From Candidatus Goldiibacteriota bacterium HGW-Goldbacteria-1 (GTDB taxonomy: Bacteria > Oederibacteriota > PGYV01): DNA of 64,000 nucleotides. Shown here piece by piece: positions 1-64,000 of this stretch. Where the stretch lies: contig PGYV01000003.1 in NCBI GenBank assembly GCA_002839855.1, positions 62,001-126,000 on the forward strand, written 5' to 3'. Under the pieces are notes generated by a model. It was given only the letters and a program-made list of their open reading frames with translations, searched no databases and was not told the DNA's origin. Every line of letters starts with the position of its first letter. Within the stretch, counting starts at the first letter, position 1. The position numbers and the translations under genes were made by a program.

Positions 1-1
1 G

Positions 2-235
2 ACCGGGGCAGTGGCGGGCGGCGCTATAGCAGGCACACAGATGGCTGATTCAAATAATATGTCTGACACGCAGGCGGTTTTAACAGGCGCGGGCATGGCT
101 GTTGCGGCGGGTGTGGCAGCCGGTTTTATATACGACCTTATACTTGAAGTTTTTAATTTGAAAGAAAGTGCCGTTGAAAAAACACCTGCAACAGACGAGG
201 GGGAAACGCCCGATTTTATGCTTCAGAAACGGTAA
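2..235 (+). CDS. 3' end of a gene cut by the window edge; Gly/Ala-rich membrane-associated C-terminus
   Basis: The frame is open from the first bases and ends at the TAA at 233-235, so this is the C-terminal part of a longer gene. The visible part is rich in Gly and Ala (GGAIAG, GAGMAVAAGVAAGFIYDLIL), like a glycine-zipper membrane helix, followed by a polar acidic tail. A GTG at 11 is in frame, but no ribosome-binding site can be judged so near the edge. The last 20 bp overlap the end of the convergent transporter gene. I do not recognise the family. Confidence 0.5.
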   Translation, partial: TGAVAGGAIAGTQMADSNNMSDTQAVLTGAGMAVAAGVAAGFIYDLILEVFNLKESAVEKTPATDEGETPDFMLQKR

Positions 236-1424
236 TAGGCGGCTGTTTACTTGGTTTAACTTTGGTATTTCTTAAAGCCAGCCATATTCCAAACGGCGCC
301 AGCGAAATCATAAAGATAGTGGCTTTGATTCCGTGAACAGGAAGGTGCTGAAGCAGAAACATAAAAAACAGCATCATTGATATCCTTCCCGCCGCAATGG
401 GAAGGTCGCGCGCCACAAGGTATTCCATTTTTCTTTTGCCTTCAGGGTCGCTTTCCGAAATTACATCCATTGAATACGCCGATATGGGGATTCTTATTAA
501 ATTATCGCCTATGGGGAATAAAAGGCCCTGGATCACAAGAAAGATAAAATCTATTTTTACAAGCAGCACAAGCGATGCGGCAAACTGAATTATGGCGCCG
601 TAAAGGATAAGCTTTTCCCGGTGTACAGGTTTTGAAATTTTGCCAAGCAGGTAAGCGGAGGTAATTGACACCGCGGAAAAAAGAATGGTTATTTTTCCAA
701 AGGTAAATTCACTGTCCGTTACTTTTACAAGCAGCACCGCGAATAGGAACATTGTTATGGCATCGCGCGCCGCAAGAAAAAAGTAAGCGATTAAAACCCC
801 GCGCCACTTTTTATCACGGGTGAAGATAAGGTCCTTAATTCTGTATGGATGGTCAACGGGCTCTGATTTAAGGCTTGATGACATAAGTATGGCGCCTATG
901 AAAAGAACAGCGGAAGTGATGAAGATAAAATAATACCCGTTATACCCGCCAAGTTTTACTATCATATATCCCGCCACCGGCGGCGCAAGCAGTGAAGTAA
1001 TTCCGGAAGCCACAGACGTAATGGAATAAAACTTATCCCTGTTTTGGGGGCTTGTGTAATCAAAAGTTAGTACGTGGTAGCCAAACCAGTAAAATCCCAT
1101 TGCCAGGCCTTTTAAAACTCCAAGCAGAATCAGGTAGTCTGTCACTTTTTGGTTTAAGACAAGCACGCAAAGGTAAAAAGCCGTGTAAAATAGTATTCCA
1201 ATCCTGTAAATTGACACGCGGTCCAGTTTTCTGGCAATAAAGCTGTTGGCGTAAAAAATAAAGGGGACAACGGCATAAGTGGAAAGCATGTATAAGGATA
1301 AAGACGCATAGTTGTTCTTAAGCCGCCAGATGTAAATATTTACGAAAACGTCCGAAAGTACGACGGCGACGGTAAAAAGCACTGTAATGCCAATAAGCCT
1401 GTTTAAACGTAATTGTTTTTCCAT
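216..1424 (-). CDS. Major facilitator superfamily transporter
   Basis: This is a polytopic inner-membrane protein of about 402 residues with roughly 12 hydrophobic segments, the usual MFS size. The short charged loop after the second helix (ARKLDR) and the central cytoplasmic loop with several Lys/Arg (near DHPYRIKDLIFTRDKKWRG) fit the MFS fold. It looks closest to YqgE/YceJ-like MFS proteins of unknown substrate. The frame extends upstream to a TTG at 1463, but that TTG is the -35 element of a strong promoter, so the ATG at 1424 is preferred. No Shine-Dalgarno precedes it; the mRNA is probably leaderless or nearly so. The substrate cannot be read from the sequence. Confidence 0.85.
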   Translation of the reverse strand: MEKQLRLNRLIGITVLFTVAVVLSDVFVNIYIWRLKNNYASLSLYMLSTYAVVPFIFYANSFIARKLDRVSIYRIGILFYTAFYLCVLVLNQKVTDYLILLGVLKGLAMGFYWFGYHVLTFDYTSPQNRDKFYSITSVASGITSLLAPPVAGYMIVKLGGYNGYYFIFITSAVLFIGAILMSSSLKSEPVDHPYRIKDLIFTRDKKWRGVLIAYFFLAARDAITMFLFAVLLVKVTDSEFTFGKITILFSAVSITSAYLLGKISKPVHREKLILYGAIIQFAASLVLLVKIDFIFLVIQGLLFPIGDNLIRIPISAYSMDVISESDPEGKRKMEYLVARDLPIAAGRISMMLFFMFLLQHLPVHGIKATIFMISLAPFGIWLALRNTKVKPSKQPPITVSEA

Positions 1425-1434
1425 AATGTTGAAT

Positions 1435-1463
1435 ATTATATAATATGAAAGCGGGGTTATCAA
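1435..1463 (-). promoter_or_regulatory. Sigma70-type promoter for the MFS gene
   Basis: Reading the minus strand, TTGATA (1463-1458) and TATAAT (1440-1435) are separated by exactly 17 bp. Transcription should start near 1428, about 4 nt before the ATG at 1424. This leaves almost no 5' leader. Confidence 0.75.
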
Positions 1464-1487
1464 TCGGTAAGTTAAACGATTTTTCTG

Positions 1488-1516
1488 TTGATTTTATGAT
1501 TATGTTAAGGTATTAT
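1488..1516 (+). promoter_or_regulatory. Sigma70-type promoter for the giant Thr-rich gene
   Basis: TTGATT (1488-1493) and TATTAT (1511-1516) are 17 bp apart. The expected start near 1523 gives a leader of about 30 nt with a CGGAG ribosome-binding site at 1542-1546 before the ATG at 1554. It is divergent from the MFS promoter, the two -35 boxes lying about 25 bp apart. Confidence 0.7.
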
Positions 1517-1553
1517 TTGTGTGTAATGGGGCGGTAAAAAATCGGAGTGTTAA

Positions 1554-4500
1554 ATGAAATTTAATAAGACTAAAAAAAGGTCTATTTTTATAACTTTGAT
1601 ATTACTTTTTATCTCTTCTATTATATATTCGGCAACCACCTACACCGAAAACTTCACAACAGACAATTTTAAGGATAATTCTGCCACAACTGCAAACTGG
1701 GATACTGTAAACAATCAGGGGATTTTGTTAAGAGAGCCGCGGTTTGCGGAAACTACCGGTGTAATAAACTGGGGCGGCGGCATAGAAGCGATAAAATATG
1801 ACGGGGTTGGCACATGGGTAATAGCCGGTGACGGCGGAAAAATAAACAGTTATGACGGCTCGCATTTTGTTAACTTAAGTGTGGAAGCGGGTTTTGGCAC
1901 TGATAATATTTATACAGTATGGCACAACGGAAGCAGCTGGTTAATAGGCGGCGCCGGCGGTAAGGTAAAAGGGTGGAACGGCACAACAACCTGGACAGAT
2001 TATTCCGCAGGCCTTCAGAATTTCTCGGGCGACATCAGGGCAATTGGATACAAGAACACGCCGACGACATACTGGATGGTAGGCGGAACAAGCGGTTCGC
2101 TGAACAGTTTTAACGGGACCACATGGACAGACTTAAAGGCGCAGTTAAATTTTGGAACAAATGATGTCCTGGCGGTAAAGTGGAACGGCAGTTACTGGTT
2201 AATAGCGGGAAAGGGGGGAAAGATAGTAAAGTACGACGGCTCAACAACGTGGAGCGACCATTCATCTGCGCTTGCAACCGCACTGGGCGGAACGTATGAC
2301 ATAAACACACTGGAATGGAACGGAACCACATGGCTTGTGGGCGGCGGCGGAAGAATAGCGTCGTCAGCAGACGGACAGAATTTTACAAATAAAAGCACAA
2401 GCATCACAATGTCCGCGGTATACAAAATAAAGTGGAATGGCAGCTATTGGTTAATAGGCGGCGCAAACGGTTCGGCCACGGCATTATACACTTCCACAGA
2501 TTTAAACACATTCAACCTTCAGACAAACCCGGCGTATTTCACGTCTGGCCCAATCTGGGCGATAGAAAGTAATGCAGGCGGGCTTAATTTACTGGGCGGG
2601 CAGAACGGAAAGTTTTATTCAAGGACAGGCACAGCCACAAGCCCGGTAAACACCGACCTTTCAAAAAGCATAAAGGATTTTGGAAAAGAAAATATAAAAG
2701 CGTCTGACTGGAACGGCAGCTACTGGCTTATAGTGGGAAATAAGGGGTGCATAAACAGGTATGACGGCACAACGTTTACGGATTTAAAAGCAGCACTGGG
2801 TTTTGGCGACAGCAATGTACTGTCGGTAAGATGGAACGGAAGCTACTGGCTGATAGGCGGGGCAGACGGCAAACTGGCATCATATGACGGTACAACATTC
2901 ACTTTAAGGACCACGCAGCTGGCATTTGGCGGATACGCGGTAAACGCTATAGAATGGGCAAACAGTATGTGGTATTTAGGCGGGGACAATAATTATTTAA
3001 AGACCAGCACAGACGGGGTTGTTTTTACTGACAGAAGCTCTGTTTTAAGCGGCGGCGGATGGACATCCGGCGCGTCTGTAAACACAATAACATACAGGGG
3101 GCCGTCAAACGGGGATGTAATGATAGGCGGCGCTTCGGGGAATATAGGATTTTATGACGGCAATTTAACATATACGGATTTAAGGGCGGATTTAGCCGGC
3201 GCGCTGGGCGGATATTATAATGTAAACAGGATAGTATGGGATCAGGACGATACTTTTACCGCTACAATGAAAATAGCTTGCGACAGCGGAAAAATGGCGG
3301 ATTTTTGGTTTGGCGCAATGAATGACAGAAGCGGTGATTTAACAGGCACCGGAGCCAACAACTTATACGGAATGGATTATGACGGCAACGCAAAGAAATT
3401 TTTTGTGGCTGGCGGCAGCGCAAAGATAAACAGCATAACCGGTGATTCTACAGTCGGATACACGTATGCGGATTTAAGTTCGCAGCTGGATAAATTTGGC
3501 GCGGTAACAATAAACACGGCAAAATATAACGGGGAGTACTGGATAGTGGCGGGGGATAACGCCAAACTAAATGTTTACGGTCTGGCGTACACATCGCCGG
3601 GGACGCTGCAGTCAATATCTGTGGCGCATTATTTTGCCAATTACAGTTCAATAACATTAAGTGCAAATTACACTCTTAATAATGAAGAGATAGTTTTTTC
3701 CCTGTCATCAAATAATGGAGCCACGTGGATACAGGTAACGCCGGGGACAGGAATATCATTTGACAGCCGGCCAGCCGACCAGGGGACAGACATATTATGG
3801 AAAGCGGTATTAAGGACTTATGACAATTTTATATCCCCGTTTATAAACAGCGTGACTTTAAGCTGGACAGAATATCCGGCGCCAACATACACAATAACGC
3901 CCACGTTTACCAATTCGCCGACAATAACACCCACGCCGTCAATTACAATGACTTCCACAGACACGCCCACTGATACAGTAACACCCACAGTTACACAGAC
4001 AGTAACGGGCACGGTAACAGAAACGGTAACGGGTACAGTAACAGAAACCTCCACGCCGACAGCCACGCAGACTGTGACGCAGACGGTGACACAGACTAAT
4101 ACGCCAACATTTACACCTACGGTAACGCTTACAAATACACAGACTGTAACAGAAACCACTACGCAGACTGTTACCGGGACAAATACACAGACCAATACAC
4201 AGACGATTACGCAGACATCCACACCCAGCACCACATGGACGATAACAAAGACAATTACGGGCACGGTAACGCCTACGGTTACTCAGACTGATACACAGAC
4301 CGTCACGCAGACAAACACACAGACAGTTACCGGTACTATTACACGGACCAACACACAGACAGTCACGCAGACCAATACGCAGACAGCTACCGGGACTGTG
4401 ACACGGACCAATACGCAGACAGTTACCGGGACTGTTACACAGACTAATACGCAGACGGTAACGCAGACGGTAACCGGAACGATAACACAGACCGCAACGC

Positions 4501-7500
4501 CCACGATTACATTTACAATAACAATTACGGCAACGCCTACAAGTACAAGGACGGTAACGCTTACAAATACAAGGACTGTTACTGCCACATCCACCCGTAC
4601 GGTGACGCGCACAAATACGCGGACTGTAACACAGACCAATACGCAGACTATAACAGGGACAATAACACAGACCAATACGCAGACTGTGACGCAGACAGTA
4701 ACCCCCACAATTACAATAACGGCAACACCAACGGCAACGCCTTCATCCACGCCGACAATGGTAACGGGAAGCCTTCTGGTTGAAGCACCGGATACAGTCA
4801 CCGCGGGGGTTGCCTTCTTTATAACGGTCACCGCAAAAACAACCGCGGCATACGGCGATTTGACTGCGGAAAATTATGAAGGCACGGTTCACTTTACCAC
4901 AAGCGCTTCTTTATACGCGCTTCCGGGCGACTACACCTATGTGGCGACAACAGATTTTGGCGTGCATATATTCCAGGTAATCATAAACAACACAGGCACG
5001 CAGTCTATTACATCCACTGATACAGTCATTCCGTCAATCACGGGTACTGATACGGTAAACGTGGTATCCGCAATGCCCACAAACTTTACTGTTTCCGCGC
5101 CGTCAGATGTAACTGCGGGCGGCTTGTTCTATATAACTGTTACTGCAAAGGACTCGTTTAATAATATAGTGACCGGGTATACCGGGCAGGTTAATTTTAC
5201 CACCACTGACCCTTACACACCGTCGGGAATGCCGGCGGATTTAACGTTCCTTCCTTCATATCAGGGAGTGACAATTGTGGCAGTTACGCTTTACACAAAG
5301 GGAATACAAAGAATTTATGTGGCTGATACTTCAGAAACAAGTATTAACGGCACCAGCAATGAAATAAACGTGCACGCAGGCATACTGCACCACTTTGTGG
5401 TGGTGGCGCCAAGTTTTGTAAATTCCGGCGCGTTATTTAATTTTGTGGTAACTGCAAAGGATCAGTTTGCGAATACACTTGATAATTACACCGGAACTGT
5501 GGCGTTTACAAGCGGAGCAACAACAAAAACATTACCTGCCAACTATACTTTCCAGCTTGCGGATAATGGCACAAGGATATTTGATGCGTCAATTGTAACC
5601 GCAGGCACGTGGACAATTACAGCAACTGATACTGTAAATTCAATGAACGGCGTCAGCAATAACATTCTTGTAAGCACCACGGCCACGTCATACAACCAGC
5701 CGATAATGTTAACAGCTTATTTAACGGCGGCAAATACATATTCTTACTGTTATGTAAATATTGATAATGATGATGATTATCTTTTACCTGCAAATGCTGC
5801 TTACCTTATGTATGACCTTTTTGTTCCGGATGCAAGTTCCAACTTTTATACATCAATGGAAGTGGATGGAAATTGGACGGGCGGGCAGTTAAGAGATTTT
5901 GTACCATATATAATGGACCAGAATAGCATAAGAATTCATCCTTCAATGGATACCAAGGCTTATTCAAAGGGCAAGTGGTACCACAGAGTATTTGATATAA
6001 ATGCCGTAAATGGAAGAACGGAGGCTATTTCACTTTCGCAGGATACGGGCAACATAGGAAACAACGGTGCGCCGACAAACAGTGCCGGAACATTTAACGG
6101 TTTCTTTGATAATATAAGAATCACTGATTCCAGCGGAGTAACAATACATGATATCTTCTCCAATGCAAATACATTACCAATAGGCGGAGTTTCCGGAAAC
6201 AGCACGGCTAATTCCGGGGGAGTATCGGCAGGTTCAACAAATAACTGGGTTTATATAATCGGAAGCTTTTCAGGTGCTGCCTATCCCACAAATAATGTAG
6301 TGGCAAACGGGGTTGACGGGGCAAGAATTACGGCAACTGTAAGGACTCCGTCAGGTACTGCGGTACAGTATGCCATAGTTGATTTTAATTCCGAGAGGGA
6401 AGAAGACACTATAATCCCTGTAAGGACCGGCCTTAATAATTATGCTGTAACCAACGCCAGCGGTTTAGCTTTCGCGGATATAAAGTCCACAAAAGCGGGT
6501 TCCGCAAACGTTGAATTAACTATGGGACATTTATCAAGGATAGTAACTGTTAACTTTATAGCAGGGCCGCCTGCAAAGGTAAGTATATTACCGGATGTTT
6601 TAAACACACAGACAGGCGTTACCGGCACTCTTGCGGTAAAACTTGTGGACCAGTACGGAAACTGGGCAACAACCTCCGCAAGGGGAATTACGGTTTCGTC
6701 AAGTTCCGCCACCATGACATTCTCGCGCGATAACGGCGCAACGTGGAGCAGCAGCGTAATTCTTGATGGTTCTAAACAGACAAATATTCTTGTGGTGGAT
6801 ACCACGGCTAATACGGCAACGGTCACCGGTATTGCAACAGCTATGACAAGCGGAACTGCAACCGTTTATGTTAATAATGCCGCACCCACTTATCTTACGG
6901 TAAGCCCGCTTCTAAGCACCACAGAAGCAGGCGTACCTTACCCCGTAACGGTGCAGGCTAAAGATGTAAACGGTAACAACGCGTTTTCAAGCGCTGCCAT
7001 TACAATTTCAAGGCCAATAGTGAACGCCACAATGGAATTTTCAGAGAACCTTTCAATTTGGGCATCGTCGCTTGTCACCAATTTAAAAAGCGGTGTCGCG
7101 CATTTATATTACAGGGATACTTTGGTAAACAGCGGCATCACAATTACAGCCAAAGATACATCAGGGGCACCTGTTCCCATGACAGACGGAACCGCTTACG
7201 CCAACATAACTGCAAACGACCCTTATCTTCTTGAAGGGTGGGCAAATAAATATACGGTTGTAGTAACAGGAAATAGGGCAGTTACAGTTACAGCAAAAGT
7301 CACGGATTATTACGGGAATCCCGTTGCCAATAAATGGGTTGGTTTTATTCCTTATGCGCAAAACGGAACATCAACAGTTAATCCGACAAGTGGTATTACA
7401 AATGCAAATGGTCTTATTACTACCTGGTTTACGGCAAGCAATCAGGTAGGCTGGAACTATGTGGGTATTACATCCACAGCATTGCAGGGCGTCACCCTTG

Positions 7501-9752
7501 CCATAACAGGGACTAATGGTTATGCAAATGCAATTAACATACTTCCAAATCCGATGTCACTTGGCGCGATGAAGGTTGGACTTCTTAATATAAATGGATG
7601 GAGGACTGGTCCTCCTGCTTTAAATGCGGCTTATCCTCCGGGTGACGAAAACATATATGTATCCAGTAATAATGCCAATGTCAGGTTCTCATCTGACGGC
7701 GGAAATACCTGGGTTCAGAATCTGACCATCAGGGCAAACGACAGCGGCGGGCTTACGCTTAATGTAAGGTCGTCTGCGATAGGTACTGCTGTAATAACAG
7801 CGCACAACGTTAGTAATGGGGCTATAACTGACGGAACAACAAACCTTACTGTTACAGAAGGGCTGTTCTTAAGAATGTCGCCGGTTTCCCAGACATATGC
7901 TGATGCCGGTTCTTATGTAACAATAACAGCGCAGATAGTTGACCATAACGGAAATACAAGAAATTTCCAAAATGTATCGGTAAAGTTCACCACAAACTAT
8001 GGATATGTTTTCCCGCCTGAAGGCGTGACAAACGTAAATGGTTCTTTAACCGCGGGATTAACACTTTCAATAGTTTCCGGACTGCATCACATAGTCACAG
8101 GCACAATGACAAGCCCGGATGACGTAAGTTCCACAGCGGAAATAATCTCACAGCCTGTTACTTCTTTTGCCGTATCAGCGCCGTCAAGCGCTTATAACGG
8201 AATTCCTGTGTACGTGACGGTAAGGGCAAGAGACCCGTATGGTGTCACAGTTTCAGATTACACAGGCACGGTGCACTTAACTTCAACTGATGGGGCTGCC
8301 AATCTGCCTGCTAATTATACATTCACGGCAGGGGACGCGGGCGTTAAAGCGTTCCTTGTGACATTCAATACAAACGGAATTCAGACTGTCACCGTAACAG
8401 ACACGGTTGATTCACAGATTAACGGAACAAGCAACAGCGTGCTTGTGGTAAACGCTCCTACGCCTACGGTAACACCGTCCGCCACAAAGACCATAACCGC
8501 CACTATTACAATTACAAGCACTCCTACCGTTACAAAAACAATTACGCAGACAGCCACACAAACTGTGACACAGACAAATACACAGACAGTGACACAGACT
8601 GTGACGCAGACAGTCACGCAGACGGTTACACAGTCAACAACACAGACTGTGACGCAGACTAATACACAGACCGTAACGCAGACCAATACAAATACAATAA
8701 CCAGGACAAACACTCAGACCGTGACACAGACCAATACACAAACAGTAACACAGACAGTAACACAGACAAGGTCGCAGACGGTCACAAAGACTGTGACAGC
8801 TACAGTCACGCAGACAGTTACAGCCACTGTTACAAAGACAAACACAACCACGGTTACACAAACTGTAACGGGAACAGTAACACGCACAGTCACGGAAACT
8901 GTGACTGGGACAGTGACGCGTACTGTGACAAAGACAAATACACAGACTGCAACGCAGTCAACCACACAGACCAATACACAGACCAATACAGAAACCGTGA
9001 CACAGACAAACACGCCTACAAATACAATTACAATAACCTTTACTGTTACCGCCACGCATACCCATTCACCGACTATTACAATGACGCACTCTATAACGGA
9101 AACGCACACGGTCACGCCGCAGTTTACGGCTACAACCACGCCTACAATAACTATTACGCTTACGTCAACGGCTACTGTGACAAATACTGTAACAGAAACG
9201 GTTACAAAAACGGCAACATCCACAGTGACGCAGACTGTAACGCAGACAGTGACGCAGACGGTTACGCAGACGGTTACGCAGACAAATACACAGACCGCTA
9301 CAGGGACGGTAACAATAACTGTTACGCAGACGGCCACTTGCACAATGACACCAACAGTAACGCTTACGCTTACCTACACAAATACGCCCACTATAACTCA
9401 GACGTGGACAATTACAGAGACTATTACAGTAACTCTTACGTGGACAATCACGCCCACATGGACAATAACGCCCACATTTACGCCGACCCCCGAAGAAGTG
9501 CTGGTTTATCCGAACCCGCTGGACAGGGAAAAAGCACACGGACGAACCCTTAAATTCATACTTCCCATACCCTGTGATATTGAAGTGTTCAATATAGAAG
9601 GGTTTAAAATATTTGAAGTTAAGCGGGTTATCGGAAGGATAGAATGGAACGGAAGGAATAAAGCGGGAGAAAAGGTATCGCCGGGAGTCTATTACTACAT
9701 AATAAAAAATGACAGGCAGACCATAAACGGGAAACTGTTTATAATAAAATAG
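1554..9752 (+). CDS. Giant secreted multidomain surface protein with two Thr-x-Thr tracts and a FlgD/T9SS-like C-terminal domain
   Basis: A 2,732-residue exported protein. Residues 1-27 form a signal peptide (Lys-rich start, hydrophobic core, ending near IIYSA). Residues about 75-690 hold some 14 propeller-like repeats of 40-50 residues built on WNGSYWLIGG...G.I..YDG. Residues about 777-1069 and 2300-2645 are Thr tracts in which almost every second residue is Thr (TQTVTQTNTQ). Between them lie several Ig/invasin-like modules (DTVTAGVAFFITVTAKD..., at least five copies), a jelly-roll-like segment at about 1380-1545 and Big-type domains. The last 85 residues (VYPNPLD...IEWNGRNKAGEKVSPGVYYYII) match FlgD-like Ig or Por-sorting-type C-terminal domains. 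A PorV-like gene follows. Role inferred: cell-surface adhesin or stalk protein; the Thr tracts are likely extended, perhaps O-glycosylated spacers. Confidence 0.85.
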   Translation: MKFNKTKKRSIFITLILLFISSIIYSATTYTENFTTDNFKDNSATTANWDTVNNQGILLREPRFAETTGVINWGGGIEAIKYDGVGTWVIAGDGGKINSYDGSHFVNLSVEAGFGTDNIYTVWHNGSSWLIGGAGGKVKGWNGTTTWTDYSAGLQNFSGDIRAIGYKNTPTTYWMVGGTSGSLNSFNGTTWTDLKAQLNFGTNDVLAVKWNGSYWLIAGKGGKIVKYDGSTTWSDHSSALATALGGTYDINTLEWNGTTWLVGGGGRIASSADGQNFTNKSTSITMSAVYKIKWNGSYWLIGGANGSATALYTSTDLNTFNLQTNPAYFTSGPIWAIESNAGGLNLLGGQNGKFYSRTGTATSPVNTDLSKSIKDFGKENIKASDWNGSYWLIVGNKGCINRYDGTTFTDLKAALGFGDSNVLSVRWNGSYWLIGGADGKLASYDGTTFTLRTTQLAFGGYAVNAIEWANSMWYLGGDNNYLKTSTDGVVFTDRSSVLSGGGWTSGASVNTITYRGPSNGDVMIGGASGNIGFYDGNLTYTDLRADLAGALGGYYNVNRIVWDQDDTFTATMKIACDSGKMADFWFGAMNDRSGDLTGTGANNLYGMDYDGNAKKFFVAGGSAKINSITGDSTVGYTYADLSSQLDKFGAVTINTAKYNGEYWIVAGDNAKLNVYGLAYTSPGTLQSISVAHYFANYSSITLSANYTLNNEEIVFSLSSNNGATWIQVTPGTGISFDSRPADQGTDILWKAVLRTYDNFISPFINSVTLSWTEYPAPTYTITPTFTNSPTITPTPSITMTSTDTPTDTVTPTVTQTVTGTVTETVTGTVTETSTPTATQTVTQTVTQTNTPTFTPTVTLTNTQTVTETTTQTVTGTNTQTNTQTITQTSTPSTTWTITKTITGTVTPTVTQTDTQTVTQTNTQTVTGTITRTNTQTVTQTNTQTATGTVTRTNTQTVTGTVTQTNTQTVTQTVTGTITQTATPTITFTITITATPTSTRTVTLTNTRTVTATSTRTVTRTNTRTVTQTNTQTITGTITQTNTQTVTQTVTPTITITATPTATPSSTPTMVTGSLLVEAPDTVTAGVAFFITVTAKTTAAYGDLTAENYEGTVHFTTSASLYALPGDYTYVATTDFGVHIFQVIINNTGTQSITSTDTVIPSITGTDTVNVVSAMPTNFTVSAPSDVTAGGLFYITVTAKDSFNNIVTGYTGQVNFTTTDPYTPSGMPADLTFLPSYQGVTIVAVTLYTKGIQRIYVADTSETSINGTSNEINVHAGILHHFVVVAPSFVNSGALFNFVVTAKDQFANTLDNYTGTVAFTSGATTKTLPANYTFQLADNGTRIFDASIVTAGTWTITATDTVNSMNGVSNNILVSTTATSYNQPIMLTAYLTAANTYSYCYVNIDNDDDYLLPANAAYLMYDLFVPDASSNFYTSMEVDGNWTGGQLRDFVPYIMDQNSIRIHPSMDTKAYSKGKWYHRVFDINAVNGRTEAISLSQDTGNIGNNGAPTNSAGTFNGFFDNIRITDSSGVTIHDIFSNANTLPIGGVSGNSTANSGGVSAGSTNNWVYIIGSFSGAAYPTNNVVANGVDGARITATVRTPSGTAVQYAIVDFNSEREEDTIIPVRTGLNNYAVTNASGLAFADIKSTKAGSANVELTMGHLSRIVTVNFIAGPPAKVSILPDVLNTQTGVTGTLAVKLVDQYGNWATTSARGITVSSSSATMTFSRDNGATWSSSVILDGSKQTNILVVDTTANTATVTGIATAMTSGTATVYVNNAAPTYLTVSPLLSTTEAGVPYPVTVQAKDVNGNNAFSSAAITISRPIVNATMEFSENLSIWASSLVTNLKSGVAHLYYRDTLVNSGITITAKDTSGAPVPMTDGTAYANITANDPYLLEGWANKYTVVVTGNRAVTVTAKVTDYYGNPVANKWVGFIPYAQNGTSTVNPTSGITNANGLITTWFTASNQVGWNYVGITSTALQGVTLAITGTNGYANAINILPNPMSLGAMKVGLLNINGWRTGPPALNAAYPPGDENIYVSSNNANVRFSSDGGNTWVQNLTIRANDSGGLTLNVRSSAIGTAVITAHNVSNGAITDGTTNLTVTEGLFLRMSPVSQTYADAGSYVTITAQIVDHNGNTRNFQNVSVKFTTNYGYVFPPEGVTNVNGSLTAGLTLSIVSGLHHIVTGTMTSPDDVSSTAEIISQPVTSFAVSAPSSAYNGIPVYVTVRARDPYGVTVSDYTGTVHLTSTDGAANLPANYTFTAGDAGVKAFLVTFNTNGIQTVTVTDTVDSQINGTSNSVLVVNAPTPTVTPSATKTITATITITSTPTVTKTITQTATQTVTQTNTQTVTQTVTQTVTQTVTQSTTQTVTQTNTQTVTQTNTNTITRTNTQTVTQTNTQTVTQTVTQTRSQTVTKTVTATVTQTVTATVTKTNTTTVTQTVTGTVTRTVTETVTGTVTRTVTKTNTQTATQSTTQTNTQTNTETVTQTNTPTNTITITFTVTATHTHSPTITMTHSITETHTVTPQFTATTTPTITITLTSTATVTNTVTETVTKTATSTVTQTVTQTVTQTVTQTVTQTNTQTATGTVTITVTQTATCTMTPTVTLTLTYTNTPTITQTWTITETITVTLTWTITPTWTITPTFTPTPEEVLVYPNPLDREKAHGRTLKFILPIPCDIEVFNIEGFKIFEVKRVIGRIEWNGRNKAGEKVSPGVYYYIIKNDRQTINGKLFIIK
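3885..4760 (+). repeat. Thr-x-Thr coding tract 1 (low-complexity DNA, about 6-bp period)
   Basis: The coding strand is a run of ACN-NNN codon pairs, very often ACACAGACN (Thr-Gln-Thr). All four Thr codons are used, so the protein pattern is kept while the DNA varies. The antisense strand therefore shows long open frames of Val/Cys that are not genes. It encodes about residues 777-1069 of the giant protein. Confidence 0.9.
8455..9490 (+). repeat. Thr-x-Thr coding tract 2
   Basis: This is the second and longer tract, with the same ACN-alternating pattern, coding for about residues 2300-2645. It sits directly before the C-terminal sorting-like domain, as a spacer would. Near-identical short units (CAGACNGTNACG and variants) suggest expansion by slippage or unequal recombination. 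Confidence 0.9.
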
Positions 9753-9757
9753 TGCTG

Positions 9758-9786
9758 TTGATTACGGGAAAAATAATGGATATAAT
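9758..9786 (+). promoter_or_regulatory. Sigma70-type promoter for the PorV-like gene
   Basis: TTGATT (9758-9763), 17 bp, TATAAT (9781-9786), starting 6 bp after the stop of the giant gene. The start near 9793 gives a leader of about 19 nt carrying AAGAGG before the ATG at 9812. The barrel gene can therefore be expressed separately from its large neighbour. Confidence 0.75.
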
Positions 9787-9811
9787 TAATTTATAACATA
9801 AGAGGTAAAAT

Positions 9812-10819
9812 ATGAAAAAAATATTAATGGCATGCGCGGTATCTGTGTTTATGCTGCCGGCACTATTACAGGCAGGCCCCGGAACCGCCGCTGTGGATAT
9901 CTTAAAACTACCCACAGGTATTAAAGCGCAGGCAATGGGCGGTGCGTATATAGGGCTGGCGGAAGGGCTTGATGCCATGGACATAAACCCGGCCGGCATA
10001 TCCTTTATTTCAAAAAATGAAATTTTGTTTGTCCATGACGTTTATTTTCAGGATACCTTTTTTGATTCCGTATATTACGGCAGGGGAATGGGGGAATCCG
10101 GTTCTTTCGCGGTAAGCCTTAAATATATGAATACCGGAATAATAACTTCCACGCTTGAAGACGCGCAGGGCAATTACGCGGGCGAAGGCGAAGAAGTATC
10201 CGGTTTTAATTATCTGCTGGGCGCCGGCTACGGCGTTGATTTTGGAAAACTTTTATACAATGAATTTACAAAAAATTTAAAAGCCGGAATAGCATTGAAG
10301 TTAAGCGGCGAATCATTGTCTTCGGACTACGCAAACCTTGCAATTTCCGTTGATGTGGGCGGAATATATACCATTGTTCATGAAGAAGCTGATTTTATGT
10401 CCAACAGGGGCGAAACCATATGGAATAAGACCGGATTCGGGGTTGTTTTCAGGAATCTGGGCACAAGTTTTTCTTCCGGAATTACGCCTATGTCTTTTGC
10501 CGCGGGTATGTACACGCAGATTTTAAACATGTTTATTCAGAGTAATAAAGTAAGGATAGGTGCTGATGTAGATTATAACCTGGGCAACGGAATTAATTTA
10601 AGGGCGGGGCTTGAATACAGTCAGAGGATAGAAAATTACATTTTATCCGGAAGGTTTGGCACCAATTTTAACCCTGAAGAGCGGGCTTTTTCGGGTATTG
10701 CCGCCGGCCTTGGGGCAGGGCTTGACATTAACGGGACTGTGTATGAATTCAATTACGCGTTTCTTCCTTATGGCGAACTTGGCAATAATCACAAGTTCGG
10801 ACTATACATCAAATTCTGA
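9812..10819 (+). CDS. PorV/PorQ-family (UPF0164-like) outer-membrane beta-barrel protein
   Basis: A 335-residue protein with a signal peptide (residues 1-21, ending LLQAG). The N-terminal mature region, DILKLPTGIKAQAMGGAYIGLAEG followed by INPAG, is the family hallmark seen in PorV/PorQ proteins: a short motif, a Gly-rich strand and an 'NPAG' turn. The rest is alternating amphipathic strands ending in an aromatic-rich strand (HKFGLYIKF), as in outer-membrane barrels. In Bacteroidetes, PorV carries C-terminal-domain substrates of type IX secretion to the surface. The gene upstream here ends in such a domain. That this barrel serves that protein is inference. Confidence 0.8.
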   Translation: MKKILMACAVSVFMLPALLQAGPGTAAVDILKLPTGIKAQAMGGAYIGLAEGLDAMDINPAGISFISKNEILFVHDVYFQDTFFDSVYYGRGMGESGSFAVSLKYMNTGIITSTLEDAQGNYAGEGEEVSGFNYLLGAGYGVDFGKLLYNEFTKNLKAGIALKLSGESLSSDYANLAISVDVGGIYTIVHEEADFMSNRGETIWNKTGFGVVFRNLGTSFSSGITPMSFAAGMYTQILNMFIQSNKVRIGADVDYNLGNGINLRAGLEYSQRIENYILSGRFGTNFNPEERAFSGIAAGLGAGLDINGTVYEFNYAFLPYGELGNNHKFGLYIKF

Positions 10820-10834
10820 CACTTACCATTTTAA

Positions 10835-10863
10835 TTGACACAAGATAGAAAATAATATACTAT
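10835..10863 (+). promoter_or_regulatory. Sigma70-type promoter for the LysM lipoprotein gene
   Basis: TTGACA (10835-10840), 17 bp, TACTAT (10858-10863); a TATACT two bases upstream is an alternative -10. The expected start near 10870 is about 40 nt upstream of the ATG at 10909. Confidence 0.6.
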
Positions 10864-10908
10864 GTTATAAATATAAAAAATGCTTTTTAAATATTTCAGG
10901 AGGAAAGC

Positions 10909-11643
10909 ATGAAAAAAGCAATATTATTACTTACGGTTGTATTTTTTGCCCTTTCAGTTTCATTTTTTGCCGGATGCGGCAAAAGCCAGAAAGTGAACGG
11001 GGTGTCTGATGAACAGTCACAGGTAATGCAGGAAGGCCAGGAAGCACAGCAGGAAGAACTTCCTACAACTTATGTTGTTGAAGAAGGGGATACACTATGG
11101 GGAATCGCGGAAAAGGCGGATATATACGGCAACAAGTACCAGTGGCCGCTTATCTATGACGCAAACAGAGACATCCTTGATTCGTACGAAACACTTGATG
11201 AAGGCCAGAAGTTAATAATACCCAGAAATGTAAGCGCGGTTGAAATAGAAGCCGCCGCAAACAGGGCGCGCGAATTAGGGCTTCCTCCTGCGGCTAAGAC
11301 AGCTTACGCTGAGAACGAATATGAAGATTCATTATCTTCAGGCTCGGTTGCAGGTTTAGGCAGGGACAGCGATATGGAAACAGCAAGCAGGCAGGCAGCC
11401 AACAGGATAGAGTCCGAATCAGAAACAGCAATGGGTTCTGAAGAAGATATGTCAATGCCGACACCTGTTCCGGAACCGGCAAAGAAAGCAAAGGCCCCCA
11501 AGAAAGGCATGAACAACGGAATATTGCTTATGCTGCTTCTTTTAATCGGCGGCGCTGTTGCGATATACATGTACTTCCGCAAGAAGAAAAAAGAGGAAGA
11601 AGATGAAACAGAAGGCAAGGACGACAACAATATTCTCAATTAA
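10909..11643 (+). CDS. LysM-domain lipoprotein with a C-terminal membrane anchor
   Basis: A 244-residue protein. The signal peptide ends in a lipobox (FAGC, Cys23), so the N-terminus should be lipidated. Residues about 52-104 are a LysM peptidoglycan-binding module (TYVVEEGDTLWGIAEKAD...GQKLIIPRN). A charged, Ala/Glu-rich linker follows. Near the C-terminus a hydrophobic helix (ILLMLLLLIGGAVAIYMYF) is followed by KKKKEEEDE. A lipid anchor plus a C-terminal helix is odd; the protein could tie peptidoglycan to the membrane at both ends. A strong AGGAGG lies before the ATG, and its own promoter and terminator make it monocistronic. Confidence 0.8.
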   Translation: MKKAILLLTVVFFALSVSFFAGCGKSQKVNGVSDEQSQVMQEGQEAQQEELPTTYVVEEGDTLWGIAEKADIYGNKYQWPLIYDANRDILDSYETLDEGQKLIIPRNVSAVEIEAAANRARELGLPPAAKTAYAENEYEDSLSSGSVAGLGRDSDMETASRQAANRIESESETAMGSEEDMSMPTPVPEPAKKAKAPKKGMNNGILLMLLLLIGGAVAIYMYFRKKKKEEEDETEGKDDNNILN

Positions 11644-11666
11644 GCGTAAAGAGAAAATATAAAAAA

Positions 11667-11705
11667 CAAAGGGTGCGGCCTTGTGCTGCACCCTTTGTCA
11701 TTTTA
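11667..11705 (+). terminator. Intrinsic terminator after the LysM lipoprotein gene
   Basis: The arms CAAAGGGTGC (11667-11676) and GCACCCTTTG (11688-11697) form a 10-bp stem that extends inward by 3 more pairs to a 5-nt loop. A short T-rich run follows (TCATTTT). Confidence 0.75.
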
Positions 11706-11748
11706 AGGGTATGATTGATTAAAATAATAAAGTTTAACAGGAAAAAAT

Positions 11749-12417
11749 ATGAAAAAATTTTTAAATTTATTGTTTTTAAACCTTGGCATACCGCTTATGT
11801 ATGTATTCATCAGGCTTATCGGTTTAACTTGGCGTTTTAAAGAACTGAATGAAACCGGATTAACGCCTTTTCAAAACAAGAAGGAAATATATATTTATGG
11901 TTTTATGCATTCGCAGCTTATCCCCACAATATTTTTCTACAGCGGTACAAAGACTGCGTCTTTGGCGTCACAGCACAAGGATGGGGAAATTGCCGCAAGA
12001 GCAGCTTCGTTGTTTGGTATCAGGATGGTAAGGGGCAGTTCCACGCGCGGCGGGGCAGGGGCGCTTATTAAGCTTAAAACCTGCATAGAAGAAGGTTGGG
12101 ATGTGGCAATAACAGTGGACGGCCCCAGAGGCCCCATAGGCAACGTTAATAATGGGGTTATGTATCTTGGCAAGCTTACCGGCAAAAAAGTGATTCCTGT
12201 GGCTTTTTATTGCGATAAAAAAGCGGAGCTTAGGTCCTGGGATAAAATGGTGATACCGCTTCCGTTTTCAACGGGAGGATTCATGTATGGCAAACCATTT
12301 GAAATACCTGCGGACCTGGATGATACCCGGCTGGAACAAATAAGGCAGGAATTAATTAAAGCGGTAAAAGAATTAAATGAGCAGTGCAAAGCGGCGGTAG
12401 AGGGGAACAATGGATAA
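11749..12417 (+). CDS. DUF374 family protein, lysophospholipid/lipid A acyltransferase-like
   Basis: A 222-residue protein with one N-terminal hydrophobic segment (FLNLLFLNLGIPLMYVFIRLI). The family signature is clear: GFMHSQLIP, SQHKDGEIAARAASLFGIRMVRGSS and ITVDGPRGP. DUF374 is related to glycerol-phosphate/lysophospholipid acyltransferases; in place of their HxxxxD motif it has the HSQ and SQHKDGE segments. It probably acts at the inner membrane on envelope lipids. The ATG at 11749 follows AGGAAA. The stop overlaps the rel start by 8 nt, so the two are translationally coupled. Confidence 0.75.
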   Translation: MKKFLNLLFLNLGIPLMYVFIRLIGLTWRFKELNETGLTPFQNKKEIYIYGFMHSQLIPTIFFYSGTKTASLASQHKDGEIAARAASLFGIRMVRGSSTRGGAGALIKLKTCIEEGWDVAITVDGPRGPIGNVNNGVMYLGKLTGKKVIPVAFYCDKKAELRSWDKMVIPLPFSTGGFMYGKPFEIPADLDDTRLEQIRQELIKAVKELNEQCKAAVEGNNG

Positions 12418-14548
12418 TATTTCTTATGACGCGGAAATGAAAGCTATCTGCGAAGGTTTCGCGCCAAGCGGTGTGGAGCTTCTGCAGAAATCATATGAGT
12501 TTGCAAAAAAAGCCCATGAGAACCAGAAAAGAATGTCCGGGGAGCCGTATTTGGTTCACGCGGTTGAAGTTGCAAAAATATTAAAAGAAATGAAGATGGA
12601 TCCGGTGACAATAGCCGCTGGTTTTCTTCATGATGTCCTTGAAGACACCGACTGCAAAGTGGAAGATATAAAAGAAGTGGCGGGAGAGTCTGTGGCGTTT
12701 TTAGTGGAAGGCGTAAGCCATGTGACCGCGAAAGTGTTCCGCACAAAAGGGCAGGTCTTCAGCGAAGCCCTTAAAAAAATGTTTCTGGCCATGGCAAAGG
12801 ATATAAGGGTAATAATCATAAAGCTTGCCGACAGGCTTCATAATATGCGCACAATAAAATATCTGCCCGAAGACCGGCGTAAGGTGATAGCGCAGGAAAC
12901 GTTAAGTGTTTACGCGCCGTTAGCGCACAGAATAGGTATGGCAAAGGTAAAATCTGAACTTGAAGACATTTCTTTTTCCGTAATCAATCCGCAGGCTTAC
13001 AGGGAAATAAGCAATTTAATCGCGGAAAAGAAAGAAGAACGGCAGAACCGCGTGGATATGATAAAAGATTCCATAAGGCGCGAGCTTGAAAAGACAGGCG
13101 TCAAATGCGAAATTAAAGGCAGGCCAAAACACTTCTACAGTATTTATAACAAGATGATACGCGATAATAAACCCTTTGAAGCCATATATGACCTTTTGGC
13201 GGTAAGAATAATTACCGATACGCCCAATAACTGCTATGCAATACTTGGCCTGGCACACAGCATGTGGAAACCGGTTCCGGGCCGTTTTAAGGACTATATA
13301 GCAATGCCCAAGTCTAACATGTACAGGTCGCTTCATACTACCGTCCTGGACAGCGGCGGTAAACCGATAGAGATTCAGATAAGGACATCAGAAATGGACA
13401 AAATCGCGGAAAATGGAATTGCCGCGCATTGGAGTTATAAAGAAGACAGGGAATTTGACGCCAAGGAAGACGTGACATATAACTGGATGCGCCAGCTTCT
13501 GGATTGGAACAGCAGTAATAAAGAAAATGATGATTTTCTGACGGATCTTAAAGTGGATCTTTTTGACGAAGAAGTATTTGTGTTTACCCCCAAGGGTGAA
13601 GTTAAAGAGCTTGTAAAGGGCTCCACAGTGCTGGATTTTGCCTACAGCGTTCATTCCAAACTGGGTGATACATGCATAGGCGCCAAGGTGAACGGCAAAT
13701 GGGTTACCATAAAATATGAATTAAAAAACGGCGACAGGCTGGAAATTTTAACCGGCCCGAACCAGCATCCAAATCTGGACTGGCTTAAGGCGGTAAAAAC
13801 CACAAAGGCAAAAAACAGGATACGCCATTGGATAAAGACAAATACAAATATAGCAGAGACAGTGGAAAAGGGCAGGCAGCTTTTGTCCGCGCGCCTGAAA
13901 AGATTTAATATTTCGCTGGAAACCGTTCCTGAAGAAGCTATAAATAAAGTTCTGGATTTAAACACCCTTAAAGAAATGGATGACCTGCTGGCAGGAATAG
14001 GCAGCGGCGAGTTTTCAGATACCAAGATTGCCAATATTTTAAGGCGCGCCGCGGGAGAAATAACCAAACCGGAGCAGAAAACCTCGTCAGCGGAAAAAAA
14101 GATATTAAAGGGTGAAATTATAGTGCAGGGGGAGTATTCTGACATACCGTATAAATTCGCCAAATGCTGCAGTCCGGTACCCGGGGATTTAATTCAGGGT
14201 GTAATCACAAGAAAAGGCATATCCATTCACCGTTCTAACTGCGAAAATATAGATGTAAACAGGATAAACGCCCCGCTTGTCGCCGTGTCGTGGAATGACA
14301 GTTCCGAAAGTTACTATACATGCAGAATGAAAGTGCAGGCAAAGACCCGCGACGGAATTATAAACGACCTTGTCAGCACGGTCACCAATAACGAAGCGTA
14401 TCTGATCTCTGTAAATACAACAGGCGCGGGCACCGCAATGCTGGAAATTGAAATAGCGGTAAGGGTAAAAGGGCAAAAACACATAAACGACCTGACTGCA
14501 TCGCTGAAAAAAGTTAAAGGTGTGGCAGAAATAGAAAGGGCGGGCTAA
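12410..14548 (+). CDS. rel: Bifunctional (p)ppGpp synthetase/hydrolase (RelA/SpoT homologue)
   Basis: A 712-residue full-length Rel protein. The HD hydrolase domain has H50, H74-D75 and E78-D79 (FLHDVLEDT) and LADRLHNMRT near 140, so hydrolysis should be intact. The synthetase domain (about 235-345) contains GRPKHFYSIYNKM, EAIYDLLAVRI and MYRSLHTTV. A TGS domain (about 388-450, VFVFTPKGEVKELVKGSTVLDFAYSVHS), a conserved Cys region (FAKCCSPVPGD, near 583) and a C-terminal ACT domain (about 637-712) follow. It makes and degrades the stringent-response alarmone. The ATG overlaps the upstream acyltransferase gene. Confidence 0.95.
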   Translation: MDNISYDAEMKAICEGFAPSGVELLQKSYEFAKKAHENQKRMSGEPYLVHAVEVAKILKEMKMDPVTIAAGFLHDVLEDTDCKVEDIKEVAGESVAFLVEGVSHVTAKVFRTKGQVFSEALKKMFLAMAKDIRVIIIKLADRLHNMRTIKYLPEDRRKVIAQETLSVYAPLAHRIGMAKVKSELEDISFSVINPQAYREISNLIAEKKEERQNRVDMIKDSIRRELEKTGVKCEIKGRPKHFYSIYNKMIRDNKPFEAIYDLLAVRIITDTPNNCYAILGLAHSMWKPVPGRFKDYIAMPKSNMYRSLHTTVLDSGGKPIEIQIRTSEMDKIAENGIAAHWSYKEDREFDAKEDVTYNWMRQLLDWNSSNKENDDFLTDLKVDLFDEEVFVFTPKGEVKELVKGSTVLDFAYSVHSKLGDTCIGAKVNGKWVTIKYELKNGDRLEILTGPNQHPNLDWLKAVKTTKAKNRIRHWIKTNTNIAETVEKGRQLLSARLKRFNISLETVPEEAINKVLDLNTLKEMDDLLAGIGSGEFSDTKIANILRRAAGEITKPEQKTSSAEKKILKGEIIVQGEYSDIPYKFAKCCSPVPGDLIQGVITRKGISIHRSNCENIDVNRINAPLVAVSWNDSSESYYTCRMKVQAKTRDGIINDLVSTVTNNEAYLISVNTTGAGTAMLEIEIAVRVKGQKHINDLTASLKKVKGVAEIERAG

Positions 14549-14565
14549 TAAAAGGAGGCATTAAT

Positions 14566-15324
14566 ATGGACAGGCAGTACTGGGATAATGTGGCGGATAA
14601 TTATGAAAAAGAAATTTTTATATCTTTAAAAAGCGACATCAGCGGTAATATAAAAAAGACAATTGAAAAGTACGGCAGTAAGAAAGCGGAAGCGTGTGAT
14701 TTTGGGTGCGGTATCGGTGTTTATCTTCCGCTGCTTGGGGGATTATTTAAAAAGGTACACGCTTTTGACCTGTCGGAACGCCTTATAGAAAGGGCAAGAA
14801 AAAATACAGCCGGGCATAAAAATATAAACTGCACCGCATGTGACCTTGCGGATCCAAAGGTTAAACTTCCAAAAGCGGACTTTGCGGTTATGATGAATGT
14901 GCTGATTGTGGCTTCTTATTACATACGCAGCAGCATCCTTAAAAACGTCAGAAAATCACTAAAAAAAGGCGCTAAAATTGTAATTCTGACACCGTCGCTG
15001 GAATCGGCAATTTATTCCAATTACAGGTTTTTTGAATGGAACTTAAAAGACGGCATGAAACCCGCGGATGCCCTTAAAAGGTCAATGAAATATGAACACA
15101 TAAGCGAAAAATTTTCTGTGTCTGACGGTATTATTAATTTAAACGGAGTGCCTACAAAGCATTATTTAAAGGAAGAGTTTATTGTTTTTATGGGGAATCA
15201 CGGCTTTAAGGTAAACGAGATAAAAAAAGCTGAATACGGCTGGGAGACTGAATTTGAAAATCCGCCGGCGTGGATAAAGGCCCCTTATCCGTGGGACTGG
15301 CTTTCAGTCTGTGAAAGGGCATAA
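14566..15324 (+). CDS. Class I SAM-dependent methyltransferase
   Basis: A 252-residue cytosolic protein. SAM-binding motif I is clear (ACDFGCGIGVYLPLL), with an acidic residue at the end of strand 2 (VHAFDLS) and ADFAVMMNVL as motif IV. The C-terminal half is specific to the protein and does not reveal a substrate. AAAAGGAGG lies 8-10 nt before the ATG. It follows rel by 17 nt and probably ends that operon, because a strong terminator overlaps its stop codon. Confidence 0.8.
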   Translation: MDRQYWDNVADNYEKEIFISLKSDISGNIKKTIEKYGSKKAEACDFGCGIGVYLPLLGGLFKKVHAFDLSERLIERARKNTAGHKNINCTACDLADPKVKLPKADFAVMMNVLIVASYYIRSSILKNVRKSLKKGAKIVILTPSLESAIYSNYRFFEWNLKDGMKPADALKRSMKYEHISEKFSVSDGIINLNGVPTKHYLKEEFIVFMGNHGFKVNEIKKAEYGWETEFENPPAWIKAPYPWDWLSVCERA

Positions 15325-15356
15325 AAAAAGCCCTGCGCGAAAGCGCAGGGCTTTTT
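15325..15356. terminator. Bidirectional intrinsic terminator between the methyltransferase gene and rpmB
   Basis: A perfect 14-bp stem (15325-15338 with 15343-15356) closed by a GAAA tetraloop at 15339-15342. The stem starts with As and ends with Ts, so it gives a U-tract on either strand. It starts right after the TAA of the + strand gene and lies 14 bp from the rpmB stop, so it serves both. Confidence 0.9.
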
Positions 15357-15369
15357 GTTTGATTAAGGT

Positions 15370-15561
15370 TTACGCGGCTTTCTTTACTTTGCCTGAACGA
15401 AGGCACCTTGTGCATACCCATTCACGGGTTACTCTGCCTTTCAAAACTATCTTTACGTTCTGAAGGTTCGGTTTGTTCGTTGTCCTTGTCCTGTTGTTCG
15501 CGTGAGAAACATTATTTCCTGTTACTACCTGCTTATCGCAAACCACACACTTTTTTGCCAT
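15370..15561 (-). CDS. rpmB: 50S ribosomal protein bL28
   Basis: A 63-residue basic protein matching bL28 over its whole length (MAKKCVVCDK, NVSHANNRTRTTNKPNLQNVKI, REWVCTRCLRSGKV). Cys5, Cys8, Cys50 and Cys53 form two CxxC pairs, the zinc-binding form of this protein. AAAGGAGG is well placed before the ATG. It has its own promoter and terminator, so it is a single-gene transcript in opposite orientation to its neighbours. Confidence 0.95.
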   Translation of the reverse strand: MAKKCVVCDKQVVTGNNVSHANNRTRTTNKPNLQNVKIVLKGRVTREWVCTRCLRSGKVKKAA

Positions 15562-15598
15562 AAATATTGCCTCCTTTGAAATATCAAATCAGATACAT

Positions 15599-15627
15599 TT
15601 TATATCATAAAATGGGCTAAATGGCAA
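15599..15627 (-). promoter_or_regulatory. Sigma70-type promoter for rpmB
   Basis: On the minus strand, TTGCCA (15627-15622), 17 bp, TATAAA (15604-15599). The expected start near 15592 leaves a leader of about 30 nt that contains the AAAGGAGG site. Confidence 0.75.
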
Positions 15628-15759
15628 CTATTTTTAAACGGTGTTTTATCCCTGTTTAGGTGCGTTTAAGAATGTCTGTTTATTTGGAACAAAAACACAC
15701 CCTTTTCTGTCTTATTATCATCAGGGGAAATAAATACAAAAAGTATAAAAGGGGAAAAA

Positions 15760-16212
15760 ATGAAAAAAACAGCGGTTCTAATCTTTATCGTTCTTATAAC
15801 ATCATTTCCGTTATCGGCAGGCCAGCACCAGATAAAGAAAGACAAACATATTGACGATAATATACTTATGGCGGCAAAAGAAAGGTCACAATACCGCGTT
15901 TATCTGGAAAACCTGGGATATAAAAAATCCGAAATCGGCATAATTGCCAAAAAGGGCTACAGCCCATATTTAATGTATCTTTACCTTAGAATAGCGGAAA
16001 AGTCCAAATCCCCGGTATCCCGGATTATTAATCTGCGGTCGCACGGCTATTCAACGGCGGATATCTGCAGAAAAGTAAAACTGGATTATTACAAATTTAT
16101 GGATGAAACAGACAGGGAAGTGATAGAAAAAAATATTGAATTCCCGGCTGCTACGGGCGATGAGCACAGTGTCGATGCCGCCACAATGCCAAAGACGGAG
16201 GTGCAGGAATGA
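15760..16212 (+). CDS. Small exported protein of unknown function
   Basis: A 150-residue protein with a signal peptide (MKKTAVLIFIVLITSFPLSAG). The mature part is helical and charged, with two similar segments (YLENLGYKKSEIGIIAKKGYSPYLMYLYLRIAEKS and NLRSHGYSTADICRKVKLDYYKFM) that look like a duplicated helical unit. I do not recognise the family. AAAAGGGGAAAA precedes the ATG. Its TGA overlaps the start of the PQQ/Thr-rich gene (ATGA), so it may be a partner of that exported protein. Confidence 0.65.
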   Translation: MKKTAVLIFIVLITSFPLSAGQHQIKKDKHIDDNILMAAKERSQYRVYLENLGYKKSEIGIIAKKGYSPYLMYLYLRIAEKSKSPVSRIINLRSHGYSTADICRKVKLDYYKFMDETDREVIEKNIEFPAATGDEHSVDAATMPKTEVQE

Positions 16213-18368
16213 GAAAATCCGCCGTTTTATCGCTGATATTTCTGCTGGCTTTTTTCTCTGCGGCTTATGCGGAATGGAATCAGTATCAAAGGGATTCCAA
16301 ACATCACGCTTATACTGACGAGCAGTTTGAAACATCCATACCGCTTTGTATAAAATGGAGGCATCAGATTTGGGCATGGAAAGGCGCTGTACCTTTGATT
16401 GATAATAACGGTATTGCTTACATACACGGCAGGGCGGGGCTTATGGCGATAGATATAAAAACAGGGGAAGCATTGTGGTCAAACGGGCATAATAACAGGG
16501 CGGATACGGCGGCAGTGCTGTATAAGGATAAAATAATAGCCCTTACATATGACGGGGGTTCCGGGTTTACCGCTTTTAACACAAAAGACGGCAGCATCGC
16601 GTGGAAAAGCATTCCTGCCGGATTGCCATATAATTCCTTTCTTCCTGACGGATACACTTATGGAAACGGAATGAGGGCCACCCTTGCGGGTGATTATATT
16701 TACGCGGGCACAAAAGAAGGGTATTTAATAAAAGTAAGCGCCATTGACGGCTCGCTTGTGTGGCTGAAAAACCCCACCAATACTAAATGCACATATAACG
16801 GCGCGCCTGCTGTTGATGATGACGGAAGCGTTTACGCGGGAAATTCCGCCAGAAGGCTTGTGGCTTTAAGGCCGGACGGTTCTGTGAAATGGGCAAGGGA
16901 TATGGGAGTCGGAATATATTCCTCCGTCACTATTGACAACGATAATATATACTTTGGAGGGCTTAACAGTATGGTTTATGCTTTAAATAAGGTTACCGGT
17001 GCGCTTAAGTGGTCATACAGGACCGGCAGTTTTATTGCCGGCGGCGGCGCGTTAAAAGATGGAATCTATTATGTAGGTTCTGATGACAGGCATGTTTACG
17101 CGATAAGGACGTCAGACGGCACGCTTAAATGGAAAACACAGCCTCTTGTGGATAATTTTGCCAGTATGGGATGTATTGTTGTGGGAAGGCTGGTGATTAT
17201 AAACGGATGCGCGTTTAACAATTACTATATTGATATAGAAGACGGTGCAGTGGAGCGCGTTTGTTCGTCAACGCAGGAAAATTTTACCACTCCCGCTTTC
17301 GGTTTTGGCACATATATATACACATCTATGGACGGGTATATTTACGGAATCGCGCCCTGCCCGCCTGAATGCGATGTCTGCGAATGCAAAGCAACGCTGC
17401 TTCCAACCCTGACTGTCGTAAGTTCTTCCACCAAAACGCTTACCCCCACAAAAACTCATACCCCCACGCATACGTGGACAGATACTTATACCGGCACGCC
17501 GACAAATACTTTCACCCATACAAATACCGCGACTTTCACGGAAACTTTTACGGACACCAATACGCCCACATTTACAGCCACGTTTACGGATACAAATACG
17601 GCTACCTTTACGCCGACTTTCACGCCGACATTTACAGATACAAACACCTCTACCCTGACGCCCACAAATACAAGCACCGCCACTTTTACCGCAACGCTCA
17701 CGTTTACTAATACATTCACGCATACTCCCACTGCCACAAATACAAGCACTCCTGACCCGTGCGTTAAAGAGCCGCCGCCGGATTTCAAAGTTAAGATGAT
17801 ATTTAATCCGGAGCATACGGATGACATTATCTTTGAAATAGATTCAACGCTTGAGCTTGCAGAGCCGCCGCTGGTTACAATTTATCCTCATGGCGCCACG
17901 GATAATAAGGATATTCTTACGTTCACCGCGGTATTGATTCCCGGTGAAACAAAAAAATACAGGGTACTTTATCCCAAACAGACAGGATTCGGCGATATTG
18001 ATAAGGTGGTTGTAAAAGGCACAAGCATATGCGGTAAAACGGGGCAGAGCAGCGGGGATTTTGACAAAAGCGTAATATCAGAGAAAGACGTAAAAATTAT
18101 TGATAATGTCATTGAACCGGACAAAGGGGAGCGTTCCACCATAACATGGAAAGTCTATGAAGGCGGAGAAGCGTATGTGAAAATTTACAATAGAAACGGG
18201 TCGCTGTTAAAGGTGTTGTTTGAAGGTGTAATGACCAAGGAAGGCACATACAGCACCATGTGGGATGGCACGGACGCGAATGGGCGGAAGGTTTCCAGCG
18301 GAACGTATATTGTAGTTGTAAAAACCCCGTATTATGAAGCAAAAGACAAGATAAGCGTTTTAAGATGA
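16209..18368 (+). CDS. Secreted PQQ-type beta-propeller protein with Thr tract and FlgD-like C-terminal domain
   Basis: A 719-residue protein. The signal peptide (residues 1-20, ending AAYA) is followed by a propeller of PQQ-like repeats (residues about 40-390) with repeated 'DGxxxWxxxxG' and 'AIDIKTGEALW' motifs. A Cys-rich knot (CPPECDVCECK) comes next, then a Thr tract at about 404-515 (THTPTHTWTDTYT and similar). After a further beta domain, the last 88 residues (RSTITWKVYEG...WDGTDANGRKVSSGTYIVVV) form a FlgD/sorting-type Ig domain. The plan of propeller, Thr spacer and sorting-like domain is a short version of the giant protein at 1554-9752. No PQQ enzyme residues could be confirmed; a binding or scaffold role is more likely. 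Confidence 0.8.
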   Translation: MRKSAVLSLIFLLAFFSAAYAEWNQYQRDSKHHAYTDEQFETSIPLCIKWRHQIWAWKGAVPLIDNNGIAYIHGRAGLMAIDIKTGEALWSNGHNNRADTAAVLYKDKIIALTYDGGSGFTAFNTKDGSIAWKSIPAGLPYNSFLPDGYTYGNGMRATLAGDYIYAGTKEGYLIKVSAIDGSLVWLKNPTNTKCTYNGAPAVDDDGSVYAGNSARRLVALRPDGSVKWARDMGVGIYSSVTIDNDNIYFGGLNSMVYALNKVTGALKWSYRTGSFIAGGGALKDGIYYVGSDDRHVYAIRTSDGTLKWKTQPLVDNFASMGCIVVGRLVIINGCAFNNYYIDIEDGAVERVCSSTQENFTTPAFGFGTYIYTSMDGYIYGIAPCPPECDVCECKATLLPTLTVVSSSTKTLTPTKTHTPTHTWTDTYTGTPTNTFTHTNTATFTETFTDTNTPTFTATFTDTNTATFTPTFTPTFTDTNTSTLTPTNTSTATFTATLTFTNTFTHTPTATNTSTPDPCVKEPPPDFKVKMIFNPEHTDDIIFEIDSTLELAEPPLVTIYPHGATDNKDILTFTAVLIPGETKKYRVLYPKQTGFGDIDKVVVKGTSICGKTGQSSGDFDKSVISEKDVKIIDNVIEPDKGERSTITWKVYEGGEAYVKIYNRNGSLLKVLFEGVMTKEGTYSTMWDGTDANGRKVSSGTYIVVVKTPYYEAKDKISVLR

Positions 18369-18964
18369 AAAATTACGTTATGACTACAGTGTAGGATAAT
18401 TGTTTTCTCCACGCACAGGGCCGCATCAGCTGAAAAGAGCGAAATGTTTGCAGGGAAAGCGTTTCTGTTCTGCCCGTTTTTTTAAAGAAGTATGTTTCCA
18501 AGTATTAAAGAAATTATAGTATATAAATGTGTATATTTGTATTGGCAGGCGCAGGCTTTAGATTGTATTAGTTGTTCCGATTTTTTTTTATAATAGGTGA
18601 AGGTTTTTAATGTCCGGGTAAAATCATTCATTACAGGGCGATACCTGTATTAGTTATGACAACTTAAACTGCTTAAGTTTAAATGGTATCATACTTGAAT
18701 CGAAAAGAGAGCTTACTTAACAAAACAAATATATAAGATTATTATTTGCGGGAAGATATTTATATTGTAAGGATGACAAAAAGTATTGATTTTTATCTGT
18801 TCTGTTTGGCAGATGTTCAGTGTCTTGTTTGCGGTATGATGAAAATATTTCTTTCGGGGATATTGTATGATATAGTTAATTTTAAGGAATGACACAACTG
18901 CGAAGGTCAATGATAAAGTTAAAAAATAAATAAATAGGTATTATGATTTAACGGAGATTATAAA
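18369..18964 (+). other. Non-coding AT-rich interval of about 600 bp
   Basis: No convincing gene on either strand; the longest frame (minus strand, 18713-18910) has no ribosome-binding site and unnatural composition. There is a weak T-rich run at 18478-18484 that might end the upstream transcript, but I see no good stem. An ACGGAGA site at 18951-18957 serves the gene at 18965. I could not assign a clear promoter. Confidence 0.5.
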
Positions 18965-19993
18965 ATGAAAATAAAACTAACTGTTGCCATGATTGTAGTA
19001 TTTATAATATTTTTGGGGTGTGGAAAATTAAGAGGACCTTCGGAACCGGTAAAGTCAGATCCCGTTGCTACTCTAATACCTACTGTGGAGGCAACAAAGA
19101 CTGTGCCTGATGTGGTTCTGTTTGATCCTGAAGCACTTGTTTGCGTGCAGGGGGGGACGTTTATTCAGACTTATACTGACGAGGATAGTTTTCAACATAC
19201 TATTTCCGGTTTTATGATAGGCAAATACGAAGTAACTTATGAGTTGTGGTATGAAGTATATGGCTGGGCGCTGATCAATGGATACACTTTTCAAAATCCA
19301 GGAAAAGAAGGTTCAAAAGGAAATGTTGGATTGCCTCCAACGGATAAAAAATATGAACCTGTGACAAGTGTAAGCTGGCGTGACTGTATGGTGTGGTGCA
19401 ATGCCTATAGTCAGAAAATGGGTCTGATTCCGGTTTATTATTCGGATGCGGCATTTTCAAACCCGATAAAAAACAGTTATGCTGCCGGAGAAAATGAAAT
19501 CAACATAAATACAACTCCCGGCAGTTTTGATTATCCTTATGTGAATTGGAATGTCAATGGTTACAGGCTTCCCACGGAAGGGGAGTGGCAATATGCGGCA
19601 AGTTATATAGACGGCGTAAATTGGACTCCATATAATTATGCAAGCGGAGCAACTGCGGACTATCAGGATGATGCAGCGACAGATGTGGTAGCTTGGTACT
19701 ATGAGAATGCAGATGATACAACGCATGTTGTAGGTGAAAAAAAATCTAATGCGTTGGGGATTTATGATATGTCGGGAAATATACAGGAATGGTGTTGGGA
19801 TTGGTATGGCGCTTATCCGGAAGGGGCGGTTACTGATTATAAAGGGCCTGAATACGGAGGCGGCCGCATGGCACGCGGGGGATATTATGATTACTATAAA
19901 GTGATTTTGCAGATTGGCCTTCATAACTATTACAGTCATGACCCTTATAAAGCTGAGCAAAAATATGGTTTTCGATTTGCCAGGAAACAGTAA
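18965..19993 (+). CDS. SUMF1/formylglycine-generating-enzyme-like lipoprotein, probably not catalytic
   Basis: A 342-residue protein with a lipoprotein signal (IFLGC, Cys19). From about residue 58 it follows the FGE-sulfatase/SUMF1 fold: VQGGTF, GKYEVTYELW, PVTSVSWRDCMVWCNAYS, RLPTEGEWQYAAS, NALGIYDMSGNIQEWCWDWY and the final GFRFARKQ. Active FGEs carry a Cys pair near the C-terminus. Here that region reads KYGFRFARKQ with no Cys, so formylglycine generation is unlikely and a structural or binding role is more plausible. The base composition is more AT-rich than the neighbours. Confidence 0.8.
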   Translation: MKIKLTVAMIVVFIIFLGCGKLRGPSEPVKSDPVATLIPTVEATKTVPDVVLFDPEALVCVQGGTFIQTYTDEDSFQHTISGFMIGKYEVTYELWYEVYGWALINGYTFQNPGKEGSKGNVGLPPTDKKYEPVTSVSWRDCMVWCNAYSQKMGLIPVYYSDAAFSNPIKNSYAAGENEININTTPGSFDYPYVNWNVNGYRLPTEGEWQYAASYIDGVNWTPYNYASGATADYQDDAATDVVAWYYENADDTTHVVGEKKSNALGIYDMSGNIQEWCWDWYGAYPEGAVTDYKGPEYGGGRMARGGYYDYYKVILQIGLHNYYSHDPYKAEQKYGFRFARKQ

Positions 19994-20175
19994 ACTGTTG
20001 ATTTTAAGTTGTTATTACTCATATGTGTCTTGTGTTAAATTGTGACGGCATACCCATCAAAGGAAAACCCTTTATTTTATTCGAAGAAAATCCAATAAAT
20101 CACCTGCAACTATTATGCTGCCGCGTTGTCTAATGAAAACACAAATATTCTGTATTTACAGGTAAAACCATGTTA

Positions 20176-20203
20176 TTGACAAGATAATGATATGTGTTAT
20201 TAT
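20176..20203 (+). promoter_or_regulatory. Sigma70-type promoter for the TPR lipoprotein gene
   Basis: A full-consensus TTGACA (20176-20181), 16 bp, TATTAT (20198-20203). The expected start near 20210 gives a leader of about 30 nt with CAGGAGG before the ATG at 20242. Confidence 0.75.
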
Positions 20204-20241
20204 TAATAAATATTAATCCATATCAGGTTCAGGAGGTTTAC

Positions 20242-21087
20242 ATGAAATTAAGATATTTACTGGTGATTGCGGCGGTTTTTGCGTTTATGACAGGCTGTGC
20301 GACAACAGCATCCCATTATGAACTTGGAATGCAGTATTACGAATCAGGCAAGCTTGATGATGCAATTGAAGAATTTCAGCTTTCACTCTCTGTAACGCCT
20401 TCGGACCCTGTGGTTCATAAGGCTCTGGGAGATGTATTTGCGGATAAAGGGCTTATTCTTGAAGCGATTTCTGAATGGGAAGTGGCGGTTAATTTAAGGC
20501 CGGCTTATGAAGAGGTTAAAGGCAAGCTTGAAGCTTCTTATGTAACACTTGGAAAAGAAGAATTTGATAAGGGAAGGACTAAAGACGCCATTGAACTGTG
20601 GAAAAAAGCTGTTGCATTAAATCCCATGAACCTTGAAGCAAGAAAAAGGCTTGGCCTTGCGTACTTAAGCGAAAAAGACACGGATAGCGGCATACTTGAG
20701 CTTGAATTTGTAATAGACAAAAATCCCACAGACGCCCTTATATACAAAAAACTTGGGCTTGCTTACTTTCAGAAAGGCAGGTTTGAAGACGCGGCAAAAG
20801 CTTTTGAAAATCTTGTAAGGATAGACCCAACAGACGCCATGGCTTATAACAACCTTGGTTCAATCTACATTAAAATAAAGAAATATAACGAAGCTATAGG
20901 AGTGCTGCAGCAGGCAATAAAACTTGACCCTGATAAAACAGAAATTCTTAATAACCTTGGCAACGCGTATTTTAACAAGGGTGATTATAAAAATGCCAGG
21001 GCGCAGTGGGCAAAAGTAATACAGATGAAACCTCTTGATAAGACAGCGCGTGATAATATTAAAGTTCTTGATGAAATGGGAGAATAG
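20242..21087 (+). CDS. TPR-repeat lipoprotein
   Basis: A 281-residue protein with a lipoprotein signal peptide (FMTGC, Cys18). The rest is about seven tetratricopeptide repeats (for example AYNNLGSIYIKIKKYNEAIGVLQQAIKLDP and ILNNLGNAYFNKGDYKNARAQWAKVI). It is probably a scaffold at the outer or inner membrane facing the periplasm. The frame is open further upstream to 20194, but AGGAGG at 20231-20236 and the lipobox fix the start at 20242. It has its own promoter and terminator. The partner is unknown. Confidence 0.85.
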   Translation: MKLRYLLVIAAVFAFMTGCATTASHYELGMQYYESGKLDDAIEEFQLSLSVTPSDPVVHKALGDVFADKGLILEAISEWEVAVNLRPAYEEVKGKLEASYVTLGKEEFDKGRTKDAIELWKKAVALNPMNLEARKRLGLAYLSEKDTDSGILELEFVIDKNPTDALIYKKLGLAYFQKGRFEDAAKAFENLVRIDPTDAMAYNNLGSIYIKIKKYNEAIGVLQQAIKLDPDKTEILNNLGNAYFNKGDYKNARAQWAKVIQMKPLDKTARDNIKVLDEMGE

Positions 21088-21112
21088 AAGGGTTAAAGAT
21101 AAATAATAAAAC

Positions 21113-21148
21113 ACAGCCCGCAGGGCCTTAACCGGAGCTGCGGGCTGT
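21113..21148 (+). terminator. Terminator-like hairpin after the TPR lipoprotein gene
   Basis: ACAGCCCGCAG (21113-21123) pairs with CTGCGGGCTGT (21138-21148), an 11-bp perfect GC-rich stem with a 14-nt loop. Only a short TT follows, so it is a weaker intrinsic terminator than others in the window. Confidence 0.65.
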
Positions 21149-21188
21149 TTAATAAACGCATTCAATACACTTACATGGAGAGACTCTT

Positions 21189-22100
21189 ATGAAGAATGTG
21201 CTTGAAAATCTTGTTAAAGTTTCAGCTTTTATACTTGCTATAGCCGCAATTCCGGCCGTTATGAAACTGGGGCCAAAATGGATTCTTCCCGTGCTTTTTA
21301 TTCTTAATTTCTCTATTGCCGCAGCTTATGTGCTTTCAGGATTTATAGCCGGCATGACGGTTCTTTTTATTTCTTCGGCCGCGTATATCCTTGCGTTTTT
21401 AAGGTTAACCGCGCTTAAGGCGGAAATCTGGCCGGTCATTGCGGATGCTGTTATCGCCATAGCGGTTTTTATGATAGTAAAAAAATATGACGAAGCAAGC
21501 TCTTATCATAAAAGTTCCATGTCTGATGAATTAAAAAAACTTGAAGGCGAACATGATGCCCTTATTAAACATAAAATAAGCCTTGAAGCCGGGCTTCAGG
21601 CAAACAGGGATAAAGCGGAAAAATATAAAAAACTTGATGAAATCCGCTGCGGAATAGGCCGTTATGAAATGTTCAGCGACAAGATGCGTTATCTTTTAAA
21701 AAGCATTATTTCAATTTTTCACAGCGATAAAAAGATAACGCTTTTTCTTATAAAAGAAAATAAATCCATTAAGATATCGGCGGACAGGGAAAATGACGTA
21801 ATGGTGGCGGAACGGGACGCAGAAAGCCTGTACCTTAAAAACTTTGATGAGTGGATAATTTCAAGCAAAAAAAGCATAATAATATCGGATATGAACAAAG
21901 AGATAAGGTTTAAAGAACACAAATCCGACGATATACGCTCGCTTATAGGCGTGCCTGTTTTTGCGGGCAGTGAAATAGTGGGGCTGCTTAAAATCACTTC
22001 CGCTTCACCATCTGTTTTTAACCAGGAAGATTTAAGATTTCTTGATATGGTGGGCGCGGTAGCGGGTAAAGTGCTGGAGGTGGAAGAGTATGCAAAATAA
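21189..22100 (+). CDS. Membrane protein with a C-terminal GAF domain
   Basis: A 303-residue protein. Residues about 10-100 hold three or four hydrophobic helices. About 108-150 is a charged coiled coil (SDELKKLEGEHDALIKHKISLEAG...). About 160-300 is a GAF sensor domain ending in GVPVFAGSEIVGLLKITS...FNQEDLRFLDMVGAVAG. There is no kinase, cyclase or GGDEF output in the protein, so it probably signals through a partner. The next gene, also membrane plus coiled coil, overlaps it by 11 nt and is the obvious candidate. Confidence 0.7.
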   Translation: MKNVLENLVKVSAFILAIAAIPAVMKLGPKWILPVLFILNFSIAAAYVLSGFIAGMTVLFISSAAYILAFLRLTALKAEIWPVIADAVIAIAVFMIVKKYDEASSYHKSSMSDELKKLEGEHDALIKHKISLEAGLQANRDKAEKYKKLDEIRCGIGRYEMFSDKMRYLLKSIISIFHSDKKITLFLIKENKSIKISADRENDVMVAERDAESLYLKNFDEWIISSKKSIIISDMNKEIRFKEHKSDDIRSLIGVPVFAGSEIVGLLKITSASPSVFNQEDLRFLDMVGAVAGKVLEVEEYAK

Positions 22101-22542
22101 GAATTTAGTGGTGGGATTTGCAATTGCGGTAATTGTTTTTTCCTGCGTAATGACTGCGCTTGCCGATGAGGCAAAATACGGGCATATCTTCTTTCACCTG
22201 TTTATAATCGCGGCGGGTATTTTTGCGGTGTATCTTCAGGCAAAAAACGCTGTGATAACACTTATGATAGCAGCGTCGGCGGTGTGGGCAATAGGGCTTT
22301 TTGGCGGGCTGGAAGATGTGGCGCCTTTAATGGCGGAAACCGCAGTGATTATTTTATTTGCCGTTATTATGGGGTTAAAAGAGGCGGCTTTTAAAACAGA
22401 AAAACTTAAACTTGTAAACGTCCTTACATATAAGAAAGAACAGCTTGCAATAACGCATAAAGAAGCGCTGGCAATGGAAAAAGAGAACACGCATATAACC
22501 GAAGAAATAAAAAAATACAGAAAAAATCTGACGGGTAACTGA
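22090..22542 (+). CDS. Small membrane protein with a C-terminal coiled coil
   Basis: A 150-residue protein with about four hydrophobic helices in the first 97 residues, then a charged helix (KTEKLKLVNVLTYKKEQLAITHKEALAMEKE...) likely to form a coiled coil. I do not recognise the family. Its start lies 11 nt inside the GAF-protein gene behind a GGAGGTGGAAG site, and both proteins have the same plan (helices, then coiled coil), so a heteromeric sensor is a reasonable guess. Confidence 0.6.
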   Translation: MQNKNLVVGFAIAVIVFSCVMTALADEAKYGHIFFHLFIIAAGIFAVYLQAKNAVITLMIAASAVWAIGLFGGLEDVAPLMAETAVIILFAVIMGLKEAAFKTEKLKLVNVLTYKKEQLAITHKEALAMEKENTHITEEIKKYRKNLTGN

Positions 22543-22543
22543 T

Positions 22544-23377
22544 TTGCCGAAGCCCGGTAAACTTTATGTGGTCTCTACTCCTGTCGGTAATTTAAGAGAC
22601 ATGTCCGCCAGGGCAGTGGAGGTTTTAAAGTCAAGCGGCTTGGTCATAGCGGAAGACACCAGGGTAACGGGGAATTTATTTTCACATTTTGATATACATT
22701 CGCCGATAATTTCCTGCCATAAATTCAATGAAAAAAGCAGGACGGCGGAGATAATAGAAAGAATCAATAATGGGACAGACGTGGCGCTTGTATCGGACGC
22801 TGGAACCCCGCTTATGTCTGACCCCGGCTATGTGGTTGTAAACGCTGTAATAGAGGCCGGGCTTGATGTAATAGCGGTACCGGGAGCGTCTGCATTGCTT
22901 GCGGCTGCGGTAGTATCCGGTTTTGACCCCGGGCGGTTTTTGTTTTACGGTTTTCTTGAAAAAAAAGAGGGTGCGGCAAAAAAGGAACTGGAAACTGTGG
23001 GCAAACTGCCGTATCCGGTTGTGATATATGAAGCTCCTTCAAGGATTGTAAAGACGCTTGAACATATAGCGCAGGTGCTTCCCGGAAGGCAGGTGTCTGT
23101 ATCCAAAGAAATTACAAAACTTTACGAACGCACCTTCAGGGGAAATCCTTTAGAAATAATTGAAAAACTGACAGGCGATTTGTTAAAAGGCGAGTTTGTA
23201 ATAGTTTTAGGGCCGGCTGATGTTAAAGCGCAGGAAGAAGATAATGAAATAATGGCTGTTAAATATCTGGCGGAACTGATAGGACAGGGAAAGTCTAAAA
23301 GCGAAGCCGCGAAAATTGCCGCCGCGGAATACAATGTCAGCAAGAACGACCTGTATAAAAAAGCACACGAAGCATAA
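22544..23377 (+). CDS. rsmI: 16S rRNA (cytidine-1402-2'-O)-methyltransferase
   Basis: A 277-residue tetrapyrrole-methylase-fold enzyme that methylates the ribose of C1402 in the 16S rRNA decoding centre. The family motifs are clear: LYVVSTPVGNLRDMSARAVEVL, IAEDTRVTGNL, ALVSDAGTPLMSDPGY, VPGASALLAAAVVSG and FYGFLEKKEG. The likely start is the TTG at 22544, one base after the upstream TGA; no strong Shine-Dalgarno is present, so translation probably depends on coupling. The normal E. coli protein is of similar length. Confidence 0.92.
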   Translation: MPKPGKLYVVSTPVGNLRDMSARAVEVLKSSGLVIAEDTRVTGNLFSHFDIHSPIISCHKFNEKSRTAEIIERINNGTDVALVSDAGTPLMSDPGYVVVNAVIEAGLDVIAVPGASALLAAAVVSGFDPGRFLFYGFLEKKEGAAKKELETVGKLPYPVVIYEAPSRIVKTLEHIAQVLPGRQVSVSKEITKLYERTFRGNPLEIIEKLTGDLLKGEFVIVLGPADVKAQEEDNEIMAVKYLAELIGQGKSKSEAAKIAAAEYNVSKNDLYKKAHEA

Positions 23378-23412
23378 GGCAATGACGCAAGGCGCATAGC
23401 GGAGGTAATAAT

Positions 23413-23694
23413 ATGGAAATAATGAAGCTAAAGGTATCAGCGTCAAGCAATCCGAAATCCGTGGCAGGGTCAATAGTTAACAATATCAGGGAGGGAAAGG
23501 AAGTTGAAATTGTGGCAATGGGGCCCAATGCCATTAATCAGACTGTAAAAGCAGTTGCCATTTCACGCGAATACATTAACCCGGAAGGAATTGACCTTAT
23601 CTGCAAAATTGGCTTTACCCACCTGGAACTTGACGGCGAGAAAAAAAGCGCCGTGGTTATCCGCGTTTTCCCGGAAAAGAAAGAACAGCAGTAA
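23413..23694 (+). CDS. spoVS: SpoVS-family (Alba-like) protein
   Basis: A 93-residue protein that matches SpoVS from end to end (MKLKVSASSNPKSVAGSIVNNIREG, VEIVAMGPNAINQTVKAVAISREYI). SpoVS has an Alba-like fold and affects sporulation in Bacillus, but homologues are common in non-sporing bacteria, where their job is not known. CGGAGG lies 6 nt before the ATG. It follows rsmI by 35 nt and probably shares its transcript. Confidence 0.9.
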   Translation: MEIMKLKVSASSNPKSVAGSIVNNIREGKEVEIVAMGPNAINQTVKAVAISREYINPEGIDLICKIGFTHLELDGEKKSAVVIRVFPEKKEQQ

Positions 23695-23723
23695 TTTTTA
23701 GCAATAGCAGGTATTCAAGTATT

Positions 23724-23738
23724 AGCCCGCAGCGGGCT
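23724..23738 (+). terminator. Short inverted repeat after spoVS
   Basis: AGCCCG and CGGGCT flank a 3-nt CAG loop. It is followed by GTAAAAAC rather than a T run, so as a terminator it is weak; it may be an mRNA 3'-end stabiliser. Confidence 0.35.
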
Positions 23739-23869
23739 GTAAAAACATGGTATTAATTGATATTTTCAGGATTTAATCACGCAAACCGGACCGGAATTGG
23801 CGGATTTTTAAGTTATAAAGCGGCGCGTTTCATTTCATATCACGGAATTCTTCTTTGCCCTTATCGTTG

Positions 23870-23898
23870 TTGACCTGCCCCTGTTTTTTATATATAAT
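23870..23898 (+). promoter_or_regulatory. Strong sigma70-type promoter with a long downstream leader
   Basis: TTGACC (23870-23875), 17 bp, TATAAT (23893-23898), near consensus. The start should be close to 23905. The only gene ahead begins at 24047, so this promoter drives the 24047-25098 gene pair and perhaps glyA. Confidence 0.8.
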
Positions 23899-23904
23899 AT
23901 ATTA

Positions 23905-24046
23905 ATTAAAATACGTAATTGAATAATATGTTTTTTTTGGTTTTACCTGAAAAGTCCTTTTAAAAAAGGGTGAAAATGGCGTTTTACCATAAAAAGGAAC
24001 AGAAGCGGGCTTATTTTACCGCTGAAAAAAATATTCGGAGGCCAAT
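23905..24046 (+). other. About 140-nt 5' leader of the 24047 operon
   Basis: The leader is longer than any other in the window apart from the one at 47520. It contains an A/T-rich first half, two GGnnTTTTACC-type segments (near 23939 and 23979), a small AGCGG...CCGCT stem at about 24005-24024 and the CGGAGG ribosome-binding site at 24036-24041. It matches no riboswitch class I can recognise. Confidence 0.4.
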
Positions 24047-24652
24047 TTGAAAAAAATAATCAGTGCGGCTCTTTTTATCTTTTTATTTTCCGCCGGATTG
24101 TTTGCTGATACGGTTATCCTGAAAGACGAGCAAAAGTTTGAAGCGGATGTCATTTCGTTTGATTCATATTATCTTACGGTTAAACTGCCCAATGGCGTAC
24201 AGACCAATATACCGTGGGGGGAAGTAAGATATATTAAACACACCACCACAGCGTCAAGCTGGCTTGAAGAAGAATACATGTCAGCGGATGACGCGGAAGT
24301 GACTTCTTTGATTACTCCTTTGAATAAGGATGAAGCTTTTCAGAAAGCTATTTTTCCGGGGCTTGTGCTGCACGGCGCCGGCCATTTTTATGGCAAGGAC
24401 CAGAATACAGGGCTTTCTTTAATGAGCGCGGAAATAGTCTCCCTTATCATCATGGGAATGAGCGTACAGCAGTTCTTTGCACCTGCGGAACCGGGATATG
24501 ATTACGGTGTGACCAAGGCAGTCTTTATTTCGGGTGTGACCATATTTACGCTTTCCTGGCTGTGGGATATTATTTTCGCTCCGCAGGCAGTTGAAAAATT
24601 TAATTCAGAAAACGAGTTTCTTATAAACGCCCTTCCCGGAGGCAATCAATGA
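24047..24652 (+). CDS. Exported or membrane-anchored protein of unknown function
   Basis: A 201-residue protein starting at a TTG behind CGGAGG. The signal peptide is residues 1-20 (ending GLFAD). Residues 21-65 look like a small SH3-like beta domain (TVILKDEQKFEADVISFDSYYLTVKLPNGVQTNIPWGEVRYI). Two hydrophobic helices follow (MSAEIVSLIIMGMSVQQFF and AVFISGVTIFTLSWLWDIIF), similar to small membrane modules seen in DUF5683-type proteins, a tentative likeness. The stop overlaps the rpiB start (ATGA). Confidence 0.6.
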   Translation: MKKIISAALFIFLFSAGLFADTVILKDEQKFEADVISFDSYYLTVKLPNGVQTNIPWGEVRYIKHTTTASSWLEEEYMSADDAEVTSLITPLNKDEAFQKAIFPGLVLHGAGHFYGKDQNTGLSLMSAEIVSLIIMGMSVQQFFAPAEPGYDYGVTKAVFISGVTIFTLSWLWDIIFAPQAVEKFNSENEFLINALPGGNQ

Positions 24653-25098
24653 AAATAGCGCTTGCCAGCGACCACGCCGGATTGGAATTAAAGGATTTCA
24701 TAAAACACCATCTGGAAAAGCAGGGGCACGAAGTAAAGGATTACGGCACATACACGGAAGAGTCTTGTGATTATACCGATTTTGCTGAACTTGCCTGTGA
24801 TGCGGTTATTAAAGGCGCTTCTGAAAGGGCAATGCTTTTCTGCGGCACGGGTATCGGAATGTCAATTGTTGCCAATAAGATAAAGGGCATTTACGCGGCG
24901 CTGGTGGATAATACATTTTCCGCCGGAATGACAAGGCGCCACAATGACAGTAATGTGCTGGTGATGCCGGGCAGGATAATAGGCAAAGATATAGCGAAAG
25001 AAATAGCTGATATCTGGATTGCCACCCAATACGAAGGCGGCAGGCACGACAGGCGGCTTAACAAGATCAAAGCAGTTGAAAATAAAAATATGAAATAA
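24649..25098 (+). CDS. rpiB: Ribose 5-phosphate isomerase B
   Basis: A 149-residue cytosolic enzyme interconverting ribose 5-phosphate and ribulose 5-phosphate in the pentose phosphate pathway. The motifs are complete: [15 protein letters not shown] at the N-terminus, the active-site [13 protein letters not shown], and [14 protein letters not shown]. Length is typical for the LacA/RpiB family. It is translationally coupled to the upstream gene and lies 19 nt before glyA, giving a small central-metabolism operon. Confidence 0.95.
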
Positions 25099-25117
25099 TA
25101 TTACGGAGGTAATAATA

Positions 25118-26365
25118 ATGGATTTTACAAAGTACATTGAAGCTGTAGACAGTGAAGTGGCGGAAATAATTAAGGATGAAGTGAAAAGAAATCAGGAAAC
25201 ACTTTTGATGATAGCATCGGAAAACTACGCGGATGAAGCCGTGCTTCAGGCGCAGGGTTCTGTATTTACAAATAAGTACGCTGAAGGATACCCGACAAAA
25301 CGTTTTTATCAGGGCGTGGGCAATTCAGACAGGGTGGAACAGCTTGCCATTGACAGGGCAAAGCAGCTGTTCGGCGCGGAACACGCTAATGTGCAGCCAA
25401 ACTCGGGCTCGCAGGCAAACCAGGCAGTTTATCTTGCCATGCTGCAGCCGGGAGACGCCATACTTGGAATGAACCTTGCGGCGGGCGGGCATTTAACGCA
25501 CGGGGCGTCGGCATCTTCATCCGGTAAACTTTACAAGGCGCACGCTTACTCTGTTGACAAAGAGACATACACCCTTGATTATAATGAAATTTCGGCAATA
25601 GCAAAAGAAGTGCAGCCAAAAATAATAGTGGCGGGAGCATCAGCATACCCGCGTCAGATAGACTTTAAAAAATTCAGAGAAATAGCGGATTCTGTGGGCG
25701 CGCTGCTTATGTGTGACATAGCACATTACGCCGGGCTTGTGGCCGCAAAACTTTTTCCTGACCCTGTCCCGTATGCCGATTTTGTCACAACCACCACGCA
25801 CAAGACCCTAAAAGGGCCAAGGGGCGGAATGGTAATGTGCAAAGAAAAATACGCCAAACAGATTAATTCCGCTGTGTTTCCGGGACTGCAGGGCGGGCCC
25901 CTTATGCACGTGATTGCGGCAAAGGCTATTTGTTTTAAGGAAGCTATGACTCCGGCTTTTAAGGATTATCAGGTGCAGGTAATGAAGAATGCCCAGGCGC
26001 TTGCCGCTGAACTTCTTAAAAAAGGGTATAAAATTTTAACCGGCGGCACCGACTGCCACATGATACTTCTGGATTTAAGGCCTAACAAAATCAACGGGCG
26101 TGATTCAGCGCGCGCGCTTGAAGAAGCGGGAATAACATTAAATAAAAACGGAGTACCTTTTGATACTGAAAGCCCGTTTATCACATCGGGTATCAGGATA
26201 GGCACGCCGGCCATCACTGCGCGCGGAATGAAAGAAGGGGAAATGAAACTTATAGCGGACTGGATGGATCAGGTCCTTAAAAATATCGGGGACGCGGCTT
26301 TAAAAGAAAAAATACGGCAGGAAGTAAAGTTGCTTTGCGCCAAGTTCCCTGTTTACGACAAATAA
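25118..26365 (+). CDS. glyA: Serine hydroxymethyltransferase
   Basis: A 415-residue PLP enzyme interconverting serine and glycine with transfer of a one-carbon unit to tetrahydrofolate. The PLP lysine is K229 in [14 protein letters not shown], the same number as in E. coli. The N-terminal [39 protein letters not shown] and AHYAGLVA blocks are all present. TACGGAGG lies before the ATG. It precedes the pilin gene by 13 nt, so the pilin cluster may share its transcript. Confidence 0.96.
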
Positions 26366-26378
26366 AAGGGGGATAAGG

Positions 26379-26813
26379 GTGAAAACAGGGGGACAGAAAG
26401 GTTTTACTTTAATAGAACTGCTGGTGGTTGTTGCTATTGTAGGGCTGCTTGCAGCGGTGGCAATACCAAAATACAAGAACCTGCTTGAAAAGGCAAACCT
26501 TGGCACCACTATGGGTAATTTGTCTTCGCTTAGGTCTTCGCTGTCAATATATTACGCCACCAATATGAATTTTCCGGATTCAATAGATCCGGCAGTAGAA
26601 CCTGCATTTATGTCTGCGCTTAACGGGTATGTCCCGTATGTTAAGGCGAAACATCCTGCGGACACTCCCCCTTATGGGAACGATGTAACTGTAAGTACGG
26701 CGGAAGGGCCGGCAACAGCAGGCACGGGATGGTATTACAATTATACTAACGGAGTGGTGCTTATTAATTCTATTGCTTCTGATATTAATGGAAATATTTA
26801 TTCCGCTTATTAA
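26379..26813 (+). CDS. Type IV pilin / type II secretion pseudopilin, copy 1
   Basis: A 144-residue prepilin. After a short leader (MKTGGQKG), the cleavage site G|FTLIELLVVVAIVGLLAAVAIPKYKNLLEKANLG is textbook, with Glu at +5 of the mature protein. The C-terminal head (about 100 residues) has a Tyr-rich end (GWYYNYTNGVVLINSIASDINGNIY). It starts at GTG behind GGGGGATAAGG. It is closely similar in layout to the pilin at 27427, including the same terminal motif, so the two are paralogues. Confidence 0.9.
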   Translation: MKTGGQKGFTLIELLVVVAIVGLLAAVAIPKYKNLLEKANLGTTMGNLSSLRSSLSIYYATNMNFPDSIDPAVEPAFMSALNGYVPYVKAKHPADTPPYGNDVTVSTAEGPATAGTGWYYNYTNGVVLINSIASDINGNIYSAY

Positions 26814-26826
26814 ATGGAGGGAACCT

Positions 26827-27426
26827 ATGGATACAAAAGGTTACAAGCGTAAAATATATATAGTTGATAAGAAATTTCAGTTTAAGTTTGTAATAATGCT
26901 TCTTTTTTTTATACTGGTGACAGTTTTTACCGTATCATTTACAACTTTTTATGTGATATGGCAGAATGTCATTGAAGAGTTCTTTTTTGTTCCGGAAGCG
27001 TCAAAAAAACTGGGCGAAATATACCTGCGCACAAGCGAGCTTCTTATACTTCCTTTAATAGTCCTTTCGGCTATTGCAGGTATTGCGGGTGTGCTGATTT
27101 CTCACAGGATAGCCGGCCCTGTTTACAGGATGAAAAAGGTTTCTGAAGAAATTGCAAAGGGTAATTTATGCGTAAACGTAAAATTCAGAAAGAGTGATGA
27201 ACTTCACGGCCTGGCTGATTCAATGAATGCCATGATAACAGGGGTAAGGAACCTTGTTAAAGAGGACAGAAGCACAATAAACAAAATTATGGCGGTATCT
27301 GATAAACTGACTAAGGACGTGAAAAAGAACAAAGGGCTTAAGTCGGAAGTTAAAAAAACAATTAATGAACTGAACAGCATAATAAAAACACTTAAAAAAA
27401 ATTCAGGCAGGTTTAAAACAGAATAA
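26827..27426 (+). CDS. Two-helix membrane protein with HAMP domain
   Basis: A 199-residue protein with transmembrane helices at about 18-42 and 75-97, a short periplasmic loop between them, a HAMP domain at about 98-150 (ISHRIAGPVYRMKKVSEEIAKGNL...DELHGLADSMNAM) and a C-terminal coiled coil. No kinase, cyclase or methyl-accepting output is attached. The frame is open back to 26773, inside the pilin gene, but GGAGG at 26817-26821 and the ATG at 26827 are the better start. It lies between two pilin genes, so a role in sensing or regulating pili or secretion is inferred from context only. Confidence 0.75.
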   Translation: MDTKGYKRKIYIVDKKFQFKFVIMLLFFILVTVFTVSFTTFYVIWQNVIEEFFFVPEASKKLGEIYLRTSELLILPLIVLSAIAGIAGVLISHRIAGPVYRMKKVSEEIAKGNLCVNVKFRKSDELHGLADSMNAMITGVRNLVKEDRSTINKIMAVSDKLTKDVKKNKGLKSEVKKTINELNSIIKTLKKNSGRFKTE

Positions 27427-27852
27427 ATGTACGAAAATAATAAAGGTTTTACTTTAATTGAACTTATGGTGGTTGTTGCCATTATTGCTTTATTGGCTGC
27501 TGTTGCTGTGCCTAAGTTCGGGCAGATGCTGGAAAAGGCAAATCTTGGAGCCACGCTTGGAAATTTATCAGCTATACGCGGTGCGGTTCATATTTACTAT
27601 GGCAGCAACACGTATTTTCCGGAAAACCTGAATGATGATGCTCCATGGGTAAAAGAGTTAATTGGCAATCAATTACCTGCGGTTAAGTGTGCATATCCGT
27701 TACACGCTTCTCCCAGGGGAAATCAGGTGACATTAGGCGATTTAATACCCTCAACTGAAGGTAAAGGGTGGTATTACAATTTAGGGAAAGGATGGATTTA
27801 CATCAATTCCGTTGCAAGTGATATTAAAGGCATTAATTATACTGTTTATTAA
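27427..27852 (+). CDS. Type IV pilin / pseudopilin, copy 2
   Basis: A 141-residue prepilin starting directly after the stop of the HAMP gene. It carries a six-residue leader (MYENNK) and the cleavage motif G|FTLIELMVVVAIIALLAAVAVPKFGQMLEKANLG. The head ends GWYYNLGKGWIYINSVASDIKGINYTVY, nearly the same plan as copy 1. The two copies share the LEKANLG(T/A)T(M/L)GNLS(S/A)(L/I)R stretch, so a duplication is likely, with the HAMP gene between them. No PilD, PilB or PilC gene lies in the window. Confidence 0.9.
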   Translation: MYENNKGFTLIELMVVVAIIALLAAVAVPKFGQMLEKANLGATLGNLSAIRGAVHIYYGSNTYFPENLNDDAPWVKELIGNQLPAVKCAYPLHASPRGNQVTLGDLIPSTEGKGWYYNLGKGWIYINSVASDIKGINYTVY

Positions 27853-27874
27853 ATTAAAATAAAATCGAGGAAAA

Positions 27875-30163
27875 ATGGATACCAGGAAACTTGGAGGAAA
27901 ATTTATAGAACTTGCGGTGCTGTCAATGGTGCTGCTTATACCGGTTATTTTTTATACAAGGACTAATGATGTTTTCGAAATTAATAAAATGTATATTTTC
28001 AGATTTTTTACAATTATGGGAGCCGCGGTATGGCTTATAAAAATAATAATTGACGGCGGGTTTTCTTTTGTAAAAACCGCTTTTGATTTTCCGGTGCTTG
28101 GGCTTCTGGCGGTTTCTCTGCTCTCAACGGTTGTCACCGCAAATCTGAATGTATCGTTATTCGGAGTATACGAGGATTTTGAGGGTATTTTAACCGTGAT
28201 TAATTACACGGTCTTTTTCTTTCTGCTTGTCAATTTTACCGGGACAGACCGTTCTGTTAAAAAAATAATAACCCTGACAATTACAGCCACTGTATTCATA
28301 ACCGCCTACGGTTTCGCGCAGAATTTTGGCATTGATTTTATCAGGTGGAATCCGGAAACATATAACCCGGGAAGGTTCTTTTCAACGCTGGGCAACCCTA
28401 ACTTTCTTGCGGCGTATCTGGTGGAAATCCTGCCGCTATTTTTTATCCTCTTCTTTATTACCAAAGATACCTTTAAGAAGTCAGCAGTCCTGTTTATGCT
28501 TGTTGCCGCTGTGGTAATACTTTTTCTGACAAAATCAAGGGCGGGTTTTTTAAGTTTTATTGTTACGCTTATTTTAGTGATAATTTATACATTCATAGAT
28601 TCTAAAAAAGAAAAAAATGGAATTTTTGCATCCAATAAATATTGGTTTTTGGGTTTTGTAATTATATTTGGTGTAACCGCAGTTTTTTCTGACAAGGTGC
28701 AGGAAGCTTTCAGGGATCTTTATACAAGGATAACATTTATCTTCACAGAGGGTGTAAATAAGACGCCCAGGGTATATATCTGGAAAAGCGCGCTTATGAT
28801 GTTTCGGGACAATCCCATACTGGGGAAAGGGCTTGATACGTTTCAGGTAATGTTTCCATATTACCGGCTTCCGGAATACTGGAGGATAGAGTGGAACGGA
28901 ACTCCTGAAAAGACCCACAATATTTTTTTACAGTACCTTTCCACGCAGGGAATAGCGGGTTTTGGTATGTATATGCTGCTTTTGGCGGCTTTCTTTAAAA
29001 AAGCTTTTAATGTGGTTTTCGGCGAAAAAAATACCACAAGAAGGTATATAGCTTTCGGTTTTTTCATGATGGTAATAGCATATTTTATACAGGGCCTTTT
29101 TAATTATACGGTTGTGGCATATGGTTTTATGTTCTGGATAGCCCTCGCGGTGATTCTTATAATGGGCGGGATTAACAGCAGAACATCATGGCATCCGCTT
29201 GCGTTTATAAAAAACAACACCGTCTTATTTGTGTGGACATCGGCATTCCTTACACTTGCGTTAACAGCAATGCTGACCCGTTACTGGGCTGCTGATATGT
29301 ATTATAAAGTGGGCAATATTGCGGCTGAGACGCAGGGGATAGAACAGCGGTCGCTGGAATTTTATAATAAAGCCGTAAAGATGAATCCGTTCAGGGAAAT
29401 TTACTGGGTAAAATACGGAATAGGTTTTGAACGGTGCGCCAGGGCCGAACAGGACACCGCACGGGTGAAACACTTTATTCAGCAGGCAATAAATATACAT
29501 ACCCACACGCTTAAATTGAATGATAAAAACGGGTATAATTACAATAATATAGCGCGTTCTTACAAGTTTTTTGGGGAAAAAGTGGATAGAAATGGTTACA
29601 ATGAAGCCGTAAAATATTACGATGAAGCCATGAAAAGGGATCCCAATAACGCTTATTTTGCGCTTGATCTGGCAACTGTTTTTATAAATTCCGGCGAATT
29701 TGAAAGGGCGGCGAATTTATGCCAAAAGTATTCGGAAATGTACCCGTTATTTGCCACCCCATACAGCTACCTTGGTTATATTCACATGCTGGCCGGCAGA
29801 AACGCAAAAGATAAAAAACAGACTGCGGAATTTCTGGAACGCTCAAGGCAATATTATGAAAAAGCGGTGGAACCTGATAAGCTATGGTACAGGGACAACA
29901 TATCCATGTCTTCCAGTTTCAGTAATCTGGCGATAATTTATTTTAACAGCGGAAAGGTTAAGATGGCAGAAGATACTTTTAACAGGGCGCTTGAACTATG
30001 GCCGCAGTACAGGGAAGGGTATTATAACCTTGCCATGCTGTATGAAAATATTAACAACCTGCAGATGGCGGCAGACACCTATAAACGGATGCTTTCTATT
30101 TTTCCTAAAGATGAAAAGGCGATTGCTGAACTTGAAAAATTGTCAGGGAGGGGAATAAGATGA
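27875..30163 (+). CDS. O-antigen ligase/polymerase-like membrane protein with TPR tail
   Basis: A 762-residue protein with about 12 membrane helices in the first 480 residues and a Wzy_C-type core: [27 protein letters not shown], then a large loop with [26 protein letters not shown] and [17 protein letters not shown]. The C-terminal 280 residues are TPR repeats (for example [47 protein letters not shown]). Family members transfer O-antigen to lipid A or glycans onto proteins, including pilin. It follows a pilin gene by 22 nt, which favours a protein O-oligosaccharyltransferase role, though that is inference. Confidence 0.8.
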
Positions 30164-30624
30164 AGTGTCCTTACTGCAGCCATAAATCGGATAAAGTTGT
30201 TGATTCCAGGGAAAGCAAAGACGGTGAAGCCATAAGGCGCAGAAGAGAGTGCCTTAAGTGCACAAAAAGGTACACCACATATGAACAGATAGAACATTCC
30301 CTGCCCATGGTGGTTAAAAAAGACAACAGGCGCGAGCCGTTTGACCGCAAGAAAATATTAAACGGATTGATAAAGGCGTGTGAAAAACGGCCTGTATCTG
30401 TGGAACAGCTTGAAGAAGTGGTGGATGAAATAGAAAAACAGCTTTACAGCAAGATGGAAAAAGAAGTGCCTTCAACGGTTATCGGGAATATTATAATGGA
30501 AAAACTTGCGCTTATGGATGAAGTGGCATACGTAAGATTTGCCTCTGTTTACAGGCAGTTTAAGGACATAAACGCTTTTACTAAGGAACTTAAGAAGTTC
30601 CTTACGGAAAAGAATGATAAATAA
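30160..30624 (+). CDS. nrdR: Transcriptional repressor NrdR
   Basis: A 154-residue regulator of ribonucleotide reductase genes. The zinc ribbon uses Cys3, Cys6, Cys31 and Cys34 ([19 protein letters not shown]...[17 protein letters not shown]). An ATP-cone domain follows ([29 protein letters not shown]...). Family members bind NrdR boxes when loaded with ATP/dATP. It overlaps the upstream gene by 4 nt (ATGA) and abuts the next with no gap, so it is embedded in a surface-glycan operon, with no nrd gene nearby. Confidence 0.96.
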
Positions 30625-32445
30625 ATGATGCGTGCCGGAGGCGTAAAAAATTATCCGGCTAAAATTATAGAAATTTTAATTTTATCTTTCATCTCTGTTT
30701 TTCTGTTGTTTGGCGGGGCAACCGCTGTCTTTTATGAAAATCATACCGTAAAACTTATATGCCTTGGTATTTATGTTTCTGCGGCAGTTTTCTTTGGCAT
30801 GTTTTACGGCGGTAAGAAATTAAGTCTTATGGCGCTTGCTCTGATAACATTGACGGCGGCGCTTTCTTTATCCGGGATTTTTAACAGGGAATTAAATAAT
30901 GTTTTAAAGGCAGAGCAGCTGTATTTGTTTTTGAATATTCTTTTTATTACAGTTGTGGTGCAGTCTATACAGGTAAATGTAAAAAAAGCGTCTTTGATAA
31001 TTGTACTGGCCGCTGCCGTGTCTGTAATCACCGGCTTGGTACAGGCAGTCTTTTTTACCTTTGGCGCCGAAATGCTCTTTAAAAATTATTTTTACGGCAG
31101 GATATATTCATTGTTTGGAAATCCTGATAATTTTGCGGTTTTTTTGGTTTTTTCCGCGCCGTTTATCCTGCAAAGAAATATTAATGCCGGGTATAAACTT
31201 AAAATTTTACTGTATCTGCTGTCGGTTTTAGCGGTGCTTTTAACCGGCAGCGCAGCGGGGATAGCTGTTTTTGCAGCTGTATCAGCCGCGGCATTAATAA
31301 TACAGTCAAAGGACAAAAAGAAAACGCTTGTTCTGTCAGTTATAATAGTAATGGCGGCAGCCGTATTTTCTGTTTTTATATTGAACGGGAAAAAGGAATC
31401 TGTTTCTATAAGGCTGTTTTTATGGAACGCTTCTGTAAAAATGGCTGCGGCACAGCCTTTGTTTGGAATTGGGGCGGCGAATTTCAGGGTGCAGTCGCCT
31501 TATTATCAGTCACTTGTATTTGAAAAACAGGACAATAAGGCATTAACTCCGCATGATGAAGCGTATGCGCATAATGATTATCTGCAGATTATTGCGGAAA
31601 CGGGTATATTTGGATTCCTGTGTTTTATTTTTGCCGTAATTGCCGCGCTGGCAGCTCTCTGCCGCGCGCGTAACTACACGGCAATTATGGCGCTGTCTGC
31701 TATTCTTGCATGCGCTTTTACGCATTTCCCTTTTAATATACCTTATTTTGCCGTGCTTTTTTTTGTTAGTGCGGCGGTTTTTGGAAAGGATATATTCATC
31801 ATCAGTATTAAACCGATTTTTATAATCGCGGCAGCGTCAGTAATTATATTTTTCAATATCATTTTAACGGGCGATATTTTTATGAGAAATCATCTGGTAT
31901 ATCAGATGTCTTCATATATCAATGCGGGAAAAGCAAAATATGCGGCGCTTTACACGGAATTATTTCAGCGCCATATTAAAAATGATTATCAGGGTTCTTT
32001 TTACGCGGGCCTTGTTATGTCGGGCATCGGCCGGACAGCACAGGCAGAGGAGTACTACACCAATGCGCTGCGGTTATTTCCTTATTTTGAAGGCGCACTT
32101 TTTAACCGTGGTAATTTGTATTTCAGGGATGGAAACTTTGACAAAGCCGCAGAAAACTATACTAAACTGCTTCAAATAAACCCTTTAAACACATCGGCGA
32201 TGAATAATATGGGCAAGGCTTTAATTGAACAGAAAGAATATGAAAAGGCCGTTTTATTGCTTGAAAAAGCACCGCCTTCACAGGACGATATGTATGTAAA
32301 ATATAATCTTGCGCTTGCTTATTTTATGTTAGATAATACTATAAAAGCATCGGAGACACTGAAAAAAGTTTTAGAAAATTCACCTGATTTTATGCCGGCA
32401 AAAGAATTATTAAGTAAAATAAAAGACGGACACGGGGGCATATGA
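30625..32445 (+). CDS. O-antigen ligase/polymerase-like membrane protein with TPR tail, second copy
   Basis: A 606-residue protein with about 11 membrane helices and a Wzy_C core (FKNYFYGRIYSLFGNPDNFAVFLVFSAPFIL, SIRLFLWNASVKMAAAQPLFGIGAANFRVQSPYY, AHNDYLQIIAETGIFGFLCF). The C-terminus carries TPR repeats (FKGALFNRGNLYF-type units near 490-600). It is shorter than, and clearly diverged from, the copy at 27875. It starts right after the nrdR stop; the preceding AACGG-poor region offers no strong Shine-Dalgarno, so coupling is likely. Confidence 0.78.
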   Translation: MMRAGGVKNYPAKIIEILILSFISVFLLFGGATAVFYENHTVKLICLGIYVSAAVFFGMFYGGKKLSLMALALITLTAALSLSGIFNRELNNVLKAEQLYLFLNILFITVVVQSIQVNVKKASLIIVLAAAVSVITGLVQAVFFTFGAEMLFKNYFYGRIYSLFGNPDNFAVFLVFSAPFILQRNINAGYKLKILLYLLSVLAVLLTGSAAGIAVFAAVSAAALIIQSKDKKKTLVLSVIIVMAAAVFSVFILNGKKESVSIRLFLWNASVKMAAAQPLFGIGAANFRVQSPYYQSLVFEKQDNKALTPHDEAYAHNDYLQIIAETGIFGFLCFIFAVIAALAALCRARNYTAIMALSAILACAFTHFPFNIPYFAVLFFVSAAVFGKDIFIISIKPIFIIAAASVIIFFNIILTGDIFMRNHLVYQMSSYINAGKAKYAALYTELFQRHIKNDYQGSFYAGLVMSGIGRTAQAEEYYTNALRLFPYFEGALFNRGNLYFRDGNFDKAAENYTKLLQINPLNTSAMNNMGKALIEQKEYEKAVLLLEKAPPSQDDMYVKYNLALAYFMLDNTIKASETLKKVLENSPDFMPAKELLSKIKDGHGGI

Positions 32446-33761
32446 AAAGGTTTGTTTTATCGGTTTTAATTATGAACGTTATGTGTTCCTGTGTTTTTGC
32501 GGCTTTTGAAAAAGGCGCAATTCAGCAGCCCGGTGCGGTATCAGCCGGCGCCGGCTATGCGTGCACGGCAAAGTCTATTGGCGCAGATTCTGTATTTAAT
32601 AATCCGGCATCTCTTTTTATTTCAGAATCGTCGGGTCTATCATTAATGTATGGGAACATTGCAAATACAAAAGCTCAGGATATGTATGGGGTATTGTATG
32701 GATATATAAGGCCCTATCTTTCGGTTGCTGCTTCTGCCGGGACAATGTACAGGGAAAACACGGGGGAATACACATATCAGCTTACATTATCTGTACCTGT
32801 TTACAGGGAGGATTCATATTACTTTGGCGGCGGCTTTAATGTGAAATATCTGGTTTCATCTTACGGCGGTCAGGCATCGGCATTGACCGCGGATCTGGGC
32901 ATGATTACGGTAATAAAGGATATTTGGTTTCTGGAACAAATTTCATTAGGGGCGGTTTATAAGGACATAAACGCAAGGTTAAGGCATGAAAACGGGCTGG
33001 AAGAGGATATTGATTCTGCTTTAAGCGCGGGTATTGCATTGCGTTATTCAGGTTTTGAATTATCAGGCGACTTTGACTATATAATGGATAGTAATGCTGA
33101 TTTTTATAATTATTCCGTGGGGTTGTCAAAAAGCCTTATGATGTTTACATTAAGAACGGGTTTCGCGGGTTTTCAGACAATAGCACCCGCTTTTACCGCG
33201 GGAGCAGGTATTATTCTTGGGGATTTTGCGGTAGATTATGCTTTTATAGGCCACACAAGCTCGCTTGGGGCCACCCATAGGATAGAGGCGTTATATCAGT
33301 TTGACAGGCCTGTCACGGGGTATATACCGGCTCCTGTAAAGTGCGCGGTATATTCCGGCGATACAAAAGCGCTGGTAAAGTGGAGCTCTGTTTCGGGGAA
33401 GATTACACGGTACAGGCTTTATATAACACCCAAAAATGGCGATACAATTCAAAAGGAAACAGAAGGCAAGGCTGATATGGACTTTATAATTACAGGGCTG
33501 GAAAATGGTACGCAGTATAATGTGCAGATAGCGGCTTTTTCCGGCGGCCTTGAAAGCGAAAGGTCGGCGGTGCTTGCCGCAAAGCCATCTGCCATGAAGG
33601 ATAAAGTGAAAATGTTTTACAAAAAGGCAGAACTGTTATATATTGATGGTAAATATAAAGCTGCAATAGATGCCCTTAAAGAGGCGGGAACGGCAGCCGC
33701 ATTGACGGCTGAATATGTAATCTTTAAGGAAAGGCTTGAAAAATTGCGTAAAATAAAGTAA
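32442..33761 (+). CDS. PorV/PorQ-like outer-membrane barrel with fibronectin type III-like domain
   Basis: A 439-residue protein with a signal peptide (ending VFAAF). The mature start follows the UPF0164/PorV pattern: QQPGAVSAGAGYACTAKSIGADSVFNNPASLF. Beta-strand segments run to about residue 290. Residues about 295-385 (APVKCAVYSGDTKALVKWSSVSGKITRYRLYITP...ITGLENGTQYNVQIAAFS) form an FnIII-like domain, and the C-terminus has a short TPR-like helix pair. It overlaps the Wzy_C gene by 4 nt. A PorV-like protein with added modules in a glycan operon may link glycosylation and surface export; that is speculation. Confidence 0.7.
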   Translation: MKRFVLSVLIMNVMCSCVFAAFEKGAIQQPGAVSAGAGYACTAKSIGADSVFNNPASLFISESSGLSLMYGNIANTKAQDMYGVLYGYIRPYLSVAASAGTMYRENTGEYTYQLTLSVPVYREDSYYFGGGFNVKYLVSSYGGQASALTADLGMITVIKDIWFLEQISLGAVYKDINARLRHENGLEEDIDSALSAGIALRYSGFELSGDFDYIMDSNADFYNYSVGLSKSLMMFTLRTGFAGFQTIAPAFTAGAGIILGDFAVDYAFIGHTSSLGATHRIEALYQFDRPVTGYIPAPVKCAVYSGDTKALVKWSSVSGKITRYRLYITPKNGDTIQKETEGKADMDFIITGLENGTQYNVQIAAFSGGLESERSAVLAAKPSAMKDKVKMFYKKAELLYIDGKYKAAIDALKEAGTAAALTAEYVIFKERLEKLRKIK

Positions 33762-33776
33762 ACGGAGCCTAAAAAA

Positions 33777-34469
33777 ATGAAAAAAGTATTTATCCTGTTT
33801 GTGATGTTTTTAATTCCCATACTTGTTTTTGCCCAGGATAAAACTGACGCGGTTGATCCGGAAAAGTATTTTTCACAGGCAGCCGTTGCTTACATGGACG
33901 GCAAACTTGATGACGCCACCGTGTTTATCATGAGGGCGCTGCAGTTAAAGCCAAACAACCCCAAGTATTCCGGCCTTTATGACCTGATTGTTAAAGAAAG
34001 GGCGAACTTTAAAGAAATTTCAATACTTAATACGGTGAAAAAACCCAAATACATGGACGACAAACAATATAACCAGCTGCTTAATTATATTAACGCTTTA
34101 GAAAAAAATATTAAACGGCAGGCGGAAATGTCAAGAAACAGGGCGGAAAAAACCATAATTCTGCTGTCTGAACGCACAGGCGTAATAGAGAAACAACAGG
34201 ATGAAATTGTAACCGGTTTAATACCGGCACAGCAGAAGCAGCTGGATTCGCTTGTGAATATTCAGGAAACCGGCTTTAATACGGCAAAATACGTGTCCGC
34301 GGTTATTTTATCCTTTATTTTAGCCCTTCTTTTTGTTATCATAGTTCATTTAAGGAATCTAAAAAAAGCTGAAGAGAGCATAAAATTCCTTAAAGTCAGA
34401 CAGGATGAGCAGTATCAAAGGCTTGCTAAGATGGAAGAAGAACAGAAACGCCTGTCTGAAAAACCGTAA
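33777..34469 (+). CDS. Exported protein with TPR-like start and one C-terminal membrane helix
   Basis: A 230-residue protein with a signal peptide (ending LVFAQ). Residues about 28-75 look like a TPR pair (YFSQAAVAYMDGKLDDATVFIMRALQLKPNNPKYSGLYDLIVKE). A charged helix is followed by a transmembrane helix near 177-198 (YVSAVILSFILALLFVIIVHL) and a coiled-coil tail (KKAEESIKFLKVRQDEQYQRLAKMEEEQKRLSEKP). Its family is unknown. It sits 15 nt after the PorV-like gene in the same transcript. Confidence 0.6.
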   Translation: MKKVFILFVMFLIPILVFAQDKTDAVDPEKYFSQAAVAYMDGKLDDATVFIMRALQLKPNNPKYSGLYDLIVKERANFKEISILNTVKKPKYMDDKQYNQLLNYINALEKNIKRQAEMSRNRAEKTIILLSERTGVIEKQQDEIVTGLIPAQQKQLDSLVNIQETGFNTAKYVSAVILSFILALLFVIIVHLRNLKKAEESIKFLKVRQDEQYQRLAKMEEEQKRLSEKP

Positions 34470-34486
34470 AATACGGAGGAAATTCC

Positions 34487-35173
34487 ATGAAAAAAGGTAT
34501 AATTAGTACTGTCCTTATTTTGTTTTTTGCTGTTTGTTCTTTTGGTACACAGGCAAGGAATATAGAACTTGTTGATGTTCCCACGGCAAACTCTATGCTT
34601 AAGGCTGAACTGCGTTATGATGTTAAGTTTTATGCCGGCGGCGGTGTTTTGAACAGGATATATGTGGGTGTTTTTGACAGGCTTATGATAGGCGCCGCGC
34701 TTAATGTAACAAATTTAGTGGGAAACGGACAGATTCAGGTGGTCTTGCCGCCTAAACTTCTGGGCAAATTCAGGATAACCGATGATGAAGGCGGAGTACC
34801 TGCCATAGCTATAGGGTATGAAGGCGAATCTTACCTGGATATGTATACAAGAGGGGTATTCATAAGCGTAACAAAAGAGATTGCTTTGGGTTCTGCTTTT
34901 ATGCAGCTGACGGGTACAGTTTATACAAGTCAGTTCAGCGATATTATTATGAGCATGGACATGGGGGCCGGCGCGGCATTTGCCATTACACAGGATTTTA
35001 TGATTTCTGCCGAAGTAGACAGCCTGTTCCGTGACAGTTCATTAAATCTTAACTGCGGAATAAGTTACAGGTTTGAACCTATAACCATTGAAGTAATATT
35101 AAAATACGGGCTTGGTGAAGATGACGTAAGGCATTCCAGAGTTTTAAGGCTGACTTATATAAGCTACTTTTAA
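34487..35173 (+). CDS. Probable outer-membrane beta-barrel protein, unknown family
   Basis: A 228-residue protein with a signal peptide (residues 1-22). The mature part has short alternating hydrophobic/polar strands with many Gly and aromatic residues (GVFDRLMIGAALNVTNLVG, GVFISVTKEIALGSAFMQLTG) and ends in an aromatic strand (RVLRLTYISYF), as expected for a barrel. ACGGAGG lies before the ATG. It is the third envelope protein in a row after the Wzy_C/PorV genes. No named family could be assigned. Confidence 0.6.
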   Translation: MKKGIISTVLILFFAVCSFGTQARNIELVDVPTANSMLKAELRYDVKFYAGGGVLNRIYVGVFDRLMIGAALNVTNLVGNGQIQVVLPPKLLGKFRITDDEGGVPAIAIGYEGESYLDMYTRGVFISVTKEIALGSAFMQLTGTVYTSQFSDIIMSMDMGAGAAFAITQDFMISAEVDSLFRDSSLNLNCGISYRFEPITIEVILKYGLGEDDVRHSRVLRLTYISYF

Positions 35174-35184
35174 GGAGAACCCAC

Positions 35185-36153
35185 ATGCCGGTTGACAAAC
35201 CACTTGAATTTGAAAAACCTATACTTGAAATTAAAAAGAAGATAGGGGAACTGAAACTTTTATCCGCTGAAGGCAAGATTAATGCCGATGCGGAGATTAA
35301 AACTCTTGAAGCAAAGATGGAAGTTTTAAGGCAGGATATTTATAAAAATCTTTCTTCCTGGCAGGTAGTTCAGATAATGAGGCATGTGGGAAGGCCCAAA
35401 ATGCTGGATTTTGTCTCGTTAATGTGCACCGATTTCCAGGAGCTGCACGGGGACAGGGCTTTTAAAGACGATAAAGCCATGGTGGGCGGAACCGCAAAAA
35501 TTGACGGTATTCCGGTTATGCTTATAGGGCTTCAGAAAGGAAAAGACACAAAAGAAAACCTTTTTAGAAACTTTGGAATGGCGCAGCCTGAAGGGTACAG
35601 AAAAGCTTTAAGGCTGATGAAAACAGCAGAGAAATTTAATGTGCCAATAGTGACATTTGTTGATACAAGCGGCGCTTATCCCGGTCTGGAAAGCGAAGAG
35701 CGCGGGGTGGCGGAAGCTATTGCAAGAAATCTTCATGAAATGGCAAGAATAAAGGTGCCGATAATTGTCTGTGTAATAGGCGAAGGCGGAAGCGGCGGAG
35801 CGCTTGGCGTGGGTGTCGGAGACAGGATACTTATGTTAAAGTATGCCACATACAGTGTTATATCTTTTGAAGGTGCTGCGGCCATTCTTTGGAAAGACAG
35901 TACAAAAGCCGCGGAAGCAGCAAAAGTTTTAAAGCCGACTGCGCAGGATTTGTTACAAATAAAAGTCATAGATGAAATAGTGGAAGAACCGGTTGAAGGT
36001 GCCCACAGGGATTATGATGCAACGGCAGCAAATCTTAAAACAGCAATTGTGAAGAATCTTAAGGAACTCATGGATACGCCTGCTGACAAGCTTCTTGATG
36101 ACAGGTACAATAAATTCAGGAACATGGGTTTTTTTACCAGGAGTAACGGATAA
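35185..36153 (+). CDS. accA: Acetyl-CoA carboxylase carboxyltransferase, alpha subunit
   Basis: A 322-residue protein of the usual AccA length. It carries the N-terminal helical part and the crotonase-like core: LQEL HGDRAF-type start (DFQELHGDRAFKDDKAMVGG), KGKDTKENLFRNFGMAQPEGYRKALRLM, TFVDTSGAYPGLESEERGVAEAIARN and VIGEGGSGGALGVGVGD. With AccD it transfers carboxyl from carboxybiotin to acetyl-CoA, the first step in fatty-acid synthesis. AAGGAG precedes the ATG. accD, accB and accC are not in the window, but birA, which biotinylates AccB, lies 5 kb downstream. Confidence 0.96.
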   Translation: MPVDKPLEFEKPILEIKKKIGELKLLSAEGKINADAEIKTLEAKMEVLRQDIYKNLSSWQVVQIMRHVGRPKMLDFVSLMCTDFQELHGDRAFKDDKAMVGGTAKIDGIPVMLIGLQKGKDTKENLFRNFGMAQPEGYRKALRLMKTAEKFNVPIVTFVDTSGAYPGLESEERGVAEAIARNLHEMARIKVPIIVCVIGEGGSGGALGVGVGDRILMLKYATYSVISFEGAAAILWKDSTKAAEAAKVLKPTAQDLLQIKVIDEIVEEPVEGAHRDYDATAANLKTAIVKNLKELMDTPADKLLDDRYNKFRNMGFFTRSNG

Positions 36154-36155
36154 AA

Positions 36156-36911
36156 ATGAAAAAAATACTTACAGCTGTATTATTTATTATTTTCAGTATT
36201 TCCTGCTATGCGGCGCAGTCAACAATGCCGCCCGCATCAGAAGAACCGGAAAACAATTATCAGACAGTGGTGGTGCTTGACCCGGGCCATGGCGGGGGGG
36301 AATGGGGCGCGTCAGCCGGGGCAATGCAGGAAAAAAACATAAATTTAAAGATAGCCCTGCTGGTTAAAAAGAAGCTGGAAGCTTCAGGGAATTCATTAAA
36401 AGTCATAATTACAAGAAAGGATGATACCTTTGTTAATGTAAAAGACAGGGTTGGCATCGCAAATAACAGCAAGGCGGATTTTTTTGTATGCATACACAGC
36501 GACAATCTGCCGCAGGAAAATATAAAAGGTTACGCGGTTTATCATTTTTATTCGCCTTTCCCGGCACAGGGAAACGGGGAACTGGTGGTAAAGTGGGATG
36601 ATGTTCAAAAAAAACACATGGGACAGTCGGCAAAAGCGGCCGAGTCCATATCAAAATACCTTTCGGCCTCGCTGATACCGGAGTCTAAAAATACTGCATC
36701 GTCGGGCAATGATATTCTTCCGCTTGCGTCGCGCGGGGTAAGAAAAACCAGGTCATACTGTTTAAATGGCGCTGATATGCCGGCTGTACTTATAGAAACG
36801 GGAAATATAAATAATAAAGATGATGCCTCGGCATTGAAGGACGATAAAGTATTAAATTCTATCGCCTATCATATAAAAGAAGGCATACTTGCCTATTTAA
36901 GGGTGAAATAA
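36156..36911 (+). CDS. N-acetylmuramoyl-L-alanine amidase (Amidase_3)
   Basis: A 251-residue periplasmic enzyme that cleaves the amide between muramic acid and the peptide stem. The signal peptide is residues 1-20. The zinc motifs are seen at VVVLDPGHGGGEWGA (His), ITRKDD, ADFFVCIHSDN (second His) and VLIETGNINNKDDASALKD (Glu). It has only the catalytic domain, without AMIN or SPOR modules. It starts 2 nt after accA and overlaps the GerMN gene by 1 nt, forming an envelope pair with it. Confidence 0.9.
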   Translation: MKKILTAVLFIIFSISCYAAQSTMPPASEEPENNYQTVVVLDPGHGGGEWGASAGAMQEKNINLKIALLVKKKLEASGNSLKVIITRKDDTFVNVKDRVGIANNSKADFFVCIHSDNLPQENIKGYAVYHFYSPFPAQGNGELVVKWDDVQKKHMGQSAKAAESISKYLSASLIPESKNTASSGNDILPLASRGVRKTRSYCLNGADMPAVLIETGNINNKDDASALKDDKVLNSIAYHIKEGILAYLRVK

Positions 36912-37456
36912 TGAGTAAAAAAGTTTTTCTAATTTTAATTTGTGTGCTGGCAGCAGCCCTTGCCGTGTTTTTGGCGGTAAAAAAAGGCGCGGTAAAAAGT
37001 GATTCGCAGAGTGTAATTGCCGCGATTAAGGTTTACAGCGACGGTGACAAAAAAAGCCCGGTGGATATATATTTTACGGACACTGAAACGGAAAAATTTC
37101 TGGTTTATAAGACGGAAATATTTGAAAATAAGCTGATGGAAAACCGCATTAAGCAGGTGCTTTTAATACTTTTCTCCGCTCCTCCTGAAGGGTATCTTAC
37201 ATACATACCGCACGGAAGCGCGGTCAGGGAAGTGTTTATGGACCCGAACGGTATCTGTTATGTCGACCTTGACAGCGGAATTACCGCTAATTTTAAAGGC
37301 GGCACATCGGCGGAAAACCACGCGGTGTACGCTATTGTGAATACGATTATGAAAAACTTTGCAAAAGTAAACGGAGTAAGATTTTTAATAGACGGCAAAG
37401 AAGCGGAAACGCTTGCCGGCCATATAAAGATAGACGGCATTCTTAGAGCTGATTAA
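36911..37456 (+). CDS. GerMN-domain protein, membrane-anchored
   Basis: A 181-residue protein with an N-terminal membrane anchor or signal (VFLILICVLAAALAVFLAV) and one GerMN (sporulation/spore germination-type) domain: IKVYSDGDKKSPVDIYFTD, the internal QVLLILFSAPPEGYLTYIPHGSAVREVFMDPNGICYVDLDSG, and AVYAIVNTIMKNFAKVNGVRFLIDGK. GerMN domains often occur next to cell-wall amidases, as here. The first ATG overlaps the amidase stop. The function is likely envelope-related but not defined. Confidence 0.82.
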   Translation: MSKKVFLILICVLAAALAVFLAVKKGAVKSDSQSVIAAIKVYSDGDKKSPVDIYFTDTETEKFLVYKTEIFENKLMENRIKQVLLILFSAPPEGYLTYIPHGSAVREVFMDPNGICYVDLDSGITANFKGGTSAENHAVYAIVNTIMKNFAKVNGVRFLIDGKEAETLAGHIKIDGILRAD

Positions 37457-37465
37457 AATTACAAA

Positions 37466-37494
37466 TTGATTTTTATAATTAAAGATGATAAATT
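37466..37494 (+). promoter_or_regulatory. Sigma70-type promoter for valS
   Basis: TTGATT (37466-37471), 17 bp, TAAATT (37489-37494). The expected start near 37501 gives about 30 nt of leader. There is no T-box-like structure or tRNA-binding loop in this short leader. Confidence 0.6.
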
Positions 37495-37530
37495 ATTTCC
37501 CGTTTATCGGTTCAAAAAATAAAGGAGTTC

Positions 37531-40155
37531 GTGTTGGATAAATATATTCCCGAAGAAATAGAAGGAAAGATATATTCTTTCTGGACAGAAAAAGGTTATT
37601 TTAAGGCGGATGAAAATTCAACCAAACCGCCTTTTTGTGTTGTTATACCGCCTCCGAATGTCACGGGTTCGCTTCATATGGGGCACGCGCTTAATAACAC
37701 GCTGCAGGATATTTTATGCCGCTATAAAAGGGCGCGCGGATTTAATGTATTGTGGGTGCCGGGTTGCGACCATGCGGGTATTGCCACGCAGAATGTGGTG
37801 GAACGCGAACTGAAAAAAGAAGGAAAAAAGAGGCATGATCTGGGCCGTGAAAAATTTGTACAGCGCGTGTGGGAATGGAAAGAAAAATACGGCACGACAA
37901 TCATGATGCAGTTAAGAAAACTTGGAAGCTCACTGGACTGGAGCCGCGAACGTTTTACAATGGACGAAGGGCTTTCAGAAGCCGTAAAAGAGGTTTTTGT
38001 AAGGCTTTATAATGAAAAACTTATATACAGGGGCGACTATATAATCAACTGGTGCCCGCGCTGCCATACGGCGTTATCTGATATTGAAGTGGAACACAAA
38101 GATTTAGACGGACATTTTTATCACATAAAATACCCTTATAAGGATAAACCGGGTTTTATTCAGGTGGCAACCACAAGGCCTGAAACGCTTCTTGGGGATA
38201 CTGCTGTGGCGGTTAATCCCGATGACCCAAGATACAAAGATATTCCTGAAGGTACTATGATATTACTGCCGGAAACAGGCAGGGCAATACCTTTAATTAA
38301 AGACGAATATGTAGATAAGGAATTCGGCACAGGCGCGGTAAAAATTACACCTGCGCACGATCCGAATGACTTCCTGATAGGCCTAAAACATAAACTTGAA
38401 ATGATAAAGGTAATGGATGAGAGCGCAAAAATGAACGAAAATGCCGGCGCTAAATATCAGGGCATGGACAGGTTTGAAGCCAGAAAAAAAATAATGGAAG
38501 CGCTTGAAGAGCAGGGGCTTGTTGTCAAAGTAGAAGATCACAAGCACGCTGTGGGGCACTGCTACCGCTGCAATACCGTAATTGAACCATATGTTTCCAC
38601 CCAGTGGTTTGTAAAGATAAAACCGCTTGCCCAACCCGCCATAAAAGCGGTGGAAGACGGTGAAGTTCAGTTTACCCCTGATATGTGGAAAAAAGTATAT
38701 TTTGAATGGATGAATAATATAAAAGACTGGTGTATTTCCCGTCAGCTGTGGTGGGGGCACCGTATACCCGCATGGTACTGTGAATGCGGCGAAATTATAG
38801 TTTCAAAGGAAACTCCTGCAGGCTGCCCCAAATGCGGCAGCCTGAAAATAACCCAGGATGAAGATGTCCTGGACACATGGTTTTCTTCTGCATTATGGCC
38901 TTTTTCAACGCTTGGCTGGCCTAAAGATACAAAGGATTTAAAGGCTTTTTATCCCACATCTGTCCTTGTAACCAGCTGGGACATTCTGTTTTTCTGGGTG
39001 GCAAGGATGATAATGACGGGTATAAAATTTATGGAAAAGCCTCCTTTTGCGCACGTGGTTATAAATTCGCTTGTGTGCGATTCAGAAGGCAAAAAAATGA
39101 GCAAATCAAAAGGCAATGTGGTTGACCCGCTTGATATTATTTCAAAGTATTCCGCGGATTCGCTGCGCTTTACCATGGCAACGCTGGAAACTGCCACGCG
39201 CCATATAGCGTTTTCAGAAGACAGGCTTAAGGGCTACAGCAACTTCATGAACAAGATATGGAACGCCGCTAAATTTGTAAAACAGAATCTGGAAGGTTAT
39301 AAAGCTGTGGACCTTGATAAAGCGCAGCTAAAGCTTCCGGAAAAGTGGATATTATCACGCTTAAATTCTGTGGTGGACAAAGTGACTGACGCGGTGGAAA
39401 GTTTTAAATTCTCGGAATCTTCGCTTTTATTATATGATTTCTTCTGGCACGATTTCTGTGACTGGTACCTTGAAATAGCAAAGATAGACCTTTATAAAGA
39501 AGGGTCCGATTATAAAAATACTGTTCAGACAGTGCTTGCCAAAGTATTAAAGGATTCGCTTATATTAATGCACCCGTATATACCGTTTATAACCGAAGAA
39601 ATTTACGGGCATATGGGTTTTGCCGGAGCAAAAGAAAGTATTATGAAAGAAAGCTGGCCGTTTGTGCATGAACCTTTTAATTTTGACGCCAAAGAAATGG
39701 ACACGGTTATGGATGCCATTTACGTTTTAAGAAACGCCAGGGGGCAGTTTAACATATCCCCGGCTGAAAAACTTGACGGCTATATTGTAACGGATAATAA
39801 AGCGCTGGTGGAAGCCAACAGGGATATAATGATAACTCTTGCAAAACTCAGCTCGCTTAACTTTACGGATAAGACCGGGGAAAATGTGGCAGGCAGGGAA
39901 GTAAAAGATTTAGGATTTGCCGGTATTGACATGAAAGGAAAAGTGGATACGGCAAAAGAAACAGAAAAAGCAAAAAAAGCCATAGAGAAATTTAATAACG
40001 GCATAAAGTCAATAGAAACAAAACTTTCTAACCCCAAGTTTACGGAAAATGCGCCGAAAAAACTTGTGGATGAAGAAAACGCGAAAATAGAAAAATTGAA
40101 ATCAGATATAGCTGATGAAGAGAAGAAAATAAAACTGCTGGAAAGGCTTGCGTGA
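37531..40155 (+). CDS. valS: Valine--tRNA ligase
   Basis: An 874-residue class I synthetase, normal in length. It shows PPPNVTGSLHMGHALNN (HIGH motif near residue 49), the GCDHAGIATQNVVE block, an editing domain (TTRPETLLGDTAVAVNPDDPRY), WCISRQLWWGHRIPAWYC, DVLDTWFSSALWP and KKMSKSKGNVVDP (KMSKS near 523). It ends with a long coiled coil typical of ValRS. Two adjacent starts are possible: GTG at 37531, only 3 nt from the AAAGGAG site, or TTG at 37534, at a better 6-nt spacing; the products differ by one residue. Confidence 0.96.
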   Translation: MLDKYIPEEIEGKIYSFWTEKGYFKADENSTKPPFCVVIPPPNVTGSLHMGHALNNTLQDILCRYKRARGFNVLWVPGCDHAGIATQNVVERELKKEGKKRHDLGREKFVQRVWEWKEKYGTTIMMQLRKLGSSLDWSRERFTMDEGLSEAVKEVFVRLYNEKLIYRGDYIINWCPRCHTALSDIEVEHKDLDGHFYHIKYPYKDKPGFIQVATTRPETLLGDTAVAVNPDDPRYKDIPEGTMILLPETGRAIPLIKDEYVDKEFGTGAVKITPAHDPNDFLIGLKHKLEMIKVMDESAKMNENAGAKYQGMDRFEARKKIMEALEEQGLVVKVEDHKHAVGHCYRCNTVIEPYVSTQWFVKIKPLAQPAIKAVEDGEVQFTPDMWKKVYFEWMNNIKDWCISRQLWWGHRIPAWYCECGEIIVSKETPAGCPKCGSLKITQDEDVLDTWFSSALWPFSTLGWPKDTKDLKAFYPTSVLVTSWDILFFWVARMIMTGIKFMEKPPFAHVVINSLVCDSEGKKMSKSKGNVVDPLDIISKYSADSLRFTMATLETATRHIAFSEDRLKGYSNFMNKIWNAAKFVKQNLEGYKAVDLDKAQLKLPEKWILSRLNSVVDKVTDAVESFKFSESSLLLYDFFWHDFCDWYLEIAKIDLYKEGSDYKNTVQTVLAKVLKDSLILMHPYIPFITEEIYGHMGFAGAKESIMKESWPFVHEPFNFDAKEMDTVMDAIYVLRNARGQFNISPAEKLDGYIVTDNKALVEANRDIMITLAKLSSLNFTDKTGENVAGREVKDLGFAGIDMKGKVDTAKETEKAKKAIEKFNNGIKSIETKLSNPKFTENAPKKLVDEENAKIEKLKSDIADEEKKIKLLERLA

Positions 40156-41015
40156 TATGTATGGAAATGCTTAAAAAATTTGAAAAAGAAATGAACGAAA
40201 TAATAAAGCTGGCTTTAAAAGAAGACATTGGAGCCGGTGATATTACCACAGATGTGCTTATATCGCAGTCTGCGGAAACAAAGGCTGTTTTTGTCGCAAA
40301 AGATCACGGTATTATATGCGGCCTTCCTGTGGCGAAAAGGGTTTTTCAGGTGCTTGATAAAAATATAAAAGTCACATTTAAGAAGAAAGACGGAACATGG
40401 GTAAAGCCGGGAGAGATACTGGCAACGGTAAAGGGCAGGGCAAGGGCGCTTTTATCCGGCGAAAGGCTGGCTCTTAATATTATCCAGCGCTTATCCGGAA
40501 TTGCCACATATACAAGCAAATTTGTTGATATAGCAAGGCCATACGGGGTTAAAATACTTGATACAAGAAAGACCACCCCGCTGATGAGGCTGCTTGAAAA
40601 ATATGCCGTAAAGACAGGCGGCGGAGTTAATCATAGAATGGGGCTTTATGACGCGGTGCTTATCAAGAACAACCACTTAAAGCAGATTGATATAGAAAAA
40701 GCGTATGTGGACATGAGGCGCTGGATACCAAAAGAGATGAAAGTTGAAATAGAAGTCGAAACAATAGAGATGCTGGAAAAAGTGATAAAACTTCAGCCGG
40801 ATATAATAATGCTGGATAACATGAACGTTGAAATGCTGCACAGGGCGATTCCCATGGTGCGCAAGTCAGGCATACCTTCCAAAATTGAAGTGTCAGGCGG
40901 CATTAATATGAGCAATATCCGTGACGTGGTTAAGACAAGGCCTGATTTTGTATCTATCGGCTCTATTACCCATTCTCCGCCATCAATGGACATAAGCTTA
41001 AGGATGATAAATTAA
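40152..41015 (+). CDS. nadC: Nicotinate-nucleotide pyrophosphorylase (carboxylating)
   Basis: A 287-residue enzyme converting quinolinate and PRPP to nicotinate mononucleotide in NAD synthesis. The motifs are ALKEDIGAGDITTDVL, AERLALN-type GERLALNIIQRLSGIAT, ILDTRKTTPLMRLLEKYAVKTGGGVNHRMGLYDAVLIKNNHL and the C-terminal IEVSGGI...SIGSITHS. The GTG at 40152 overlaps the valS stop by 4 nt and has AAAGG 5 nt upstream. An ATG at 40161 is the alternative. nadA and nadB are not in the window. Confidence 0.93.
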   Translation: MICMEMLKKFEKEMNEIIKLALKEDIGAGDITTDVLISQSAETKAVFVAKDHGIICGLPVAKRVFQVLDKNIKVTFKKKDGTWVKPGEILATVKGRARALLSGERLALNIIQRLSGIATYTSKFVDIARPYGVKILDTRKTTPLMRLLEKYAVKTGGGVNHRMGLYDAVLIKNNHLKQIDIEKAYVDMRRWIPKEMKVEIEVETIEMLEKVIKLQPDIIMLDNMNVEMLHRAIPMVRKSGIPSKIEVSGGINMSNIRDVVKTRPDFVSIGSITHSPPSMDISLRMIN

Positions 41016-41039
41016 CCTTTTTTTAAGGCGGAAGAATCA

Positions 41040-41762
41040 GTGAAAATCAACCCTATTGAAGCTGTCCTGAAAAACAAACTTCTTAATAATGTTATTGTTT
41101 TTGATACAATTGAATCCACAAATAATTATCTTATTAATAACAGCAATCCGTCCGGGACTGTTGCCGTGGCTGCTGTGCAGAAATACGGCAAAGGTAAGCA
41201 AGGGGCATCGTGGATATCCGCAAGGGGAGGGCTGTGGTTTTCGTTTATAATCCATAAGAAAATAAAAATGCCTTTTTTATTTGTCATATTGTCATCTGTA
41301 GCGGTGGCGGACACCCTGAAATCTTACGGCGTAAAACCGGAAATAAAGTGGCCCAACGACGTGCTTGTAGGCGGAAAAAAAATATGCGGTATCCTTATAG
41401 AAAACGACTCCTATAACGGCAGAATTGTGACAGGGGTTGGCATTAATTTAAATAACCGCGTTCCTGCGGGTAAAGGGATTAATGCTGTTTCATTATCAAA
41501 ACTTACCGGTAAAAAAACAGATATAGATGAATTCTTTTGCGGTGTATTAAAGCGGATAGACCAAAATCTTGCGGATATTAAAACCGGGCGTGCGCAGCTT
41601 ATATCGCGGTGGGTAAGGTATCAGGAAAGTCTTAAAGGCAGGCAGATTAAGGTTATTAAAAATGGTTCTGTGAAAATATATAAGGCGTTAAATGTGACAT
41701 CTAAAGGCACAATTATGACTGAATGCGGGAAAGAAATTAAAGGGGAAGTGTTTTTTCTGTAA
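41040..41762 (+). CDS. birA: Biotin--[acetyl-CoA-carboxylase] ligase (monofunctional BirA)
   Basis: A 240-residue protein. It has the biotin-ligase core without the N-terminal winged-helix repressor domain: FDTIESTNNYL, AAVQKYGKGKQGASWISARGGLWFS, KWPNDVLVGGKKICGILIE and VTGVGINLNN. It attaches biotin to AccB through biotinyl-AMP. It starts at GTG behind AAGGCGGAAG. The glycine-rich loop usually reads GRGRxG; here it is GKGKQG, a conservative change. Confidence 0.92.
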   Translation: MKINPIEAVLKNKLLNNVIVFDTIESTNNYLINNSNPSGTVAVAAVQKYGKGKQGASWISARGGLWFSFIIHKKIKMPFLFVILSSVAVADTLKSYGVKPEIKWPNDVLVGGKKICGILIENDSYNGRIVTGVGINLNNRVPAGKGINAVSLSKLTGKKTDIDEFFCGVLKRIDQNLADIKTGRAQLISRWVRYQESLKGRQIKVIKNGSVKIYKALNVTSKGTIMTECGKEIKGEVFFL

Positions 41763-41816
41763 CTGACAATCATTCTTAAATTTTGCATCCAAGTTTATCA
41801 AAATACATTAACCGGA

Positions 41817-42383
41817 TTATTTTAAATATCTTTTTTTCAGGCTTAAAGTCCTGTATATCCTGTCCAGCATAAGCAGGCTTGTTATGGTTTTTGCATCCCG
41901 AATCTTGCCTTTATCTATCATCTCAAGCGCTTTATCAAGCGTTAATGTAATTACTTTAATGTCTTCGTCCCAGTCAGGTTTTTTAACCGCGGGGGTTAAA
42001 CCTGTGGCTATATAAATATCCATGTTTTCGTTCATTACTCCCGGGGTGGGGTAGAAGTTCAGGATTTTTTTGAATCTTTCCGCGGTAAAGCCGGTCTCTT
42101 CCATAATTTCACGCCTGGCGCACGCAAGGGTAGATTCATTGTTGTCCCTTGTACCGGCAGGCACTTCCACCATATATTGTTTTGCGGCGTACCTGTATTG
42201 TTTTATCAGGATGATTATTTTTTTATTTATATCAAGAACCGGGATAATCACCGCGGAACCGGGGTGTGTGATAAGGTCGCGTTTAAGCCTGCGCCCTTTA
42301 AGGCTTATGACGTCGCTAAATACAGTTATTATTCTTCCTTTATATCCAAGGCGTCTGGAAAGAAGTTTTTCGGGCGTTTTCAT
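41817..42383 (-). CDS. Nudix hydrolase, ADP-ribose pyrophosphatase-like
   Basis: A 188-residue protein with a complete Nudix box (GTRDNNESTLACARREIMEETGF: G, five residues, E, seven residues, REIMEETGF). The preceding sequence (KRDLITHPGSAVIIPVLDINKKIILIKQYRYAAKQYMVEVPAG) is typical of NudF-like ADP-ribose pyrophosphatases. A GAGG site precedes the ATG. It follows the 5-formyl-THF cyclo-ligase gene by 5 nt on the same strand, so both share the promoter at 42965-42993. Confidence 0.9.
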   Translation of the reverse strand: MKTPEKLLSRRLGYKGRIITVFSDVISLKGRRLKRDLITHPGSAVIIPVLDINKKIIILIKQYRYAAKQYMVEVPAGTRDNNESTLACARREIMEETGFTAERFKKILNFYPTPGVMNENMDIYIATGLTPAVKKPDWDEDIKVITLTLDKALEMIDKGKIRDAKTITSLLMLDRIYRTLSLKKRYLK

Positions 42384-42388
42384 GGTTT

Positions 42389-42958
42389 TTACCTCGTATC
42401 TCTGCAGTTTACAATCTCTTTTTCGGTTATGATAAAGTCCATTTTAATATCATGCTTTTCCGCGGGAATGTTTTTTACCAGCTGGCAGGAAAAAGCAAGA
42501 GCGGCTTTGATTGTTTTGGAAGGAAGCTTTTTTAAGAATCTGTCATAATAACCCTTTCCAAAGCCAATTCTGTTTCCATGTATGTCAAAACCAATACCTG
42601 GCGCCGCTACAACGTCTATTTTTTTCATATTTGTTATTACTTTCTTAATGACGGGTACCTTTATACCATAAGCATCTTTTTTTAAATGATTACCTTTTGT
42701 TAAAATTACAGGGACAATATCATTGCCGCGCACCCAGGGAACACAGACTGTGGCGCCGGTTTTATGCAGGTAATTTATAAGGGGGGCTGTTCTAACTTCA
42801 CTTTGTGTGCTGATGTAGGCCATGACTGTCATGCCTTTTTTAAAGGGTATCAGCCCTGAAAGTTTTTTAATTATAAGCCTGCTTTGCGGAGCAAGCTCTG
42901 TTTGGGGAAGGCAGTTACGCTTCACGCGCAGTTTTTTTCGTAACGAAGTTTTATCCAT
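42389..42958 (-). CDS. 5-formyltetrahydrofolate cyclo-ligase
   Basis: An enzyme of about 189 residues that uses ATP to turn 5-formyl-THF into 5,10-methenyl-THF, a folate salvage step. Signature blocks: MDKTSLRKKLRVKRNCL, GMTVMAYISTQSEVRTAPLI, VVAAPGIGFDIHGNRIGFGKGYYDRFL, which includes the nucleotide-binding GFGKGYYD. The frame is open to 43003, but that extension covers the -10 and most of the -35 spacing of a strong promoter. The ATG at 42958 lies 7 nt after the -10 box and has no Shine-Dalgarno, so the mRNA is predicted to be leaderless. Confidence 0.92.
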   Translation of the reverse strand: MDKTSLRKKLRVKRNCLPQTELAPQSRLIIKKLSGLIPFKKGMTVMAYISTQSEVRTAPLINYLHKTGATVCVPWVRGNDIVPVILTKGNHLKKDAYGIKVPVIKKVITNMKKIDVVAAPGIGFDIHGNRIGFGKGYYDRFLKKLPSKTIKAALAFSCQLVKNIPAEKHDIKMDFIITEKEIVNCRDTR

Positions 42959-42964
42959 AAAAAC

Positions 42965-42993
42965 ATAATACAATAAATCACGGCCCTTTTCAA
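42965..42993 (-). promoter_or_regulatory. Sigma70-type promoter of the folate ligase/Nudix operon, predicted leaderless
   Basis: On the minus strand, TTGAAA (42993-42988), 17 bp, TATTAT (42970-42965). Six bases (GTTTTT) separate the -10 from the ATG at 42958, so the A of the ATG falls at the normal start-site distance. Confidence 0.75.
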
Positions 42994-43191
42994 GACAGCG
43001 CATTGTAAGAGTGTGGATGGGGGTTAGCAGTTTAAGCTATATGCAAATATGCAAAAGCGATTAACTGACTCTCTTTTATAGTTGGCCGGGAACTTACCGT
43101 TTAGCCTGATGTTTTATGTTTGCTGCTCTTCCGTCCCTCCGTGCATCCGGGCTTCCGTCCCTCTGACTTAATGAATTTAAACGCTTAAGTA

Positions 43192-43219
43192 TTGACTTTT
43201 AGGTATTTTCTGATAGAAT
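43192..43219 (+). promoter_or_regulatory. Sigma70-type promoter for the PilZ gene pair
   Basis: TTGACT (43192-43197), 16 bp, TAGAAT (43214-43219). The start near 43226 gives a short leader with AGAGGAGGG before the ATG at 43248. Upstream, 43118-43163 holds two copies of TTCCGTCCCTC, a short direct repeat of unknown meaning. Confidence 0.65.
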
Positions 43220-43247
43220 TGGTTAAAATATAGAGGAGGGTCATCAA

Positions 43248-43610
43248 ATGGTTGAAATGCCTCAGAATAAAAGAGAATTCACAAGAATAAATGCTGAAAC
43301 CCAGGCAATATATAAAGTGCTTGGAGAACCCATTGACCTTTCAGGTACAGGATATTTAAAGACAACCACCAAGAACATATCAAATGGCGGCTTATGTATC
43401 AGCGCTCCCCGCAAAATAACAAAAGGCTATATCGTTAAAGTGGGGCTGGAACTTGAAACATCTGAAAAACCTATCAGTGCGTTTTGTGAAGTGAAATGGT
43501 GCGCCAAATCAGGTTCTGAATTTGAAGCAGGTTTGAAATTTTTAGGCCTTGAAGATGAAGATCTGGAAAATCTAAAAACATATGTGTCAGGCAGTCTAAA
43601 CATCCATTAG
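43248..43610 (+). CDS. PilZ-domain protein, copy 1
   Basis: A 120-residue stand-alone PilZ domain. The cyclic di-GMP motifs are present in reduced form: KREFTRI (the RxxxR region, with Lys-Arg-Glu-Phe-Thr-Arg) near residues 7-13 and NISNGGLCI (D/NxSxxG) near 42-50. It lacks a membrane or effector domain, so it would act through protein contacts. AGAGGAGGG precedes the ATG. A second, similar gene follows 20 nt later. Confidence 0.85.
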   Translation: MVEMPQNKREFTRINAETQAIYKVLGEPIDLSGTGYLKTTTKNISNGGLCISAPRKITKGYIVKVGLELETSEKPISAFCEVKWCAKSGSEFEAGLKFLGLEDEDLENLKTYVSGSLNIH

Positions 43611-43630
43611 GGTGTTATCAGGAGGCATTG

Positions 43631-43993
43631 ATGGCTTTGCAGCGCAGGGAAGTCAGGACATCTGAAAGATTTGAGTGCAATGCTACAGCTTCATACAAAA
43701 AGCTTGGTGAATATATAAGCTCCATAGACCTTGGATACAGGTCTGCCACGGCGAAAAATATAAGCAGGGGCGGTGTCTGCGTTTTGATGCCTGCGCCTGT
43801 TGAAAAAGGCGATGTGCTTCTGCTTGATGTGGCACTTGAAGGTTCTGCCAGACCAATAAATGCCATTTGTGAAGTCATGTGGTGCTGCAAGTCCGGCGAA
43901 TACTATGAAACAGGCCTTTGTTTTATTAATATTGAAGGAAAGGACTCAAAGTGCGTTGAAAATCTGGGCGTAAAATCAAAGAAGGTAAACTGA
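43631..43993 (+). CDS. PilZ-domain protein, copy 2
   Basis: A 120-residue protein built like the previous one: RREVRTSERF in place of RxxxR, and NISRGGVCVLMP as the second motif, then AICEVMWCCKSGEYYETGLCFI parallel to copy 1 AFCEVKWCAKSGSEFEAGLKFL. The longer frame starts at a TTG at 43628, but GGAGG at 43621-43625 is only 2 nt from it and 5 nt from the ATG at 43631, so the ATG is chosen. It arose by tandem duplication. It may bind c-di-GMP; no GGDEF/EAL gene lies in the window. Confidence 0.85.
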   Translation: MALQRREVRTSERFECNATASYKKLGEYISSIDLGYRSATAKNISRGGVCVLMPAPVEKGDVLLLDVALEGSARPINAICEVMWCCKSGEYYETGLCFINIEGKDSKCVENLGVKSKKVN

Positions 43994-44276
43994 TACAGTT
44001 TTTTTGAAAAACAGTTTATCTTTCCGCGGTATCTGAGTTGTAAACACCGGTATGTAATGTAATTCTATTGATACTGTATTTTTACGGTGTTCTTTTGGGG
44101 CGCTTGTGATGCGGGTATATAATCTGCCGCTGTTATTTCTTATGATGGGGATAAAACCTTTAAATTTAACAAAGACAGGCAGAATGACTTCATAAAAACC
44201 AAAAAAAAATTAAACGGTTTTTTTTATTTAAATGTTGTAGAATAACATTTAAAAAAGCGGAGCAAGCGGGCTGAAA

Positions 44277-46133
44277 ATGTCAAAAAAGGATAGAAAAAGC
44301 ACAGGCATTTATAATTATATTGTAAAAAGGGCGGCGGGATTTATCGCCCATACGGGTGTAATGACCACGGGCCGCTGGATATATTTTGGGGCTATTGTGG
44401 GTGTTATTTCCGCTGTGTGCGCCATGTTATTTGCTTTGTCGCTTAAGTTTACGGGATTTATTTTTCTTGAAACTATTGCCGGAATTAAAACGTCTTCACT
44501 TGGCATGATGATATTTGAAGAGGGATACAAAAAATGGCTTATCCTTGTGGTGCCGGCTTTTGGCGGCCTTGTTTCCGGATGGCTTACGACAAAATTTGCC
44601 CCTGACGCAAAAGGGCACGGCACGGATTATGTCATTAAAAGTTTTCATAAAAACGCGGGAAATATATTTTTAAGGGTGCCTGTAGTTAAAATAATTGCCA
44701 CGGCATTTGTGATTGGAACAGGCGGGTCGGCGGGACGCGAAGGCCCCATAGCGCAGATAGGCGCGGGGTTTGCGTCTGTGCTTGCAAGGTTTATGAAGTT
44801 AAACGACAGGGAAAAAAGGCTTTTAATAATGGCCGGCGCGGCAGGCGGAATTGCGGCGATTTTTGGAGCACCGTTAGGGGGCGCGATTTTTGCGGCTGAA
44901 GTCCTTTACAGAAATCATGAACTGGAAGCGGAAGTTATTCTTCCTTCTATTATTTCATCAATCGTGGCGTTTTCTATATTTCGCAGCGTGATGGGGATAG
45001 AGCGCCTTTTCAGCATCGGATCGGTGTCATTCAGTTCGGCGTATGAACTTATTCCCTATACCATACTTGGTGTGGGCTGCGCTGTTGCGGGGATAGTGTT
45101 TGTAAAGTTATTTAACCGGGTGAAAACAGCTTTTAACGGATATAATAAAATATCAGTAATTTTTAAACCCGCGCTTGGCGGATTTTTGCTTGGGGTTATG
45201 GCTTTATATCTGCCGGGAGTGCTTGGCGGCGGTTATCAGTATATGCAGATGGCTTTTGACGGTTCTATTCCGGTTCTTCTTATGTTTCTTCTGGCTGCCG
45301 GAAAAATGGTTTCAACATCGCTTACTATAGGCTCCGGCGGTTCCGGCGGTATATTTGCGCCGTCGCTTTTTATAGGGGCGATGACCGGAGGCGCGATTGG
45401 AGGAGTATTAAGATATATGCTTCCTCCGGGCTGGATGCCGCCGGAAGCGGCATTTATTGCCGTGGGGATGGGCGGCCTTTTCGCCTGTGTTGCCAGAGTA
45501 CCGCTTGCCAGCCTTATAATGGTATCTGAAATGACAAGGGGTTACGACCTTCTTGTGCCTATGATGCTTGTATCTGTTATTGCTTTTTTGCTTAACAGAA
45601 AACCTTATACTGTATATGACGAACAGGTTAACGGGCTGGTTGATTCACCCGCTCACAGGGGGGATTTTGAAATGGACGTTCTGGAGGATATAATTGTAAC
45701 GCCTGATATAATTGAAAAAGGGGCCGTTGTACTTCCAAGGCGCGCGCCTATTAAAAAGGCAATTGATACGGCTATGAATTCAAAACAGGGAATTTTTCCT
45801 GTAATTGATCAGAAAGACGGAGGCCGGGTTGTGGGGGTTTTTTCCCTGCAGGACATAAAGGAATATTTGCTTGAAAGCGGCCTTGGGGAAGAGGCGCTTG
45901 TGGAAGATATAACGCAGCATAATTTTATCCGTATTCATATCGGAGACAGGCTTCATTCAGTGGTGGATAAATTTACAGCCAATGATGTTGACGCGCTTCC
46001 CGTGATTGATGAAAAAACGGGAATGCTTATGGGAATGTTTTCAAGGGACGGGCTTATTAAACTTTATAATAAAAAGCTTATAGCGTTATCTTTAAGAAAA
46101 AGCAAAGCGGGAAATATGCCTGCAGGACAGTAA
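44277..46133 (+). CDS. ClC-family chloride channel/transporter with CBS pair
   Basis: A 618-residue membrane protein. The ClC core has GTGGSAGREGPIAQIGAGFAS (the gating glutamate near residue 155), then GAAGGIAAIFGAPLGGAIFAAEVL and GSGGSGGIFAPSLFIGAMTGG (GxFxP). The C-terminal 130 residues carry two CBS domains (VLPRRAPIKKAIDTAMNSKQGIFPVID... and FIRIHIGDRLHSVVDKFTANDVDALPVID...) that usually bind adenine nucleotides and regulate gating. Whether it is a channel or Cl-/H+ exchanger cannot be decided here. The next gene is a proton antiporter, hinting at shared pH or ion balance. Confidence 0.9.
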   Translation: MSKKDRKSTGIYNYIVKRAAGFIAHTGVMTTGRWIYFGAIVGVISAVCAMLFALSLKFTGFIFLETIAGIKTSSLGMMIFEEGYKKWLILVVPAFGGLVSGWLTTKFAPDAKGHGTDYVIKSFHKNAGNIFLRVPVVKIIATAFVIGTGGSAGREGPIAQIGAGFASVLARFMKLNDREKRLLIMAGAAGGIAAIFGAPLGGAIFAAEVLYRNHELEAEVILPSIISSIVAFSIFRSVMGIERLFSIGSVSFSSAYELIPYTILGVGCAVAGIVFVKLFNRVKTAFNGYNKISVIFKPALGGFLLGVMALYLPGVLGGGYQYMQMAFDGSIPVLLMFLLAAGKMVSTSLTIGSGGSGGIFAPSLFIGAMTGGAIGGVLRYMLPPGWMPPEAAFIAVGMGGLFACVARVPLASLIMVSEMTRGYDLLVPMMLVSVIAFLLNRKPYTVYDEQVNGLVDSPAHRGDFEMDVLEDIIVTPDIIEKGAVVLPRRAPIKKAIDTAMNSKQGIFPVIDQKDGGRVVGVFSLQDIKEYLLESGLGEEALVEDITQHNFIRIHIGDRLHSVVDKFTANDVDALPVIDEKTGMLMGMFSRDGLIKLYNKKLIALSLRKSKAGNMPAGQ

Positions 46134-46195
46134 TGTGAAAAGATAATTTAAAGGCAGATACAGCAGCTTTAAAAGTTTTATATAATGGAGGACTG

Positions 46196-47467
46196 ATGGA
46201 ATTTTCAGCCGCGGTTTTATTTATAGGATTAATGGTTTTTTTCGCACATTTTTTTTCTGCCACGTTTAACCGCACAAAGATTCCGGACGTTCTGCCTTTG
46301 GTAATCATAGGAATACTTGCAGGCCCGGTCTTTAATTTTATAAATCCGGAAATTCTTGGAAGGTTTGGGGAAATTTTCAGTACGCTTACCCTTGTGATAA
46401 TACTGTTTGAAGCCGGGTTGTGCCTTGATATTTCTGTCATCAGGTCATCCGCCGGCAGCGGCGCCAAACTGGCTGTTTTCAGTTTTTTATTGACTTTCGC
46501 GGGGGCAGGTTTTATTTCATATTTTTTTATGGGTTTGGAACTTCTTCAGGCGGCTGTTTTTGGGGCAATATTGGGCGGCGGCGCGCCTTCAATAGTAATA
46601 CCGATAATTAAAAAGATGAGCGCGGGCGGTAAGACGGCGTCTGTTGTTGTATTTGAAAGTACAATAAGCGAGGTGCTTTCAATAGTTATCGTGCTGCAGC
46701 TTATAGCCACTGCCGGGGCAGGCGGTATTGACGCCGTACACATGTCCGCAAAAGTATTTTTTGCGTTTCTCATTGCGGTGGTAATAGGCGTTGTGTCAGC
46801 CCTTTTCTGGTCAATGATGTTAAACAGAATAAGGCTTCTGGAAAACAGCGCTTTTACAACCCCTGCTTTTGTGTTTATTGTTTTTGGCGGCGCGGAAATA
46901 GCCGGTTTCAGCGGGGCTATTGCGGCGCTTTGCTTTGGGATAATGCTTGGCAACATGCAGAAAATAAACGTGGGCCCCCTTAAGCATATTAACGTTACCA
47001 TGAATGAAGCTGAAAAAAGTTTTATGGCGGAAGCTGTCTTTTTAATGAGGACTTTTTTCTTTTTATATATCGGGATTTCCATAAAGCCTGCGGGTTTTGA
47101 TGTATTTGCATTTGCGCTGGTGATTACGGCTGTTATCTATGTTGCCAGGGTCATTTCGGCTCAGCTGTCGTTTAACAGGAAAGAAAACAGGTTTGATGTT
47201 ACAGCTGCCGGCGTGATGGTTTCAAGGGGGCTTGCATCAGCGGTTCTTGCGGGTATTCCGCTTCAGGCGGGAATGGAAGGCGGGGAGATAATAAGGGATA
47301 CCGTTTATGCCGTTATTCTTCTAAGTATTCTGCTGAATTCATTTTTATCATATTCTGTTGAAAGGCAAAAGGGTATGTACAGGATTATATCCGCTTTCTT
47401 TTCCGGATTCAGCACGGAAAAAACAGATGACACGGCAGCGGATAATAATGAAAAAGGCGGCTTTTAA
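46196..47467 (+). CDS. Cation:proton antiporter (CPA/NhaP-KefB type)
   Basis: A 423-residue membrane protein with about 12 helices. The N-terminus (VFFAHFFSATFNRTKIPDVLPLVIIGILAGP) and ILFEAGLCLDISVIR are typical of CPA1/CPA2 antiporters, followed by GAILGGGAPSIVIPII and VVFESTISEVLSIVIV, where CPA proteins often have an acidic pair. It lacks TrkA/RCK domains. TGGAGG precedes the ATG. The ion specificity (Na+, K+) is not readable. Confidence 0.85.
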   Translation: MEFSAAVLFIGLMVFFAHFFSATFNRTKIPDVLPLVIIGILAGPVFNFINPEILGRFGEIFSTLTLVIILFEAGLCLDISVIRSSAGSGAKLAVFSFLLTFAGAGFISYFFMGLELLQAAVFGAILGGGAPSIVIPIIKKMSAGGKTASVVVFESTISEVLSIVIVLQLIATAGAGGIDAVHMSAKVFFAFLIAVVIGVVSALFWSMMLNRIRLLENSAFTTPAFVFIVFGGAEIAGFSGAIAALCFGIMLGNMQKINVGPLKHINVTMNEAEKSFMAEAVFLMRTFFFLYIGISIKPAGFDVFAFALVITAVIYVARVISAQLSFNRKENRFDVTAAGVMVSRGLASAVLAGIPLQAGMEGGEIIRDTVYAVILLSILLNSFLSYSVERQKGMYRIISAFFSGFSTEKTDDTAADNNEKGGF

Positions 47468-47484
47468 TAACTTTTGGTTAAGGG

Positions 47485-47513
47485 TTGCTTGTGGGCTGCT
47501 TATTATATATAAT
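47485..47513 (+). promoter_or_regulatory. Sigma70-type promoter for the DUF5752/glycosyltransferase operon
   Basis: TTGCTT (47485-47490), 17 bp, TATAAT (47508-47513). The start near 47520 lies about 180 nt before the ATG at 47700. Confidence 0.75.
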
Positions 47514-47519
47514 AAATAC

Positions 47520-47699
47520 AGGTTAAAAAGTGTTTTTTATAAAGTAAACTTACAGGCAGCCGGGCTTATGCCCTTTAATTCCGGAATTCTAAAAGCATAA
47601 AAAAATATTTTCATTGCCTGCTGTTTTTGTACTTGGTGTGATTTTTCCGGGCAAAAGAGTTTACTAAAAATACGGCTGTATTGTTTAAGGAGGGTAATG
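47520..47699 (+). other. Long structured 5' leader of the DUF5752/TreT operon
   Basis: About 180 nt without a gene. AGTAAACT (47543-47550) can pair with AGTTTACT (47658-47665), 8 bp; nested inside are CAGGCA (47553-47558) with TGCCTG (47615-47620) and a GGGC-TTAT-GCCC hairpin (47562-47573). The nested long-range pairing suggests a multi-arm fold. It resembles no riboswitch I know. The ribosome-binding site AAGGAGGG (47688-47694) lies outside the fold. Confidence 0.4.
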
Positions 47700-48368
47700 A
47701 TGGAAGGGAATGCGGATGAAAAAAGTTTCAGATTTTACACGCGGATGCACCTGTCTGAATTAACCGGCGTTTCAGCCGGAAATCTGGAAGAACTTTTAAA
47801 ATGCATAAAAAGCATTGACGGTTCGTCCATCTACCACCATACTCACAGATTTCTTCAGCAGCACGAATACCTGAATCCGGAACCTGCCAATGACTTTGCG
47901 TATTGGGTTGATGAATCGCTTGGTGAAAGCAGGCTTGCGGAAGCCCTTGCAAGCATTGATACGGTAAGTTTTAAAAGCATAAGGATGTTAAGGGAGGAAT
48001 TATCAAATGTAATAGCAAATTATCTTGAATCAAATAAAGGCAGGCAGTTAAGGTCGGCTATGCAGGGGATGGAATTTAATTTTGTAAAATCGGTAAGTTT
48101 TGTTTTTCCCACCGGTTATACGGCGTCTTCAGCGGGCGAGTTTGTGGAATGCCTTGAAAAAATAACCTCGGATTCGCTTTATTTTCATATGTTTGAATCA
48201 AGGCTAAGGCTTGATAAACAGGAAAATGATTTTTCCCTGTGGCTAAGAAGTTCGCTGGGGCTGGATAAACCTGCTGACGCCATAAACAGGCTTGACCCTT
48301 ATACCCATACTATCGGGCAGCTGCGCAGGGTTATTATTGATATTTTAAGAAAGGGCGGTGTTATATGA
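47700..48368 (+). CDS. DUF5752 family protein
   Basis: A 222-residue protein built from two copies of a helical unit of about 95 residues: FRFYTRMHLSELTGVSAGNLEELLKCIKSIDGSSIYHHTHRFLQQHEY... and FNFVKSVSFVFPTGYTASSAGEFVECLEKITSDSLYFHMFESRLRL.... Each ends in a DFxxWL or DFAYWV motif. The family has no known activity but commonly sits beside TreT-type trehalose synthases, as here. Two ATGs are adjacent; 47700 is 5 nt from the AAGGAGGG, 47697 only 2. It overlaps the glycosyltransferase gene by 4 nt. Confidence 0.85.
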   Translation: MEGNADEKSFRFYTRMHLSELTGVSAGNLEELLKCIKSIDGSSIYHHTHRFLQQHEYLNPEPANDFAYWVDESLGESRLAEALASIDTVSFKSIRMLREELSNVIANYLESNKGRQLRSAMQGMEFNFVKSVSFVFPTGYTASSAGEFVECLEKITSDSLYFHMFESRLRLDKQENDFSLWLRSSLGLDKPADAINRLDPYTHTIGQLRRVIIDILRKGGVI

Positions 48369-49576
48369 ACAGCATAAATGATTACGCAAAAATAGTGGGG
48401 CAGGCGGTTCTGGATGACCTTAAAATTGCGGCTGAAAAATTAAAAGGAAAAAAAATCACGCATGTAAATTCCACGCCGGTAGGCGGCGGAGTCGCGGAAA
48501 TACTGACAAGAATGGTGCCCCTGCTTAATCAGCTTGGGGTTCGGTCTGACTGGCAGGTAATAAAAGGCAACAATTCATTTTTTGATGTCACAAAAAAAAT
48601 GCATAACAACATACATGGAAGCGGTGAGCCCCTTACCGGAAGTGAAATAAAGACTTTCATTGAAAACGGCGCGTTTAATGAGGAAAATATGCCCTGTGAT
48701 TCGGACATAATGTTTATTCATGACCCTCAGCCGATAACGCTTATTAATAAAAAACGGGATAATAAATGGATATGGCGGTGCCATGTTGACGCAAGTAATC
48801 CAGTTGCTTCCACATGGAAATTCCTAAGGGAGTATATTGACCGTTATGATTCCGCCGTATTCTCTTCGCCCCTTTTTGCAAGGCAGCTGCCCATAAGGCA
48901 GTTTTTAATCTCTCCGTCAATTGACCCGTTAAGCGATAAAAACAGGGATATGGAGCCGGAAGAAATAAAAAAGTACCTTGATAAATACAATATACCGACT
49001 GACAAACCTTTAATTACCCAGATATCCAGGTTTGACAGGTTGAAGGACCCTGTGGGGGTAATACAGGCGTACAAAAAGGTAAAACCTTATGTTGACTGCA
49101 GGCTTCTGCTGGCAGGCGGGACGGCGGTGGATGACCCGGAAGGTAATGTTGTTTATAATGAAGTGCTTGAAGCCGCGGGAAAAGATAAAGACATAATGAT
49201 ACTTAACATGCCGCAGGATGATAACGCCGTTAACGCCATTCAAAGGGCGTCAACGGTGATAATGCAGAAATCACTTAAAGAAGGCTTTGGGCTTACAGTC
49301 AGCGAGGCGCTGTGGAAGTCAAAACCGGTTTTGGCTTCACATGTGGGCGGGATCCCGCTTCAGATTAAGCATAAATATTCGGGGATGCTGTGCCATTCAA
49401 TAGACGGAGCCGCGTTTGCGCTGAAAATGCTGCTGAATAACCCTGATTTCGCGGACAAACTGGGCAAAAACGGGAAGGAACATGTAAGGAATAATTTCCT
49501 GCTTACAAGGCATATTAAAGAATATATGCTGCTTTTTCTATCCCTTTATTCCAAAGAGGACGTTGTGCTTTTTTAA
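48365..49576 (+). CDS. Glycosyltransferase family 4, trehalose synthase (TreT)-like
   Basis: A 403-residue cytosolic enzyme with two Rossmann halves. The N-terminal ITHVNSTPVGGGVAEILTRMVPLLNQLG is characteristic of TreT, which makes trehalose from nucleoside-diphosphate glucose and glucose. IWRCHVDASNP and VFSSPLFARQLP are also seen. The C-terminal half has the GT4 donor-site ITQISRFDRLKDPVGVIQAY and KEGFGLTVSEALWKSKPVLASHVGGIPLQI (EX7E-type). The product may be trehalose or a related compatible solute. It is coupled to the DUF5752 gene. Confidence 0.85.
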   Translation: MNSINDYAKIVGQAVLDDLKIAAEKLKGKKITHVNSTPVGGGVAEILTRMVPLLNQLGVRSDWQVIKGNNSFFDVTKKMHNNIHGSGEPLTGSEIKTFIENGAFNEENMPCDSDIMFIHDPQPITLINKKRDNKWIWRCHVDASNPVASTWKFLREYIDRYDSAVFSSPLFARQLPIRQFLISPSIDPLSDKNRDMEPEEIKKYLDKYNIPTDKPLITQISRFDRLKDPVGVIQAYKKVKPYVDCRLLLAGGTAVDDPEGNVVYNEVLEAAGKDKDIMILNMPQDDNAVNAIQRASTVIMQKSLKEGFGLTVSEALWKSKPVLASHVGGIPLQIKHKYSGMLCHSIDGAAFALKMLLNNPDFADKLGKNGKEHVRNNFLLTRHIKEYMLLFLSLYSKEDVVLF

Positions 49577-49579
49577 CCC

Positions 49580-49608
49580 TTGCTTTATTTGCCATTTAAA
49601 AATATAAT
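49580..49608 (+). promoter_or_regulatory. Sigma70-type promoter for der, just before a hairpin
   Basis: TTGCTT (49580-49585), 17 bp, TATAAT (49603-49608). The expected start, about 49615, coincides with the left arm of the hairpin at 49614-49638. The box pattern (TTGCTT/TATAAT, 17 bp) is identical to that at 47485. Confidence 0.7.
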
Positions 49609-49613
49609 GTTTA

Positions 49614-49645
49614 AAGGAGGCCGTAATAAGGCCTCCTTATTTTTT
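49614..49645 (+). terminator. Intrinsic terminator-like hairpin between the TreT-like gene and der
   Basis: AAGGAGGCC (49614-49622) pairs with GGCCTCCTT (49630-49638) around a 7-nt loop, followed by ATTTTTT. It can end the upstream operon. It contains a Shine-Dalgarno-like AAGGAGG in its left arm. Confidence 0.8.
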
Positions 49646-49671
49646 GATGTTAATCGGAGTTAAGGAGCAAA

Positions 49672-51003
49672 ATGAAAAGTGATTTTACGGTTTTAATTGT
49701 AGGAAGGGAAAATGTCGGCAAATCCTCCATTTTCAACAAACTAATCAACCAGCAGAAGGCCATAGTTGACGATTATCCGGGGGTAACCCGCGACAGGCTT
49801 TACGGCGATGCCGAATGGTTTGGAAAAAAGTTTACGCTTGTGGACACGGGCGGAATTCTGTTTGACGGCGAAGACCTTATAAAAACAAAGGTTGTGGATA
49901 CCATAAAAGATGTCATTAAAAGCGCTGACCTTGTGCTTATGGTGGCGGACGGCAAAAGCGGACTTATTCCGGATGACAAAAAGATCCTGACTTTTATAAA
50001 AGAAAATAACCCCAATTACGTTGTCGCGGTCAATAAGATTGATTCGCAGGCGGCGGTTGATAAGACATACGAATTTTATAATATGGGGATTGACAAAATT
50101 TTTCCGGTATCTTCAGCGCATTCGCTTGGGCTTGATGACCTGCTTGATTACATAGCGGAGAAAATACCAAAAGTAAAACCGGACGAAGATGACGGCAAGC
50201 TTCCCAAGATAGCAATAACAGGAAGGGAAAATGCCGGCAAATCATCGCTGTTTAACGCCCTGCTTAAAGAAGAGCGCTCCATAGTAACTGAAATACCCGG
50301 CACCACCCGTGACGCGGTGGATTCAATGATAGAGCTAAACGGAAAGAAATTTATAATTATAGATACCGCGGGCGTGAAAAAACGCAGGAATATGAAGGGC
50401 AAGCCGGAAGCGTTTGGAATAGGCAGGTCTTTTTCCAATGTTAAAAGAAGCGACGTTGTCCTGCATGTCATTGATATCACCACGGGAATTACTGAAGTGG
50501 ACAAGAAAGTGCTTGGCTATGCCGCGGAGCATTTAAAAGCTGTTGTTATCTGTGTTAATAAGTGGGATCTTGTAAAACCTTCAGACAGGGACGCTAAAAG
50601 AAAAGAATATATTGAATATCTTCGCGATGAAATGAAATTTATGGACTACGCGCCGGTTGTTTTTGTATCCGCTAAAAATTCGGCTGGCCTTGAAAAGCTT
50701 ATAGATATTGTAATTCGTGTTGAAAAAAAGTATAATTTCAGGGTAAAGACGTCAATTTTAAACAGAATGATAAGGGAAGCGGTTTTCAGAAAGGCGCCTG
50801 TGACAAAAAAAGGCAGCCTTAAAATATACTATGCGACGCAGGTTTCTGCCGCGCCGCCCACTTTTACGCTTTTTGTAAATTCGGCGGATAAAATTCACGA
50901 AAGTTATTTAAGATATGTTGTAAATAAGATCCGCGAAGATTTTGGATTTGACGGATGCCCTATTAAACTTAAAGTAAAGCAGAAGGAAAAAAAGGAGGCT
51001 TAG
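49672..51003 (+). CDS. der: Ribosome-biogenesis GTPase Der (EngA)
   Basis: A 443-residue protein with two tandem Era-like G domains and a C-terminal KH-like domain, the Der hallmark. G1 motifs are GRENVGKSS (residues 8-16) and GRENAGKSS (near 183); G3 motifs are DTGG (59-62) and DTAG; G4 motifs are NKID and NKWD. It is needed for 50S assembly. AAGGAG precedes the ATG. It starts an operon with plsY and gpsA, a grouping common in other bacteria. Confidence 0.96.
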   Translation: MKSDFTVLIVGRENVGKSSIFNKLINQQKAIVDDYPGVTRDRLYGDAEWFGKKFTLVDTGGILFDGEDLIKTKVVDTIKDVIKSADLVLMVADGKSGLIPDDKKILTFIKENNPNYVVAVNKIDSQAAVDKTYEFYNMGIDKIFPVSSAHSLGLDDLLDYIAEKIPKVKPDEDDGKLPKIAITGRENAGKSSLFNALLKEERSIVTEIPGTTRDAVDSMIELNGKKFIIIDTAGVKKRRNMKGKPEAFGIGRSFSNVKRSDVVLHVIDITTGITEVDKKVLGYAAEHLKAVVICVNKWDLVKPSDRDAKRKEYIEYLRDEMKFMDYAPVVFVSAKNSAGLEKLIDIVIRVEKKYNFRVKTSILNRMIREAVFRKAPVTKKGSLKIYYATQVSAAPPTFTLFVNSADKIHESYLRYVVNKIREDFGFDGCPIKLKVKQKEKKEA

Positions 51004-51006
51004 CAC

Positions 51007-51675
51007 GTGGGAATAATTATAATTCTTGCAAGCATTGCAGCTGCGTACCTTATGGGTTCCATACCGACAGGCTATCTTATCGTTAAAGGGTTAAAAGGCA
51101 TTGATATCAGAACTGTGGGAAGCGGAAATATAGGCGCGACAAATGTTAAACGCGTGCTTGGCATGAAATGGTTTTTTGGAGTTTTATTTCTTGATGCTTT
51201 AAAAGGTTTTTTGCCGGTTCTTGCGGTAAAAATATTATTTCCGCAGTATCAGTTTCTTCCCGTACTGGCGGCTTTGTTCGCGGTTCTGGGCCACACTTTC
51301 ACGCTGTTTCTTAATTTTAAAGGCGGCAAGGGTGTAGCCACAGGGCTTGGTGTTTTTCTTGCGCTGGCGCCTTTATCCGTAATTTGTTCTGTTGCGGCGT
51401 TTGCCGTGTTCTTATGGATGTTTAAATACATTTCACTGGGTTCAATAGTGGCGGCAATTCTGCTGCCGGCTTTTGTTTTTATATTCGGGGAAAACGGCTT
51501 TTTAAATCTGGTACTGATATTCGCCATCTTTACGGCATTTTTTGTGGTGTATAAACATAAAGAAAATATTAACAGGCTTAAGGAAGGCACGGAAAATAAA
51601 TTCACGTTAAAGACACAGCAGAAAGAAGAAGGACCGGTAAAGCCTGAAAATAAAAAGAAGGCGGTAAAGAAATGA
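51007..51675 (+). CDS. plsY: Glycerol-3-phosphate acyltransferase PlsY
   Basis: A 222-residue inner-membrane enzyme with about five helices. It transfers acyl groups from acyl-phosphate to glycerol-3-phosphate. The motifs are YLMGSIPTGYLIVKGLKGIDIRTVGSGNIGATNVKRVLG, LGHTFTLFLNFKGGKGVATGLGVFL and the later VVYKHKENINRLKEGTENKF. It starts at GTG behind AAAGGAGG. The Lys-rich tail is longer than in most homologues. Its stop overlaps gpsA (ATGA), giving two neighbouring phospholipid-precursor steps. Confidence 0.95.
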   Translation: MGIIIILASIAAAYLMGSIPTGYLIVKGLKGIDIRTVGSGNIGATNVKRVLGMKWFFGVLFLDALKGFLPVLAVKILFPQYQFLPVLAALFAVLGHTFTLFLNFKGGKGVATGLGVFLALAPLSVICSVAAFAVFLWMFKYISLGSIVAAILLPAFVFIFGENGFLNLVLIFAIFTAFFVVYKHKENINRLKEGTENKFTLKTQQKEEGPVKPENKKKAVKK

Positions 51676-52679
51676 AGGTATCTGTAATCGGCGCGGGCGG
51701 ATGGGGAACGGCACTGGCGCTTATACTGCATTCAAACGCAAACGAAGTGCTTATATGGGAATTTGTACCCGCCTACGCGGAAGAGCTTAAGCAGAAAAGG
51801 GAAAATGTAAAATTCCTTAAGGGCGTAAAAATACCGGATAATATTGAAATAACAAATGATTTAAAACGCGCCATTGATTTCGCGGAAGTGGTTGTGCTGG
51901 CTGTGCCGTCGCACGTCATGCGTTCGCTGGCTTTAAATATAAAAAAATTAAACTATAAGAAAAAAATATTTGTAAGCGTGGCAAAAGGGATAGAACAGGA
52001 CACTTTAAAGACTATGTCCGCTGTCATAAAACAGGTTTTAGGGCCGGTTCAGTTTGCGGTGCTTTCAGGGCCTTCGCACGCTGAAGAAGTGGGCAGGCAG
52101 GTTCCCACCACTGTGGTTGCGGCTTCCAAAAAAGCGGCTATTGCAAAAAAGATACAGGTGCTTTTTTCCAATAATGCGTTCAGAGTGTACAGCAGCACTG
52201 ATATAAAGGGAGTTGAACTTGGCGGCAGTTTAAAAAATGTTATTGCCATTGCCGCCGGGGTTTTAGACGGGCTTGGGCTTGGCGACAACACCAAAGCCGC
52301 GCTTATAACAAGGGGCCTTGCGGAAATGAAAAGGCTTGGCGTAAGGATGGGCGCGAAGGAAGACACTTTCTTTGGCCTTTCCGGAATAGGCGATTTAGTC
52401 GTAACCTGCGAAAGCAAACACAGCCGAAACAGGTCCGTGGGTGATCAAATCGGGCAGGGCAAAAAAATAGATGATATATTAAAAGGTATGGAAATGGTGG
52501 CTGAAGGCGTAAAGACCGCGAAATCCGCCCATGACCTTTCAAAAAAATACAAAGTGGAAATGCCGATAACAAATGAAATATATGAACTGATATATTCAGG
52601 TAAAGACCCAAAACAGTCCATTAGCGACCTTATGACAAGAAAGTTAAGGTCAGAGCGCGAACTGTTAAATAAAGAGTAG
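51672..52679 (+). CDS. gpsA: Glycerol-3-phosphate dehydrogenase [NAD(P)+]
   Basis: A 335-residue enzyme reducing dihydroxyacetone phosphate to sn-glycerol 3-phosphate for phospholipids. The N-terminal dinucleotide site is VSVIGAGGWGTALALIL. The substrate and catalytic region has VLSGPSHAEEVGRQVPTTVV, then GSLKNVIAIAAGVLDGLGLGDNTKAALITRGLAEM (catalytic Lys) and FFGLSGIGDLVVTCESKHSRNRSVG. Length is normal. It supplies the substrate of PlsY, encoded just upstream. Confidence 0.96.
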   Translation: MKVSVIGAGGWGTALALILHSNANEVLIWEFVPAYAEELKQKRENVKFLKGVKIPDNIEITNDLKRAIDFAEVVVLAVPSHVMRSLALNIKKLNYKKKIFVSVAKGIEQDTLKTMSAVIKQVLGPVQFAVLSGPSHAEEVGRQVPTTVVAASKKAAIAKKIQVLFSNNAFRVYSSTDIKGVELGGSLKNVIAIAAGVLDGLGLGDNTKAALITRGLAEMKRLGVRMGAKEDTFFGLSGIGDLVVTCESKHSRNRSVGDQIGQGKKIDDILKGMEMVAEGVKTAKSAHDLSKKYKVEMPITNEIYELIYSGKDPKQSISDLMTRKLRSERELLNKE

Positions 52680-52691
52680 GGGGTACGGCAT

Positions 52692-53048
52692 ATGGAAATA
52701 AGGGATAAAAAGTACTACCCAATAAGGGAAGTGGCACAGATAACGGATGTCAAAGAGTCCGTAATAAGGTTCTGGGAGCAGAACTTTGATGAATTAAAAC
52801 CCATAAAGAACAGGGTAGGGCAGAGAAAATATACAAAAAAAGACATTGATGTTATCTTTATTATAAAAAGGCTTCTTTATGATGATGAATATAAAATAAG
52901 CGGCGCGCAGAAGAAGGTAAAAGAGATTCTTGCCGCGGAAGACGGCCAGCAGCTGGAACTTTTTGAACTTGAAGAGAAATTAGGCCAGCAGAAGATTGAA
53001 GATGTTAAAAAAGGACTTATGGAGTGCCTGGAAATATTAAGGAGTTAG
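52692..53048 (+). CDS. MerR-family transcriptional regulator
   Basis: A 118-residue protein. Residues about 8-75 are the MerR winged helix-turn-helix (YYPIREVAQITDVKESVIRFWEQNFDELKPIKNRVGQRKYTKKDIDVIFIIKRLLYD). A short coiled coil forms the C-terminus. It has no Cys-based metal-binding tail, so it resembles the HTH-only MerR proteins often seen near ihfA/plsY-type operons. The inducer and target are unknown. It follows gpsA by 12 nt and precedes the tRNA array. Confidence 0.9.
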   Translation: MEIRDKKYYPIREVAQITDVKESVIRFWEQNFDELKPIKNRVGQRKYTKKDIDVIFIIKRLLYDDEYKISGAQKKVKEILAAEDGQQLELFELEEKLGQQKIEDVKKGLMECLEILRS

Positions 53049-53080
53049 GAAAAACCTTTTAAACAAGGGCAAAAATATCC

Positions 53081-53109
53081 TTGAAACAAATAGTTCACAA
53101 TGGTATATT
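53081..53109 (+). promoter_or_regulatory. Sigma70-type promoter upstream of the tRNA-Pro array
   Basis: TTGAAA (53081-53086), 17 bp, TATATT (53104-53109). The expected start, near 53116, is 30 nt before the first hairpin unit. No terminator is visible before the second tRNA, so one transcript could hold the three units and both tRNAs. Confidence 0.65.
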
Positions 53110-53145
53110 ATAAAATCTTAGTTGTGCAATAACTTATTCGTATAG

Positions 53146-53239
53146 TCGGGGCGTAGCACCTGACGATAGATGAGGAAAAGATTTATGATAGTCGTCAGGT
53201 ACACTTCCGCCTGACATGATAGATTTTATGTTTGAAAAG
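53146..53239 (+). repeat. tRNA-Pro-headed hairpin unit 1
   Basis: A unit of 94 bp. It starts with TCGGGGCGTAGC, the same 12 nt that begin both downstream tRNA-Pro genes. An inverted repeat follows (ACCTGACGA at 53158-53166, TCGTCAGGT at 53192-53200). ACACT follows the right arm, and then an AT-rich tail with ATGATAG...TTTTATGTTTGAA. No tRNA 3' half (CGCCCCGACCA) is present, so it is not a tRNA. Confidence 0.85.
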
Positions 53240-53333
53240 TCGGGGCGTAGCACCTGACGATTGATGAGGAAAACGCTTCATGATAATCGTCAGGTACACT
53301 ATCCTCTCGATAGAATAGGAAATTAAGGTAAGG
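53240..53333 (+). repeat. tRNA-Pro-headed hairpin unit 2
   Basis: 94 bp, the same head and core. The stem is perfect over 11 bp (53252-53262 with 53285-53295); an inner stem (ATGAGG with CTTCAT) closes a 6-nt AAAACG loop. Its tail differs from those of units 1 and 3. Confidence 0.85.
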
Positions 53334-53430
53334 TCGGGGCGTAGCACCTGACGATTGATGAGGAATAGCTCTTCATGATAATCGTCTGGTACACTACCTC
53401 CCAGTAATGATAGTTTTTATGTTTGAATAG
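53334..53430 (+). repeat. tRNA-Pro-headed hairpin unit 3
   Basis: 97 bp, with stem 53346-53356 against 53380-53390 and one T-T mismatch, the same inner stem and a 7-nt loop. Its tail (ATGATAGTTTTTATGTTTGAATAG) runs straight into the tRNA-Pro(CGG) gene, and a similar tail precedes tRNA-Pro(GGG). Confidence 0.85.
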
Positions 53431-53431
53431 T

Positions 53432-53506
53432 CGGGGCGTAGCGCAGTGGTAGCGCGCTTGGTTCGGGACCAAGAGGCCGGAGGTTCGATCCCTCTCGCCC
53501 CGACCA
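53432..53506 (+). tRNA. tRNA-Pro, anticodon CGG
   Basis: A full cloverleaf: acceptor CGGGGCG (53432-53438) with CGCCCCG (53496-53502), discriminator A, encoded CCA (53504-53506). The D stem is GCGC/GCGC. The anticodon stem CTTGG/CCAAG encloses the loop TTCGGGA, so the anticodon is CGG. The T arm is GGAGG-TTCGATC-CCTCT with one G-T pair. The adjacent repeat units share only its 5' 12 nt. Confidence 0.95.
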
Positions 53507-53574
53507 TGAGATATAGTATTAAGAAGTATATATAACAAATAAGATTCCGGGCATACTCCACCCGGTAATCGTTG

Positions 53575-53617
53575 CAGGAGATTGCCTGACAGCAAGTGTC
53601 AGGGAAATTTACTCCTG
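53575..53617 (+). repeat. Two-level hairpin between the tRNA-Pro genes
   Basis: An outer stem CAGGAG (53575-53580) with CTCCTG (53612-53617) encloses an inner stem CCTGACA (53585-53591) with TGTCAGG (53597-53603) and a GCAAG loop. There is no T run, so it is unlikely to be a terminator. It sits where the hairpin units sit relative to the next tRNA, with a similar AT-rich tail after it. Confidence 0.7.
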
Positions 53618-53645
53618 AAATGACAGTTTTTATGTCCGTAAAGGT

Positions 53646-53722
53646 CGGGGCGTAGCGCAGTTGGCTAGCGCGTTCGCTTGGGGTGCGAGAGGTCGCTGGT
53701 TCAAATCCAGTCGCCCCGACCA
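53646..53722 (+). tRNA. tRNA-Pro, anticodon GGG
   Basis: The acceptor CGGGGCG (53646-53652) pairs with CGCCCCG (53712-53718), A discriminator, CCA encoded at 53720-53722. The anticodon stem TTCGC/GCGAG has one T-G pair, and the loop TTGGGGT gives GGG. The T arm GCTGG-TTCAAAT-CCAGT is normal. Together with the CGG tRNA it covers CCC/CCU and CCG codons; a UGG tRNA must lie elsewhere. Confidence 0.95.
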
Positions 53723-53764
53723 GTAATTTTAATAAAAAAAACCAACTAAATAACCGGTGAAAAT

Positions 53765-54484
53765 GTGAAGAAAAGCCTGGCAGTTTTGGCAGTCCTTTTG
53801 TGGGCAGCGTGCATACATGCTGAAAGCGTTGATGTAAACCATTTTCTTGAATGCCCGTCAGTTTCCGGTGAAAGCGGCTTTATTTATAACCCTTCGGCTT
53901 ATTCCCTTGGATACGGCAATTTAAGCGCCGGCATTCACCAATTTATGTTCAAACTTAATTATGGCTTTATAGATATCTTGGAAGCCGGATTTACCTTTGA
54001 TTACGGAGAGACCAGCGATTTTGTGCAGGCGCTTAAAAATATAGACTTGAACCTTAAAGTAAGGCCTTTTAATGAAGAAGAGCATTACGTAACGGCCGCT
54101 TTTGGAATTGAAAACATGCCCGTGAATCTGCTTGAAGGTTTTGGCGACAGGATGAGTATTTACGCGGTTGCTTCAAGAAAACTTTTTGACTGGGGTTTTA
54201 ACCTTTCTGTGGGTTTTAAGAACAACATCCGGGGCAATGAATTAAAACCGCTTGAATGGAACTTTTTTGCCGACGCGGCAAAGGTAATAAACGATACAGT
54301 AATGGTAATTGCGGAGTATGAAGACGGCAATCTTAATGCCGGCGTAAAGATAAGTATCAGTTATAACCTGAATGTGGAAGCGTATGTAGAAAGGTTAAAC
54401 CGCACCGGGGATTTAAAAAGTTTTGGAGAATTTCTGCAGGAACACTTCATATTCGGGATTACTTTCATTCAAAAGGCGTATTAA
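53765..54484 (+). CDS. Exported, probable outer-membrane barrel protein, unknown family
   Basis: A 239-residue protein starting at GTG after CCGGTGA, with a signal peptide ending near CIHAE. The mature protein has repeated beta-strand patterns rich in Gly, Tyr and Phe (GNLSAGIHQFMFKLNYGFIDILEAGFTFDYGE, YAVASRKLFDWGFNLSVGFKN, NAGVKISISYNLNVEAYV) and resembles small YjbH/DUF-type barrel modules, though I cannot name one. Its last base is the first of the acyP start codon. Confidence 0.6.
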   Translation: MKKSLAVLAVLLWAACIHAESVDVNHFLECPSVSGESGFIYNPSAYSLGYGNLSAGIHQFMFKLNYGFIDILEAGFTFDYGETSDFVQALKNIDLNLKVRPFNEEEHYVTAAFGIENMPVNLLEGFGDRMSIYAVASRKLFDWGFNLSVGFKNNIRGNELKPLEWNFFADAAKVINDTVMVIAEYEDGNLNAGVKISISYNLNVEAYVERLNRTGDLKSFGEFLQEHFIFGITFIQKAY

Positions 54485-54762
54485 TGTCGGAAATGGCCGG
54501 CGTGTTAATAACGGTAAGCGGAATGGTGCAGGGTGTGGGCTATCGCTGGCACTGCAGGCAGCAGGCAGCCGCGCTGGGGCTTAAAGGGTACGTGAAAAAT
54601 CTGGAAAACGGCGATGTGGAACTTAAAGTATTTGGGGAGCGCGGGGATATAAACGGGCTGATATCTGAAATCACAGGGCGTGATAAGCCTTTTGCCGTGA
54701 CAGGCATAAAAATTGATGACATATCTTTTGATAAAAGTTATAATGATTTTGTAATATTGTAA
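54484..54762 (+). CDS. acyP: Acylphosphatase
   Basis: A 92-residue protein that hydrolyses carboxyl-phosphate bonds. The acylphosphatase signature is clear: VSGMVQGVGYRWHCRQQAAALGLKGYVKNLENGDVELKVFGE, with the catalytic Arg in GYRWHC and Asn in VKNLENG. Length and fold pattern are normal. The ATG overlaps the upstream TAA by 1 nt. Confidence 0.94.
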   Translation: MSEMAGVLITVSGMVQGVGYRWHCRQQAAALGLKGYVKNLENGDVELKVFGERGDINGLISEITGRDKPFAVTGIKIDDISFDKSYNDFVIL

Positions 54763-54790
54763 TACGCTTTTTAAAAAAGCCGGGGGGGCT

Positions 54791-55900
54791 ATGAAGAAAA
54801 AAAAGAAAGCGGCAGTGGGAAAAAAGAAGATAATTAAAAAGGTTAAAAGCAAAAAGATAAAGAAAACTGTTGTATCAGTAATTGCAAAAAAGCCGGGGAA
54901 GAAAGCTGCAAAAAAAGAGGAACCATCCGAACTTGCCGAAGATTTTGCCGCCGATACGGAATCTGAACAGGATACCGAGGATGTTTCAGGGGACAAAATA
55001 AACATAAAGCGGGACCTTATTTTAAAAGGGATTGAAGATGAAGAGGAAGATGAAAAATCCATATTAAAAGCGGTAAACGGCAAGGACGCCCTTGCCCTGT
55101 ACTTTGACGAAATAAGGGCGGAAAAGGTATTAAGCGCGGAAGAAGAACGCGACCTTATTATTAAAACGCAGCACGGCGATGACATTGCCAAGGCAAAGCT
55201 GACCAAGGCAAATCTGAAACTTGTGGTGAAAATAGCAAAAAAATATGAATACTTTGGCGTGCCTTTAATTGATCTTATTGAAGAGGGCAATATAGGCCTT
55301 TTAAAAGCGGTTGATAAGTTTGAAGTGGAGCGGGGGTTTCGGTTCAGCACATACGCCACCTGGTGGATAAAGCAGTCCATAAACAGGGCTATTGCCAACC
55401 AGAAAAACACAATAAGAATACCGGTGCATATACTGGATGTATATCATAAGTATTTAAAGCTTCTGGAAAAAGAAGTAAAAGATAAAGGTAAAATTCCGGA
55501 AAATTACGATATGGCAAGGAAATTAAGAATAGACCCTATTAAATTAAATGAGATACTTAACATTATTAAGTCGCCAAAGTCCCTTGACCTTGAATATGAA
55601 AGCGAAGACGGCGAAGGCGGCAGGTCTTTAAAAGACACCGTTGAAGATATGGTACAGGCAAAACCGGACCAGGAACTGTTTGACATTGAAAAAAAAGAAA
55701 CTATGATGGAACTTATCCGTATGTTAAAACCAAACGAACAGCAGGTAATAATCTGCAGGTTTGGCCTGGAGAATAAACAGATACTGACACTGGAAGACAT
55801 AGGCAAAAAACTTAAACTTACGCGCGAGCGTATCAGGCAGATAGAGGCAATTGCAATAAAAAAACTTAAGTATTTTATGAAGACCGCCGACAAAAAATAA
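54791..55900 (+). CDS. Sigma-70 family RNA polymerase sigma factor, group 2-like
   Basis: A 369-residue sigma factor. Residues 1-45 are extremely Lys-rich (MKKKKKAAVGKKKIIKKVKSKKIKK...). Region 1.2 begins near DALALYFDEIRAEKVLSAEEERDLI. Region 2 is KANLKLVVKIAKKYEYFGVPLIDLIEEGNIGLLKAVDKFEVERGFRFSTYATWWIKQSINRAIANQKNTIRIPVHI, and region 4 ends LTLEDIGKKLKLTRERIRQIEA. In region 2.4 the Gln of the -10 reading pair is kept, but the usual Thr is Asn (QSINR), and the C-terminus is short. This looks more like RpoS-type group 2 than the housekeeping factor. GGGGGG precedes the ATG. Confidence 0.88.
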   Translation: MKKKKKAAVGKKKIIKKVKSKKIKKTVVSVIAKKPGKKAAKKEEPSELAEDFAADTESEQDTEDVSGDKINIKRDLILKGIEDEEEDEKSILKAVNGKDALALYFDEIRAEKVLSAEEERDLIIKTQHGDDIAKAKLTKANLKLVVKIAKKYEYFGVPLIDLIEEGNIGLLKAVDKFEVERGFRFSTYATWWIKQSINRAIANQKNTIRIPVHILDVYHKYLKLLEKEVKDKGKIPENYDMARKLRIDPIKLNEILNIIKSPKSLDLEYESEDGEGGRSLKDTVEDMVQAKPDQELFDIEKKETMMELIRMLKPNEQQVIICRFGLENKQILTLEDIGKKLKLTRERIRQIEAIAIKKLKYFMKTADKK

Positions 55901-55941
55901 CATATCCGGCACATTTACAAAATAGAAAAGGGGTAATTTTG

Positions 55942-56460
55942 ATGGAAAAGCAGATTAAAAAAGTCATTAAAGATGTTGTGGATTTTCCAAAGAAAGGGAT
56001 AATTTTTAAGGATGTAACGCCGGTGTTTGCTGATGCGGCGGTTTTCAAGAAGCTTATTAACGCTCTGGCTAAAAGGTATTCAGGCAAAAAAATAGATGCC
56101 ATAGTGGGCGTTGAATCCAGGGGATTTATTATAGGCGCGCCGCTTGCCTATAAGCTTGGGCTTCCGTTTGTGCCTGTAAGAAAACCCGGAAAACTTCCGC
56201 GCGAAACATATAAAGAAGAATACGCCCTTGAATACGGCACCAACACACTGGAAATTCATAAGGATGCCATTAAAAAAGGCGGTAAAGTAATAATTGTGGA
56301 TGACCTGCTGGCCACAGGCGGAACTATGGAAGCGTCCGCCAAGCTGGCAGAACGCTGCGGCGCCAAAGTTGCGGAAATGGTATTTGTGGTGGAACTTGAT
56401 TTTCTTAAAGGCAGGGAAAAGTTAAATAATTATAAAGTCTATTCAATAGTACATTATTGA
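55942..56460 (+). CDS. apt: Adenine phosphoribosyltransferase
   Basis: A 172-residue purine-salvage enzyme converting adenine and PRPP to AMP. The motifs are VVDFPKKGIIFKDVTPVFAD, GVESRGFIIGAPLAYKLGLPFVPVRKPGKLP and the PRPP loop VIIVDDLLATGGTMEA. The frame runs back to a TTG at 55939, but AAAAGGGG (55926-55933) is best placed for the ATG at 55942. It follows the sigma factor by about 40 nt. Confidence 0.95.
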   Translation: MEKQIKKVIKDVVDFPKKGIIFKDVTPVFADAAVFKKLINALAKRYSGKKIDAIVGVESRGFIIGAPLAYKLGLPFVPVRKPGKLPRETYKEEYALEYGTNTLEIHKDAIKKGGKVIIVDDLLATGGTMEASAKLAERCGAKVAEMVFVVELDFLKGREKLNNYKVYSIVHY

Positions 56461-56462
56461 TA

Positions 56463-58322
56463 ATGCCCATACTTCAAAATACCGCCGTTGTTATGCTGAC
56501 GGCGGTTCTCTTTTTAATCATAACAGGCGCCGGCGCCCTATTTTTAAGGGCAATTAAATCAGAACCTGAAAAAGGGGCGGATTTTATAATATTTTCTTTT
56601 GCGTCCGGCGCGGTTTTATTCTCTCTTGTAATTCTTACTGTGGGCAGGGCGGGGTTTTATACACTGCCGGCAATGCTTGTTATAGGCGCTGTATTTGCCG
56701 TGTGCGCGGGATTTTCCGCGGGGCGGTTTTTTGAATCAATAAAAGAGACAGTAAAGTCTTTTTCCGGTGTTAAAGGATTTATTGCCATAGGCGTGTTATT
56801 GCTTGCGCTGCCAAGGTTTATATCGGTCTTTTTTAATATTTTTGTCCCAAATACTTCATGGGACACAATGGCGTACCACTACGCCATACCTTCAATTTAT
56901 CAGCAGGCAGGGCAGATAACCTACATTCCATATATGTTTCATTCCAACTGGCCGCAGAATCTTGAACTTATTTTTGGCTGGTCAATGACAGTTTTCAATG
57001 ACACGCTGGCGGGCGGCGCGGCTTTTATTTTTGCGGCAATGCTTTTATTAACCGTATTTCGGTTTGGACAGAAAGTTTCATCCGCGCGCGCGGGAATAAT
57101 TGCGGCATCTATTGTCTGTGCTTTTGCTGTTTTTAAAAGGGAAGCGGTAAACGGGTATGTGGATACAGGGCTTGCTTTTTATGAAACTGCCGCCGCATAC
57201 GGCGTGTTTTTATATATGCATTCAAAGAACCGCGCCCATTTAGGCGCTGCCGCTTTTGCGGCTGCCGGCGCGGCGTCGGTTAAAATACTTGGGCTTTTTT
57301 CGGCTGCATTTCTGCCGTTTTTTATACTGCTGGCGGATTATATTTATAATGGTAAAGAAAAAAAACTGCGTATTATGGATGCCGTATTCTTTGGTATAAT
57401 TGCCTGCCTTGCCGCGGCGCCGTGGTACATTAAAAGTTTTGTGGATACGGGAAATCCCGTATGGCCTTTTGCGTACGGCATTTTTGGCGGTAATAACTGG
57501 ACTAAAGAGTTGTCCGATTTCCGCAGCGCCTATTACGGCGAACACGGAAGCGGAAGGGGCATTTTAAACCTGCTGTCGCTGCCGCTGTCTGTGATTACAT
57601 CCAAAAACATGGATGGGTACGCGGGAAATAATTTTATATTCCTGTATCTAATGCTTCCGTTCTCGCTGTATATGGCTTTTGTTAAAAAACATAAAGACAC
57701 ATTATTATTGCTGCTGTTAACCGCGTGTTTTTTGGTTTTCTGGGTGGCATCCAGCCAGTTTGTAAGGTTTCTCTTCCCGGGGCTTGTTATATTTACGGTT
57801 TTAAGCGCGGCCGCGGCGGATTATATATTTTCTATGGACAAGAAAGTATTTTTAAAAATATTAACAGGCGGCTGCGTTTTATACCTTTTGTTATACTCCT
57901 ACCCGTTTAAGTACGAAGGCGATTTTGCGGGCGTTAAAACATTTGCGGGGATAATAGACAGGGAAAAATACCTTGAAGGCAATATGGATAATTATAAACT
58001 TTTTAAAAAGATAAACGCTGATAATGATATAACAGGCAAAATAGTATTTTTCAGGGAGATAAGGGGATATTACCTGAAAAAAGATTACATCTGGGGCGAC
58101 CCTTCAAATCAGGCTCTTATTGGGTATAATAATACTTCAGATACACTTAAAGACCTGCGTGATAACGGTGTGAATTATGTTGTAATGAATTCAAATATTT
58201 ATTCCAAAATAGGGGATGGATATACTGAAACTGTGTTTGAAATAATGAATGAAATAACGGGCAAACACTCTGAATTAAAATACTGCGAAAAAGGGGTCTG
58301 CCTTTATAAACTTATAAGATGA
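56463..58322 (+). CDS. GT-C-type membrane glycosyltransferase-like protein
   Basis: A protein of about 619 residues with roughly 12 membrane helices, most in the first 480 residues. The first large loop (NTSWDTMAYHYAIPSIYQQAGQITYIPYMFHSNWPQNLELIFGW) resembles the acidic, donor-binding loop of GT-C enzymes such as PMT/ArnT-type transferases, with D and Y-H residues. The C-terminal soluble part (about 480-620) has no clear motif. It would use a polyprenyl-phosphate sugar in the periplasm. A TTG at 56457 overlaps the apt stop; the ATG at 56463 is the other start; neither has a good Shine-Dalgarno. Confidence 0.65.
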   Translation: MPILQNTAVVMLTAVLFLIITGAGALFLRAIKSEPEKGADFIIFSFASGAVLFSLVILTVGRAGFYTLPAMLVIGAVFAVCAGFSAGRFFESIKETVKSFSGVKGFIAIGVLLLALPRFISVFFNIFVPNTSWDTMAYHYAIPSIYQQAGQITYIPYMFHSNWPQNLELIFGWSMTVFNDTLAGGAAFIFAAMLLLTVFRFGQKVSSARAGIIAASIVCAFAVFKREAVNGYVDTGLAFYETAAAYGVFLYMHSKNRAHLGAAAFAAAGAASVKILGLFSAAFLPFFILLADYIYNGKEKKLRIMDAVFFGIIACLAAAPWYIKSFVDTGNPVWPFAYGIFGGNNWTKELSDFRSAYYGEHGSGRGILNLLSLPLSVITSKNMDGYAGNNFIFLYLMLPFSLYMAFVKKHKDTLLLLLLTACFLVFWVASSQFVRFLFPGLVIFTVLSAAAADYIFSMDKKVFLKILTGGCVLYLLLYSYPFKYEGDFAGVKTFAGIIDREKYLEGNMDNYKLFKKINADNDITGKIVFFREIRGYYLKKDYIWGDPSNQALIGYNNTSDTLKDLRDNGVNYVVMNSNIYSKIGDGYTETVFEIMNEITGKHSELKYCEKGVCLYKLIR

Positions 58323-58353
58323 CCGGCATTGTGCCGAAATAACGGGAGGTTGT

Positions 58354-59613
58354 ATGAAGAGAAAAATGTTAGTGTTGGGTTCGGTCTTATTGGTTCTTAT
58401 GTTCCTGGCAGGATGCGGCAAGCCGTTTCACAAACAGCTTGACGAGGCGCTTACGGCGGGCAATTATCAGGCGGCTGTGGATTTAATTGAAGCGGAAAAG
58501 TTAAAACCCAAGGAAAATGTTTATTCCGAAAAGAATGAGATCCTATATTATATGGATAAAGGCGCGGTATTACAGGTATTGAAAGAGTATGAAGAAAGCT
58601 GCAGCCTTATGTCAAAAGCGGATGAACTGGTAGATAAACTTTACACCAAAAGTGTGCTGGACGAAACTGCGGCATTTTTGTCAAGTGACCTGAACATAAA
58701 ATACAGGGGAGAAGATTTTGAAAGCGTTATGTTAAGCATAGTGGCCATGCTTAATTACATGTATCAGGGGCAGTATGAAAAAGGTGTTATAGAATCAAGA
58801 AAGGTAAATAATAAATTGAAATACTTTGAAGCGGAATACGGGGACAAGGCGATATACACAGAAGACCCGCTTGCGCGCTATCTGGCAGGATTCTGCTACG
58901 AAGCATCGGGTTATTATAATGAAGCGTATATTGATTACAAACTTGCGGCCGCGGCGTGCGAAAAGTATGAAAGTATTTACGGCGTAAGCGTTCCGGAAAT
59001 TATGAAGGCAAGCGCGGTTTCAATGGCGGAAGCCAACAGGTTTGAAGATGACGTGGAATATTATAAAAGTAAATGGGGCGCGCTGGATTATACAAAAAAA
59101 GAGCAGCTTGCAGGCAATTCAGAAGTGCTGCTTGTGATATATGACGGCCTTCCCGCGTATAAGGTGGAAGACAAGAATTTCCTGACAGGCATAGCCCTTC
59201 CCAAATATCAGAAGAGGGACAGCTGGCTGGAAGATGTAGAGGTTAAGTGCAAAGAAACAGTGTGCCCCGTGCAGCTTGTACAGGACCAGGCAGCAATATC
59301 GTATAAGAATCTGGAGACGAAAAACGGTATCATGATGTTAAAAGGTGTTGGCAGGGGCGTGGCAAAAACAATAATGAAAAACATTCCGCTTGGTTCGTTG
59401 TTTGTAGGCGAAGAAAGGGCAGACACAAGGTGCTGGAGGACAATTCCTTCCAGGTTCCACCTTGTAAGGATAAAGCTTGCCCCGGGCCAGCATGAAATAA
59501 AGGTTACATTAAAAGCAGCCCCAGGCGATAAATTACACACAGACAGGGAAGAAATAATAACAACAAAGCTTGTAAAAGGCCAGAAAAAGGTCTATCCCGT
59601 CTACGCGTTTTAA
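58354..59613 (+). CDS. COG3014-like lipoprotein
   Basis: A 419-residue protein with a lipobox (FLAGC, Cys21). The mature part is helical and TPR-like at first (HKQLDEALTAGNYQAAVDLIEAEK, ...YYMDKGAVLQVLKEYEESCSLMSKADELVD) and includes the COG3014 pattern MLNYMYQGQYEKGVIESRKVNNKL. The C-terminal half is beta-rich (RCWRTIPSRFHLVRIKLAPGQHEIKVTL). Homologues are outer-membrane lipoproteins of unknown function. A strong ACGGGAGG precedes the ATG. Confidence 0.78.
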   Translation: MKRKMLVLGSVLLVLMFLAGCGKPFHKQLDEALTAGNYQAAVDLIEAEKLKPKENVYSEKNEILYYMDKGAVLQVLKEYEESCSLMSKADELVDKLYTKSVLDETAAFLSSDLNIKYRGEDFESVMLSIVAMLNYMYQGQYEKGVIESRKVNNKLKYFEAEYGDKAIYTEDPLARYLAGFCYEASGYYNEAYIDYKLAAAACEKYESIYGVSVPEIMKASAVSMAEANRFEDDVEYYKSKWGALDYTKKEQLAGNSEVLLVIYDGLPAYKVEDKNFLTGIALPKYQKRDSWLEDVEVKCKETVCPVQLVQDQAAISYKNLETKNGIMMLKGVGRGVAKTIMKNIPLGSLFVGEERADTRCWRTIPSRFHLVRIKLAPGQHEIKVTLKAAPGDKLHTDREEIITTKLVKGQKKVYPVYAF

Positions 59614-59634
59614 TTTGTTTTGTCTTCTAATGTA

Positions 59635-59656
59635 GAGGCGCAACATGTTGCGTCTC
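59635..59656 (+). repeat. Perfect-type palindrome, REP-like
   Basis: A 22-bp palindrome, GAGGCGCAAC followed by ATGTTGCGTCTC, with one G-U pair if transcribed. It stands alone in the intergenic space after the COG3014-like gene. No T run follows, so it is not an ordinary terminator. Confidence 0.6.
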
Positions 59657-59689
59657 GTCTTTTGATGTTTAGTATTTAGGTGTGGTAGA

Positions 59690-59708
59690 CGCGGGTCTTC
59701 AGCCCGCG
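59690..59708 (+). repeat. GC-rich hairpin, second element of a REP-like pair
   Basis: CGCGGG (59690-59695) pairs with CCCGCG (59703-59708) around TCTTCAG. It lies 34 bp after the previous palindrome. The pairing of the two is like short dispersed palindromic elements in many genomes, but I see no second copy in this window. Confidence 0.5.
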
Positions 59709-59778
59709 GTAGTTGAGTTGTTGTTTGTCATATGTTTTTTAAAGTTTAATTTTATATAAACATATAAAAGGAGAAATT

Positions 59779-60906
59779 ATGAAAAAAATTTTGATTTGTA
59801 TGTTTGTTATTTCCATGATGGCTGTAATCGGCTGTAAAAGCGCGCAGAATCCGTCATCCGTATCTGCACCCGCACCCACACCCACCGCAACAGGGGTCTG
59901 GGAGGCTGTTTGGACCGCCGGTTTTTCTGAAGGGCAGGCGGATAACACTTCGCTTTGCGTTTATCAGGGTGTGCCGTTTATTGCATTCAGCGATATTGCT
60001 AACGGCAGCAGGGCAACAGTAATGAAATTTACCGGCAGTTCATGGGATGTTGTCGGCACTGCGGGATTCTCTGCAGGCAGTACCGAGTACATTTCATTAG
60101 ATATTTATAATGGAGAACCATATGTGGCTTATCAGGACGCCGGGAACAGTTCAAAGGCAACGGTTATGAAATACTCGGGCGGAGTATGGTCTGTTGTGGG
60201 TACTGCAGGGTTCTCGCCGGGCACGGCGTTGTATGTATCAATGTTTATAAGCGGCGGCACTCCTTATGTGACATTCGTAAATGTTTTTGCTTTAGGGAAC
60301 AAGGCAACGGTTATGAAGTATAATGGCGCGGCATGGGTAAATGTAGGCAGCGCGTCTTTCACATCGGGCACTGCCACTAATTCTTCGTTATTTGTATATG
60401 ATGGTACGCCGTATCTGTCTTTTTCTGACGGAAACAGCGGTCAAAAGGCATCGGTAATGAAATTTAACGGGACAGGATGGGAATATGCCGGTAATGCCGG
60501 CTTTTCAGGAGATTCTGTAACGCACACTTCGCTTTTTGTTGATAATGGAATTCCGTATGTTTCTTATCAGGACAATACCGATGAGATAACTGTAATGAAG
60601 CTTAACGGCAGTTTATGGGGAAAATTAGGCACAGAAGCTATATCGGAAGGTTATTCTCCGTATACGTCGTTGTGGGTTTATAACAATATGCCATATGTGG
60701 CATTCACGCAGTCTTTAGGCGGTTATCAGGCATGGGTAAAAAGATATAACGGCTCTGTGTGGGAAACAGTTGGCGGCGGGGCAGTATCATCAAGCCAGGC
60801 GAATTTTGTTTCGCTTGACGTGTATAACGGAACGCTTTATCTGGGATACAGGGATGGAGCCAACTCCTCCAAATCAACTGTAATGAAGTACACAGGCGGA
60901 TTGTAA
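59779..60906 (+). CDS. Lipoprotein with propeller-like repeats
   Basis: A 375-residue protein with a lipobox (AVIGC, Cys19). The mature part is seven or so repeats of about 45 residues built on the pattern GFSxGxxxxxSLxxYNGxPYVAYxDxxNxxKATVMKYxGxxW. This fits a beta-propeller of a sort common on surface proteins. The repeats are distant cousins in rhythm, not in motif, of those in the giant protein. AAAAGGAG precedes the ATG. Its role is unknown; ligand binding is likely. Confidence 0.75.
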   Translation: MKKILICMFVISMMAVIGCKSAQNPSSVSAPAPTPTATGVWEAVWTAGFSEGQADNTSLCVYQGVPFIAFSDIANGSRATVMKFTGSSWDVVGTAGFSAGSTEYISLDIYNGEPYVAYQDAGNSSKATVMKYSGGVWSVVGTAGFSPGTALYVSMFISGGTPYVTFVNVFALGNKATVMKYNGAAWVNVGSASFTSGTATNSSLFVYDGTPYLSFSDGNSGQKASVMKFNGTGWEYAGNAGFSGDSVTHTSLFVDNGIPYVSYQDNTDEITVMKLNGSLWGKLGTEAISEGYSPYTSLWVYNNMPYVAFTQSLGGYQAWVKRYNGSVWETVGGGAVSSSQANFVSLDVYNGTLYLGYRDGANSSKSTVMKYTGGL

Positions 60907-61066
60907 AAATTATCAGATAACTAACCATGGCGGTAAAAACATAATGGGATTTGACGCGGAATTTGAAAAAGGGAAACAGGAATGTTTCAGAGCAGTGGTT
61001 TTCGTTGAAGGAAAGAAAAGCGGGTGCAAATTAACCCTTATCACGTTAATTTGAAAGGGGACGGAA

Positions 61067-62938
61067 ATGAATACAAAATGCAGGCTTTCTTTCATGCACA
61101 AGTTTGTTTTTTTATTTTTGGTCATGAGTATTAACGCAGGTTATACACCTGTTATTGCTGATGGATTTCATATAGCTGATTCAACGATTCATCTGACGGA
61201 ACCGGAGCAAAAGGCGGTAATCTCCTGGGACGGCAAAACAGAAACTATGTTATTGTCATCAGCTGTTGCGTCTGATGATATTGAAAATGTAGTCTGGATA
61301 GTGCCGATTTTGTCTTCAACAGTTCCGGTTGTAAAGCCCGGAGACATAAAAATTTTTGAATCATTGACCAAACTTTTTGAAAAACCGAAGCCGCAGGGAA
61401 GCAGGGCTATGCTGGCTGGGGGTGCCGAAGTTGTATACTCTGTCGCTATAGGCATATATGACATAACAATTTTAAAGGCGACAAGCGCGGCTGACCTTTT
61501 TAAGTGGCTTAAAAAAAGCGGCTATAAAGTACCTGATGAAAACTGGCATGTAAGCGGGGCGGGGTATTCAATAGACGGGGACAAAGCAACCGAAGAACAG
61601 ATAGAATTTCTGAAAAAACAGAATTTTAATTTCCCGCATAAAGCTGCTGACATAGTGGAAGAGTATATAAGCAGGGGTAAGTGTTATTTTGTCATAAATA
61701 AAATAGACCTTAAGAACCGTCATTTGAAGGCAATAGAAACCCTGAATCTTGAATATAATAAAATGGAGTCGGAATACATAAAACTCTGCGAAGAGGTAAA
61801 TAAAAGACTTGCTGTTCTTGGAATAGAAAAGAGAATCGGAGAATACCCTCCAAATCCTGAAACGCCAAATGAAGGGCTGACAAGATACTGGCAGGATTCA
61901 GAGATAAGGGCCGCGCTGGCATATCATATCAACGGCAAAAACAACCCTCTTGGACTGCCTGTAATACAAACACGGGATTTGGGAAACGGGCTGCAGGTAC
62001 AGGCAAGGTTTCTTGTAAGGCCGGAATTTAATTTTCAGGATAAAAACAAATTCTTTCAGTTAATGAATTTGGATAATAAGGACTATACGCCCGAAATTAC
62101 AATGCTGGTACTAAAAGACGGAAAGCCAATTGCCATGCTGCATGAGGATATTGATAATGAAGGGGATTGGAGGACATGGGTGCAGCCGGAACGTATGTTG
62201 CAGTCAATAACCCGCGGTTATTTTAATTCGTTTAGAAAAATCGCCCGTGAAGCTTTACTGACAAAAGATGAAGCGGATAAAGTGATGGGATATTACAGGG
62301 AATTAAAGAAAAAAAAGACATCAGAGTATGACGGGAAGCTGGTTGAAGAAACATTAAAAAAGCTTGAAGAATACAGGGCTGTAGTTCTTGCTTCGCTTGG
62401 TGATACTGCAGGGCAATGCGAAGACATGAACAGGACATTATACAATGGGCGGCGTAATTCCCGGAAATCTTCTATTTCAGGCAAACTGCAGGCCATGGGC
62501 TTTTATACGGGTAAAATATTTAATGGCTGGGCCCGTTCGGAAGATGTTTTGGAAGGCGCAAAGAGCAAAACTGATCTAAAAAAATACGGTGATTTGGTGG
62601 AAGATTTGCAGAAAATGAGCACGGGTATTGGCACACCGTTGATGTTTACGTTCAGCCCCGAAAAACCATATTATCCCCTGAAAATATCATCGCTGAATTA
62701 TGGTAAAACCCTTGTTGAGGTCTATTACATTGATGATAAAGGCGTGGCAGATGAAAATGCAGTCCTTGAATCCCGTGAATATAAACTGATTGATGATAAA
62801 ATTCGGGAGGAACTTAAGGATTTTAAAGGGATTAAATCGGCAAAAGTGGTTACTAGGCTAAGCTTTGAAGGGGAAACGAACCTGTTGAAAAATGATGCTG
62901 TTTTTATTAAGATACCGATACCGGAGCTTGGATTATAA
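61067..62938 (+). CDS. DUF2330 domain-containing exported protein
   Basis: A 623-residue protein with a signal peptide (residues about 1-31, ending PVIAD). The N-terminal 200 residues match DUF2330: DSTIHLTEPEQKAVISWDGKTETMLLSSAV...ENVVWIVPILSSTVPVVKPGDIKIFESLTKLF, then ATSAADLFKWLKKSGYKVPDENW. The later part is mixed, with a charged helical segment (LLTKDEADKVMGYYRELKKKKTSEYDGKLVEE). DUF2330 proteins are exported and have no assigned activity. GAAAGGGGACG precedes the ATG. Confidence 0.8.
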   Translation: MNTKCRLSFMHKFVFLFLVMSINAGYTPVIADGFHIADSTIHLTEPEQKAVISWDGKTETMLLSSAVASDDIENVVWIVPILSSTVPVVKPGDIKIFESLTKLFEKPKPQGSRAMLAGGAEVVYSVAIGIYDITILKATSAADLFKWLKKSGYKVPDENWHVSGAGYSIDGDKATEEQIEFLKKQNFNFPHKAADIVEEYISRGKCYFVINKIDLKNRHLKAIETLNLEYNKMESEYIKLCEEVNKRLAVLGIEKRIGEYPPNPETPNEGLTRYWQDSEIRAALAYHINGKNNPLGLPVIQTRDLGNGLQVQARFLVRPEFNFQDKNKFFQLMNLDNKDYTPEITMLVLKDGKPIAMLHEDIDNEGDWRTWVQPERMLQSITRGYFNSFRKIAREALLTKDEADKVMGYYRELKKKKTSEYDGKLVEETLKKLEEYRAVVLASLGDTAGQCEDMNRTLYNGRRNSRKSSISGKLQAMGFYTGKIFNGWARSEDVLEGAKSKTDLKKYGDLVEDLQKMSTGIGTPLMFTFSPEKPYYPLKISSLNYGKTLVEVYYIDDKGVADENAVLESREYKLIDDKIREELKDFKGIKSAKVVTRLSFEGETNLLKNDAVFIKIPIPELGL

Positions 62939-62945
62939 CCGGGTT

Positions 62946-62973
62946 TTGTCAAATGCGGGTTTGATGTTATATT
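62946..62973 (+). promoter_or_regulatory. Possible sigma70-type promoter for the 63022 gene
   Basis: TTGTCA (62946-62951), 16 bp, TATATT (62968-62973). Its start near 62980 is about 40 nt before the ATG at 63022, which follows AAAAGGG. Confidence 0.5.
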
Positions 62974-63021
62974 TTTAGATTAAATAAAAAATATGATAGT
63001 TAAATAAACAAAAGGGAAAAT

Positions 63022-63801
63022 ATGAGAAAAACAAGGTTATTAAATTTTACAATCACATTAATAATCATCTTTTTTAGCGCTGTATTGATTTCGGCCGCTA
63101 ATGAAAGTAAAAAGGATCCGGAATACTTGCGTGATATCGGTGAAAAACTGGTTAAGTGCCTGTTTTTTAATCAATGTACAAAGCCGGCAATGGAACAGAG
63201 AAAATCTGAAGAAATAGAACGTGTTATAGAACAGAGAATTGTTAAATATGGAAAATACAAGTATTTCATGGCTGAGAAGTATATTGTTAACGATGAATAT
63301 GCAAGCGTGTATTTTAGGTATAAGCAAGAAAAGTTGAAAGGCGTAGTAAGAGTAAATGTTGATTATGATGCCGAACCATGGTATCAGATAGAAAGTTTGG
63401 AATTTTTAGCTGATAAAAAATCCATTCCTGAAAATGCAAGTGCATTTGTTACTTCATCCCAAAAAGTGATGTTTACGTTTCCTGAAAAAAGAAGCAAAGA
63501 CACATATGGTTTTAAAACCGTGAATAATAACAAAAAAAGCAGCAAAAGTGGCAATAAGAAACAGGGCGTGGTCTCGCTTGAGTGGAATTGTAACGAAAAC
63601 AAAAAGTATTGTGTCTATTTTAGTGAAGTTAAGGGGCGTGGTTATAGTAAAGCAAACGAGAAATTTATTGATAAATGCAGTTATACGGTAGAGGACTTAA
63701 TTCCGGGAAAGAAGTATTATTTTGTTTTGACTGAAATCACAGATGATGTTTTGCCTATAGAGTCGCCCTTTTCGAAAGAGATATCCGGGAAAGCATATTA
63801 A
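63022..63801 (+). CDS. Exported protein of unknown function with an FnIII-like end
   Basis: A 259-residue protein with a signal peptide (RLLNFTITLIIIFFSAVLISAA). The central part is charged and mixed. The last 75 residues (VSLEWNCNENKKYCVYFSEVKG...CSYTVEDLIPGKKYYFVLTEITD) have the strand pattern of a fibronectin type III domain, the same type seen in the PorV-like protein at 32442. A Ser/Lys/Asn-rich linker separates them. Its family is otherwise unknown. Confidence 0.6.
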   Translation: MRKTRLLNFTITLIIIFFSAVLISAANESKKDPEYLRDIGEKLVKCLFFNQCTKPAMEQRKSEEIERVIEQRIVKYGKYKYFMAEKYIVNDEYASVYFRYKQEKLKGVVRVNVDYDAEPWYQIESLEFLADKKSIPENASAFVTSSQKVMFTFPEKRSKDTYGFKTVNNNKKSSKSGNKKQGVVSLEWNCNENKKYCVYFSEVKGRGYSKANEKFIDKCSYTVEDLIPGKKYYFVLTEITDDVLPIESPFSKEISGKAY

Positions 63802-63856
63802 CATTATACGGCGCTGAATCATATGCAGTTAAAATCTAATTAGTTTAAAGGATAAT

Positions 63857-64000
63857 ATGAGATTAATTCAAAGGATATACTCGGCAAAAGTTATAATTGC
63901 AATGTATGTAACATTATTAATTATTCTTTCGGTAATAATGGGTGATATGCTTATTAGAAAAACATACAATTACTCGGCTAAGTCCCGTTATAAAAAAATA
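63857..64000 (+). CDS. 5' end of a membrane-protein gene cut by the window edge
   Basis: The ATG at 63857 follows TAAAGGATAAT. The 48 visible codons start with a short basic stretch (MRLIQRIYSAK) and a hydrophobic helix (VIIAMYVTLLIILSVIMGDMLI), then a basic, Tyr-rich sequence to the edge. It looks like a single-pass or first-helix membrane protein. Nothing more can be said from the fragment. Confidence 0.55.
   Translation, partial: MRLIQRIYSAKVIIAMYVTLLIILSVIMGDMLIRKTYNYSAKSRYKKI

Follow-up and report, generated by a model that had tools for sequence, protein, structure and literature searches.

The gene for the ribosome-assembly GTPase Der (EngA) in the window, i.e., the whole 64,000-nt stretch analysed here of genome G000 from an uncultured Goldbacteria-related bacterium, appears to have a promoter that would start transcription at the base of an intrinsic terminator, and the same arrangement recurs before der in a second family of the order. 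According to sequence comparison, the chances are about even that this start-site terminator both throttles der and terminates the operon in front of it.

All features described here lie on the plus strand of the window. The upstream gene (48365..49576) encodes a TreT-like trehalose synthase/glycosyltransferase of the GT4 type (Pfam TreT_GT1, 6e-51, and Glycos_transf_1) and is itself preceded by a DUF5752 gene. It is followed by a −35 element TTGCTT (49580..49585, 3/6 to TTGACA), a 17-bp spacer, and a −10 element TATAAT that is a perfect match (49603..49608). The predicted +1, 5–8 nt after TATAAT (49613..49616), coincides with the base of a terminator-type hairpin AAGGAGGCC-GTAATAA-GGCCTCCTT (49614..49638), which begins 5 nt past TATAAT and has 9 bp, a 7-nt loop, and arms at 49614-49622 and 49630-49638. 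An ATTTTTT tract (49639..49645; A49639 and T6 at 49640-49645) completes the terminator, and the remaining 26 nt of leader (49646..49671) carry the Shine-Dalgarno (SD) sequence AAGGAG of der (49672..51003; TIGR03594, 497 bits against a cut-off of 306.7). The coordinates given in an earlier note on this DNA, which had placed TATAAT at 49603-49608 and the hairpin with its T run at the predicted start, are right. In G000, the start of der is overlapped by an 11-codon open reading frame (ATG TTA ATC ... TGA, 49648-49683), whose stop, to judge by eye, is lost in both G001 and G002 of the same genus, so a conserved leader peptide is improbable.

The hairpin has the sequence form of an intrinsic terminator, namely a stable G+C-rich stem of 9 bp followed by A and T6. 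Its energy is −17.3 kcal/mol, and none of 200 dinucleotide shuffles folds equally well. Among the 17 candidates of a terminator scan over 45000-55000 (shuffled sequence yields 11.2 on average), it has the most G-C pairs (6) and ties for the most pairs in total (9). The only second hairpin in the leader folds is weak. As for known leaders in Rfam, such as the L20 leader, the best scores are 12–18 bits against gathering thresholds of 38–100. A dispersed REP-like repeat is rejected, as the der hairpin occurs at one place in 2.86 Mb.

The promoter is missing from the promoter-scan list because the scan needs 4/6 at −35 and TTGCTT reaches 3/6. Its TTGC is common to G001, G002, G007, G013, G010, and G005, and TTTAAAAATATAAT at −10 is the same throughout the genus. 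No fitting promoter is found in the 26 nt from the T run to ATG, where the best match is 6/12, so each der transcript, whether from its own promoter or from read-through, would cross the terminator. A der start downstream of 49645, which the earlier note had named as the observation that would overturn its reading, is accordingly unlikely. In G010, about 90 nt separate the T run from ATG, leaving room for another promoter.

Within the genus, the −35 and −10 elements and the stretch from hairpin through SD are retained in G001 and G002, while changes have accumulated in the promoter spacer and the discriminator, above all in G002. The 53-nt block from AGGAGG to AAGGAG, which takes in the SD, has 0/53 differences between G000 and G001 and 1/53 between G000 and G002. 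Divergence at fourfold sites of der is 47/180 for G001 and 86/166 (52%) for G002; beside the latter, 70/144 fourfold sites are changed in TreT. The binomial probability of such conservation is about 1e-7 (G001) and 9e-16 (G002), for a block picked after viewing the alignment. Eight hairpin pairs are conserved in the genus, with unrelated stems in their place in G007, G013, and G010. The loop and the bases past the T run are also kept in the genus, beyond the needs of a bare terminator.

This uniformity would suit a free small RNA of about 31 nt, with SD- and anti-SD-like arms in the genus and der expression incidental, since the element is a full promoter-to-terminator unit with unchanged loop and arms. 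Such an RNA is, however, very improbable: the arms are unrelated outside the genus, the element is always located before der, and no Rfam match comes near threshold. The AAGGAGG that the earlier note saw hidden in the hairpin does exist in the 5′ arm and matches the anti-SD of the genome (16S ends GGATCACCTCCTTTCTA), but it is confined to the genus; since the hairpin arms in family f6 are unrelated, AAGGAGG is not the conserved property. By eye, pairing between the der SD and the 3′ arm CCTCCTTA seems feasible; such pairing is not conserved in f6. A switch between SD and anti-SD built on the two arms is at best genus-specific, as f6 hairpins have other arms, and was rejected. The 3′ end of 16S rRNA (CGTAACAAGG ... 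CACCTCCTT) is similar to CCGTAATAAGG and CCTCCTTA at 49621-49639 of the window, a similarity that may be chance.

Across the order, 12 of 14 genomes (G000–G013) have a readable der upstream region; G011 is truncated by the end of its contig, and G008 gives a partial, weak match only. A hairpin about 4–13 nt after TATAAT, followed by a T run, is present in 7 of the 12 (G000, G001, G002, G007, G010, G012, and G013), in one of them weakly. The f6 promoters are TTGCTT-16-TATAAT in G007 and G013, TTGCAA-17-TATAAT in G010, and TTGTAA-16-TATAAT in G012. Hairpin arms are AGGAGGCC in the genus, ACGCC and GCGCC in G007 and G013, a long AAAGACGTGTC-type stem in G010, and CCCG in G012. The observed score is reached by 0 of 1000 shuffles for G000, G001, G002, and G010, and by 22, 43, and 12 for G007, G013, and G012, respectively. 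G007 and G013 have short stems (5 bp), and the weakest member is G012, with T4 tracts only.

In families f2–f5, the element is found in 0/5 readable genomes, and thus der does not generally require it. In G003, G004, and G009, der lies 18–24 nt past the upstream gene and the element is absent; in G006, boxes resembling TATAAT are present and a hairpin is absent. In G005 (f4), TTGCTT-17-TATAAT precedes a short leader that lacks a hairpin, and this marks the promoter as belonging to der. Beyond the order, the DNA upstream of der was inspected by eye in 11 cases from the same phylum and 6 from farther away; in none is TATAAT directly followed by a hairpin and T run. Among these more remote genomes, G025, G028, and G037 have a plain TATAAT, and in G040 a terminator-like hairpin with T9 stands without TATAAT. 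A scan of genome contigs mainly returned the order genomes already included.

In G007, G013, and G010, open reading frames with similar C-terminal ends stop 170–200 nt before der. The upstream gene thus differs between f1, the family of the genus, and f6, and the arrangement travels with der rather than with its neighbour. Since relatives keep the arrangement despite changed hairpin letters, it is probably a built-in throttle and not an accident. The claim of the earlier note that the der promoter fires into a hairpin at +1 gains from conservation in two families and from the hairpin-free promoter in a third; the roles it had allowed for the hairpin (operon end, cap, or abortion of transcription) are separable by sequence in part only.

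These comparisons also bear on a simpler explanation, in which the hairpin does no more than terminate the TreT operon, TATAAT has arisen by chance in AT-rich DNA, and der expression depends on read-through. It would fit the fact that no other terminator is visible between TreT and der. Terminators close before a gene are, moreover, not rare, with 11/58 intergenic terminators in G000 lying at most 60 nt from a start, and TATAAT occurs within 16 nt upstream of the stem 7 times at 89 terminators, versus 0–3 in farther 16-nt bins. We nevertheless consider this explanation unlikely, because TTGC and TATAAT are kept in the genus while the spacer diverged, because the promoter is found again in f6, where a different gene lies upstream, and hairpin-free in G005, and because the ten remaining short-gap terminators all lack TTG-TATAAT at the stem. 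According to rough ORF calls, strong terminators stand 15–54 nt before a co-directional start at 11 places in 464 kb of G000 (e.g., L120:18198, L121:13669, L125:16422, and L129:15937). Such short-gap terminators, often without promoter room before the gene, may be intra-operon throttles.

The arrangement at der is rare. Under a criterion of at least 4 G-C pairs, a stem start within 13 nt, and at least 5 T in the following 7 bases, 1/77 TTG-N19..21-TATAAT sites in 464 kb of G000 qualifies, which is der. In 388 kb of G007, G010, and G002, 3/59 TTG-N-TATAAT sites qualify, all of them der. Pooled over these four genomes, 4/136 promoter-like sites qualify, all der, in samples chosen to include the der contigs. 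Promoters running into terminators as a lineage-wide style are unsupported by these site counts. Genome-wide in G000, with −35 elements beginning TTGC or TTGA and a looser tail rule, der is the best of 31 distinct places. Hairpins containing 2 or more G-C pairs are present at three further places among the 31, namely one with 4 such pairs and two with 2, rpsU being one of the latter.

The AT-rich rpsU hairpin ranks next after der among the 31 places. In G000, rpsU (S21; L152, minus strand, ~1800-1640; G000:C9:59300-59150) has TTGACT-17-TATAAT and, 5 nt on, AAAGCAA-TTT-TTGCTTT with a T run. The element has a shorter form in G002, and G001 is without a clean T run; in the genus, rpsU may be a second, weaker case of an attenuator at +1. 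The f6 rpsU leaders (G012 L161, G013 L162, G007 L163, and G010 L165) carry a long hairpin GTCTGT..../....ACAGRC of −25 to −32 kcal/mol with a T run directly after, which, to judge from its sequence, is likely an attenuator of S21. TATAAT, a hairpin, and a T run also meet at C2:48023 (L114:8023-8046), C3:39607 (L129:19607-19628), and C1:94095-94131 in G000, which share GAGRCG-type palindromes. These palindromes, dispersed and of the GAGACGCAA..TTGCGTCTC type, lie near others such as ACGCGGGTCTTTAGCCCGCG and look REP-like. C2:48023 and C3:39607 were rejected as der-like cases, since their surroundings look like REP-like intergenic repeats and no good −35 is present.

As for the mechanism, the transcript from the predicted sigma-70 promoter of der would open with an intrinsic terminator. 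RNA polymerase would initiate at the base of the stem and complete hairpin and U tract within the first ~31 nt; a large share of complexes would be released at the U tract as a tiny RNA, and the remaining ones would read on into der and the genes behind. Promoter use, termination at the hairpin, and its frequency are all inferred from the DNA. Since the hairpin is the only visible terminator of the upstream gene, der would be insulated from that operon and its own promoter throttled. Against a throttle count the weak −35 and the lack of an evident sensor or antiterminator, as no RNA precedes the stem.

The same stem might instead serve as a 5′-terminal stem-loop that shields der mRNA from 5′-end-dependent decay, with termination weak because polymerase is barely past the promoter. 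The stem begins a few nt from the predicted 5′ end in both f1 and f6, and mRNA-stabilising 5′ stem-loops are known in E. coli, according to work cited in PMC3997798. A cap does not need a T run, yet in each of the seven leaders the stem runs straight into T4–T7 (in G012 after one intervening base), and we regard a shielding role as doubtful. Returning to termination at the start site, it is conceivable, though rather improbable, that the element is an attenuator coded wholly in the first ~31 transcribed bases and linking the ribosome-assembly GTPase to growth state. With no leader RNA for sensing, it would fall to the initiating polymerase or to a hairpin-binding protein to decide between release and escape; candidates on the polymerase side would be start-site choice, sigma retention, NTP levels, and elongation factors.

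The case raises the question of how intrinsic termination acts on a polymerase just out of the promoter, for which it offers a compact natural test construct, and it suggests a way to hold a gene of an uncultured lineage at a low level without a regulator. Usual leader attenuators place a sensor before the terminator, whereas here a conserved terminator stands at +1 of an essential gene. The pyrG leader of B. subtilis combines reiterative transcription with a terminator. The der element resembles it in having a terminator near the start site and, potentially, control tied to initiation; unlike pyrG, it has no G/C-run start or known nucleotide link. Among the matches listed in the open-licence literature, there is no report of der attenuation or of a promoter firing into a +1 terminator. 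There is good documentation for intrinsic terminators that act prematurely within 5′ UTRs, such as that of E. coli ispU (PMC7815308), and der shares with them a hairpin and U run between promoter and coding sequence. In contrast to ispU as described there, the der stem starts at about +1, with no preceding RNA to act as sensor or antiterminator. Finally, the der stem is predicted to lie at the RNA 5′ end like the stabilising stem-loops of ompA and papA, as described in work cited in PMC3997798, but unlike these it is directly followed by a terminator-type T run.

Follow-up and report, generated by a model that had tools for sequence, protein, structure and literature searches.

Why should the DNA in front of a tRNA-Pro gene carry copies of the 5' end of that same tRNA? 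The question arises in a 64,000-nucleotide stretch of DNA (hereafter the window) from a phylum that, to our knowledge, has no known cultured members. Three head-to-tail units of 94, 94 and 97 bp occupy positions 53146-53430, and all three begin with TCGGGGCGTAGC, the 12 bases (the preceding T and the tRNA) with which both tRNA-Pro genes start. An initial annotation of this DNA had described the array in these terms, which we confirm. In a structural comparison of 13 intact units from six genomes, in which the arms of stem P2 were set by hand, the tRNA-like head is predicted to pair with the pyrimidine-rich strand after ACAC (stem P1), and P2 is exactly 10 bp long in 13/13 units. As argued below, the units are almost certainly a real conserved structured RNA element. 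The features of the locus are as follows, with E values from covariance model R2, which was built from 11 units.

52692-53048, + strand: MerR-like DNA-binding gene, outside the element and given as context only
53081-53109, + strand: sigma-70-type promoter TTGAAA-17-TATATT, score 10/12, predicted start near 53116
53146-53239, + strand: unit 1 (94 bp); head 53146-53157, P2 arms 53158-53167 and 53191-53200, loop 23 nt, ACAC 53201-53204, P1 3' strand 53205-53214, AT-rich leader copy to 53239; R2 E=2.3e-23
53240-53333, + strand: unit 2 (94 bp); head 53240-53251, P2 arms 53252-53261 and 53286-53295, loop 24 nt, ACAC 53296-53299, P1 3' strand 53300-53310, then leader copy; R2 E=4.0e-25
53334-53430, + strand: unit 3 (97 bp); head 53334-53345, P2 arms 53346-53355 and 53381-53390 with one T-T mismatch, loop 25 nt, ACAC 53391-53394, P1 3' strand 53395-53404, then leader copy; R2 E=2.3e-26
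53432-53506, + strand: tRNA-Pro(CGG), the gene with the units in its leader
53575-53643, + strand: headless relic unit between both tRNA-Pro genes, before tRNA-Pro(GGG), its tRNA-like head lost
53646-53722, + strand: tRNA-Pro(GGG), the second tRNA-Pro gene, downstream of the relic

The promoter hexamers are the same, and lie 36 nt before the unit, in the window's genome (G000, 2.86 Mb) and in its congeners G001 and G002, the genus being represented by these three species. Since the same promoter stands at the same distance in all three, we predict that the precursor of tRNA-Pro carries the units as its 5' leader. No terminator-like site (a GC-rich hairpin with a direct T run) was found at the units on the + strand. 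The MerR-like gene also precedes the tRNA-Pro locus elsewhere, a synteny kept in four families of the order.

The long-hairpin fold of each unit beats 200 of 200 dinucleotide shuffles, with z values of -3.7, -4.7 and -3.4 for units 1, 2 and 3. An RNA from this region had been expected in the initial annotation to expose several tRNA 5' ends. Because the strand after ACAC pairs back to the head, the head is predicted to be sealed in P1, and that expectation is not supported. The relic between the two tRNA genes retains P1-like CAGGAG/CTCCTG and P2-like CCTGACA/TGTCAGG; it is matched by R1, a covariance model from eight genus units (E=0.0014, 19.8 kb searched), and by blastn at 80% over 53598-53656. 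Several other candidate signals were discarded: on inspection, short ORFs in the units are not conserved from unit to unit, a CsrA-like GGA loop is replaced by GGU in several units, and a k-turn is not kept outside the genus. A hammerhead-like GATGAGG..GAAA is not conserved and has no Rfam match, and matches to box C/D snoRNAs in Rfam lie far below threshold.

Every tRNA-Pro gene of the three genus genomes is preceded by units or by headless relics. The CGG locus has three units in G000 and one each in G001 and G002; the UGG locus has one in G000 and two in G002, with a partial headless relic only in G001; and the GGG gene is preceded by headless relics. In G000-G002, blastn and covariance searches found no significant unit away from tRNA-Pro. 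A survey of the stretches around all 41 tRNA genes of G000 likewise found no heads of this kind at the remaining tRNAs, with tRNA-Arg(ACG) having a different element. The counterpart of the single CGG unit of G001 is unit 2 of G000, to which blastn matches it over 117 bp at 96% identity; the single CGG unit of G002 resembles unit 1. The T-T mismatch of unit 3, remarked on from the start, is real and recurs in the units directly before tRNA-Pro(UGG) at two other loci; together with the P1 strand CUACCUCC it is common to the last unit before the tRNA in three loci. Since units of one species match particular units of another and share a mismatch, the array predates the split of the genus species. 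Unit copies have most simply been gained and lost by crossing-over between the leader and head repeats.

Does the element extend beyond the genus? With R1 we searched 45 genomes of the phylum and, at full sensitivity, the tRNA-Pro loci of the order. The genome-wide search of the phylum gave one locus outside the genus, in G006 of another family (E=5.8e-5), which adjoins the same MerR-like gene and lies directly upstream of tRNA-Pro(GGG). At full sensitivity the best matches were in G006, G010 (two units) and G013. Homologues are found in two other families of the order, again solely directly upstream of tRNA-Pro. R2 recovered two units on which it had not been trained: the second G010 unit, before tRNA-Pro(GGG) (E=5.4e-12), and the G006 unit before tRNA-Pro(UGG) (E=6.4e-8). 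In the latter locus the tRNA starts with CGGGGTG, not CGGGGCG, and the unit head has the same T. When R2 was run against 145 genomes, six were matched, all in this order; the record titles of the relatives read Candidatus Goldbacteria, Goldiibacteriota or FCPU426. Weak R2 matches in G007, G013, G014, G024 and G000 C1 have no tRNA-Pro nearby and look like chance, and viral contigs gave no match to the unit pattern. G010 has TTGAAA-17-TAAAAT upstream of its unit; a clear promoter was looked for upstream of the G006 unit and not found. Within the order, the tRNA-Pro loci of families f2, f3 and f4 and of one genus of f6 lack the element, and G007 has what was judged by eye to be a decayed unit remnant. 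These absences, together with the partial relic at the UGG locus of G001, indicate that the element is dispensable.

Evidence for a conserved RNA fold comes from P2. Compensatory double changes occur in 9 of its 10 pairs across the 13 units, and 125 of 130 cells are paired (122 Watson-Crick and 3 G-U). An alignment fitted with R1, which is biased towards the structure of that model and with which the hand-set arms concur, has double changes in 11 pairs and 27 cells, a result that none of 500 shuffles reached. When the strands are slid, pairing falls from 92% to about 50% and the signal is destroyed. At the junction of the two stems, GU.G of GUAG pairs with CAC of ACAC, leaving the A bulged. 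In one unit, that of G006 before tRNA-Pro(UGG), the junction is partly deleted, with AGC missing from one side and AC from the opposite side. The loop measures 22-26 nt in the 13 units, always contains GGA or GGU, and ends at its 3' side in AUKAKA or similar, an apparent sequence motif drawn from few independent lineages.

P1 varies in its likeness to the tRNA. In G010 it reads GGGGCGU/ACGCCCC, followed by GA, and is a near-perfect tRNA-Pro acceptor stem with both strands; its 3' strand, CGCCCCGA / CGCCCCGAC, is the tRNA-Pro 3' acceptor strand. The statement that the units contain no tRNA 3' half thus stands for the genus units and is untrue of the family. In f6, head and tRNA 5' strand have diverged. 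The genus P1 is weaker and varies chiefly by G-C to G-U changes, which would fit selection on an RNA in the tRNA's sense, as judged from few independent events.

A conserved structured RNA is marked by compensatory changes among homologues that share a genomic position, and such changes are what the tRNA-Pro loci display; the initial claim that the units are tied to tRNA-Pro and kept as RNA structure is borne out. Random decay at homologous loci, and occurrence as a dispersed repeat, had been named beforehand as findings that would count against a functional reading. Instead, homologous loci retain units with compensatory changes, and no significant occurrence away from tRNA-Pro emerged from blastn, R1 or R2; the covariance-model search of related genomes, also proposed beforehand, returned homologues solely at tRNA-Pro. 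The units could still be functionless, decaying tandem duplicates of tRNA-Pro. Both acceptor strands in the G010 P1, the relics between tRNAs and the apparent decayed tRNA-Pro copies before tRNA-Pro(UGG) in family f12 would agree with such a history. Nine compensated pairs of ten and a constant 10-bp stem are, however, unexpected under decay, and the units match neither tRNA nor Rfam. We regard this reading, already disfavoured, as extremely improbable. Duplication of a tRNA, as first proposed, may be the origin of the units, but it cannot explain their present conservation.

Other repeats of tRNA ends occur in the same lineage. In the genus, copies of the 5' ends of tRNA-Arg(ACG), tRNA-Arg(CCG) and tRNA-Phe are followed by a hairpin element of another kind, which contains AAACGATAGGAAGGTAAGGCCTTGATTTT. 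This second tRNA-head family, for which Rfam gave no match, comprises a covarying hairpin and AAACG..AGGAAGGTAAGGCCTTGATTTT..GCGTTT upstream of an intact tRNA. It was seen at loci L029 (tRNA-Arg ACG), L163, L162, L026 (1286-1425), L028, L161 (L055 677-930) and L159, and it is tandem at tRNA-Phe of G001 and missing at tRNA-Phe of G000. G001 also has 3'-end repeats downstream of tRNA-Pro, tRNA-Met and tRNA-Ser (L005 1230-1440, L054 860-1040, L059 1035-1195, L061 1340-1480). These consist of a reverse-complement T arm, a GAGCGA-rich body, and finally a duplicate of the terminal ~20 nt with CCA, and are reminiscent of rtT. The apparent decayed tRNA-Pro copies of f12 (L153, L155, L156, L157) lie directly upstream of tRNA-Pro(UGG) and have lost the 3' part and retained the 5' part. 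In the G006 tRNA-Pro(UGG) leader (L122), an exact 33-bp direct repeat of leader and head stands on both sides of the hairpin, from either target duplication or homogenisation. The tRNA-Pro units may go back to an insertion or a tandem duplication at the 5' ends of tRNAs, an origin that the other tRNA-end repeats of the genus and the 33-bp repeat both fit. Such repeats alone do not explain the fold of the tRNA-Pro element kept across families.

Could the hairpin instead be selfish or mobile, inserting just inside the tRNA-Pro 5' end so that leader and head are duplicated and the tRNA is left intact, with arrays formed by repeated insertions or unequal crossing-over? The leader and head direct repeats that flank it, identical over 33 bp at tRNA-Pro(UGG) of G006, speak for this, as do the tRNA-head repeats with a different hairpin before tRNA-Arg and tRNA-Phe, the tRNA-Phe one missing in G000, and the tRNA-Pro(UGG) of G001 without the full unit that G000 has. 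Yet no copies lie outside tRNA-Pro in the genomes searched, P2 is fixed in length and covaries across families, the position beside the same MerR-like gene is orthologous, and copy-number change is explicable by unequal crossing-over alone. We consider a mobile hairpin quite unlikely.

What, then, would the element do? Its position, common structure, covariation, restriction to tRNA-Pro and copy-number variation are directly supported. The role that we tentatively favour, with considerable reservation, is that of a structured 5'-leader element of tRNA-Pro transcripts which may act in cis in the maturation or supply of pre-tRNA-Pro. P1, built from the tRNA-Pro acceptor stem or imitating it, would stack through the bulged-A junction (GUAG/ACAC) onto the 10-bp P2, capped by the GG-bearing loop. 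The element would be transcribed with the tRNA, fold before the tRNA is made, and act in cis on pre-tRNA-Pro maturation and hence on tRNA-Pro supply. The acceptor-stem mimic might be offered to RNase P or another acceptor-binding factor, the loop being a second putative binding site. Copy number would shift by recombination between the repeated leader and head segments, with the tRNA left intact.

A trans-acting role can also be drawn from the same folds. Here the units would be precursors of separate stable RNAs of ~65 nt cut from the leader, comparable to the E. coli tyrT repeats. The folds are tandem, self-contained and stable, the GG motif of the loop is conserved and loop length is near-fixed, and the units are promoter-proximal. 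The strict linkage to tRNA-Pro and a copy number of 0-3 would nevertheless be odd for an RNA acting in trans, and the covariance searches found no copy elsewhere with its own promoter. Analysis of these points makes release as a small RNA appear unlikely, though worth keeping in view.

The predicted folding of whole transcripts bears on the relation of leader to tRNA. Unit and tRNA are predicted to fold independently in 6 of the 10 transcripts (acceptor probability at least 0.96), and the leader to pair with the tRNA 3' strand at the window locus (0.89) and in G013 (0.61), with two further loci intermediate. In these models only co-transcriptional folding would keep such pairing from damaging the tRNA. 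The predicted mispairing at these loci, partial in two of them, and the inverted repeat I2 could point to a switch in which the unit head, being the same as the tRNA 5' strand, would vie for the tRNA 3' strand, with formation of the acceptor stem then depending on leader structure. Against this, the native tRNA fold is predicted at 0.96 or more in 6/10 loci, the heads and the tRNA 5' strand have diverged in f6, and the feature is not conserved. As the mispairing is limited to some loci, a general strand-exchange switch is unsupported, and we judge it improbable. On the modelled folds, a better reading of P1 is that it closes off the tRNA-like head and so spares the real tRNA disturbance.

Still more doubtful is the idea that the unit is a straightened tRNA-Pro mimic, which would compete for prolyl-tRNA synthetase, RNase P or another tRNA-Pro-specific factor and so exert feedback control. 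One end has an acceptor stem. The other, at roughly the distance spanned by a tRNA, has a loop in which GG precedes A or U, as in the Pro anticodon (NGG-R). Three of the five non-genus units have loops with the anticodon letters of the isoacceptor concerned (GGG, GGG and UGG). The remaining non-genus loops read AGG, so the match to the anticodon may be chance.

If the element does act on pre-tRNA-Pro, this would be a tRNA gene under the control of a structured leader in which an end of that very tRNA is copied, raising a new question on the control of isoacceptor supply, for which natural variants with 0-3 copies exist. Were the element to have no function, it would still show clearly how a tRNA and its leader evolve in concert, and it would still constitute a new family of structured RNA. 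The arrangements at tRNA-Arg and tRNA-Phe suggest that tRNA-end repeats are recurrent and little studied in these genomes.

How does the element compare with known systems? Like a tRNA pseudogene or partial duplicate, it has the tRNA-Pro 5' end as its head and an acceptor-stem-like P1; unlike one, it is without D, anticodon and T arms, and P2 and the loop are conserved in their own right. ARAGORN and RF00005 detected no cloverleaf in the units and matched only the two genuine tRNA-Pro genes. With REP, BIME and other palindromic repeats it shares a short imperfect palindrome, GTAG at the hairpin foot and tandem copies. In contrast to REP/BIME or MITE-like repeats, the units are not dispersed: when G000-G002 and relatives were searched by blastn and covariance model, significant matches fell at tRNA-Pro loci only. 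A structured RNA between promoter and gene also recalls T-box and attenuator leaders, but here the downstream gene is a tRNA, there is no Rfam match and no terminator stands at the units. At the gathering-score threshold, Rfam (including T-box and leader riboswitches) gave no match other than tRNA, which upholds the initial view that the units belong to no known family. A literature search with partial journal coverage found no description of tRNA-Pro leader units.

The closest organisation known to us is that of the tandem repeats of E. coli tyrT, from which rtT RNA is reported to arise; those repeats contain the tRNA 3' end and are situated downstream of the tRNA. In both cases tandem repeats lie within a tRNA transcription unit and each bears a piece of the adjacent tRNA end. 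The units of the window differ in carrying the 5' end TCGGGGCGTAGC, with G010 alone adding the 3' acceptor strand. They also differ in lying upstream, between promoter and tRNA, and in having a covarying hairpin conserved across families; no homology with rtT has been shown. Judged on sequence, the RNA family and its mimicry of a tRNA end appear to be new in kind, a claim that is confined to these two and does not extend to function.
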